This document shows positions 1 through 36,934 of a DNA stretch of 36,934 nucleotides, in pieces. How positions within the stretch are numbered: the first letter of the stretch is position 1; the number at the start of each line of letters is the position of its first letter. The notes beneath the pieces were generated by a model that worked only from the letters and a program-made list of their open reading frames with translations, had not been told where the DNA came from and did not search any database. Source of the DNA: Methanothrix sp. (GTDB taxonomy: Archaea > Halobacteriota > Methanosarcinia > Methanotrichales > Methanotrichaceae). Both the position numbers and the translations under genes were made by a program. The stretch is from contig JAPKXZ010000017.1 of assembly GCA_026394555.1 (NCBI GenBank), positions 1-36,934 of the forward strand. Reading direction: 5' to 3'.

Positions 1-102
1 TACGACAAAATATTTTATACTCGATATTCAATCTCTTCAAAGTGCGACGAACCATTCGCAATTTTGCTTGCGAGAATTCATGATTCAATTTCAGAGATCA
101 TA

Positions 103-125
103 CCCCCTTTTTTATATTACGGGGG
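103..125 (-). terminator. possible hairpin downstream of the NACHT gene
   Basis: A CCCCC run at 103-107 faces GGGGG at 121-125 across an AT-rich loop, about 50 bases past the stop of the minus-strand NACHT gene. It could stop its transcript. The stem is only five pairs, so support is weak. The rest of bases 1-174 is AT-rich and shows no gene. Confidence 0.25.
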
Positions 126-174
126 CGTTATAGTAAATATAGTTAATTAGTAATAGTAACTGAATGTGAGGTAG

Positions 175-1398
175 TCAAGCTAATTCTTCCTTATCTGGAT
201 GCTTATCTATCAATCCTCTTGCATATTCTTCCCATTGACGCTTTTGCCAATCCAAGAGCCTTAAGCCTGTGAATTTTATATATATATCCGCTTCATAATT
301 TCTTAAAGTATTCATTGCATCGAAAAAAGGTGTGAATTCTAATCTACAAGTTAGAAAGACTAGACAATTTCTGTAATTTAAATCCCTAATGAAATTAATT
401 ATTGTGTTTTGATCGCATATAGATTCATCAATTCCATCTAGAATTAGTAGCAATTTTCGAGAAGTAATCATTCTATTTAACTCATCATGAATTTTATCTT
501 TACCAATAAATGTATAATCTGAAATTGATTGACCGTTAATTTGTTGCGAAAGCGTTCTCTCGAATTCCACAGCCACCCTATCATCAAGTCCCTTGCCGCA
601 GTAATCTTTCAAATGGACATGAGAGAGATTCAAAAAGATCGGATACGAGTCATTTCGTGTGGACCATTTTTTAAATAACATTTTTGAAATTGTTGATTTG
701 CCCATCCCGTAGTATCCAACACAAATCATTGATCCATTATAAATTTGTTGTTCTATATAAGACAAACAATCGCAATCATCGGATGAAGAAACCTTATTCT
801 GCAAATTATCGATAGATATATCGAGCAAATCTCCGTTTGCAATATCAATTATATTTATGAAGGATCGTTCATCAATATCATAAGGCCATATTGTTTTGCT
901 AAAAAATTTCATTTTTTGTGTAATATAATTATTAAGTATATCCGAAATACTTCCGTCAGCTTCTTTTTGATTTTTTACAATATCACAGGCTAGACGCTTC
1001 TTGAGCTCTTTACATTCTTTTATTTTAAACCCTCTAAACCGGCCGTTTTTGATATCTTCAACTTTTTTTATAAATATTTTTTGACGCTCTTCATAGTCAA
1101 GATATTCTATTTTATAAACCAATATGGGCTTTCTTTTATCAACTGCTCTATCGAACTCCATTTCGGTTAGAGATAGGTTAAAACCAGGGATAATAAAACC
1201 ATATTTCTTCACTAATAATAGGACAAAGATATCACAAGTATCGACTTCCCTTAAGCAAACATTCGTGGATGATCCATAGGGATAGCTTCCTTCATACTCA
1301 GAAATGAAATAGTCTAATCCCAAATGATCTAATTCTTTTTTACATGTCCTCCTGATTTTTTCGAATCCTTTGACAGGAGAACTGATAAAAACTTTCAT
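175..1398 (-). CDS. DUF4062-NACHT STAND-type NTPase, short form
   Basis: Probable signal-transduction NTPase of the kind found in antiphage defence. From the chosen start, residues 1 to about 95 match the DUF4062 domain, which opens with MKVFISS and ends near a conserved FDRAVDKRKPILVY stretch. A NACHT domain follows, with a Walker A GYYGMGKST near residue 230 and a Walker B LLLILDGID near residue 320. The protein stops about 110 residues after Walker A, at the edge of the NACHT core. It lacks the long C-terminal repeat or sensor region usual in STAND proteins, so it is a minimal form or a truncated one. The frame is open back to a TTG at 1482, but DUF4062 proteins normally begin at MKVFISS, so the ATG at 1396-1398 is preferred. 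The gene is far more AT-rich than its neighbours, which suggests transfer. The domain calls are firm; the defence role is inferred. Confidence 0.75.
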   Translation of the reverse strand: MKVFISSPVKGFEKIRRTCKKELDHLGLDYFISEYEGSYPYGSSTNVCLREVDTCDIFVLLLVKKYGFIIPGFNLSLTEMEFDRAVDKRKPILVYKIEYLDYEERQKIFIKKVEDIKNGRFRGFKIKECKELKKRLACDIVKNQKEADGSISDILNNYITQKMKFFSKTIWPYDIDERSFINIIDIANGDLLDISIDNLQNKVSSSDDCDCLSYIEQQIYNGSMICVGYYGMGKSTISKMLFKKWSTRNDSYPIFLNLSHVHLKDYCGKGLDDRVAVEFERTLSQQINGQSISDYTFIGKDKIHDELNRMITSRKLLLILDGIDESICDQNTIINFIRDLNYRNCLVFLTCRLEFTPFFDAMNTLRNYEADIYIKFTGLRLLDWQKRQWEEYARGLIDKHPDKEELA

Positions 1399-1497
1399 AC
1401 TGCCCATGGATGAGAACAATGCTATATAAAATTTGGGTTTTATCTGTTTCCAATAGAGCTCATTATTGCCGCTAACTTTCAAGAAAATTTAAAATCC

Positions 1498-1532
1498 AAA
1501 ATGCGTCTATCGACAAGCTAAGACGCATTTTT
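1498..1532. terminator. hairpin with T-run
   Basis: AAATGCGTCT (1499-1508) pairs with AGACGCATTT (1521-1530) around a 12-base loop, and the plus strand continues in T residues. It resembles an intrinsic terminator and separates the NACHT gene from the decayed region to its right. Confidence 0.5.
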
Positions 1533-2009
1533 TTCTATATATCAGATCCCCCGTTTCCTTCTCTAAAGAAGATGATATTGCCTCTTATCACCGCTATATT
1601 ATCCCAAATTTTGTCTCCGGACTCAGAAATGTAGCATTACCTGGATTTTTCCCTGTTTCAGGAGGAATTAATAGGTCTGTAATGGATCTAAAGAAGGTGC
1701 TACATCCTTTTTTTTCGCAGGCAACTAAACGCGGGGCAGCGGCGGAGTTTCCCTCCACGTGTGGATGGGGAAACGTAGCCGCGTCTCTTGACTGCGAATA
1801 TTTCCATGCAAAAATCGAGGCTGGTTTCGCCAAAGAATAACCTGAGAATATCGTAATCGAGTCTTAGGCAGGAGTACACCGATCCACAGCGTCCCTTGGA
1901 GGAGCCAATCACGTACCTCTAGATATCTGGCCTATTGCTTGCTCCGCCAGTCCGGCTTGTGCTAGGCCCAATTATAGGCCAATCGTTACCTGTCGTAATC
2001 TTAGTCTAT
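1533..2009. other. non-coding or decayed stretch
   Basis: No recognisable gene. A plus-strand frame of 52 codons (1682-1840) has a GGAGG 16 bases upstream, and two minus-strand frames of 70-79 codons overlap it, but none resembles a known family. A 7-bp inverted repeat GGCCTAT/ATAGGCC occurs at 1929-1935 and 1974-1980. Given the gene stub and palindrome just to the right, this is probably degenerate DNA. Confidence 0.4.
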
Positions 2010-2098
2010 TTATCCCAGTGCAATAAGAATTCCGCCAGCGACAACTAATACTGCACCAATACCTGCATTAAGCGAGATTTTTTCACCTAAAATCAAAC
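2010..2098 (-). pseudogene. C-terminal stub of an EamA/DMT-family transporter
   Basis: Read on the minus strand, this stretch encodes LGEKISLNAGIGAVLVVAGG followed by ILIALG and a stop. That is the typical last transmembrane helix of EamA (drug/metabolite transporter) proteins, preceded by the conserved LGEK turn. Nothing upstream on the same strand continues the transporter. The reading breaks off at the left arm of the palindrome at 2090-2160, so the rest of the gene was probably lost at that junction. Confidence 0.55.
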
Positions 2099-2160
2099 GG
2101 CGTGCGGCCACCCCACCCTAAAGGGATGGGGTATGCTTCGGGCCGCACGAAGTTTGATTT
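2090..2160. repeat. nested palindromic element (MITE-like or IS200/IS605-end-like)
   Basis: The outer arms are AAATCAAAC (2090-2098) plus CGTGCGGCC (2101-2109), matched by GGCCGCACG (2141-2149) plus GTTTGATTT (2152-2160). That is 18 paired bases broken only by a GG/AA mismatch. Inside sits a second hairpin, ACCCCACCCT (2110-2119) with AGGGATGGGGT (2122-2132), one mismatch. The inner hairpin resembles the subterminal hairpins of IS200/IS605-type elements, but no transposase lies nearby. The structure is seen directly; the mobile origin is inferred. Confidence 0.6.
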
Positions 2161-2205
2161 ACTTTAGGCAGTTACAGTGGGTACTTGGGTACTCGATGTC
2201 TAATG

Positions 2206-2298
2206 TTACGGATTTGCGTTAACCAGTGAGGGGTTACCATCTTCATTTTGGGTACGGTCCAGCTTCACGTACCATCCCCGGACCTTTGCCCAGTTCAT
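2206..2298 (-). pseudogene. 30-codon open frame, possible gene remnant
   Basis: A short minus-strand frame starting MNWAKVRGWYVKLD and ending LVNANP before a TAA, just downstream of the Get3-like gene. Its composition is protein-like, but I do not recognise a family. It could be the tail of a lost gene or a chance frame. Confidence 0.2.
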
Positions 2299-2314
2299 AC
2301 ATTTAGTGATGTTT

Positions 2315-3217
2315 TTAGATTTTCAGCGCCCCATTTTTATAGAGGTCCTCTGCCACCTGCAAGAGGCCTTCTCCCAATACCTCTCCTCCGTAGTCGGGTA
2401 AGATTGTGATGCGCTTTTCCCGATAGCGGTCCCTTAGCTCCTGGATATAAGAGGTCTGGGATGCCTTCTTCTCCCGGCAAAAGCGGCAGTCGCAGTCTTT
2501 GATCACGTGGTTGATGATAATGGAAGAGACAAAAACTCCGTGCGACTCTACCGTCTCAATCAGGCGTCTGCTCTCCTCCACGGCCGCTTTTTCGGGGATG
2601 GTAACAATAGTGATGCTGGCCGCCTCCGGATCGAGCAGGGCGTTACGCATGGTCTCGGCTTTCTGGCGCATGATCCGAACTTCAGAGAGTATATTGTCGG
2701 CAAAACCCGGCTGCAGAAGGTCAAGCACACCCATCCATCTATTTCTCATGCCCAGCACTTTTGTGACAAATCCGGTGGTGATGGAGGGCAGTTGCAGCAA
2801 AGGCAGGACCATGGCGGTTGGCGCCGAGTCTATGACCACAAAGTCGTACTGCTTCTCCACGTAGATGTCGTTTAATTTGTCCATGAAGATCAGTTCGGAG
2901 ATGCCGGGCATGTTCCCGAAGTCCTCGGGTTTTACCTCCACCTCGAAGAGACCGAAAAGAGCTGTGAAGATGTTCTTGTACCTGCGAAAGAAGCCCCGCG
3001 CCTCTTCGGCGAGGTCGGGCTCATAGGCATAGAGATGCTCGCGGATCTTTCTTGGCTTGCTGCCCAGATCGATGTCGAAGATATCCGAGAGCGAGTGGGC
3101 CGGGTCCATGGAGAAGACCAGGGTATCCTTGCCCTGACGCGCTTTCCAGATGCCGGAAGCTGCCGAGCAGACGCTTTTGCCCACGCCTCCTTTGCCGGCC
3201 ACATAAATCAGTTTCAT
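2315..3217 (-). CDS. Get3/ArsA-family ATPase (TRC40-like)
   Basis: ATPase of the ArsA/Get3/TRC40 branch of the SIMIBI class, 300 aa. The deviant P-loop GKGGVGKS lies at residues 8-15. The family signature DPAHSLSD follows near residue 40, and the switch motif DSAPT near residue 130. A CDCRFC cluster near residue 240 resembles the Cys pair that binds zinc at the dimer interface in Get3. Get3 proteins chaperone tail-anchored membrane proteins; true ArsA proteins drive arsenite efflux and are usually tandem duplicates, whereas this one has a single ATPase unit and no arsenic genes beside it. A longer frame starts at 3265, but the ATG at 3217 has GGGGACC just upstream and puts the P-loop at the usual distance. 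The family is secure; the client proteins are unknown. Confidence 0.88.
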   Translation of the reverse strand: MKLIYVAGKGGVGKSVCSAASGIWKARQGKDTLVFSMDPAHSLSDIFDIDLGSKPRKIREHLYAYEPDLAEEARGFFRRYKNIFTALFGLFEVEVKPEDFGNMPGISELIFMDKLNDIYVEKQYDFVVIDSAPTAMVLPLLQLPSITTGFVTKVLGMRNRWMGVLDLLQPGFADNILSEVRIMRQKAETMRNALLDPEAASITIVTIPEKAAVEESRRLIETVESHGVFVSSIIINHVIKDCDCRFCREKKASQTSYIQELRDRYREKRITILPDYGGEVLGEGLLQVAEDLYKNGALKI

Positions 3218-3297
3218 AGGTCCCCAATTTTCCCGGTGGGAATTTAATGTTTTGCGCTGCAACAAAAGGTTTTTCTACTTCCAAGACATTTTAATAG

Positions 3298-3308
3298 ACT
3301 TAATTATA
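3298..3308 (+). promoter_or_regulatory. TATA-like box in the divergent intergenic region
   Basis: An AT-rich TTAATTATAA-type stretch sits between the Get3-like gene and the rightward secreted gene at 3325. It lies close to that gene, so its mRNA would have a very short leader, or the nearby TTTTAATAG at 3288-3296 is used instead. Confidence 0.35.
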
Positions 3309-3324
3309 AAAGGGGGCGAAAGGT

Positions 3325-3741
3325 TTGAGAGAGCAAATTATTCTGATCAGCATACTTATCCTGTGGGCATCTGTTGCCATAGGCGCGGTAAGCGATCAGG
3401 CAACAGGCATGGACATCCTGGGAAGCCGGGCGAACAATACCACGATCATAGCACCGGACGGCATGCCGGTCGAAGTGAATATCGTCGGCAGCACAGCCAG
3501 CAACATCCAGATCGGCTACCCGACAGAAGTTGTCAACAAGAAATCTGGAAAAGAGTGCGGTCCATGCGGCGAGGAAAAACGCTATGAAACCCCATGGGAC
3601 GACTTCAAAAGGCCGCTATGCTACCCGTGGAGTTCGTATATTCCCACCAGATACATCCGGTCGCTCATCAAAAAAGATCCGGCATACATAAGCACGACGC
3701 CAAAGATCCTCACTTTGGGGAGTGTGACAACAAAGGCGTAA
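3325..3741 (+). CDS. small secreted protein, GS-N repeat family, copy 1
   Basis: A 138-aa protein with an N-terminal hydrophobic signal (ILISILILWASVAIGAV) and probable cleavage after about residue 20. The mature part has a motif twice: DILGSRANNTTI, then about 20 residues later NIVGSTASNIQI, separated by a GMPVEV linker. A CGPCGEE cluster and a Trp/Tyr-rich segment follow. The start is TTG at 3325, preceded by a purine-rich AGGGGGCGAAAGG. The next gene (3951) encodes a relative with the same two motifs, so this is a tandem duplication. The regular spacing would suit a short beta repeat at the cell surface. I know no function for the family. Confidence 0.65.
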   Translation: MREQIILISILILWASVAIGAVSDQATGMDILGSRANNTTIIAPDGMPVEVNIVGSTASNIQIGYPTEVVNKKSGKECGPCGEEKRYETPWDDFKRPLCYPWSSYIPTRYIRSLIKKDPAYISTTPKILTLGSVTTKA

Positions 3742-3890
3742 GTTTAAAAGTATTATTTTTATCTTATTTTTATAATTTTCCCGTTACCGTCGCGGATTTC
3801 TTCCCGGCAATTGCGATTATTTTGTCAATTTTTTTCTGATAATGCCCTGAGATACTAGACTTTATCGGCCCGAAAGATTTTTCTACTTCC

Positions 3891-3902
3891 TGTATATATA
3901 AA
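3891..3902 (+). promoter_or_regulatory. archaeal TATA box upstream of secreted copy 2
   Basis: TATATATAAAA about 50 bases before the start at 3951. A start site about 25 bases downstream would leave a leader of roughly 25 nt containing the GGAGGGG ribosome site. Confidence 0.6.
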
Positions 3903-3950
3903 ACATAGGTTAAATATGTTTAGCTCGAATGAGAAATTTGCTGGAGGGGA

Positions 3951-4331
3951 ATGGTGTTGAGGAAATCAATCATGTTGGCTTTAGCGCTGATGCTATCGGC
4001 TTGCAGTGCCTATGCATTTGGCGGTCCAGGATCTGTTGTTGTGGATATAGTGGGAAGCGTAACCGATAATACAAAGATCACGTCATCCGGCATGGAAAAA
4101 GTGGAGCTGGAGATCATCGGAAGCGAGGCAAATAATACAGTTATCTCTCCACCTGAGAAGGTTGTAATATGCCCGAAACACATCTGTCCTGACACAACTT
4201 ATCCTGAAGTGAAAAACGAAAACAAGGAGAAACATTATCCCTGGGAGAATATGCATCTGGGAGTCGACGCCTGGTATGGCACTTTCTGGTATGACACAGA
4301 TATCAATATGCCCAAGTGGCCCCAATTTTAG
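3951..4331 (+). CDS. small secreted protein, GS-N repeat family, copy 2
   Basis: A 126-aa protein with a signal peptide (MLALALMLSACSAYA) and a mature region containing DIVGSVTDNTKI and EIIGSEANNTVI around a GMEKVEL linker, the same layout as the gene at 3325. LSAC could serve as a lipobox, but the AYA/FGG junction also fits ordinary signal peptidase. The C-terminal half is Trp/Tyr/Asp-rich and has CPKHICPD in place of the CGPC of copy 1. The ribosome site GGAGGGG sits directly before the ATG at 3951; the in-frame TTG six bases later would be better spaced, so the start may be off by two codons. It has its own TATA box and a downstream hairpin, so it is probably monocistronic. Function unknown. 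Confidence 0.72.
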   Translation: MVLRKSIMLALALMLSACSAYAFGGPGSVVVDIVGSVTDNTKITSSGMEKVELEIIGSEANNTVISPPEKVVICPKHICPDTTYPEVKNENKEKHYPWENMHLGVDAWYGTFWYDTDINMPKWPQF

Positions 4332-4339
4332 ATGGGAAA

Positions 4340-4380
4340 ACGGGCGTTATGGCCCGTCAGGACCAAATTAACTTTTTTAT
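4340..4380 (+). terminator. intrinsic-type terminator after secreted copy 2
   Basis: ACGGGC (4340-4345) and GCCCGT (4352-4357) form a six-pair stem with a GTTATG loop just after the stop at 4331. A T-rich stretch follows at 4372-4379. Confidence 0.5.
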
Positions 4381-4646
4381 TATCAGATTCTAAATTCCAT
4401 CCTATTAAAGGTAGAGGGAATAGAACGGCCCAGGGAGAGGGGATGGCTGAGGGTAGCAGAAAAGCCCCGGAGCCGTTTTATTGTCTTGGTGTTGTTCTAC
4501 ATAATATTAATAATAACAATGTGATCATCATAGTATTTAACACTTTCGATATTCAAATTCAGTTATCATTTGATGGCAGAGCACCCATCGATTTTTGGCA
4601 AATGAAAGTCATTAAATACACCCTGGATTTAACCTCAAACAAATCC
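4381..4646. promoter_or_regulatory. leader region of the PAPS-reductase-like gene
   Basis: The frame of the downstream gene is open back to 4332, but the stretch translates to low-complexity, Asn/Ile-rich residues unlike any domain. It is AT-rich at 4500-4560, and ATTAAATACA near 4611-4620 is a plausible TATA box about 30 bases before the ATG at 4647. A GGGAGAGGGG directly before an in-frame ATG at 4443 is an alternative start. I read the region mainly as promoter and leader. Confidence 0.4.
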
Positions 4647-6572
4647 ATGCATAATTCCAGCAAGACATTCTCTCCCGGCAAGAGCGAGCTATTCTGGTGC
4701 GAAAATTGCAGCATTCCCCTTCTCGCGGAAAAATGCTCCACCTGCAATAGCTTTGGCCGCAAAATAGAGCTCGCGCCGCCGGGCGACATCCGCCTATGTT
4801 CCCGGGCGGCAAAAGAGCTTCTCTCTTTGCTTTTCACTCAAAATTACGGCTATGCAGATTTCCTGGAAGGCAGGATAATCCTGCTCAATAAGATTGCCGG
4901 ATTAGACCGTCGCGATCAGGTGATCCTGGAAGGTCGCCACATCGCGACGCTCTGGTTTGATGTCACAGCCGGCTGCCACAAGCTGGACTTAGAGACTTTT
5001 GGCGCAGGCCTGCTTTCCGATAGAGCACAAAAAGGCCTCGTTGTATGTGACGACTCTATATTAAAAGGCCACATAAAAGGCAAGTGGCTACAAGAGACGA
5101 AGATCATAAGCGGGCTATGTGCCCGGGAGGAAGGCCAAAACGTCGTCCTGAAAATAGGAAAATTTTCCGGGGTGGGCGTGGCCAGAAAAAAGGCAGACGG
5201 CTCTATGTCCATTCGTATCAAGGACGTGACGAAGAATGATTTTACCCTTCATGAAAAGAGGCCTTCCCTGCAGGATATAATCTTTGCCAACGTGGAGAAC
5301 CTAAAATGCCTGGAGAAGGCGGCAATAAGTGAGATCAAGAACTATCTGTCCAATAACCGGCTTCCTGTAAACGTTTCCTTCAGCGGGGGAAAAGACAGCC
5401 TGGCCTGCCTTTGCCTTGCCCAAAAGACACTCTTTCGGCCTGAGGTTCTCTTCATCAACACCGGTCTGGAATTTCCAGAAACTGTGGAATATGTGCATAA
5501 GCTGTGCGATGCCCAAAAGCTGCGGCTGCAAGAGATCAAGGGAGAGAGCGGCTTTTTTGAGCAGGTGAAGAATTTTGGCCCCCCGGCCAAAGATTTTCGC
5601 TGGTGCTGCAAGACGAACAAGCTGGGACCAATGACTTCCTTTCTTAAAGAGCACTACCCCAAAGGCTGCGTGACAATTGAAGGGCGGCGCATCTACGAAT
5701 CCTTCAACCGTTCTACCATCAAGGCCGTGGAGAGGAATCCCTATGTTCCCAGCCAAACCACGCTGGCGCCCATTAGAAATTGGCGGGCGCTGGAGGTCAT
5801 GCTCTACATCTACTGGAATAAGATAGAACCCAATCCGCTCTATGAGGAGGACTTTGAGCGCATCGGCTGCTGGCTGTGCCCCGCCGCGCTGCAATCTGAG
5901 TTTGCCAATCTGAAAGTAACCCATCCCCAGCTCTATGACCGGTGGACTGACTCTCTAAAGGAATGGGCGGACGGGAATAAGCTGGATAAGAGATACATCG
6001 ATTGGGGTTTTTGGCGCTGGAAGAGGCATCCTCCCAAGATGCTCGAGATAGCAAAAGAGCACAATATAAACCTGCAAGTAGGTGCTGCCGGGAAAGAAAA
6101 AATCACTTTGCAGGCACTGCGAGGCCGGTCGCCTTGCGGCCTGGAGTACTCCATCGAAGCGACACTATGCGCCCCCCAGAATCATCCTTTTTCCTCTGTT
6201 GCCGCGGCCCTTAATATTTTGGGTCAGGTGAAATATGAGGAAGATCTGGGGGCAGCGTTGCTTAAGACCGAAAAAGGAAGGGTCAGTGTCTTTGCCAACG
6301 GACACATCATGATCATTGCCGGCAAAGAGCAGGCGGAGGAGCTGCTGCGAGAGGTCTGCGAAACGGTCCTGCGCACCCAGATGTGCACGAGATGCAAGAT
6401 CTGCGAGAAGAACTGCCCTCGAGGGGCAATTATCGTGGCAGAGAGCATAACAATTGATGAGACAAAGTGCAATCATTGCCAAAAGTGTGGCAACGGCTGC
6501 ATTGCCGCCGACCAGGCCGCGAAGATCTATGCCGGGCTTGCCGGAGCAGAGCCGATCTCCCGGATTTCTTGA
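4647..6572 (+). CDS. PAPS-reductase-family protein with Zn ribbon and ferredoxin domains
   Basis: About 641 aa from the ATG at 4647. An N-terminal zinc ribbon has C18-x2-C21 and C30-x2-C33. Residues of about 90-190 look PUA-like (GRHIATLWFDV, GVGVARKKADGSM). An adenine-nucleotide alpha-hydrolase (PAPS reductase) domain follows, with the PP-loop SGGKDS at 246-251, a WCCKTNKLGPM segment, and GCWLCPAALQ. The C-terminus has a two-cluster ferredoxin with CTRCKICEKNCP from residue 580 and CNHCQKCGNGC. Related multi-domain proteins occur in methanogens and are annotated as PAPS reductase, but the RNA-binding-like domain and iron-sulfur clusters suggest sulfur transfer or nucleotide-activated modification rather than sulfate assimilation. 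The substrate is unknown. No partner gene is adjacent. Domains are well supported; the exact start is not. Confidence 0.8.
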   Translation: MHNSSKTFSPGKSELFWCENCSIPLLAEKCSTCNSFGRKIELAPPGDIRLCSRAAKELLSLLFTQNYGYADFLEGRIILLNKIAGLDRRDQVILEGRHIATLWFDVTAGCHKLDLETFGAGLLSDRAQKGLVVCDDSILKGHIKGKWLQETKIISGLCAREEGQNVVLKIGKFSGVGVARKKADGSMSIRIKDVTKNDFTLHEKRPSLQDIIFANVENLKCLEKAAISEIKNYLSNNRLPVNVSFSGGKDSLACLCLAQKTLFRPEVLFINTGLEFPETVEYVHKLCDAQKLRLQEIKGESGFFEQVKNFGPPAKDFRWCCKTNKLGPMTSFLKEHYPKGCVTIEGRRIYESFNRSTIKAVERNPYVPSQTTLAPIRNWRALEVMLYIYWNKIEPNPLYEEDFERIGCWLCPAALQSEFANLKVTHPQLYDRWTDSLKEWADGNKLDKRYIDWGFWRWKRHPPKMLEIAKEHNINLQVGAAGKEKITLQALRGRSPCGLEYSIEATLCAPQNHPFSSVAAALNILGQVKYEEDLGAALLKTEKGRVSVFANGHIMIIAGKEQAEELLREVCETVLRTQMCTRCKICEKNCPRGAIIVAESITIDETKCNHCQKCGNGCIAADQAAKIYAGLAGAEPISRIS

Positions 6573-6588
6573 TTTCGAATTTCGGGAG

Positions 6589-6599
6589 AAATTTATATA
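6589..6599 (+). promoter_or_regulatory. archaeal TATA box before the Cache gene
   Basis: A GGGAGAAA-type BRE is followed by TTTATATAG about 55 bases ahead of the start at 6650. The spacing predicts a leader of about 30 nt carrying the GAGGGACG ribosome site. Confidence 0.6.
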
Positions 6600-6649
6600 G
6601 AATTGGTCCCGAATATAGGTGTTGAAACATTTTGATAGAGGGACGAAAT

Positions 6650-7561
6650 ATGAGAAATATCGAAGTTATTTTGGCAGTTGCCTGTGTAGTTGCTCTGCTG
6701 GGAGTATCTTCAATTGGCTTGGCAGCGACCACAGATGAAAACGAAAGTAATTCATATATATTAAAACCTGAAGCAAGCGAAGACCTAATCGCCTTTGTGA
6801 ATGAAGCTCGAGACTTCGTTGCAGAGCAAGGCAAGGATAAAGCCCTAGAGGTCTTCAATAATCCCAATGGAGAGTTTGTAAGAGGAGAGCATTACATAAT
6901 TGCCTACGACTTTAATGGAACCTGTTTAGCTCATCCGTACGAGCCTACAATGATAGGTAAAAATGTGCTAGATGTGACCGATTCCAATGGAGTTGCCCTT
7001 AAGAGGAACATGCGCGAGGTGGCTAAAAGGGGAAGCGGATTCGCATACTACATCTGGCCTAATCCTGCTCATTCTGGTGTAGAGGAGCTCAAGGTAACCT
7101 ATGTTCTCAAGGTAGACGAAGAAATGTGGTTAGCAGCAGGAACTTATCTGAGCGTGCACACCCCAGTCTTCAGTAAAGAGTCCAGAGAGGATCTTGTAGC
7201 CTTTGTAGAGGGGGCAAGAAGCTTCGCCCTAAATACTTCCAAAGAAGAAGCAGTTAAGACCTTCAATGATATCAATAGTAGTTATGTCGAAGGAAACCGC
7301 TACATCATAGCCTATGATTTCGCGGGTAACTGCCTGGTACATCCTATACGGCCCGAATTAATAGGGAAGAACAGGATTGACAATAAAGATCCCAACGGCG
7401 TTGAACAGTTTCGAGATATGATAGCTTTAGCCCAAAACAAAGAAGGATTCACTTATTACCTCTATCCAGACCCTGCAAAGAACATGACGTTAGGTCTCAA
7501 GTTAAGCTATGTCACAAAAGTGGATGATACATGGTGGCTGGGTGCAGGAATCTACGCTTAG
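6650..7561 (+). CDS. secreted protein with two tandem Cache domains
   Basis: A 303-aa exported protein with a signal peptide (AVACVVALLGVSSIGLAA). Two homologous sensor units follow, at about residues 35-165 and 170-303. Each runs from an acidic helix (EDLIAFVNEARDFV; EDLVAFVEGARSFA) through YIIAYDF and a C-L-x-HP strand to a terminal MWLAAGTY or WWLGAGIY. This is the single-Cache type 2 fold that binds small acids in chemoreceptors and histidine kinases. Here no transmembrane or signalling domain follows, so the protein may work as an extracellular binding protein. The frame is open six codons further upstream, but the ATG at 6650 sits behind GAGGGACG and gives a normal signal peptide. The ligand is unknown. 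Confidence 0.82.
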   Translation: MRNIEVILAVACVVALLGVSSIGLAATTDENESNSYILKPEASEDLIAFVNEARDFVAEQGKDKALEVFNNPNGEFVRGEHYIIAYDFNGTCLAHPYEPTMIGKNVLDVTDSNGVALKRNMREVAKRGSGFAYYIWPNPAHSGVEELKVTYVLKVDEEMWLAAGTYLSVHTPVFSKESREDLVAFVEGARSFALNTSKEEAVKTFNDINSSYVEGNRYIIAYDFAGNCLVHPIRPELIGKNRIDNKDPNGVEQFRDMIALAQNKEGFTYYLYPDPAKNMTLGLKLSYVTKVDDTWWLGAGIYA

Positions 7562-7568
7562 TCAACTA

Positions 7569-7588
7569 CCCACGAATAAATTCGTGGG
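7569..7588. repeat. perfect 8-bp hairpin, IS200/IS605-end-like or terminator
   Basis: CCCACGAA (7569-7576) and TTCGTGGG (7581-7588) form a perfect stem with a TAAA loop, seven bases after the Cache gene stop. It could terminate that gene, though no T-run follows. Short GC-capped stems of this type are also found at ends of IS200/IS605 elements, and a gene remnant follows directly. Confidence 0.45.
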
Positions 7589-7862
7589 CCTCCTTGTACG
7601 ATCGATCGTGAATGATTGAGACATAATTGGACCGCCGCAAGGCATTCGAGCTAATGAGTTACTTCAAGGGGCTGATCAATACCAACCGTGTCGAAGAGTT
7701 TCAAAGACTATTCGACAGATCTTGCATTTGAACTTGCTTTCTCCTTTGGATCCGGTGCCGGCCATTTTTAACACCGCGAATCGTGCTCCTCTGTTGGATG
7801 TTATTATTCTTTTAGTTTTTCGTTGCGATTGGGCTAAATACTTTGCAGACCTAAATTTGATT
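7589..7862. promoter_or_regulatory. intergenic stretch and rubredoxin promoter region
   Basis: Contains a short remnant frame at 7627-7731 and then AT-rich DNA. GGGCTAAATACTT near 7831-7843 is a reasonable TATA box about 25 bases ahead of the rubredoxin ATG, which predicts an almost leaderless mRNA. The rubredoxin frame is open upstream to 7722, but those residues do not belong to the family. Confidence 0.4.
7627..7731 (+). pseudogene. 34-codon gene remnant, family unknown
   Basis: After an in-frame TAA, the frame from TTG 7627 reads [16 protein letters not shown], then [18 protein letters not shown] and a stop. The amphipathic, charged pattern looks like real coding sequence and could be the tail of a lost gene. 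I cannot assign a family. It follows the hairpin at 7569-7588. Confidence 0.3.
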
Positions 7863-8027
7863 ATGGCTCAAAAATATCAGTGCACCATTTGCGGATATAT
7901 TTACGATCCCGAAAAAGGGGATCCCGACTCTAAAATTGCTCCAGGAAGCTCCTTTGCAGATCTGCCGGAGACATGGACCTGCCCGCAGTGCGGCGCCGCG
8001 AAGGATGATTTCAAAGAGATGAAATAG
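7863..8027 (+). CDS. rubredoxin
   Basis: A 54-aa one-iron electron carrier. It has the two Cys pairs that bind the Fe(SCys)4 centre, CTICGY near residues 8-13 and CPQCGA near 41-46, together with the conserved [10 protein letters not shown] turn and the [11 protein letters not shown] segment. The length is normal for the family. It lies 10 bases upstream of a flavodiiron protein, and rubredoxin is the usual electron donor to such enzymes, so the two probably form an O2 or NO detoxification operon. The ATG at 7863 is chosen because the longer frame adds 47 residues absent from rubredoxins. Confidence 0.95.
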
Positions 8028-8037
8028 GACAAAAATC

Positions 8038-9216
8038 ATGACGCTCACAAGAGAGATCAAACCCGGCGTTAAGTGGGTCGGTGCAATAGACTGGGACCGC
8101 AGGCTCTTTGATGCTTTGATTCCCCTTCCTGATGGAACCAGCTACAACTCCTATCTGATCCAGGGCAGCGAGAAGACGGCACTTATTGACGCTGTAGACG
8201 AATCCATGGCCGATGTGCTGCTGGGCAACCTGAGTGCTCTGGGCATAAAGAAGATCGACTACATCATCGCCCAGCATGCTGAACAGGACCATTCGGGAAG
8301 CCTTAAACGGCTCCTTGAGGTTTACCCCGATGCTAAAGTGCTCGGCTCCGCCAAGTGTCTGGATCTGCTCATGCATTTCGACCTGGTGAGCAAGGAGAGA
8401 GGGCAAGAAGTAAAAGACGGCGAGAAGATAACTCTAGGCGACAAAAGCCTGCAGTTCATTCATGCTCCCTGGGTGCACTGGCCTGACACCATATTCACCT
8501 ATCTGGCCGAAGATCAAATACTTTTTACCTGCGATTTTCTGGGCTCTCATCTGGCCAGCAGCGACCTTTACGCCAGCGATGAAGCAGTAGTCTACAGGGC
8601 TGCCAAGAGGTACTACGCCGAGATCATGATGCCTTTCCGCCAGAATATTAACAAGCATCTGGCCAGGATTGGGGATCTGACAATTGCTGTCATAGCTCCC
8701 AGCCACGGCCCGCTTTACGGCAGGCCAAAGTTCATACTGGACGCCTACCGCGATTGGGCCTCGGATAGGGTGAAAAACCAGGTGGTTTTGCCTTACGTCT
8801 CCATGCACGGGTCCACTCGCATCATGGTCGATTACTTGGTGGACGCTCTCATCTCTCGAGGAGTGGGTGTGTTGCGATTCGATCTCACCGACTACGATGT
8901 GGGAGAGCTGGCCGGTTCTCTGGTGGACGCGGCAACCGTGGTCATCGGCACGCCTACCATTCTGGCCGGAGCCCATCCTCTGGCGTTTTATGCTGCCATC
9001 CTGGCCAATGCCCTGCGGCCCAAGACAAGGTATGCCTCCATCATCGGCTCCTTTGGCTGGGGAGGCAAGATGCTGGAGCAGATCACCGTTGCCCTGCCCA
9101 ATCTGAAGCTGCAATTTTTTGATCCGGTAGTCGCCAAAGGCCGTCCCAAAGAGGCAGATTTCCAGGCTCTGGACCGACTGGCGGATGAGATCGCTGCCAA
9201 GCACAAGGAACTGTGA
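8038..9216 (+). CDS. fprA: flavodiiron protein, F420H2 oxidase type (FprA-like)
   Basis: A 392-aa cytoplasmic enzyme that reduces O2 to water (or NO to N2O), protecting strict anaerobes. The N-terminal metallo-beta-lactamase-like domain keeps all diiron ligands: H80, E82 and D84 in HAEQDH, H147 in HWPD, D166 in TCDFLG and H223 in PSHGP. From about residue 245 there is a flavodoxin domain, with the FMN phosphate loop YVSMHGSTRIM and later IGTPTILAG and GSFGWGG. In methanogens the electron source can be reduced F420 directly; the rubredoxin gene just upstream suggests it may also serve. Both genes are on one strand with a 10-bp gap. Family assignment is strong; the donor and substrate preference are inferred. 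Confidence 0.93.
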   Translation: MTLTREIKPGVKWVGAIDWDRRLFDALIPLPDGTSYNSYLIQGSEKTALIDAVDESMADVLLGNLSALGIKKIDYIIAQHAEQDHSGSLKRLLEVYPDAKVLGSAKCLDLLMHFDLVSKERGQEVKDGEKITLGDKSLQFIHAPWVHWPDTIFTYLAEDQILFTCDFLGSHLASSDLYASDEAVVYRAAKRYYAEIMMPFRQNINKHLARIGDLTIAVIAPSHGPLYGRPKFILDAYRDWASDRVKNQVVLPYVSMHGSTRIMVDYLVDALISRGVGVLRFDLTDYDVGELAGSLVDAATVVIGTPTILAGAHPLAFYAAILANALRPKTRYASIIGSFGWGGKMLEQITVALPNLKLQFFDPVVAKGRPKEADFQALDRLADEIAAKHKEL

Positions 9217-9250
9217 TGTAATTTGAGGCAAATTTAGGCAAAAGAGGATC

Positions 9251-10096
9251 TTGATTGAGCCATCTATTCTCTTTTATATTCTGGTGCTGCTGGCCACAGG
9301 CTTAGTTGTAGGATTCTCCTGCGGATTGCTCGGCATCGGGGGCGGCTTTCTCATGGTGCCTGTGCAGATCTGGGTGCTGACCTCCACTGGAATTGATCCC
9401 ACCCTGGCCACCAGGATAGCCTTTGGAACCTCTCTGGCCGTAGTTCTGCCCACGGCTCTGTCCGGATGCCGCGGCCACAGCTGCCGGGGTGTTGTTCTCT
9501 GGCGGCCGGGAATCATCATGGGCCTCTTTGGCCTGGTAGGAGCCTTTTTGGGAGGGAGCATTGCCGCTCATGCGCCCGGAGATCTGCTCAGGATGGCCTT
9601 CGGATTTGTGGTAATGTTTGGTGCGCTGAGAATGCTCTTTGCCAAAGATCTGCAGCCAAAGGTGGGGTCTTCGCAAGAAAAGTCAAGAGATCACCTTCTG
9701 CAATATGTTCTCTGGGGACTGGCGGTGGGGGTCATATCCGGTTTGACAGGGATAGGTGGAGGCGTGATCCTGGTGCCGGCCATGGTCATCGTCATGGGTT
9801 TTGGCATGTATCAGGCCATCGGCACATCGTCGGTAACAATAGCCTTCAATGCCGTGGGCGGGGTCATAGCTTACGTCATTAACGGATGGGGTGTAGCCGG
9901 GCTTCCCGCTTACTCTTTGGGCTACATCGATCTGCTGCAGTTTGCTCTGCTGGCGGGAGCAAGCATCTTCACGGCTTCGTGGGGCGTAAAGGCGGCCCAC
10001 AGGCTGCCGGCGGAGAAGCTGAAGTACATCTTTGTGGTGCTGATGGTCTATATCGGGCTGAAGATGATAGGGGTCTTGGGGTGGGTTGGATTGTAA
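9251..10096 (+). CDS. TauE/SafE (TSUP) family permease
   Basis: A 281-aa integral membrane protein with about eight hydrophobic segments. It has the internal duplication typical of the family: GLLGIGGGFLMVP near residue 28 and GLTGIGGGVILVP near residue 170. TSUP proteins export or import sulfite, sulfoacetate and other organosulfur or anionic compounds; the substrate cannot be told here. The start is TTG at 9251 behind AAAGAGGA. It follows the flavodiiron gene by 34 bases on the same strand and may share its transcript. It runs into the convergent acylphosphatase gene with only an 8-bp gap. Confidence 0.87.
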   Translation: MIEPSILFYILVLLATGLVVGFSCGLLGIGGGFLMVPVQIWVLTSTGIDPTLATRIAFGTSLAVVLPTALSGCRGHSCRGVVLWRPGIIMGLFGLVGAFLGGSIAAHAPGDLLRMAFGFVVMFGALRMLFAKDLQPKVGSSQEKSRDHLLQYVLWGLAVGVISGLTGIGGGVILVPAMVIVMGFGMYQAIGTSSVTIAFNAVGGVIAYVINGWGVAGLPAYSLGYIDLLQFALLAGASIFTASWGVKAAHRLPAEKLKYIFVVLMVYIGLKMIGVLGWVGL

Positions 10097-10104
10097 AAAA
10101 AAGT

Positions 10105-10872
10105 TTAGATTATTCCTTTGGCCCGCAGGGCAGTTTTGACATCGGACATATCGCTCTTGAGTTCGAAAACATCCGTTTTATCCAGGACGCGGTCCATCTT
10201 GTCATTCATACTTGCATTCATATCTTTGACCTCGACGATCAGATCATCCTGCTTTTGCAGCATTGAACCCATCTTTCCATCAATGCGGTCGATCTTTCCC
10301 CCAATTGAATCTATCTTATCGCCGGTCGCGTCAATCTTTTCACCAAGAACATCGATCTTGTCCCCGACCGTGTCAATCTTTTCACCAAGAACATCGATCT
10401 TGTCCCCGACCGTGTCAATCTTTTCGCCAAGAACATCGATCTTGCCCCCGATCGTGTCAATCTTTTCGCCAAGAACATCGATCTTACCGCCAAGATTCGA
10501 GTTCATTGTTACAAGATTCTGATTGACATCGTTAATGGCGACGAGCATCTTGTTCATTACCTCAACGCCCTTATCTAGCCTGGCATCGGTCTCGTCCTCA
10601 TCAACAACCTTACCAAACCTGCTAAACTCGCCACCCGCAGGATAGTATGATTTCTCAATGGAGGAGACCTGGATAAGTGTATTCTTTATATCGATGGCGC
10701 TTTCGAACCATTTCAGCTTTTCATCTTCGCCCTCGGCGATGATCTTTACCCTGCCGTCTTCCAGGTTCTCGACAATTCCTTTCAGGCCAAAGGCTTTCGC
10801 TGTCTGTGTGACTCTCTTTCGATAGCCTACCATCTGGACCTGGCCTGAGACACAGGCAATTAGGCGTTTCAT
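10105..10872 (-). CDS. acylphosphatase fused to a heptad-repeat coiled-coil tail
   Basis: 255 aa. Residues 1-90 are an acylphosphatase domain: VQMVGYRKRV corresponds to the family VQGVGFR loop that holds the catalytic Arg, and GIVENLEDGRV carries the catalytic Asn. One loop Gly is replaced by Met, so activity is likely but not certain. From about residue 120 to 195 the chain is built of 14-residue repeats (GDKIDVLGEKIDTV type), each two heptads with I and L at coiled-coil core positions. A mixed helical end follows (MNDKMDRVLDKTD). The repeats are encoded by 42-bp direct DNA repeats. Acylphosphatases are normally about 90 aa, so the tail is unusual and may make a long parallel oligomer. The gene is convergent with the TSUP permease. 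Confidence 0.8.
   Translation of the reverse strand: MKRLIACVSGQVQMVGYRKRVTQTAKAFGLKGIVENLEDGRVKIIAEGEDEKLKWFESAIDIKNTLIQVSSIEKSYYPAGGEFSRFGKVVDEDETDARLDKGVEVMNKMLVAINDVNQNLVTMNSNLGGKIDVLGEKIDTIGGKIDVLGEKIDTVGDKIDVLGEKIDTVGDKIDVLGEKIDATGDKIDSIGGKIDRIDGKMGSMLQKQDDLIVEVKDMNASMNDKMDRVLDKTDVFELKSDMSDVKTALRAKGII
10289..10498. repeat. 42-bp tandem coding repeat
   Basis: Five 42-bp units begin at 10289, 10331, 10373, 10415 and 10457. The central units are almost identical; the first and last are more divergent. They encode the heptad tail of the acylphosphatase gene on the minus strand and have no spacers, so this is not a CRISPR array. Confidence 0.9.
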
Positions 10873-11005
10873 TCAATAGGGTTTCAGACTTCTTCGTATT
10901 TGGCTTTATCCATGCTGATGACATTGGTTAGCTAAATAAAGGAGAATAGCATCCGAAAATACCGTTCCAACCATAAAGATTGAAGTGTGGATGAGGTCAG
11001 ATTAA

Positions 11006-12178
11006 ATGGAGTATGTTCTTTCCCCAAAATCAGAGATCGAGAGCAGGATAAAGACGTTGCAGTCCCAGATGGGCGAGATGGATGGTGCGCTGTTGTTTCA
11101 TGCTGTAGACGTGTGCTACTTTTCCGGCACCGCTCAGGACGGGCTGGTCTACATCCCCAGAGACGGCGAGCCCGTGGTCATGATGAAGAGGAGCCTGGAG
11201 AGGGCAGTGCAGGAATCGCCTCTGGAGGTGCGGCCGCTCAAGAACATGAGAAATTTGAAATCGGATCTGGGCATTTCTGCCAAAGCTACCGTCGGCCTGG
11301 AGATGGATGTGCTTCCCTGCAGCTTCTACTTTAAAGTGGACAGGGCCCTGGAGGATGCAGTGTTCGTTGATGTTGCCGAAAAGATCAAGCACATTCGCTC
11401 TGTGAAGTCCGAATTTGAGGTAAGCCTGATAAAAGAGGCGGCCCGGATTTTGGAGGCAGGCTTTTCCTCGGTTCCAAACTTTCTGGAAGAAGGCATGAAA
11501 GAGGTAGATCTGATCTGCCGGATCGAGTCGGTGATGCGTTCCCTGGGCCATCAGGGGTCACTGCGTTTTCGCAGGTTCAACAGCATTGTCCCTCTGGGCC
11601 ATGTCATGTGCGGAGCGGAGGCGGCCTTTCCCAGCTTCCTGGCCTCGCCCAGCGGGGGCCGGGGCACCTCTTTGATCTTTCCCCAGGGGGCAGGCTTTGC
11701 CAAGATAAAGAGAAATGAGCCGGTATTCGTGGACTGCGTGGGCATCTACAACGGCTACATTGCCGACGCCACCCGCATATTCTCCCTGGGCAAGCTGGAG
11801 TCGGGGCTGGAAGACGCCTACCAAGCCGCCTGCCAGATCGAGGAGGCTGTGGCCGCAAAGCTAGTCGCAGGCCGGACGGGCAGGGAATTGTTCGAGCTGT
11901 CCGAGTCGGAGGGAGCAAGGCTGGGCTACCTGGACTATTTGGGCGGGACCAATGGCAATAAATGTGGTTTTGTGGGCCACGGCGTAGGATTAGAGCTGGA
12001 TGAGTACCCGGTGATCGGGCCCCTGGATCATGTGGTGCAAAGCAGCATGACCATTGCCATTGAGCCCAAGATAATCTATCCTGACAAGGGTGTGCTGGGG
12101 ATTGAAGACACCTTCCTGACCACGGCCGGCAAAGCTGTGTGCCTCACTAATATGCAAAGAGAGATCTGGCAGGTTTGA
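11006..12178 (+). CDS. M24-family aminopeptidase (Xaa-Pro peptidase-like)
   Basis: A 390-aa cytoplasmic metallopeptidase of the pita-bread fold. The N-terminal creatinase-like domain covers about residues 10-145 (LFHAVDVCYFSGT). The C-terminal catalytic domain has the five metal ligands in order: the two Asp of FVDCVGIYNGYIADATR, the His of GHGVGLELDE, the Glu of AIEPK and the Glu of GIEDTF. This pattern fits Xaa-Pro aminopeptidases and dipeptidases, which release residues ahead of proline. The start ATG lies eight bases after GAGGT. It appears monocistronic, with a long gap to darT. Substrate assignment is at family level only. Confidence 0.88.
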   Translation: MEYVLSPKSEIESRIKTLQSQMGEMDGALLFHAVDVCYFSGTAQDGLVYIPRDGEPVVMMKRSLERAVQESPLEVRPLKNMRNLKSDLGISAKATVGLEMDVLPCSFYFKVDRALEDAVFVDVAEKIKHIRSVKSEFEVSLIKEAARILEAGFSSVPNFLEEGMKEVDLICRIESVMRSLGHQGSLRFRRFNSIVPLGHVMCGAEAAFPSFLASPSGGRGTSLIFPQGAGFAKIKRNEPVFVDCVGIYNGYIADATRIFSLGKLESGLEDAYQAACQIEEAVAAKLVAGRTGRELFELSESEGARLGYLDYLGGTNGNKCGFVGHGVGLELDEYPVIGPLDHVVQSSMTIAIEPKIIYPDKGVLGIEDTFLTTAGKAVCLTNMQREIWQV

Positions 12179-12229
12179 TGGAGAGCAGCGGCTCACAGAT
12201 CATCATGTCGAGTAGGAAATGTCGGGCAT

Positions 12230-12300
12230 TGGTTAATAACCAGCGTCTAACGACGTTTTCACCACAGAGACACAGAGCTCACAGAGGACGCACAGAGACG
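12230..12300. repeat. palindrome and CACAGAG-type dispersed repeat
   Basis: TGGTTA-A-TAACCA at 12230-12242 is a short palindrome. At 12259-12300 there is a run of CACAGAG words (CCACAGAGACACAGAG, then CACAGAGG, CACAGAGA). A similar run occurs in this window at 27116-27150, also in an intergenic gap, so this is a dispersed repeat. The remaining gap up to darT holds TATA candidates, with ATATTTAAG at 12381-12389 the best. Confidence 0.6.
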
Positions 12301-12432
12301 AACTGAAAACTGGAAAAAATAGCCTCAGGTTAGCTACTGGAAATAGCGAAGAGCCAAACTATTTGCATCCGCCGAGGACAATATTTAAGAGTTCGTGTAT
12401 TTATGAGAGATTCAATTTGAAAAAATTACTGG

Positions 12433-13053
12433 ATGGGGATGGGCATGAGGCGTGAAGACCTTGCGGAACTGCATTACATCGTCCATTTTGATAATATCAT
12501 CTCAATTATTCAAAGAGGAATTCTCTCCAATGCTCTATCCACGAGGCTCCCCCATAAATCAGTTGCCTCGGAGATTGTCCAAGAAAAGCGGAAAACCAAA
12601 TCCCTTCCGCAGGGCAAATCTTTGCACGACTATGTGAATCTGTATATCTGCGGCAGAAATCCCATGTTGTTCAAACTTGCATTCAGTTGCGGATACACCG
12701 AAATTTGCGTTCTGAGCATCAGCCCTGAGGTGATTGATCTACCTGGAGTAGTTGTCAGCGATCGTAATGCTTCAAGTGATTACGCTCGCTTCGCGCATAC
12801 ACCGGATGGGCTTTTGATGGTCGATAAAGACAGAGTCTTTGCCAGATACTGGAATCAACCTGATCCCATTGAAAAATACGAGCATGTCTCTATCAAGTGC
12901 GCAGAGGTGCTGGTTTTGGATAAAGTAGATCCTAAGTATATAAACAAAGCGTATGTGTCATGTCAAGAGAGCAAGACATTGCTGGATAAAAGACTCAGCG
13001 ACGCAGGACTAAGTATAAATGTAGTAGTAGATACATATCTATTCTTCAAGTAG
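12433..13053 (+). CDS. darT: DarT-type DNA ADP-ribosyltransferase toxin
   Basis: A 206-aa toxin of the DarT (DUF4433) family, which attaches ADP-ribose from NAD+ to bases in single-stranded DNA and blocks replication. The NAD-binding N-terminus appears as HYIVHFDNIISIIQRGILSN. The catalytic Arg lies in LHDYVNLYICGRNPML (R75), matching the family HDYVPFYFAPRSPML motif. The catalytic Glu is E158 in KCAEVLV. The gene directly downstream, 12 bases away, encodes a macrodomain protein of the DarG type, the cognate antitoxin. Three in-frame ATGs (12433, 12439, 12445) leave the exact start open. DarTG systems act as phage defence in bacteria; here the same role is inferred. Confidence 0.9.
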   Translation: MGMGMRREDLAELHYIVHFDNIISIIQRGILSNALSTRLPHKSVASEIVQEKRKTKSLPQGKSLHDYVNLYICGRNPMLFKLAFSCGYTEICVLSISPEVIDLPGVVVSDRNASSDYARFAHTPDGLLMVDKDRVFARYWNQPDPIEKYEHVSIKCAEVLVLDKVDPKYINKAYVSCQESKTLLDKRLSDAGLSINVVVDTYLFFK

Positions 13054-13065
13054 GACGTTTCAGCT

Positions 13066-14226
13066 ATGCGGAATCGAGTAAAGGTCATAAAAGGAGATAT
13101 CTTTCAATCCAGAGCCCAGACGCTGGTCAATACCGTGAATTGTGTTGGCATTATGGGCAAGGGCTTGGCTCTGGAGTTTAAAAACCGGTTCCCAGGCATG
13201 TATAAGGATTACGTCCGGCGGTGCAAAAAAGGACAGGTCCGACTGGGTGAGCCCTACCTATTCCCACAATTTGAATCGCATAATATCCTCAACTTCCCTA
13301 CAAAAGGCCACTGGCGGTCCATATCTCGCCTTGATGATATAATCCAGGGACTTCGTTATCTTGAGATGCATTATAAGGGTTGGGGGATCACATCAATCGC
13401 CGTGCCGTCTCTGGGATGCCAGTTGGGACAGTTGGACTGGAGAGTTGTGCTGCCTGTACTCTATGAGCATTTGAGCCGCTTTGAGATTCCTGCAGAGCTT
13501 TACATTCCATCCAGTGCGACCATTGACCAGGCCCTTTCGGTAATGGGTCTGGCTGATGCACCCGTGGGCATTAACAGTCCCGTTCCCGTGCCTCCCGTGC
13601 CTCCGGAAAAGCTAAGCTCTGCCTGGGTGGCATTGGTTGCCATTCTGGAGATGATTGAGCGTGAGCAATACCATTACCCGGTAGGCAGAACCCGGTTCCA
13701 GAAGATCGCCTACTTTGCCACAGCACAGGGCATACCCACGGGCCTGACCTATCGCCGCTCCAGCTTCGGGCCGTTTGCAGAGGAGCTGAAAGGCAATGTT
13801 CTTACCAGGCTCATAAATAGCGACCTGATTCGAGAAGAACAGGTGGGCAGGATGTTCGTCCTCCGAACCGGGGCCGCATACAGAGATATCTTGCCAGAGG
13901 TGCAAGAAGATCTGAAAAAATGGAGGCCGGCCATAGAAAAGGTTGCAGACCTTTTGCTGCGAACTTCCACCATTCAATCCGAGATTGCGGCAACGGTTCA
14001 CTTCGCTGCCGGGGATGTAAAGGAGCTTAAGGACGCCACGCCAACTGAGCGAGAAGTTCTGGATGCGGTTATGAAATGGAAGCAGAGGCGAAAGCCACCG
14101 CTGGATGAAAAGGATGCAGCAGTTGCCATTCGCAATCTTGCAGCATTAGGGTGGATCGATGTTCTCTCCAGTTGTGATCTGCCGCTTCAAAGCGATCCGG
14201 TGTATGAAGCAATGATCTGCGAATAA
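13066..14226 (+). CDS. darG: DarG-type macrodomain antitoxin
   Basis: A 386-aa antitoxin. Residues 1-150 are a macrodomain that removes ADP-ribose from DNA: GDIFQSRAQTLVNTVNCVG, the GIMGKGLALEFK loop, and VPSLGCQLGQLDW at the ADP-ribose pocket. A Pro-rich linker (VPVPPVPPEK) follows. The C-terminal half is mostly helical, with TRFQKIAYFATAQG and SFGPFAEELKGNV, and corresponds to the DarG region that binds and neutralises DarT. It lies 12 bases downstream of darT on the same strand, so the two are co-transcribed. Length and architecture match DarG. The macrodomain is certain; the role of the C-terminal part is inferred from the family. Confidence 0.9.
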   Translation: MRNRVKVIKGDIFQSRAQTLVNTVNCVGIMGKGLALEFKNRFPGMYKDYVRRCKKGQVRLGEPYLFPQFESHNILNFPTKGHWRSISRLDDIIQGLRYLEMHYKGWGITSIAVPSLGCQLGQLDWRVVLPVLYEHLSRFEIPAELYIPSSATIDQALSVMGLADAPVGINSPVPVPPVPPEKLSSAWVALVAILEMIEREQYHYPVGRTRFQKIAYFATAQGIPTGLTYRRSSFGPFAEELKGNVLTRLINSDLIREEQVGRMFVLRTGAAYRDILPEVQEDLKKWRPAIEKVADLLLRTSTIQSEIAATVHFAAGDVKELKDATPTEREVLDAVMKWKQRRKPPLDEKDAAVAIRNLAALGWIDVLSSCDLPLQSDPVYEAMICE

Positions 14227-14261
14227 ATATTTTTGAGCGGTATCGTGAACCCGGAAGTGAA

Positions 14262-14520
14262 ACTCGCCGGGCAGCTCCAAGACAGCTTTCTTGAACTACT
14301 ACTATTAGGTGCGGAAATCCCGCTGCAAGTGAGGAAGGCCGGGGGCCTGGGCTTGAGCCCGGATGAGGGCGGGGTTGAGCTCATGCGAGCCGATCTTCTT
14401 CTGGTTGGTGAAATGCAGGAGATGGGTGATTCTGTAGCCGTCGTTCATGGCTTTGTAGCAGGAGTAGCAGCCGTCCTTGCCGCTCGTCCAGGAGACTACG
14501 GCGTCATTCTTGGCGAGGTT
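14262..14520 (-). pseudogene. PP-loop ATPase (Dph6/diphthine-ammonia-ligase-like) remnant, copy A
   Basis: On the minus strand the start of an ATP-pyrophosphatase of the Dph6-like family is clear: AVVSWTSGKDGCYSCYKAM carries the PP-loop (SGGKDS in active members), followed by HLLHFTNQKK and HELNPALIRAQAQ. The reading then hits four consecutive stops (TAA TAG TAG TAG) after DFRT and resumes in the same frame with FKKAVLEL. The rest of the gene is missing. A second remnant of the same family lies at 14953-15255. Intact relatives help make diphthamide on elongation factor 2 or act in similar amidations. Confidence 0.75.
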
Positions 14521-14952
14521 GTTGGAGTGTATGAGTGGTGAGGTGGGACGGCAGGTTATCAAGAATTCGAGCCCTGGGACTTGTCGGTTCCTGGCGGAAT
14601 CTACTGCTAGCACTCGTTATTGTTAAGAATAGTTTTTATAATAGTTTAAATATTCTCCAGGCGGGTCCGGACAACCGTCGTCTCTGCTCAAAGGTCTTTG
14701 TTAGGGCTACTGACTTTGTCAGGGTTCCTAATCGTCATAGTATTGTTTTCTTGGGCTGATGCTTTCGTGCAATTTGCGTTTGTTCCAGTGTTTCTAGGGG
14801 GTGCCGCGCGCGGTGAAGCGCGCGGGTAGCTTCAGGCGCCCTCAACGCCGGGCAGGCTTGGATTCTTGGCGGCGAATGGATTGTTGGGATAGACTGGATT
14901 AGTTCTTGCGGTTTTCTGAGGTCAGTGCTTTGACTCATTTTGTGTTTTTTTT
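14521..14952. other. non-coding stretch between two dead gene copies
   Basis: No gene recognised. CCGCGCGC (14804-14811) and GCGCGCGG (14818-14825) form a perfect eight-pair GC stem with a GGTGAA loop. An AT-rich AGTTTTTATAATAGTTTAAATA patch lies at about 14631-14651. A run of ten T residues ends near 14954. Confidence 0.45.
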
Positions 14953-15255
14953 TTAAGCTGCTGGCAGCGACAGATCGATATCTAGATCCTTACAAAATAT
15001 GTCCACCAAAGGCTTGTGGGTCTCGATATGACCGAAAACTACGGTGTCAGTTCTCTCACCCTGCCTTTGCGGCTCCAGAGCTGCCTTCTTGAACTCCTCC
15101 TCGTAGGATTGAAAATTCAGCTGTCGGATAGGAAGGCCGAGGGCCTGGTATTAAGCCCAGACGGGGGCTGGGTTGAGTTCATGTAAGCCGGTCTTCTTCC
15201 GGTTGGTAAAATATTCATCCATTCTTTGGCTGAGAGCATAGCCAAGGCTGTGTTT
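14953..15255 (-). pseudogene. PP-loop ATPase (Dph6-like) remnant, copy B
   Basis: The minus strand reads SLGYALSQRMDEYFTNRKK, then HELNPAPVWA, a TAA stop, and in the same frame YQALGLPIRQLNFQSYEEEF, FKKAALEP and VVFGHIETHKPLVDIFCKDL, ending LSLPAA and a stop. The FTNxKK and HELNPA segments align with copy A at 14262-14520, but copy B lacks the PP-loop end and keeps a later part. In copy B the residues YEEE stand where copy A has four stops. One in-frame stop and the missing N-terminus make this a pseudogene. Confidence 0.72.
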
Positions 15256-15345
15256 TTAAAAAAACGAGAGCTGAGATATTAGTGGCATATCAGGATATAG
15301 AAAGTGATATTTACTCCCGCAGTATCTAAGATCCACGAGGGAAGA

Positions 15346-18300
15346 ATGACCGGATTAACCTGGCTCCATCTATCAGACTGGCATCAAGGGGAAAAGGATT
15401 TTGACCGACAAATTGTTCTTGATGCTCTGATTGATGATATCAAAAAAAGAGTTGCCATAGATTCAAACCTTGAGCATATTGATTTTATTGTTTTTAGTGG
15501 TGATGTTGCCTTTAATGGTAAGTCTGAGGAATATAAAATAGCTAAAGAGCAATTATTTGAACCGATTTTGAGAGAATGTAATTTAAGTCCCAAAGAACTT
15601 TTTATAGTTCCTGGTAATCATGACCTTGATAGAACGCAATTCGATAGGCTTCCATCATCCCTTGCAAATCCTCTGGAATCGGGTATTGAGGCAAAGAGGT
15701 GGCTGTCAGATATTGAAAGAAGACATGATGCATTAAAGATATTCAAAAATTTTGCAGATTTTGTTAGTCAATACACGAAGCAAGAGAATTCAAATTATTC
15801 TAATATTCGCCCGTTGATAGTTGGTGGAAAACGGATTGCTTTACTCGGTATAAACTCCGCTTGGATGTGTGCTCGTCGAAAAAACTTCAAAGATGAGTTT
15901 GATGATAAGGGCGTAGTTGTCATAGGTGAACCGCAGATATATGAATCCTTAAGGGATATTTCTGAATTTGATATAAAAATAGCAGTTCTACATCATCCGT
16001 TTGAATGGCTTGCAGAGTTCGAATCCAGCCAAATCAAAAGACGTCTTATTAAGGGCTGCGATTTCATTCTGCGCGGTCATCAGCATGAACCTCATGTAGA
16101 ATTAATTCAAAGCTCCTACGGAGATTGCATTATCATTCCCGCAGGAGCCAGCTATAATAATCGCTCCTATGCGAACGCATATAATTTTGTCCATTTAGAT
16201 CTCGAGAGCGGTGAGGGGATTATATTCCTTCGTTGCTGGAATGGGCGAGATAAATGGAGAGAAGATATTGATTCTTATAACGGAGGAAAATTTCCTTTTC
16301 GATCGTCTTTAGCCACTAACCATTTCCCAACTAGCCAGGTAGAAGAAGTTCCTAATATCCTATCCGGCTCCGAAGATGTCCCTTTAGCTAAAAAGTGCGT
16401 TGATAAGAAGACCGAACAACCGATACAAATCGAGACTCTTGATATGCGTTGGAACATCTTGAGAAAAATCAGCTATCCACATTTAAATCCAGACGTATTT
16501 CTTGCCAACCGTGAGGCTGCCTGCGACAAAGTCAAAGAAATATTTAGCGGCAAAACATCTAAACTAAGGTTTGATACATATTATCCTAATCAAGTGGCGG
16601 ATTTCATTGCTGCTTATACCGAGACTTTAGATAATGATACCAAGTCGGATACTATCAGACGTTGTTTGATCATCCCATCTGCCGAATCATGGTGTTATAT
16701 TGATGACCTAAGCGATTCGCATATTCTGATCGCGGACTTCGATCTTGACAATGAAGTAGGTACAAAACTCCTTGATAGAGCTCTCAGGGGGAGCCATGCA
16801 GTTATATTTCCAGGATTGTCCGGCGTTATTCCAGGCTCAAATAGAGCACCTCTTCCGAATCCCAGGAGCAATCAGATTAAAGATGCTCTTAAAAAGGCGG
16901 GCTATAATGAGGAGCGAGCTAGAACTCTAGCTCAAAAGAGCAATGGAAATTTGAGTTCCCTCATTAGGTTGCTCCAAAATCTTTCTGTCATTCCGGAATG
17001 GGCTCATAGGACTGGTAATGGAGAGCTTTCAATCGCTGAAATCATTGGTAGTTGGAGCGATAATTTCGAAGATGACAAGGCTGTTGTGGAGGGCCTAGCA
17101 AGAAAACCTTATGGGGAATGGATCAAGACAATACAGGAAATTGCACAGCGCCAGAATAATCCCCTTAACCACCGTGATAATACATGGGAAGTTGCCACGC
17201 GCTATGAGGGATGGTATTCACTCGGCCCAAAGCTACTAGATGAAGATCTAGATCGTTTTAAGGCGGCGGCTATTAAGGTTCTGAGAGAAAAAGATCCAAA
17301 GTTCGAATTACAATCTGAAAAGCGAGTTATGGCAACTGTCTACGGAAAAGTATTAAATCATTCATATTTTTTGCGGAAAGGCCTCGCTGAAAGTCTTGCG
17401 CTTCTTGGAAGTTATCCCGATGCATTAAAATATTGCTCCGTGGGCAGGGCGGAGGCAACTGCCATTATTGCTGTACGGGAAATTCTACATAATGCTGATT
17501 GGAATTTATGGGCGAGCTTGGATTATCTACTACCGCTTCTGGCAGAGGCCGCACCCGGAGAATTCCTTAACGCTGTGGAGAATGCATTAGATATTAATCC
17601 ATACCCCTTAGATACATTATTTGCACAAGAGAAGTCCGGGATCTTTGGCCAAAATTATATGGCAGGCCTGCTTTGGGCACTGGAGACTCTTGCTTGGGAC
17701 CCAGATTATCTTATCCGCGTGGTTGTTTTGCTTGGAGGGCTTGCTGCAAAAGATCCGGGTGGGAATTGGTCAAATCGTCCAGCAAATTCACTTTCCACAA
17801 TTCTATTACCTTGGTTACCACAAACATGTGCTTCGGTGACAAAGAGAAAAGCATCAATTGAGGTACTTAATAATGAATATCCTCAAGTAGCATGGACTCT
17901 ATTGCTAAGTCTTCTTCCCGAATCGCATGGGGTTTCTCTTGGTTCTCGCAAGCCAGAGTGGCGAAAAATAATCCCTGATGATTGGCCCGAACATATAACA
18001 CGCGAAGAATATTGGGAACAGATTACTGCATATGTAGAATTAGCAACAACTATTGCCAAGCGAGATCTTACAAAACTCGTTGATCTGATTGATCGTTTGG
18101 ATGATCTTTGGCTAGAGGCTCGAAATCAGATTTTGGCTTATCTCGGATCTGATGCTATTGTCTCGATGCCAGAAGCTGACAGGGTCAAAATATGGACACG
18201 ACTTGTCAATCTGGTTTCGGAACATAGGAAATTTGCTGATGCCAAATGGGCTATGAAACCTAATGAAGTAAACGAGATAGCGAGCATTGCTGAAAAGCTT

Positions 18301-19683
18301 GCTCCGATCAATCCTATATATCGCTATCAGCGCCTCTTCATCGAACGTGATTTCGATCTATTTGAAGCGAAGGGTGATTGGAGAGAACAACAAAAAATAC
18401 TTGATGAGCATAGGCAGAGGGCAGTGGCTGAAGTCTTTAAAGAAGGGGGTATAGAGGAAGTTCTAGTGTTTGTCAGGATTGTCGAATCACCCTGGCGCGT
18501 GGGCTTTGCCTTTGGAGTAATTGCCCCAATTGAGGCTGAATCTGCTGTTGTGCCAAGATTACTGGATTCGGAAGACAAATCCATTATGCAATTTACTAGC
18601 GGATTCATCCGAGGAAGATTTCAGTCTCGCCAATGGCAATGGATCGATGAGATTGATACCAAAAAATGGACTCCATCTCAAATAGGACTACTTCTTGCTT
18701 TTCTGCCATTTGCCTCAGATACTTGGAAACGAGTAACTCAGCTCTTGCGAGAGGATGAGTCACAGTACTGGTCCAAGACCAGCGTATTACCATATGGAGA
18801 TGATCAGAACCTTGAAATGGCCATTGATCGCTTAGTCGAGCATGGAAGAGCGCGTGAAGCAATCATATGTTTTGAGCAGATGCGCTATAAAAAAAAGAAG
18901 TTGAATAGCCAGCAAGCGATTCGCGTGCTTCTAGCTCTGCTTCAGTCACCACAGGGATTTCATGACCTGGATTTTCATGCGATCATTGAAGTTATAAAGG
19001 AGCTGCAAAATGATCTAGATACCAATCCTGATGACCTATTTCATATTGAATGGGCATTTCTTCCCCTACTTGATGGGTTTCATGGTGCATCCCCTGTGCT
19101 GCTGGAAAAGCGATTGGCAAAGGATCCTGTATTCTTTTGCGAGGTAATTCGCACTGCGTTTCGATCAAAGAAGGAAGATCGTCCGGTTGAAGAACCTACA
19201 GAGCAACAAAAGTTAAACGGAGCAAATGCATATCGTTTACTTCATAATTGGAAGACTCCGCCTGGAAGTCAAAAAGATGGAATATATAACGGCGATGCTC
19301 TAACAGCATGGATAGAAAATGTCAACGAAATCTGTCGTGAGTCTGGACATTTAGAGGTTGCTCACACAATGATTGGCCAAGTGCTTTTCAACACGCCGCC
19401 TGGCACAGATGGATTTTGGATGAATCGTACAGCAGCAAATGTACTAAATGCTAAAGATGCCGAGAAAATGAGAGATGGATTTCAAACGGCCGTGATAGCC
19501 TCGCGTGGCGTCTATACATGCACAGGTGGTGAGGAAGAGAGAAGACTTGCTGAAAAGTACCATATGCGTGCCGAAGAGGTAGATGCACAAAAATTTCATC
19601 GATTGGCCGAGACTTTTAGAGATATATCGGCTTTCTATAAACGAGAAGCTGAACGGGAGGCGTCAAGAGACAAATGCAGTTAA
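15346..19683 (+). CDS. giant calcineurin-like phosphoesterase with long helical tail, candidate defence protein
   Basis: A 1445-aa protein. Residues 1 to about 310 are a calcineurin-like metallophosphoesterase with a complete two-metal site: D11 and H13 (LSDWHQG), D53 (SGDVAFNG), N91 and H92 (PGNHD), H216 (LHHP), and H245 and H247 (RGHQHEPH). Residues of about 370-600 resemble a P-loop NTPase fold of the STAND/AAA sort (CLIIPSAESWCYIDD, HILIADFD, then a helical IKDALKKAGYNEERARTLA lid), but I find no Walker A loop. The remaining 850 residues are helix-rich, with Trp-rich repeats of HEAT or TPR character and no transmembrane segment. The ATG at 15346 has GAGGGA upstream and starts the phosphoesterase properly; the frame is open to 15304. 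Codon use is more AT-rich than the flanking core genes. It stands alone, next to darTG, so a nuclease or phosphodiesterase effector in defence is plausible but unproven. Confidence 0.75.
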   Translation: MTGLTWLHLSDWHQGEKDFDRQIVLDALIDDIKKRVAIDSNLEHIDFIVFSGDVAFNGKSEEYKIAKEQLFEPILRECNLSPKELFIVPGNHDLDRTQFDRLPSSLANPLESGIEAKRWLSDIERRHDALKIFKNFADFVSQYTKQENSNYSNIRPLIVGGKRIALLGINSAWMCARRKNFKDEFDDKGVVVIGEPQIYESLRDISEFDIKIAVLHHPFEWLAEFESSQIKRRLIKGCDFILRGHQHEPHVELIQSSYGDCIIIPAGASYNNRSYANAYNFVHLDLESGEGIIFLRCWNGRDKWREDIDSYNGGKFPFRSSLATNHFPTSQVEEVPNILSGSEDVPLAKKCVDKKTEQPIQIETLDMRWNILRKISYPHLNPDVFLANREAACDKVKEIFSGKTSKLRFDTYYPNQVADFIAAYTETLDNDTKSDTIRRCLIIPSAESWCYIDDLSDSHILIADFDLDNEVGTKLLDRALRGSHAVIFPGLSGVIPGSNRAPLPNPRSNQIKDALKKAGYNEERARTLAQKSNGNLSSLIRLLQNLSVIPEWAHRTGNGELSIAEIIGSWSDNFEDDKAVVEGLARKPYGEWIKTIQEIAQRQNNPLNHRDNTWEVATRYEGWYSLGPKLLDEDLDRFKAAAIKVLREKDPKFELQSEKRVMATVYGKVLNHSYFLRKGLAESLALLGSYPDALKYCSVGRAEATAIIAVREILHNADWNLWASLDYLLPLLAEAAPGEFLNAVENALDINPYPLDTLFAQEKSGIFGQNYMAGLLWALETLAWDPDYLIRVVVLLGGLAAKDPGGNWSNRPANSLSTILLPWLPQTCASVTKRKASIEVLNNEYPQVAWTLLLSLLPESHGVSLGSRKPEWRKIIPDDWPEHITREEYWEQITAYVELATTIAKRDLTKLVDLIDRLDDLWLEARNQILAYLGSDAIVSMPEADRVKIWTRLVNLVSEHRKFADAKWAMKPNEVNEIASIAEKLAPINPIYRYQRLFIERDFDLFEAKGDWREQQKILDEHRQRAVAEVFKEGGIEEVLVFVRIVESPWRVGFAFGVIAPIEAESAVVPRLLDSEDKSIMQFTSGFIRGRFQSRQWQWIDEIDTKKWTPSQIGLLLAFLPFASDTWKRVTQLLREDESQYWSKTSVLPYGDDQNLEMAIDRLVEHGRAREAIICFEQMRYKKKKLNSQQAIRVLLALLQSPQGFHDLDFHAIIEVIKELQNDLDTNPDDLFHIEWAFLPLLDGFHGASPVLLEKRLAKDPVFFCEVIRTAFRSKKEDRPVEEPTEQQKLNGANAYRLLHNWKTPPGSQKDGIYNGDALTAWIENVNEICRESGHLEVAHTMIGQVLFNTPPGTDGFWMNRTAANVLNAKDAEKMRDGFQTAVIASRGVYTCTGGEEERRLAEKYHMRAEEVDAQKFHRLAETFRDISAFYKREAEREASRDKCS

Positions 19684-19761
19684 ACGAGGTTTTGAACGCT
19701 TAACTGTTCCCTCACCCACCAGGGGGTCGGTGCCATCGGGTCAATGTGCTTCCCCATCTCC

Positions 19762-20745
19762 TCACTCCCCCACCCTCGCCACCCCGCCCTCCACCCTCAC
19801 CCTCACCGATCCATATCCTTTCAAGGCCGGCCTGAAGACGGGCCCGGAGTTGGCCATTTGCGCCCTGACCAGTGGATCGTAGTAATCAATATCCCAGGAG
19901 CCGTTCTGAGAAGAGGCGTTTATGGCCACGGCATAAGCTCTCCAGCGAAAGAGCTTGACTTGAGGCAGCCTTTCGGCAGCATCTATTGCTATTTTCGCCT
20001 CCGTGATGCTGGAGGCCACGGTTATTTTGGCAAAGGCCGAGCTGTTGGTGACTTTTCCATTAAGAGAGTCGTACCCATAAACCAGGAACTGAATGCCGTC
20101 ATTCTCCAAAACTGCCCACGAGAAGAGATTGGAATCCGGGTAGATTTCTACGTTCTGGCCGTTAAAGAAGCTCTCCGCAGCCGCTTTCCCTTCAATTCTT
20201 ATCCCGCCCACGATCAAGAAAAAGAGCAAGAATACGAGAAATAGATTTTTATTAAACTTTATCCGGTGCCTTTCCCTTACCAGCACGGCCAATACCAGGA
20301 GGCTGGCGATCAGCATAATCGGCTCTATTTGGGAAAAAATGTTGGCCGAATACCTGACTGCCTGCCAGGGATAGAAGAGAGGAACGCCTCTCGTCGTGGT
20401 ATAGTCCACAAAGAGGTGGAGGAGAACACCGGCATAGACAAAGGCCATGCTGGTGGCGGAAAAGTCAAGATCGAATTTGATGAACCGGGCAAGAAAGCTC
20501 TTAATCTGCTCACGAGAGGCGAGATACAAAATAAGCAGAGCGAAAAAAAATCCAAAGAAAAGAGTATGGGTGATCCCTCTGTGCACCAGGAGAAATGTGG
20601 TCGGATAGATGTTATTGATCCAGGCAATTAAAACATCCAGGTCGGGAGCGATCCCGCCCAGCACCAGGGCTGCGAGAAGCTTTTTATCAAGGCCGAGAAA
20701 GCTGCCCAGGATATAGGCCAGCAATGCATGGGAAAAGAAGTCCAT
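19762..20745 (-). CDS. DUF457/YdjM-type membrane-bound metal-dependent hydrolase
   Basis: 327 aa. The N-terminal half is a membrane domain with family motifs: H6 in MDFFSHALLAY, GGIAPDLDVL with paired Asp, HRGITHTL with two His, and HLFVDYTTTRG. These make up the predicted metal site of DUF457 (YdjM/LexA-regulated) proteins. Four to five hydrophobic helices are visible up to about residue 180. An extracellular-looking C-terminal domain of about 140 residues follows (FFNGQNVEIYPDSNLF), which is longer than the basic family. The start ATG has AAGGA eight bases upstream. It follows the DNRLRE gene on the same strand. The true substrate of this family is unknown. Confidence 0.82.
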   Translation of the reverse strand: MDFFSHALLAYILGSFLGLDKKLLAALVLGGIAPDLDVLIAWINNIYPTTFLLVHRGITHTLFFGFFFALLILYLASREQIKSFLARFIKFDLDFSATSMAFVYAGVLLHLFVDYTTTRGVPLFYPWQAVRYSANIFSQIEPIMLIASLLVLAVLVRERHRIKFNKNLFLVFLLFFLIVGGIRIEGKAAAESFFNGQNVEIYPDSNLFSWAVLENDGIQFLVYGYDSLNGKVTNSSAFAKITVASSITEAKIAIDAAERLPQVKLFRWRAYAVAINASSQNGSWDIDYYDPLVRAQMANSGPVFRPALKGYGSVRVRVEGGVARVGE

Positions 20746-20860
20746 TAGATTATTCCTTGATCCTTTGGGCTATTTTCCTCTTGTGGCTGACAATTGTGCA
20801 TGCCTTTTTTTTGCTGGAAAAAAGAAAAAAGAAATATCCAGAACCCAAGGTCGGTTCATC

Positions 20861-21679
20861 TTATTCAAGGCTCACGTTGCTCAGCCATCTGCCAGCCACG
20901 GGAACCCTTTTGCCAGCCAGGATTGTCTGCAAAGCGGTTGGCGTGTCTGTCTGCGGTTCGGTTTGGTTGATGTTTTCGGAAAGAACCGTGGTCTGATTGG
21001 TCTGCAAGCTCGAATTGAGGGTTAAATTGGACGGCATGGTTACATCCGGCGTTGATACCGGGTAGGGCATGATCATCAGGCATGGTCCCTGGCCGCTCTC
21101 TCGTGGCAGGAAGGAAATCTCCGCGCTGCTGTTGCTGATCGCCTCCAGGAGGAAGGATATTTTGTCTCCCTTTGCCCTGGCATCCCTCAGCTTTTGGGAG
21201 ACATCAAAGGCAAAGATGCGATCGCCATCGGTATTGCTGCTCATGGCCGTGGCATCGTTCTTCTTGATGATATTCCAGGCAGGCAGGATATTGACCAGAA
21301 ATGTGGTGTAGTCCGAGCTCTCATCCCAATCAGAACCGATGGACATCAACGCCACCATGACTGGATCATTTTGCTTCTGCATGGATGCGGCTTTGAGCAC
21401 CAGAATCGCAACGTCGTTATCTGTGATATTAAGGCCGGAAATATCAAACTGAATTACAGGAGCGCCAGGATAACGAACCATCTCGGTCCGGTTACCTGTC
21501 ACATCGACGGCACAGAGAAGCATCTCGGTTTGATTGTAAACAGAGACTCTATTCTCTCCCATGCTGATGTAAACATCCTCTGAGGCCGTAATGGTGGTCA
21601 CATTGCTTTCTGCATTACAAAGCGCATTGCCGGCGAGCAATGTCGCCAGCAGCAAAAGTATTATCCCCCTTTTAAGCAT
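20861..21679 (-). CDS. secreted DNRLRE-domain protein
   Basis: A 272-aa exported protein with a clear signal peptide (GIILLLLATLLAGNALC). The mature chain of about 165 residues has the DNRLRE pattern: an early TASEDVYIS strand, VIQFDISGLN, AILVLKAASM, the DWDESSDYTTF segment and a late FAFDVSQKL. This beta-sandwich occurs in surface and disaggregatase-related proteins of Methanosarcinales. The C-terminal 50 residues are Thr/Asn-rich with many N-x-S/T sequons, so glycosylation is likely. It lies between the PolD large subunit and the DUF457 gene on the same strand. Its role at the cell envelope is inferred. Confidence 0.75.
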   Translation of the reverse strand: MLKRGIILLLLATLLAGNALCNAESNVTTITASEDVYISMGENRVSVYNQTEMLLCAVDVTGNRTEMVRYPGAPVIQFDISGLNITDNDVAILVLKAASMQKQNDPVMVALMSIGSDWDESSDYTTFLVNILPAWNIIKKNDATAMSSNTDGDRIFAFDVSQKLRDARAKGDKISFLLEAISNSSAEISFLPRESGQGPCLMIMPYPVSTPDVTMPSNLTLNSSLQTNQTTVLSENINQTEPQTDTPTALQTILAGKRVPVAGRWLSNVSLE

Positions 21680-21751
21680 AAACTCTCATCCCCTTCTTTT
21701 CCGTAATCTATCTATGCCATTCATATTTAAATTTTTAGATTCAGTTTCAGT

Positions 21752-24700
21752 TCACATGAAGTCTGCCAGGCCCGTCTGTTTGGCCTTGTCATTCTTGAAG
21801 AGGGAGTTGATCTCTATCTTCAAAAGCTGCAGCCTCTGCTTGGTGTAGCTGCTTACATCGTACTCCTCGGCCACCTTTATGGAGACCTCTAGATATTTGC
21901 GAACGCTGCCCTCATGCACCGTGAGGATTATCCTGCCGCCGCACTTGGGACAGGTCTCTTTCAAGGGAGGACGCCGGAATTTGGCCCCGCACTTGACACA
22001 CCTCACCTTCTGCTTGGAGAAGGCATGCAGATTGCCGATCAGATCGGGCAGAAAGTGGGAGTTGATAACCCGCTCAGCTACATCCTGCGCATCCACTGCC
22101 CGGATCATGCGCGCCAGCTCCAGCTGGGCATCCATCTTATCGACCATGGTCTCCAGGGTCTTGTAGGCGCTGTACTTGGGACCGGCGGCTATATCCGTGG
22201 TGCTATGGCTGAAATTGAAGCCCTCGTACTGGGCATCTGTGCCCAGCCGCTTGGAGACCAGATCAAATTTCGCCTCCAGGTCTTTGGGGTTTGTCCCCAC
22301 CAATGTGGCCTCATAAAACTCCAGAGGGTAGACGCGCGTCACATCGAGGTTATGGGCCTCTTTATCAACCTCGGAAGGATTGAGAATGGTGGTCATGACC
22401 AGGCAGGCGTCCATCTTCCCACCTCGCTTGGCAGGAAGATAAGACATGGAAAAGTTGAGCAGCGCATCCATGAGCAGCATCACGCAGTCCTCATCCCCGT
22501 CGCAGTTGCGCCGTTTGGCGGCATGAAAGAAGGGATGGCCAAAGCCGGCTGAGGCCGTGCTGTAGCCGATGAGCCGGCAGAGCACCCCTGCCGAGGTATG
22601 CGGAGCCAGGCCCACCATGAGAGTGCCGATCAGGTCTGCCGGAGTCAATGCATTATAATAAGGCGCAAGGCCGTAGAACTTGACGAGAAGCTCATCCACG
22701 AACTTGGCCACTTTGAGGAGATAATCCCCGGCATCCCCGGCTAAGATGATGTCCTGCACGCGTAGCTCGCAGACCTGATCCGTTGCCGTCAGGGGCAGGC
22801 CGTGCATATCCTGTGTGTAGCCCAAACTGCACAAAATCTCCGGGCTGGTGCCGATCTCATCCGAGCGGAAATGAGTGAGAGGCAGATCGGTGAGATCGTA
22901 CCTCACCGTGCCGTCTTTGAAGATGTTTATGCCGTGCTTGGCGCGCAGTATGCCTTTCTCTAGAGGCTCGGGAGTCTTATCTCGGGAGGAGAGGCCGAGG
23001 ACGCCCTTGAGCGACTCCGGCTCGCGCTCGCCCAAACGCTCCAGCGCCTGGTGATACAGCTTCTTTACGTCGATCTGCATCTTGGCAGCGGCCGAGGTAT
23101 CCTTACCGCATTTGGGGCACTTATCCGGGGCGGGAATGTTACATTTAGGGCAGACTCTCTTTTTTTCTGTGTGGCCGCCGCACTCGCAACGAAAGGCAAA
23201 GCCCACCTTACCGCAGTCTTTGCATATCCGCCGCTCGATCTCCACATTGATGATGCCGGTGGTATTGCTTGTGGAGTGCTTGGCAGCCTCTTGAATGGAC
23301 CTTGATTTGCCGCCTTCCTCTCCGGCCGGAAAGAGCACATGCGGCGGTGGGCGCATCAGCCTTTTATCCGATTTCTCGGGCCGGCCCATGCGAGCACCGA
23401 TGCGCGTGGGAGCCCGGGCGCGAACAACCAGGCCGGAGAGTCTGTTAACGGCGTCCAGTGCAACGCATTCTTTCTTTTCTGCGTCTGCCTTATCGCCTTC
23501 TGACCTTTCTTCTCCGGTACTGTCCTCTGCCGTCTGAAGGCTGCATTTTTTCAGGCCGATGCCGTCCGGCTCCAAACCCAGGCAAAGCAAGAGAGGCAGC
23601 GGATCTTCGATGATTATTTCCCCCTCTCTAACCTTATGGAGGACCAGCAGCGTCTCCAGGGATTCCTTAGCAGGCAAGGGAAGCCTGAGGGTCCCTGATT
23701 CAAGGCGGCCTTCTGAGAATACCAGAGAGACGAGACTCTCCAACTCCGGCATAGAAAGATCATGCCAGAGATAGGTATGAGCCGGGTGCAGGGGCACGCC
23801 GTATTCTCGGGATAAAGCTATGGCTTCCTGTCCAGTGATCTTCTCTTTGCCAGCGGGATTGCCGCCCGCTTTCAATAGCTCCTCTGCCCACCACTCAAAG
23901 ACATAAGAGGCAGGTGCCAGGGACCGGTTGTTCTCCAGGAACTCACCGTAGCTGATTAATATTTCGCCAATGTCTAAAATATTGGAGACGTGGGCTTTAA
24001 GCGCCGCATGAATGGTCCTGGGATCCTTGCAGCTTTTGGGCATCCATTCCAGGATATCCGTATCGGAATCGAAGCGAACCACATCGCCGTTTAATAGCCT
24101 CACCGTCGGCCCCTCGATGGAGCTGACGGGGGCCACTGCCGCTGCTTTCCCCGGCTGCTCCACCTTGATCTGGGTTCCGGCCGCCATGAACTGACCCAAA
24201 AGCAGCATGCTGGCGGGATTGACGCCGGCGGCGGCAAGGCCCGTATTTCTGGCTCGCCCATAACGCAGCCGAAAGCCGCCTGGCCGGGAGGGATGGGAAA
24301 ATACGGGACGTCCCGCAATCAGGTCTCGCAAAAACTTGGGGGTAGAGTCTCCGCCTTCCTTTTTGCCGCTGGCCAGAGAATCGAGCCACTCCCATCCGGT
24401 AATGCCCAGTTTTACGACATGCTTCTTGAGCTTGGGCCTCTTCAGAGCGATGCCCTCCGCTGAGACCAGAGCGATGCCACCCCGCACGCGGTTGGTCTCG
24501 ATCCTGGCAAGGTCGCGGTATCCTGAGACCTCCTCCTCCTCGGTGGGCTCGCCCTCGATGCAGATGGGGCAGTTACGCACAATGATTCGAATCTCGTCGT
24601 CCGAGGGGGAATACTGGAGGCCAGCCACGCGTTTGTAAAGGCCGATCTCCTCTACATAGCGCTCCACCTCTTCGGGCCTTGGTTTCCAGGGAGAGATGCC

Positions 24701-25192
24701 TACGGCCCTCCTCACATAATCTGCCACAAGAACAGAGAGAGCCTGGGCCGTTCCGCCCGCGGAGCGAATGGGACCGGCGTAGTAAACCTTGAGATATTCT
24801 GTTCCATCATCGTTCTTGCCCAGGTCCACTCGAGCGATTCCTTCAATGGGCGCTGCCACCACGCCCTCGGTTAGCAGGGCCACTGAGGTGCGAATGGCGT
24901 TTTCCACGGACTGGATCTTGGTGGCGCCTTTTCCCAGACGCCCTTCCGCGAAATCAATACCGATGGCCAGAGCGGCTTCTTCCCGGCTCAAGCCCTTCTC
25001 TTCCAGCTCCCGAATTCGTACCGCAATGCCGGGAATGCCGATCAGCTTCTCCACTCTTTCCGCCAGGTCCACGGCCAGCGGTATCTCCACCTCGGTGCTG
25101 GGGTCCAATCCCTGGCTACGTGCGGCCTGGGCTATGTCCATGGCGTTTTTAAGACCCTGTTGTAAATGCTCGAAGTATTCGTCCGTCTTCAT
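21752..25192 (-). CDS. polC: DNA polymerase D large subunit (DP2)
   Basis: 1146 aa, the catalytic subunit of the archaeal replicative polymerase PolD. The N-terminal [10 protein letters not shown] region, [19 protein letters not shown] and GWEWLD are typical. [17 protein letters not shown] near residue 605 is the conserved basic motif. Zinc-binding Cys clusters lie near 655-700 (CKDCGK, CECGG, CPKCNIP, CPKCGK) and again near 1065-1090 ([14 protein letters not shown]). The catalytic Asp motif [16 protein letters not shown] lies near residue 895. The length is that of an intein-free protein, although inteins are common in this gene. An acidic low-complexity linker occurs near 565-590. It partners with the DP1 exonuclease subunit, which is not in the window. 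The DUF296 gene lies 57 bases upstream on the same strand. Confidence 0.97.
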
Positions 25193-25249
25193 TTTGACTC
25201 TTTATCTACCACTCATCTTTTGCTCTTCAACCTTCGTACTTCAATCTCA

Positions 25250-25678
25250 TTACTCTTCCCCCCATAGCTTGAGACCCGTGATAGAATCAGGTACTCTTTT
25301 CAGGGGCAGGCCGGAAAGCTCCTGCAAATAAAGCTCGGCGGCAAAGATGGTGCCAGAGGTCAGGTGGCCACCAAAGGTCCTTCCCGTCCTGTCCGATAGA
25401 ACGGCATGAGCATGCACAAAGGGCCGGCCATCCCGCATGGATATATTTCCAGAGCAGGAGGCCAATTCCACTGGCTCTTCCAGGGAAAATGTGCCGTACT
25501 CGTGAGAAAGCTGATCGTAGTAGCCAAGTTCTGCCCGCGAGAGGGCACCGATAGCGCTCAAAGCACCCGTCTCAATTCCATTCTCCTCGGCCAGATTGGT
25601 GATCTGACTGATGATATCCGCACCGTGGTCTAGCCTGGCAAAAAATATACGACCTTGCCAAAAATTCCTGATCAGCAT
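25250..25678 (-). CDS. PPC/DUF296 domain protein
   Basis: A 142-aa single-domain protein of the PPC (plant and prokaryote conserved, DUF296) family. Features are RLDHGADIISQITNLAEENG, a central GALSAIGALSRAELGYYD, and the trimer-core signature GRPFVHAHAVLSD followed by FGGHLTSG. In plants the domain belongs to AT-hook DNA-binding proteins; stand-alone archaeal and bacterial versions form trimers, may bind metal or nucleotide, and have no settled function. It sits 57 bases upstream of the PolD large subunit and could share a transcript with it. No AT-hook is present. Confidence 0.87.
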   Translation of the reverse strand: MLIRNFWQGRIFFARLDHGADIISQITNLAEENGIETGALSAIGALSRAELGYYDQLSHEYGTFSLEEPVELASCSGNISMRDGRPFVHAHAVLSDRTGRTFGGHLTSGTIFAAELYLQELSGLPLKRVPDSITGLKLWGEE

Positions 25679-26155
25679 TTAACCTATCTCCAGTCGTTCC
25701 TCATTATTGCATGAGATCATAATGCTTTCGAAGGGCAATTATTCTGCATGTTGGAAAGTGAGAACTGTTTATCTCTTCTTTAAAGGACCATATTAAAACG
25801 GGATCTCATTGACGATAATATGGCACTTGATGCATATTTAAGCCAACTTCATATAATATATTACCATTTAACCCCCCGGCTTCGCGTGTGGCGATGCCAT
25901 AATGTATATCGTTTGCGGGGAATAAAGCTAGATTCATTTATTATTATTTTTTAATAAGTTATGGTTTTTCAATAGCTATAGAAACTTTAAAAAATTCTTT
26001 GTGACATTTTTCCACTGGAGCCAATCCCTGTTGAGATTTCCGGCTGAGAATCTTCTCCCCAGAACGCGGGACTCTTCATTCTTAGCCGGGAGTTTAAGAA
26101 CCTTGCGCCCCCTCAAAGCGTCATCTATTTTTGATCAAAGCCGCAAGATTCTGCA
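25679..26155. promoter_or_regulatory. intergenic region between divergent genes
   Basis: About 480 bases between the DUF296 gene and the methanogenesis marker 2 gene. CATATAATATATTA at about 25851-25864 is a TATA candidate. AT-rich runs cover 25930-26000. CCGGCTGAGAAT (26040-26051) and ATTCTTAGCCGG (26078-26089) form a 12-base stem with one mismatch, ending 66 bases before the start of marker 2, so it may lie in that mRNA leader. No gene was recognised. Confidence 0.5.
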
Positions 26156-27055
26156 ATGAATCTGGAGTCTCTGGCATCCCAGCTGCGAGGATTTGTAGGC
26201 ATCACTCGCAAAAAGCAGATAGGTAGCCTCATGCAATTCTTTCCCATCGAGTCCGAACGCATCATCGCCTCCTTTGGTGAGGATGCGGCAGTTATTGACG
26301 ACGGAGAGGAGGTCATGCTCCTGGCTGCGGACGGCATCTGGTCCAAGCTCATGCAGGTCGATCCGGAGTGGTCCGGCTACTGTTCCGTTCTGGTCAATGT
26401 GCACGATATCGCGGCCATGGGCGGCTGGCCGGTGGCCATGGTGGATGTGCTCTCCGTGGATGACCCGGAGATTATGGAAAAAGTCCTGCGAGGCATGAAG
26501 ACCGCAATTGAGAAGTTTCATGTGCCCATTATCGGCGGCCACCTGCATCCGGACACGCCTTACAGCGCTCTGGACGTGGCCATCCTTGGCAAGGCCAAGA
26601 AGAGCGGCGTCATTCTGAGCAGCACGGCCAGGGCGGGCGAGGTGGTAGTAGCGGCTGCGGATATGGATGGCAGGGTGCACCCCCGGTTCGCTATAAACTT
26701 CGACTCCACCAGCTTCAAGGACAGCAAGACCCTGCTCATGCAGCTAGGCAGTATGCAGGAGTTGGGCGAGAGGGGGCTGGTCAAGGCGGGCAAGGATATC
26801 AGCAATCCGGGACTGCTGGGGACCCTGGGCATGCTGCTGGAGACAAGCCGGGTGGGCGCCGTGGTGGATGTAGAGGCTATAGCCGTTCCCGCGGGCCTGG
26901 ATCTGGCAAGCTGGCTGAAGATGTATCCGGGAATGGGCTTTGTCGTAACCGCCAAACCTGAGAATGCGCAGGAAAGGAAGCTCGTCATTTTGCAGGGATC
27001 GGAAGAGATAGTCCTTTTCGATCTGGAAAAGGAGTGCGTAACTGGAATTCATTGA
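26156..27055 (+). CDS. methanogenesis marker protein 2 (AIR synthase-like)
   Basis: A 299-aa member of the PurM/SelD/ThiL ATP-binding superfamily, of the subgroup found only in methanogens and relatives. FGEDAAVIDDGEEVMLLAAD gives the N-terminal metal- and phosphate-binding strand, CSVLVNVHDIAAMGG the classic conserved Asn/Asp loop, and IIGGHLHPDT the next motif. The C-terminal lobe has KDISNPGLLGTLGMLLE. PurM-type enzymes phosphorylate amides or small molecules with ATP; the substrate of this family is unknown, with links to methyl-coenzyme M reductase maturation only suggested. It is followed on the same strand by marker 4 (MtxX). The pairing supports both calls. Confidence 0.85.
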   Translation: MNLESLASQLRGFVGITRKKQIGSLMQFFPIESERIIASFGEDAAVIDDGEEVMLLAADGIWSKLMQVDPEWSGYCSVLVNVHDIAAMGGWPVAMVDVLSVDDPEIMEKVLRGMKTAIEKFHVPIIGGHLHPDTPYSALDVAILGKAKKSGVILSSTARAGEVVVAAADMDGRVHPRFAINFDSTSFKDSKTLLMQLGSMQELGERGLVKAGKDISNPGLLGTLGMLLETSRVGAVVDVEAIAVPAGLDLASWLKMYPGMGFVVTAKPENAQERKLVILQGSEEIVLFDLEKECVTGIH

Positions 27056-27115
27056 AAGTCGTCTTCATGTTTAGGGTGGTAGTAGTGATAATTAAACCAA
27101 AGGTTACGGAATTTA

Positions 27116-27150
27116 ACCACAGAGGCAGAGAGCGCACAGAGGACGAACGT
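27116..27150. repeat. second copy of the CACAGAG-type dispersed repeat
   Basis: CCACAGAGGCAGAGAG, then CACAGAGGACGAACG, in the gap between the two methanogenesis marker genes. It matches the run at 12259-12300, including the ACAGAGGACG core and the following GA-rich tail. Confidence 0.6.
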
Positions 27151-27190
27151 ACGGAGAACTACGATTATCCCGGAAACGAGAAGCATTAAT

Positions 27191-27994
27191 ATGGACTCTA
27201 ACTTTGTGCGCTCACTACAGGAAAAGGCCAGAGCCAGGCATGCCCGCATCGGCATTGGCATCTGGAATGCAGATACAGAGCTGATCGCTTCCCTGCAGTC
27301 GGCCACGGAGTATGCCGATCTGCTCCTGGTGGGCGATCCGTGTTGCGACTGCGCTCTGGATTACGTCGCCTGCAAAGAGCCCTGGAAGGAGCTGGTGCGC
27401 CTTTTGGCCGAGGGCGAGATTGATGGTGCGGTGAGGGGAAACCTGCCCGCGGGAAGGACCATGCGGGCCGTTGCAGAGCAGTTTCAGATCCGCGTGCGGC
27501 GTCTGGCCCTGCTGGAGCTGTCCGGCTGGGCCTTCCTGCTGGGGCCGGTGGGCATCGATGAGGGCGAAACTGTGTCGGACCGCCTCGAGCTCTTGCTGGG
27601 TGGAGCGAAATTCCTGCAGGGCATGGGCCTGGTGGCAAAGGGGGCCGTGCTCTCGGGAGGCCGTATGGAGGACATGGGCCGATGCGAGCGCGTGGACCGA
27701 AGCCTGTTGGAAGGAGAACTGATCGCAGCCCGGGCAGAGGAAGCGGGCCTGCAGGCTCGCCACAAAGGGATACTGATCGAGAGCTGCCGGGGAGACGACA
27801 TCGTCATTGCGCCCGATGGCATTTGCGGCAACCTCATCTTCCGAACGCTATTACTATTATGCAAGGCTTCGTCCTATGGCGCGCCGGTGCTGATGGACAA
27901 GGTCTTCGTGGACTCCAGCCGGGCCAGGGGAGGGTTCGACGGGCCGGTGATGCTGGCATGCAGTATGGCGGGGATGAGGGAGAAAAGGGATTAG
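27191..27994 (+). CDS. mtxX: methanogenesis marker protein 4 (MtxX)
   Basis: A 267-aa protein of the MtxX family, which shares its fold with phosphotransacetylases and the PlsX group. The sequence shows ARHARIGIGIWNADTELIAS, DLLLVGDP near residue 45, a central GAVRGNLPAGRTM, VLSGGRMEDMGR near residue 155, and a C-terminal IAPDGICGNLIFRTLLLLC, the phosphate-binding type loop. The family is almost confined to methanogens. Its name comes from proximity to methyltransferase genes; the reaction is not known. It lies 135 bases after marker 2, with a dispersed repeat in the gap, so it may have its own promoter. It is convergent with the next gene. Confidence 0.85.
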   Translation: MDSNFVRSLQEKARARHARIGIGIWNADTELIASLQSATEYADLLLVGDPCCDCALDYVACKEPWKELVRLLAEGEIDGAVRGNLPAGRTMRAVAEQFQIRVRRLALLELSGWAFLLGPVGIDEGETVSDRLELLLGGAKFLQGMGLVAKGAVLSGGRMEDMGRCERVDRSLLEGELIAARAEEAGLQARHKGILIESCRGDDIVIAPDGICGNLIFRTLLLLCKASSYGAPVLMDKVFVDSSRARGGFDGPVMLACSMAGMREKRD

Positions 27995-28041
27995 TATTGC
28001 ACCATTCGCCCCCTTTGCGAGAAGATCAATTCCACTTGATT

Positions 28042-28401
28042 TCATGGCCAATGAACCAGTCCCACCTTTGCCGCTCTCCTGGTGGCATTGCTGACTCCTG
28101 CTTTGGGATCAGCGTTCCTGAAGTTATTGATGCTCGTAGTAAACATGTCCGACATCAAGCCACCTGGATTCTTTTTGAATGCAGTGTTCTCAAATATAAC
28201 AGGATTCAAGTTGGATAGATCGATAGCGAGCGGATTTCCCCAAACATATCCCGGGTCCATAGGATTTATTATGGTCCGGTTGATCGATTCGTTGACGACA
28301 TCACGATTAGGATTTATCGTGTCCGAAGGTGATTCCGCAAGAACAGGAGCTATCAAGGCCATCAAAACGGCTGCAATTACTGCTTTTCTCGAATATTTCA
28401 T
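28042..28401 (-). CDS. small secreted protein of unknown family
   Basis: A 119-aa exported protein with signal peptide KYSRKAVIAAVLMALIAPVLA, cleaved before ESPSD. The mature chain of about 97 residues is Asn- and Pro-rich (NRTIINPMDPGYVWGNPLAI), has two or three N-glycosylation sequons, and ends in a basic segment. AGGAGG lies eight bases before the ATG, and AGTATATAA at 28488-28499 on the minus strand serves as TATA box. The expression signals are therefore good although the family is not recognised. It is convergent with mtxX. Confidence 0.7.
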   Translation of the reverse strand: MKYSRKAVIAAVLMALIAPVLAESPSDTINPNRDVVNESINRTIINPMDPGYVWGNPLAIDLSNLNPVIFENTAFKKNPGGLMSDMFTTSINNFRNADPKAGVSNATRRAAKVGLVHWP

Positions 28402-28487
28402 ATAACGCCTCCTAGATGTGCATTTCTTCTTTCAAAACACTGAAAAGCCGCCCACTCTACGGCAGATGACGATATTAACTATGGCAG

Positions 28488-28499
28488 ATTATATACTTT
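28488..28499 (-). promoter_or_regulatory. archaeal TATA box for the small secreted gene
   Basis: On the minus strand AAGTATATAATC lies about 90 bases before the ATG at 28401. It predicts a leader of about 60 nt that includes the AGGAGG ribosome site at 28409-28414. Confidence 0.55.
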
Positions 28500-28544
28500 G
28501 CGGCGTTATAACGGACTGACTAAAATTAAAATAATTAAATAATA

Positions 28545-29912
28545 CTATCCTGCATATTCATAATGCCTGTATCCCTGATGATCAATCCTTACCAGGGCAA
28601 ACTCGCCCCTAGGCGGCAGCACGCTCTTTTCCTTCTTCCCTTCGTGAAGCCTCTCATAATCCTGCAAAGATATCTGCCTTCTCTCCTCCAGCCTCTGCAG
28701 CAGACCTCTCAAGGGCACAGATGCGACCTTTGGCTGGGCTAGGGCCGAGAAGAAGAGGGCCGAGCATCCGCTGCCGTAAGCTCCGAAGCACAACCGTTCT
28801 TTGGCATGGATCTTCTGCATCTCCAGAAGGCTGGCCAGGCCCAGATAGATCGATCCGGTATAGATGTTTCCCACCTGGCGGGAGAGCGTGGCCGTATCAC
28901 TGACTTTGGCCTGGTAGGCTTTCAGGAATTGCTTTGACTTTGCGAAGCGCCGGGCATAGTCCGCCTCTGCCGCTTGATACTTTTCGGGATCATCATACTC
29001 CAAGGCTTTCGGCTCTCGTCCCAACTCTTGCTCGATCTCCAAGCTTTTGCGGCTTTCTCTCCAGTCATGCCTGAAGACGGCAGCAGAAGCGTATTCGACC
29101 ATTCGGGGATAGGGAATATGAAAGAGAAGATGATCTACGAAATCGGTAACGCACTCGCCTTTTTCGGGCGCTATTACCTTCAATCGCTTCGCCTTGGCGG
29201 CAAATGAATCGAAGGCTCCTCGCATGGCATCCAGATAGCACTGATTGCTGTGCTTTCCGTTTACGACGGCAGTTGTGCAGCCCATGGGCCGGAAGAAGTC
29301 GTTCTCGTCCCTGGTGAAGGTGCCGTAGATCTGCTCCAGGGCCAGCAACCGGGGATTCTTTTTCACCAGCAGGGCCACGCTGCCCGCTCCCTGCGTGTAC
29401 TCGCCAGCGGAGGCCAGCGGGTACTTGGCCACATCCGAGGCGATGACAATGCCCACCTTGCCTTCTTCTTCTTCTTCCGCAGCAGCCCAGTAGCTGAGGC
29501 TCTCCAGGGCAAAGGTTGTGCCGATGCAGGCTGCCTTAAACTCAACCGTACTGCATTCTTGAAAAGAGCCCTTTCCGTAGATCTGCTCCAGCATGCCGAT
29601 GACGTAGGTCCCCAGGGCCTTGGCCTCGTCCAGGGCCGACTCTGTTCCCACATAGATTTTGCCGATATCTTCCGGACGAAGGCCCGTTCGCCTCATCAGA
29701 TCCAAGAGAGACATGGCCGCCATGGTGGCTGCATCCTCATGCACATCGGGAACGGCCATGCGTTCGATGCCGATACCCTTAATCAGCTTGCATGGATCAA
29801 TGCCTCGGTTATTGGAGAACTCTCCCGCCAGGGGAAGAAAGAGCCTGGGCACATAAACGGATAGATCATCGATTCCCACAGCCTTGTCTTCAGGCACATT
29901 CTTTGTAGGCAT
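28545..29912 (-). CDS. mvaS: hydroxymethylglutaryl-CoA synthase, long bacterial/haloarchaeal-type
   Basis: A 455-aa thiolase-fold enzyme that joins acetyl-CoA and acetoacetyl-CoA to give HMG-CoA, the entry to the mevalonate pathway for archaeal lipids. Catalytic residues are E91 (VGTESALDE), C129 (EFKAACIGTT) and H265 (FHIPYPR). Other conserved parts are GEYTQGAGSVALL and YGSGCSALFF. Most methanogens have a shorter form of about 350 aa; this longer protein resembles the haloarchaeal, bacterial and eukaryal branch. A GAA run encodes a short poly-Glu insert near residue 147. The frame is open to a GTG at 29951, but the ATG at 29912 with GGGAG 10 bases upstream is preferred. It is divergent from dodecin. 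Confidence 0.9.
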   Translation of the reverse strand: MPTKNVPEDKAVGIDDLSVYVPRLFLPLAGEFSNNRGIDPCKLIKGIGIERMAVPDVHEDAATMAAMSLLDLMRRTGLRPEDIGKIYVGTESALDEAKALGTYVIGMLEQIYGKGSFQECSTVEFKAACIGTTFALESLSYWAAAEEEEEGKVGIVIASDVAKYPLASAGEYTQGAGSVALLVKKNPRLLALEQIYGTFTRDENDFFRPMGCTTAVVNGKHSNQCYLDAMRGAFDSFAAKAKRLKVIAPEKGECVTDFVDHLLFHIPYPRMVEYASAAVFRHDWRESRKSLEIEQELGREPKALEYDDPEKYQAAEADYARRFAKSKQFLKAYQAKVSDTATLSRQVGNIYTGSIYLGLASLLEMQKIHAKERLCFGAYGSGCSALFFSALAQPKVASVPLRGLLQRLEERRQISLQDYERLHEGKKEKSVLPPRGEFALVRIDHQGYRHYEYAG

Positions 29913-30005
29913 GTCTTCAATACTCCCGCTCAAGATTTGGCATATCCTCACTGCTGGCTCATGCGTGGCTGGATATTATTTCAGGTTTTTGCTTACCTCC
30001 AGAGG

Positions 30006-30014
30006 AAAATATAT
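30006..30014 (+). promoter_or_regulatory. TATA box for dodecin
   Basis: AAAATATAT preceded by a GAGG BRE-like stretch, about 55 bases before the dodecin ATG. TAGGAGTGAT just before the ATG is the ribosome site. Confidence 0.5.
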
Positions 30015-30063
30015 CAATGAGAAACGCCAGACTATGATCTAGAATTTTAGGAGTGATGGATAT

Positions 30064-30282
30064 ATGACAGACGGAGATGTATACAAAATAATAGAACTGG
30101 TCGGAACTTCCAAAACGAGCTGGGAAGAAGCAGTTAAGACCGTTGTTGACAGGGCTACCAAAAGCCTGAGAGACCTTCGCATCGCTGAGGTCAAGGAGCT
30201 GGATGTCCGGCTGGAGAATGGAAAGATCGCGGAGTACAGGGCCAAGGTAAGGCTCTCCTTCAAGTACGAGGGAGAAGATTAG
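30064..30282 (+). CDS. dodecin, flavin-binding storage protein
   Basis: A 72-aa protein of the dodecin family. It assembles as a hollow dodecamer that stores or buffers flavins (riboflavin, FMN or FAD) or CoA in the cytoplasm. The sequence shows YKIIELVGTSKTSWEEAVK, the signature helix ending in Trp, then RDLRIAEVKELDVRLENGKI and a final YRAKVRLSFKYE strand. The length is normal. It has its own TATA box and ribosome site and a strong downstream hairpin, so it is a single-gene unit, divergent from HMG-CoA synthase. Confidence 0.93.
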   Translation: MTDGDVYKIIELVGTSKTSWEEAVKTVVDRATKSLRDLRIAEVKELDVRLENGKIAEYRAKVRLSFKYEGED

Positions 30283-30295
30283 ATCTAAGCCCATA

Positions 30296-30317
30296 ACTAT
30301 TTTTGCACAAAAATAGT
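30296..30317. terminator. bidirectional hairpin terminator
   Basis: ACTATTTTT (30296-30304) and AAAAATAGT (30309-30317) form a perfect nine-pair stem with a GCAC loop. It lies between convergent genes (dodecin and glutaminyl cyclase) and has T-runs on both strands. Confidence 0.7.
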
Positions 30318-30338
30318 GTTTCCTGCTGAATTTGCCGT

Positions 30339-31166
30339 CTAATCGCTGCCGGCTTCAGGCACCAGCTTGATCTCGAAGAGCTTAGGCCACAACTTTCCCG
30401 TCACAAACAGCCTATCTTCTAACGCATCGTAGGCAATGCCGTTTAGCACATCCACAATACTTCCCTGAATATCGCGTTCTTGCAAGATTCCTTGCATATT
30501 TATTTTGCCTTTCACCTCGCCGCTCTCGGGAGATATTATCACTATCCAGTTTGTAGGCCAGACATTGGCATAGATCTGCCCTTTGATATACTCCAGCTCA
30601 TTTAGGCCCTTAAGCGGCGTGCCGTTGGCTGTGACCAATATCCGCCCCTTTTCCGCAAAGCTCTCAGGATCAAGAATATGCAGGATGTCTGTGCCATCGC
30701 TCATGATCAGGCTCTTGTTGTCGGAGGTTATGCCCCAGCCCTCTGTCGGGTAGCTGAAGTTGCCGATCTCTGTCAAATTCTCTTTGCCATAGACCAGGCC
30801 CCGGCCCGACTGCCAGGTGAGCTGAATGATCCGGTCTTTCCAGAGGGCTACGCCTTCCCCAAATAAGGTGCTCAAGAGGTGCGTCTGATCTAGAACGCGG
30901 CCCGTTTCCAGATCGACGCGGCGCAGCGTTGATCGCCCGTACAGCCCCGTTCCCTCGTAAAGCACTCCTTCGTTATATACCAGGCCTTGAGTGAATGCTA
31001 GGCTGCTGTGAGGATAGGTATTGACGATTTGGTAGCCAAGGACCGGTATAGAGTCCGTCTCGACAAAATGAGAGCTGCCCTGCGCGGCAGAGAGCAAAGC
31101 TGCTAAGAGCAGAACAGCCGGGAAGGCCAGGAGAACGAATCGTGATGAGCAGGATCTTTTTATCAT
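30339..31166 (-). CDS. secreted glutaminyl-peptide cyclotransferase, plant/bacterial type
   Basis: A 275-aa exported enzyme of the five-bladed beta-propeller glutaminyl cyclase family, which converts N-terminal Gln to pyroglutamate. The signal peptide is visible (FVLLAFPAVLLLAALLSA). Family motifs follow in order: TYPHSSLAFTQGLVY, LYEGTGLYGRSTLRRVDL, FGEGVALWKD, YPTEGWGITSD with MSDGTDIL, LNELEYIKGQIYANVWPTN, and LNGIAYDALEDRLFVTGK. The length matches the soluble enzyme. N-terminal cyclisation would protect secreted proteins from aminopeptidases. The ATG at 31166 gives a proper signal sequence. Upstream lies a dead AlbA_2-like fragment on the other strand. Confidence 0.87.
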   Translation of the reverse strand: MIKRSCSSRFVLLAFPAVLLLAALLSAAQGSSHFVETDSIPVLGYQIVNTYPHSSLAFTQGLVYNEGVLYEGTGLYGRSTLRRVDLETGRVLDQTHLLSTLFGEGVALWKDRIIQLTWQSGRGLVYGKENLTEIGNFSYPTEGWGITSDNKSLIMSDGTDILHILDPESFAEKGRILVTANGTPLKGLNELEYIKGQIYANVWPTNWIVIISPESGEVKGKINMQGILQERDIQGSIVDVLNGIAYDALEDRLFVTGKLWPKLFEIKLVPEAGSD

Positions 31167-31201
31167 GGAATCAGAAAGGCCTATTGGCCTCTGGCTTTAA
31201 A

Positions 31202-31377
31202 AATTTTCCGCTATTGATCAGGGATTTAGAATCGGACTCGATCGAGAGAAAAGAATCCATTTCCGATCCGGATCGCATAAGTCAAGCCATTTGTGCCTTT
31301 GCCAACGATCTTCATCCCGTTCTCTTTGCCACGATCAAAGACCTTGATATTGATCTAAGGCAGAATCAATTCCAAAG
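31202..31377 (+). pseudogene. AlbA_2/Schlafen-type domain fragment
   Basis: The plus strand reads NFPLLIRDLESDSIERKESI and then DRISQAICAFAND, followed by LFATIKDLDIDL. This matches the start of the AlbA_2 (AAA_4) domain found in many regulators, where E-x-EFKES, a helix ending in ICAFAN and a GVKDxG strand occur in that order. The usual GG after AFAN is lost, no start signal is seen, and the fragment ends against the MFS gene coming from the other side. It is a decayed N-terminal piece. Confidence 0.5.
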
Positions 31378-31378
31378 G

Positions 31379-32785
31379 TCAACGCACCCTATTTCTGATC
31401 ATCAAGGAAATGACCAGGGCCATCACAGAGGCCACAATTCCCAGCATAGCAGCGTGGTGAAAGCCCAAGGCGATTATCTGGGAAGATGCGTGATGTACAG
31501 AGGCATCGCCCTGGGTCGTAGCGCTGAAAACAGTCTCGAATAGGGCAATCCCTAATATCACTCCCATGTCCCTGAAGGTCATCATAATGCTTGAAGCCAG
31601 TCCTTGCTCACGGGGACACTGGCCCAGTACTATGCTGAGTGTGGGTGGGGCAAACATACCGTAGCCTATTCCCATGAGTACAAGCGCAAAGGGAAGGACG
31701 ATCTTCTGGGAACCGCTTGCGTCCACGTCCAGGAAGAAGAATAGAAGGAAGGCGAGGAGGGTGCTGGCGGAGGCAGCCAGGCAGGCAAGTCCTGGACCTT
31801 TGCGGTCATTTATGGCTCCTCCGATTGGCGCCGATACTGCTGCAGCAATTGATGCGATCATCAAGAATAAGCTAGCGACAACGGTCGGGAATCCCAGACC
31901 CAGCTCCATATAAAAAGGCAGAACAAATAGGGCTCCCGCAAAGGCCAGCAGCATTAGCAGAGCCCCTAGGTTAGGCAGTACGAAGTTTAGATTTTTGAAA
32001 AGATTCAGGTCAACTAAAGGTTTTGGATATCGCCTCTCTCTTATGAGAAATCCAATGGCGCAAAGAACGGCGAGAGAAAAAGATCCCACTATCGGGTTAG
32101 ATTCCCAACCAATCTGTGTCCCTTGGTTCAGACCGTAGATAACCAGGGCCAGGCAAGCGAAGATCAGGCTTGCCCCGAGAAAGTCGAAGCTACCTTTGAT
32201 GCGGGGTAGATCCTTGGGTAATACCTTATAGCCGATGAGTGCGGCCACAATACCTATTGGAGCGTTCACCAAAAATATCCACCGCCATCCAAGGTAAACT
32301 GTGAGAAAACCGCCAATGACGGGACCTAGCGCCAGGCCAATTGAGGCGGAGGTTATTACGTATCCTAGAGCTCTGCCTCTAATTGTCGTGGGAAGAAATG
32401 CTGAAATCATAGCCGGACCTACGGCTACTATTATTCCCCCACCTATTCCCTGAAGGACGCGAAAGAAGATTATCTCAGCAATCCCAGGGGCCAGAGCACA
32501 GAGAAATGAGCCGGTAGCGAAGATCAAGATCCCCCACAGGAAGATCTTTCGAAAACCCAGCAGGTCTCCCAGCCTGCCGAAGGCCAGAAGAAGGCTGGTT
32601 ACAGTAAGAAAATAGGAAAGGATTATCCAGGATACCTCTCCCGTACCTACATCGAAGTACCGGGAGATGGTAGGCAAGGAGATATTGACTATTGTTGTGT
32701 CCAGGGTGGCCATAAAGATTGATAAACAGACGACTAAAAGGATGAGCGGAAAGGATTTCTCCGGGGTGCGGGTATCGATGATCAT
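31379..32785 (-). CDS. MFS exporter, DHA2 (EmrB/QacA) 14-helix family
   Basis: A 468-aa inner-membrane drug/H+ antiporter-type protein. Hallmarks are the DHA2 start FMATLDTTIVNISLPTI, motif A as GRLGDLLGFRKIF, FFRVLQGIGGGIIVAVGPA, and motif C as LGPVIGGFLTVYLGWRWIF. About 14 hydrophobic helices are visible. The frame extends to 32878, but that part overlaps the preceding gene; the ATG at 32785 lies 10 bases after the stop of the formyltransferase, so the two form an operon. The exporter may carry the product of that enzyme. The substrate is unknown. Confidence 0.9.
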   Translation of the reverse strand: MIIDTRTPEKSFPLILLVVCLSIFMATLDTTIVNISLPTISRYFDVGTGEVSWIILSYFLTVTSLLLAFGRLGDLLGFRKIFLWGILIFATGSFLCALAPGIAEIIFFRVLQGIGGGIIVAVGPAMISAFLPTTIRGRALGYVITSASIGLALGPVIGGFLTVYLGWRWIFLVNAPIGIVAALIGYKVLPKDLPRIKGSFDFLGASLIFACLALVIYGLNQGTQIGWESNPIVGSFSLAVLCAIGFLIRERRYPKPLVDLNLFKNLNFVLPNLGALLMLLAFAGALFVLPFYMELGLGFPTVVASLFLMIASIAAAVSAPIGGAINDRKGPGLACLAASASTLLAFLLFFFLDVDASGSQKIVLPFALVLMGIGYGMFAPPTLSIVLGQCPREQGLASSIMMTFRDMGVILGIALFETVFSATTQGDASVHHASSQIIALGFHHAAMLGIVASVMALVISLMIRNRVR

Positions 32786-32795
32786 GGCACTGTTT

Positions 32796-33758
32796 TCAGG
32801 ACGGCATGCGATTTGGATCAATGACAAATTCAACCTCTCCGTCAAGAAGAGGCAGCTCTGCCTGGGGGATGTCCTCATCTATTGGTTGCATCAGCTTATC
32901 TTTGTATTCCTGAGGGAACAGATCTTCGAAGTTCAATCCTTCTAAGCAGCCCGATTCTCCTCGATCCCACTTGCACACTAATTCCGATACCATACAGGCT
33001 GCCATGCGATCAATGGGAACCAGCATCTTGTCATTGATGACTAAAACATCGTTTGTAATTCCTCCATTCTTGAGCCGGACGTTTATGGGCGGAGACTGTC
33101 CGACTACAGGTCCCGCGTCCACTTCCTTGGTGACCCTGTGAACTGTGACCTTGGAGCACTCGGCCTGCCTGGCAATCAGATCTTCATAGGGCTTTGGACC
33201 TGCCCCGTGATGAGAGACCAGATCGGCAGGATGGAAGTTGTATATGCCGAATGCCGGATAGTCGGTTATAGGCTGGTCCAAGATCTGCCCGAAGACGCAT
33301 ACTAAAATAGCTTGAGGATTGCATCCGGCCAGCAGCTTCCGGAAGGATTCTGTCTTCACATCTCCGGTGAAACATGGAATGCCAAAAGCCAATGCCGATT
33401 CGATCATAACCCTCTCAAGCTGCACCTTTTTCTTCATGTCGAAGAGCCGCCAGATCCTCTTCTCTGCAGATATCCTGGCCTTGAGATTAGCGGGATCGTC
33501 TGTGACCAATCCCACGATGTTGATCTTCCCCGGATTTCTCCTCTCCAGCTCTTTTAGCGTTTCTAGAAGGAGATAACCGAGGAGGAAGCTGGCAAAAACC
33601 AGGATCCTAAAACCCTCCTTTGCCTTCCCCGTACTTTCGTCTGGGGCCGGCAATATCAATTCTCCCCAGCTTGAATCTTTGAAGGATATGATCTTCCTGC
33701 CCGGATTATCCAAAAAAAGCTCCTGATTGATCAGCTTCTCATCATCCAGATTTGCCAT
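32796..33758 (-). CDS. formyltransferase-family enzyme, substrate unknown
   Basis: A 320-aa protein with a Rossmann-like formyltransferase domain (Fmt/GART/ArnA class). After an extra N-terminal segment of about 50 residues, the domain begins FRILVFASFLLGYLLLETL. The active site appears as NFHPADLVSHHGAGP (Asn and His) and KEVDAGPVVGQSPP (Asp), the N-H-D triad of N10-formyl-tetrahydrofolate-dependent enzymes. It is too divergent for a standard methionyl-tRNA formyltransferase, which archaea lack anyway, and resembles enzymes that formylate amino sugars or small amines. The carrier in a methanogen might be a tetrahydromethanopterin or folate derivative. It is directly followed by the MFS exporter at 10 bases. 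Confidence 0.8.
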   Translation of the reverse strand: MANLDDEKLINQELFLDNPGRKIISFKDSSWGELILPAPDESTGKAKEGFRILVFASFLLGYLLLETLKELERRNPGKINIVGLVTDDPANLKARISAEKRIWRLFDMKKKVQLERVMIESALAFGIPCFTGDVKTESFRKLLAGCNPQAILVCVFGQILDQPITDYPAFGIYNFHPADLVSHHGAGPKPYEDLIARQAECSKVTVHRVTKEVDAGPVVGQSPPINVRLKNGGITNDVLVINDKMLVPIDRMAACMVSELVCKWDRGESGCLEGLNFEDLFPQEYKDKLMQPIDEDIPQAELPLLDGEVEFVIDPNRMPS

Positions 33759-33849
33759 GTATTATCGTTTACGTTTCCATCATATATCTATTTGCGCAAA
33801 GATGCGAAGTATCTGGACCATCCATATGATTATTCTGCGTATTATATAA

Positions 33850-34148
33850 TTAAGTGGGGATCGGGTTCAATGTGGCATTTATTGATGTATTAAGTTGCGT
33901 CACATCATGGCCACGAAGGAAAGATACCTCATCGTCCTTAACCTTCATAGCCTCTTTCAGCTTTTCCGACCAATCCTAGCCGTGGCCAGCTCCTCCCTCG
34001 AACTCGAAGCCAGCCATGGCCCGATTGGCATGCTCACTCTCGGCCTGTAGCTTATCTGCCTTCGCCTCGTGCTTACGGTGGCCTTCGTCCCTGGCCTTCT
34101 CCTATTCTTCCCAGGTTATGGAAGATGATTGGGAAGCGTTCAGACTTA
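33850..34148 (-). pseudogene. coiled-coil protein pseudogene with two in-frame stops
   Basis: One minus-strand frame reads SLNASQSSSITWEE, TAG, EKARDEGHRKHEAKADKLQA and on to AMAGFEFEGGAGHG, TAG, DWSEKLKEAMKVKDDEVSFL and a final stop after NPIPT. The charged heptad-like pattern is typical of a coiled coil, and the family resembles regulators ending in an EVxFLRxH segment. Two stops inside an otherwise uniform frame mark it as dead. The rest of the gap at 33759-33849 is AT-rich promoter-like DNA for the formyltransferase. Confidence 0.6.
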
Positions 34149-34730
34149 TATCGGTCCTTTAGGTCCTATTCTTGTATACGGGTAATACGGGTAATCATCG
34201 ATTACCAATAAGACCGCTCCGAATGTTTCAGGAATAGAACTGTCGGCCCTGGAGAGCAGATCCTTTGCCCATTCTGATTTAAATTCGTAATCAGTTAGGA
34301 TCGACGCCGTGTAAATCAGTGTGCCCTTTGTCTCATCATACTGGGGCATGGTCAGCTCCACCACAATCATGTCACTATCTTCTTCTCCATCTTTGAGCAT
34401 CACCGCGGCATTGGGTGGGTCTCTGGGATCAAAGTTGAATCCTTTGAGGAACTGCTTCATCTGTGCAAACCCGGCATCACGCGCAGGACGGTCCGAGAAG
34501 TAAACTGTATAAGGAATTACTCCTGTTATTGTCAACGTGTAGTTGCCTGACCCGTCCTTCACAAAACTGCCGTTTGTCCCTTCCTGGAGGAAGATATAGG
34601 TGTTTGTCTCGTTCTCAATAGCATTCTCTGCGGCTGCAACACCGGTATCATTCACACCCGCCTCAGTGCCGGATACCATTCCTGCCAATGCCAAATAACA
34701 TAGCATCGAAATCAAAATTGCGCATTTCAT
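34146..34730 (-). CDS. secreted protein with YFSDRP motif, uncharacterised family
   Basis: A 194-aa exported protein. The signal peptide is KCAILISMLCYLALAGMVSG. The mature part has LTITGVIPYTVYFSDRPARD near residue 75, followed by DPRDPPNAAVML, a beta strand MIVVELTMPQYDE, and GTLIYTASIL. This order (a TGV-x-P strand, YFSDRP-x-R, then PPNA) recurs in a broad bacterial and archaeal family of secreted proteins with no known role. The tail YPYYPYTRIGPKGP is aromatic and Pro-rich. The ATG at 34730 has GGAGGCGTGTCAT just upstream; the longer frame to 34754 has no such site. Confidence 0.72.
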   Translation of the reverse strand: MKCAILISMLCYLALAGMVSGTEAGVNDTGVAAAENAIENETNTYIFLQEGTNGSFVKDGSGNYTLTITGVIPYTVYFSDRPARDAGFAQMKQFLKGFNFDPRDPPNAAVMLKDGEEDSDMIVVELTMPQYDETKGTLIYTASILTDYEFKSEWAKDLLSRADSSIPETFGAVLLVIDDYPYYPYTRIGPKGPI

Positions 34731-34797
34731 ATGACACGCCTCCGTCCAACTCATTTAAGGTTACTACTATTTTAATCGTTGATAATTATGAACATAT

Positions 34798-35088
34798 ATG
34801 TCTTATGCTGTGCAAGGTAGGAGCAAGAAGGAGTTTCAGGAGCTGCTGAAATACGGGAAGTGTCTCGACTACCGCCAGGGAGGCTGCGGCAGGACCCGGA
34901 TGCTTGCACCTGATGGAGCAAGGAAAAAAGAATGTGATGACTGGATTTCTGCCCTATTATGGGCGAATTTCAGACGCCACAACATCCGCCACAGAGTTTG
35001 CAGAAGTATTGATGCCAGCAGCTGCCATGCCAATCTGAACCGCACTCTTCAGAGGGCAAACTATCTCCAGTCGCTCGAAATCCTCTAA
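34798..35088 (+). CDS. 96-aa open frame, doubtful
   Basis: Open frame starting MSYAVQGRSKKEF and rich in Arg and Cys (DYRQGGCGRTRM). No family is recognised and no ribosome site is evident. A second frame in the same DNA (MMTGFLPYYGRISDATTSAT, stop at about 35029) looks equally protein-like. It may be spurious or a remnant. It fills most of the gap between the YFSDRP gene and the C69 dipeptidase. Confidence 0.22.
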   Translation: MSYAVQGRSKKEFQELLKYGKCLDYRQGGCGRTRMLAPDGARKKECDDWISALLWANFRRHNIRHRVCRSIDASSCHANLNRTLQRANYLQSLEIL

Positions 35089-35115
35089 TAGTAACAAATG
35101 ATAATTACGATCGAT

Positions 35116-35158
35116 CTATTTAAAAAAAGGAGGATTTGATATCAAACAATCTACCATT
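35116..35158 (+). promoter_or_regulatory. promoter and AGGAGG leader of the dipeptidase
   Basis: CTATTTAAA at 35116-35124 is a TATA candidate. AGGAGG at 35128-35133 is 25 bases ahead of the ATG at 35159, too far for direct use. It lies two bases before a TTG (35136) that opens an eight-codon frame ending in TGA, which overlaps the dipeptidase start as ATGA. Confidence 0.4.
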
Positions 35159-36934
35159 ATGATATCCGCTTTGGTTAGAACTGTCTGTGCCGTCTGCATC
35201 ATTTTGGCTCTTTCTATTCCGGCGTTTGGATGCACAACATTCGGCATAACCAAATCAGCTTCATCCGATGGATCTGTCTTTGTGGCACACAGCAACGATG
35301 GCTTTGGACCGGGTGAAGTTGGCACCACCATCCGAGAGGATGCAGTGGCATTCTCTTATATTCCGGCTAAAGATTTCACCCCTGGATCAAAGCGTCCCAT
35401 TCTCTATGATCCAAACAGTGGAGGAGAATTCCGGGGAAGCGGCGTGACATCGGATGTTGATGAGATTATCATTGGCAATATCAGTCAGGTGAATCATACC
35501 TATGGCTACCTTACCGGCTCGTATGGCATGACCAACGAACATCAGCTTATCTCTGGAGAATGTACGGATTATGCGAAAATCCACCCAGATGCAGAGCAAG
35601 GCAAACGGATCTTCTACAGCTCGGAGCTGTCAAACATCGCCCTGGAACGATGCAAGACTGGCAAAGAAGCCGTTGAATTAGTAGGATCACTCATCGATGA
35701 GTACGGATATTACGGGACGGGGGAGACGCTGATCTTTGGAGATCCAAACGATGTCTGGGTTATAGAGATGTGCGGAGGGACACCTTCCGGGACTGGAGGA
35801 TACTGGGCGGCACAGCGAGTTCCAGATGGCCAGGTTTTCGTTGCCGCTAACGAGTTTCGCATCCGGGAAATCGATGCCAATAATCCTGACCAGATATTTT
35901 CTAAGAATCTCTTTAGCGATGCTGAGAAGATGGGATGGTGGAATCCTGACAACGGCTCCCTTGACTGGACGATAACCTTTGGCGCTGGCGAGTATTCCCA
36001 TCCCTATTATTCCCTTGGTCGGGTATGGCGCATCTTCGACAAAATCGCGCCTTCGCAAAATCTGTCTCCTTATGTGGAAGGACCTTTCACCACTGCCTAT
36101 CCCTTCTCTATTGTACCAGACAAGCCGATCAATATCACAGAGGCGTTTAGTCTCTTCCGGGATCATTACGAGGGTACCGAATTTGATTTAACGGCGCCGC
36201 CTGCGGGAGGGCCATTTGGCAATCCGTACCGAAACTGGGGAGCATACGATTCGCACGATCAGTTAAATCCGGGTGAACTCAAACCGGGAGCCTGGCCAAG
36301 GCCCATCTCCACCGATCCATGCGGTTACTCGTATGTCGCTCAGGCGAGAGATTGGTTGCCGGACTGTATTGGCGGAATATGCTGGCTTGGACTATCTTCG
36401 CCCGCGGAGACCTGCTACGCGCCATTTTATGCGGGAATCACAAAGCTGCCAGCTCCATATCTGAATGGATCGCATTGGAATCTTGACTATGATACTGCAT
36501 TCTGGCCTTTTGAAATGGTGCAGAATTGGGCCCGGCTGATGTACGTGGATATGATTCCAGTCATCAAGGCAGAACAGGTGCGTCTCGAGGGCGGTGCACT
36601 TGCTCGGCAAGCAGACATTGAGCAGCAGGCTGGGGGTTTATACAAAAAAGATGAACTTTTAGCTCGTGCTTTTCTGACAAATTATACGAATGCTACAGCG
36701 ATAGAGAACCTTGAGAGCTGGAAGAATCTCTTTGAAAAACTGGTTGTCACCTACCGCAATGGGCAGTATAACGATGTTCAGAATAAGACGATAACGAATA
36801 TAGGATATTCCGATTGGTGGCTCGAGTATGCGGAGTACCAGTATGGTCCGAGAGTATATGATATCCAATCCCTGCGGGAGATTCCGGGAGTCAAGTATTC
36901 CGGCGAAACTGTAAATGTCACATCTTTGGATCCC
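35159..36934 (+). CDS. secreted C69-family dipeptidase (PepD-like), partial at the window edge
   Basis: An exported Ntn-hydrolase; 592 codons are visible and the frame runs off the window without a stop. The signal peptide is SALVRTVCAVCIILALSIPA, with cleavage before C25. In this family the mature N-terminal Cys is the nucleophile, and the sequence CTTFGITKSASSDGSVFVAH fits the C-T-x-x-x-x-G-K-x-A-S-x-DGS pattern. Further family features are SYGMTNEHQLISGECT, GDPNDVWVIEM, VAANEFRI, and DHYEGTEFDLT. C69 enzymes split dipeptides, often with N-terminal Asp or Met. The ATG at 35159 is the only start codon near the signal peptide. An extracellular peptide-degrading role is inferred. Confidence 0.87.
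   Translation, partial: MISALVRTVCAVCIILALSIPAFGCTTFGITKSASSDGSVFVAHSNDGFGPGEVGTTIREDAVAFSYIPAKDFTPGSKRPILYDPNSGGEFRGSGVTSDVDEIIIGNISQVNHTYGYLTGSYGMTNEHQLISGECTDYAKIHPDAEQGKRIFYSSELSNIALERCKTGKEAVELVGSLIDEYGYYGTGETLIFGDPNDVWVIEMCGGTPSGTGGYWAAQRVPDGQVFVAANEFRIREIDANNPDQIFSKNLFSDAEKMGWWNPDNGSLDWTITFGAGEYSHPYYSLGRVWRIFDKIAPSQNLSPYVEGPFTTAYPFSIVPDKPINITEAFSLFRDHYEGTEFDLTAPPAGGPFGNPYRNWGAYDSHDQLNPGELKPGAWPRPISTDPCGYSYVAQARDWLPDCIGGICWLGLSSPAETCYAPFYAGITKLPAPYLNGSHWNLDYDTAFWPFEMVQNWARLMYVDMIPVIKAEQVRLEGGALARQADIEQQAGGLYKKDELLARAFLTNYTNATAIENLESWKNLFEKLVVTYRNGQYNDVQNKTITNIGYSDWWLEYAEYQYGPRVYDIQSLREIPGVKYSGETVNVTSLDP

Follow-up and report, generated by a model that had tools for sequence, protein, structure and literature searches.

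The question raised by this Methanothrix locus is whether a gene for a divergent formyltransferase, which we call FT, and the exporter gene that follows it together make and export a formylated product, or are neighbours by chance of local history. The window, the whole stretch of DNA analysed, is 36,934 nucleotides long. The features of the gene pair are as follows.

31379-32785, minus strand: DHA2/EmrB-type MFS exporter, 468 aa, antiporter motif GLALGPVIGG (profile, motif).
32786-32795, minus strand: 10-bp spacer from the FT stop to the exporter ATG, no clear Shine-Dalgarno sequence by eye (sequence).
32796-33758, minus strand: FT, divergent PF00551 formyltransferase, 320 aa, ATG start (ORF, profile, alignment, model).
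33231-33239, minus strand: catalytic codons of N-F-H, N174 at 33237-33239 and H176 at 33231-33233 (sequence, alignments).
33117-33119, minus strand: catalytic codon D214, Glu in the G004 orthologue (alignment).

The two genes

FT - a formyltransferase with an altered loop. A sequence-only reading of the window had described 32796-33758 as a divergent formyltransferase with an intact N-H-D site, and this is confirmed: FT scores 35.9 bits against the Pfam cut-off of 26.1 for PF00551, with no second Pfam domain at E 0.1, and in an alignment N174, H176 and D214 fall on the triad positions of the PurN, PurU, Fmt and ArnA rows. All three FT orthologues pass the gathering cut-off, the other two with 40.7 and 29.9 bits. 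Asn is the third catalytic residue of the formyltransferase triad. In E. coli PurN, His108 and Asp144 are reported to take part in catalysis (PMC3261824). Asn and His are retained in all three FTs and Asp in two; the triad is complete in the window FT and in L003, and in the G004 orthologue Glu replaces Asp. In a mixed alignment with formyltransferases from viral contigs, H176 and D214 are invariant in 13/13 rows and N174 is missing from two of the viral rows.

The loop after the catalytic His is ADLVSHHG in FT as against SLLPxxRG in most relatives, and SLLP is gone from all three FTs. The segment WGELILPAPDE is specific to FT and invariant in all three, and a TDDPAN..RIS..RIWR stretch is another FT-specific feature. 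With the loop altered and D214 replaced in G004, the formyl donor or the reaction may differ from that of the relatives. The same two changes would fit a degraded or non-catalytic relative retained for binding, but we consider this very unlikely given the conservation of the triad just described and a dN/dS of about 0.13 between the window FT and the 80%-identical G003 orthologue. Because dN is 0.117 and dS 0.87 in that comparison, we judge that FT is a real gene under purifying selection.

The exporter. The EmrB/QacA-type exporter that had been placed 10 bp after FT is likewise well founded, with a likely start at ATG 32785 and a score of 255.7 bits against the TIGR00711 cut-off of 230.2 (the stretch scanned, 31379-32788, has one extra leading residue). 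A longer ORF would begin at 32878, within FT; the exporter orthologues L024 and L025 start at a codon aligned with 32785. The MFS motifs are intact, and the protein falls within the subfamily cut-off for DHA2/EmrB efflux permeases (TIGR00711), with no feature found that distinguishes it from them. Proteins of the DHA2 family typically have 14 transmembrane segments, which could not be counted reliably in this exporter. FT and the exporter are on the same strand and, judging from the sequence, are probably co-transcribed in the window.

The exporter is followed closely, on its own strand, by a gene of the glutamine cyclotransferase family (30339-31166; PF05096, 320.1 bits). Elsewhere in the window, 175-1482 encodes a DUF4062 and NB-ARC/NACHT-like protein, possibly a STAND-type NTPase, with no PADLOC match.

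Relationship of FT to known formyltransferases

A match to a known purine or tRNA formyltransferase had been named as a result that would speak against the sequence-only reading, and FT shows no such match: it misses the cut-offs of TIGR00639, TIGR00655 and TIGR00460 and is separate in the tree. PurN has the superfamily PF00551 in common with FT, which scores 23.5 bits against the TIGR00639 cut-off of 150.1; the window genome has a separate PurN elsewhere (L002, 206.7 bits), and we rejected a PurN identity.

PurU carries an ACT domain. PF00551 is the only Pfam domain of FT, which reaches 16.1 bits against the TIGR00655 cut-off of 285.95 and is outside PurU in the tree, and PurU was also rejected. 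The same observations bear on the idea that FT hydrolyses formyl-folate, releasing formate or feeding another step, in the manner of PurU or of the formyltetrahydrofolate dehydrogenase (FDH) hydrolase domain. The predicted structure of FT suggests a fold in common with the FDH domain (Z 17.7), and no acceptor pathway was recognised beside FT in its other two loci; but set against the low PurU score, the single domain and the position in the tree, this makes a hydrolase quite unlikely.

In the case of methionyl-tRNA formyltransferase the resemblance is greater. Of the NCBIfam models fmt (TIGR00460) gives FT its best score, 44.7 bits (orthologues 53.5 and 44.0), and Fmt has the same N-terminal formyltransferase fold, an aligned triad and a tied best structural Z. 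However, the fmt cut-off is 201.5 bits, and Fmt has other loops and a C-terminal domain, PF02911, which is present in the archaeal Fmt L021 and absent from all three FTs. The tree places FT outside the Fmt rows, and it has no deformylase partner in the genomes searched, as none of G000 (the window genome, 96% complete), G003, G004 and G028 gave a peptide deformylase match at E 1e-5. It is thus extremely improbable that FT is a methionyl-tRNA formyltransferase.

Sugar N-formyltransferases of the ArnA/WbkC type share the fold and triad with FT. The ArnA model gives FT 26.6 bits, with a cut-off of 777 that applies to the two-domain protein. No nucleotide-sugar gene was recognised beside FT in the window; in the other loci there is AglB two genes upstream (Ch14, taken to be the G003 genome) and a GH31 glucosidase gene upstream (G004), which are different genes.

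In a 20-row tree, in which one PurN row was shortened by the start chosen for it, the three FTs share one branch with support 100/100 and a stem of 2.08 changes per column. A split with support 99/97 divides this branch, together with the Fmt and sugar-enzyme rows, from PurN and PurU; the split of FT from the Fmt plus sugar rows has support 82/84, under the starred level.

An AlphaFold model of FT was made from a 13-row alignment (window, L003, L004 and 10 viral-contig formyltransferases) rich in Fmt-like proteins. Its mean pLDDT is 62.8; within residues 51-290 most ten-residue blocks are at 65-86 and some at 37-58, and both ends are poor. An earlier model from a two-row alignment, with pLDDT 35.5, was discarded. 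The viral rows came from two alignment scans of viral contigs, which gave 3 and 13 loci, 11 of the 16 being taken as ORFs: L055, L056, L058, L064 and L066 were omitted as copies or truncated, and L062 was dropped as a near copy of L061. Three scans of viral contigs with single proteins found no formyltransferases. The structural Z values of the predicted model, with differences below 1 taken as ties, are 18.1 with Fmt, 18.0 with ArnA, 17.7 with the FDH hydrolase domain, 15.9 with PurN and 15.2 with WbkC. Structural comparison with sugar N-formyltransferases had been proposed as a check, and the match to ArnA was indeed obtained, but Fmt and the FDH hydrolase domain tie with it and the three are not separated. 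As the values tie and the alignment leaned towards Fmt, structure does not settle the subfamily.

By profile and tree, then, we take it that FT forms a branch of its own within the PF00551 superfamily, on the side of Fmt and ArnA and without a name in the libraries searched, and its novelty as an enzyme is modest. Among PHROGs it has only one weak PurN-like match (30.7 bits), and PADLOC has no match for FT or the exporter.

Distribution and probable transfer of FT

FT is present in three of 50 genomes of the order, those of the window, G003 and G004. At E 1e-6, 46 of the 50 have PF00551, 43 of them once and these three twice, the second match being FT. An FT profile gave no further match judged to be a true FT in the class (237 genomes) or in the phylum (392 sampled genomes); the other matches were put down to other subfamilies, G103 (class) and G322 (phylum) being other formyltransferases and G372 and G411 (phylum) Fmt. 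Of the 46 stretches from a scan of genome contigs, two were relatives, one from Ch14 and the other a SAR86 Fmt. There were no FT relatives on plasmids (tblastn, 1e-5) or among viral contigs (FT alignment), and the matches listed at looser limits were partial, with 23-36% identity (6/6 phage records; the 20 listed of 52 plasmid records). For bacteria these statements cover short exact patterns, plasmids and phages.

Between the window genome and G003, dS is 0.87 for FT as against 2.31 for HMG-CoA synthase (HMGS) and 2.26 for PurN; the two latter genes give 0.86 and 0.87 against the congener G036. As dS of FT between genera is far below these two yardsticks, on which the argument rests, FT has probably been transferred horizontally between genera of methane-making archaea. 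With G004 the window FT has 54% identity, where the yardsticks have 57 and 66-67%, and there is no excess similarity.

Is the pair conserved?

The sequence-only reading proposed that FT perhaps makes a formylated small molecule which leaves the cell through the adjacent DHA2 pump; on that view the pair might be expected elsewhere. Besides the shared strand and the 10-bp gap, there is a loose precedent for such coupling in a Limosilactobacillus gastricus plasmid. However, genomic co-occurrence, the check put forward with that proposal, went against it. The exporter is absent from the surroundings of both other FT loci: with a limit of E 1, L003, L026 and L027 (17-20 kb) gave no match to it. The Ch14 FT is preceded by AglB and creatininase genes and stands opposite a mechanosensitive-channel-type gene, and that of G004 has a GH31 gene on one side and a radical-SAM gene on the other. 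None of the three exporter orthologues of at least 76% identity (94% in G028, 78% in G034 and 76% in G036) has FT beside it, and FT was found neither at E 1e-5 in these genomes nor in their exporter stretches (G034 is 84% and G036 81% complete). Nine of the 50 genomes of the order have the exporter at E 1e-80: the window genome, these three and five at 37-50% identity. G003 has no match at that level, and the exporter-like gene of G004 has only 45% identity and is on another contig.

Among the genomes searched the pair is thus seen in one alone. Because the relatives examined carry FT and exporter apart, the pairing is probably a matter of local lineage history and not a conserved export system; export of an FT product by this pump is unlikely, and a formyltransferase-exporter system is not upheld as a finding. 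The parts of the literature retrieved for a formyltransferase with an MFS exporter, in archaea, Methanothrix, microcin C or gene clusters, showed nothing that we judged to be the same pair.

The Limosilactobacillus plasmid (L034) has genes for a ThiF-type adenylyltransferase, a formyltransferase and an MFS transporter consecutively at 3040-6120, presumably resembling a microcin C-like cluster. We considered this operon as a model for FT and rejected it, as the plasmid formyltransferase is outside the FT group in the tree.

The locus in the sister genome G028

G028 lacks most of FT, and two further features are needed here.

32797-33970, no strand: 1,174-bp block with FT minus its final bases, missing in G028, CA at both ends (comparison with G028).
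33862-34101, minus strand: coiled-coil gene remnant with a single in-frame TAG, spanning the 33970 edge of the block (sequence, relative).

The G028 DNA is about 91-97% identical on either side of the missing block, and a further 94 bp, window positions 34022-34115, are missing. The sole other match to the remnant in 50 genomes is in G017 (38% identity, E 3.3e-5). As the remnant crosses the block edge at 33970, we infer that G028 lost the block rather than that the window gained it, with the weak coiled-coil match as the basis. The G017 relative (L047) is an open frame with a sub-cut-off VapB-type N-terminus.

The exporter orthologue of G028 (L023 1885-3161) has its frame broken by a 181-bp gap. 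The pair may therefore predate the window genome, with both halves having decayed together, which if the pair is ancestral would speak for coupling. However the gene next to the exporter (L023 3194-3801) is likewise frameshifted, so decay there may be general, or errors in the assembly of G028 may be responsible, and the joint decay is weak evidence for a link between FT and exporter.

Proposed function of FT

The reading we prefer, with somewhat more confidence than doubt, is that FT is a standalone, accessory and probably laterally exchanged small-molecule formyltransferase of Methanotrichaceae, with the exporter adjacent by local history. From the fold and catalytic triad of formyltransferases, FT would most likely bind 10-formyltetrahydrofolate and move the formyl group to a small molecule, presumably at an amine, acting as a single-domain enzyme independent of the exporter. 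The donor should be available, as FolD (PF02882) is present in all four genomes tested and tetrahydrofolate is expected in archaea with PurN, Methanosarcinales included (PMC3261824). A protein acceptor is also possible, as O-formylated peptides have been reported in Methanosarcina mazei (PMC4350412).

If FT is such a small-molecule formyltransferase, there would be a formylated metabolite that is new to us in acetate-using methanogens, and the rare, probably transferred distribution would mark FT as a lifestyle gene and not a housekeeping one. It is a good deal more speculative, and we think highly improbable, that FT is a new mobile methanogen branch whose altered loop fits formyl-tetrahydromethanopterin or -sarcinapterin, in place of formyl-folate, as donor for a secreted formylated metabolite. 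N10-formyl-tetrahydromethanopterin is, in the source consulted, not believed to serve as formyl donor (PMC3261824). Use of a methanogen C1 carrier by FT would link the cofactors of methanogenesis to formylation.

fmt and def genes in archaea

The proposal of another substrate for FT had started from the statement that archaea do not use formyl-Met initiation. That is supported in part, by the lack of a deformylase match here and by a 2026 review, according to which FMT is absent from archaea and canonical PDF generally absent too (PMC13234167), but it meets an exception at the level of genes in one genus of the same phylum, which has a real fmt. Type 3 PDFs have been placed in archaea (PMC12690207), and none of the literature titles searched concerned fmt in such an archaeal genus. 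Another order of the phylum was sampled with 80 genomes; fmt is above the TIGR00460 cut-off in 10, and these are all 10 of the sampled genomes of genus g96, with none among the 70 others of that order. In the two genomes read, def is directly upstream of fmt (G372, L021 891-2310; G411, L022 1066-2485). Genus g96 may thus use formyl-Met initiation, and at the level of genes, as far as these sequences go, the absence of formyl-Met machinery from archaea is not universal.
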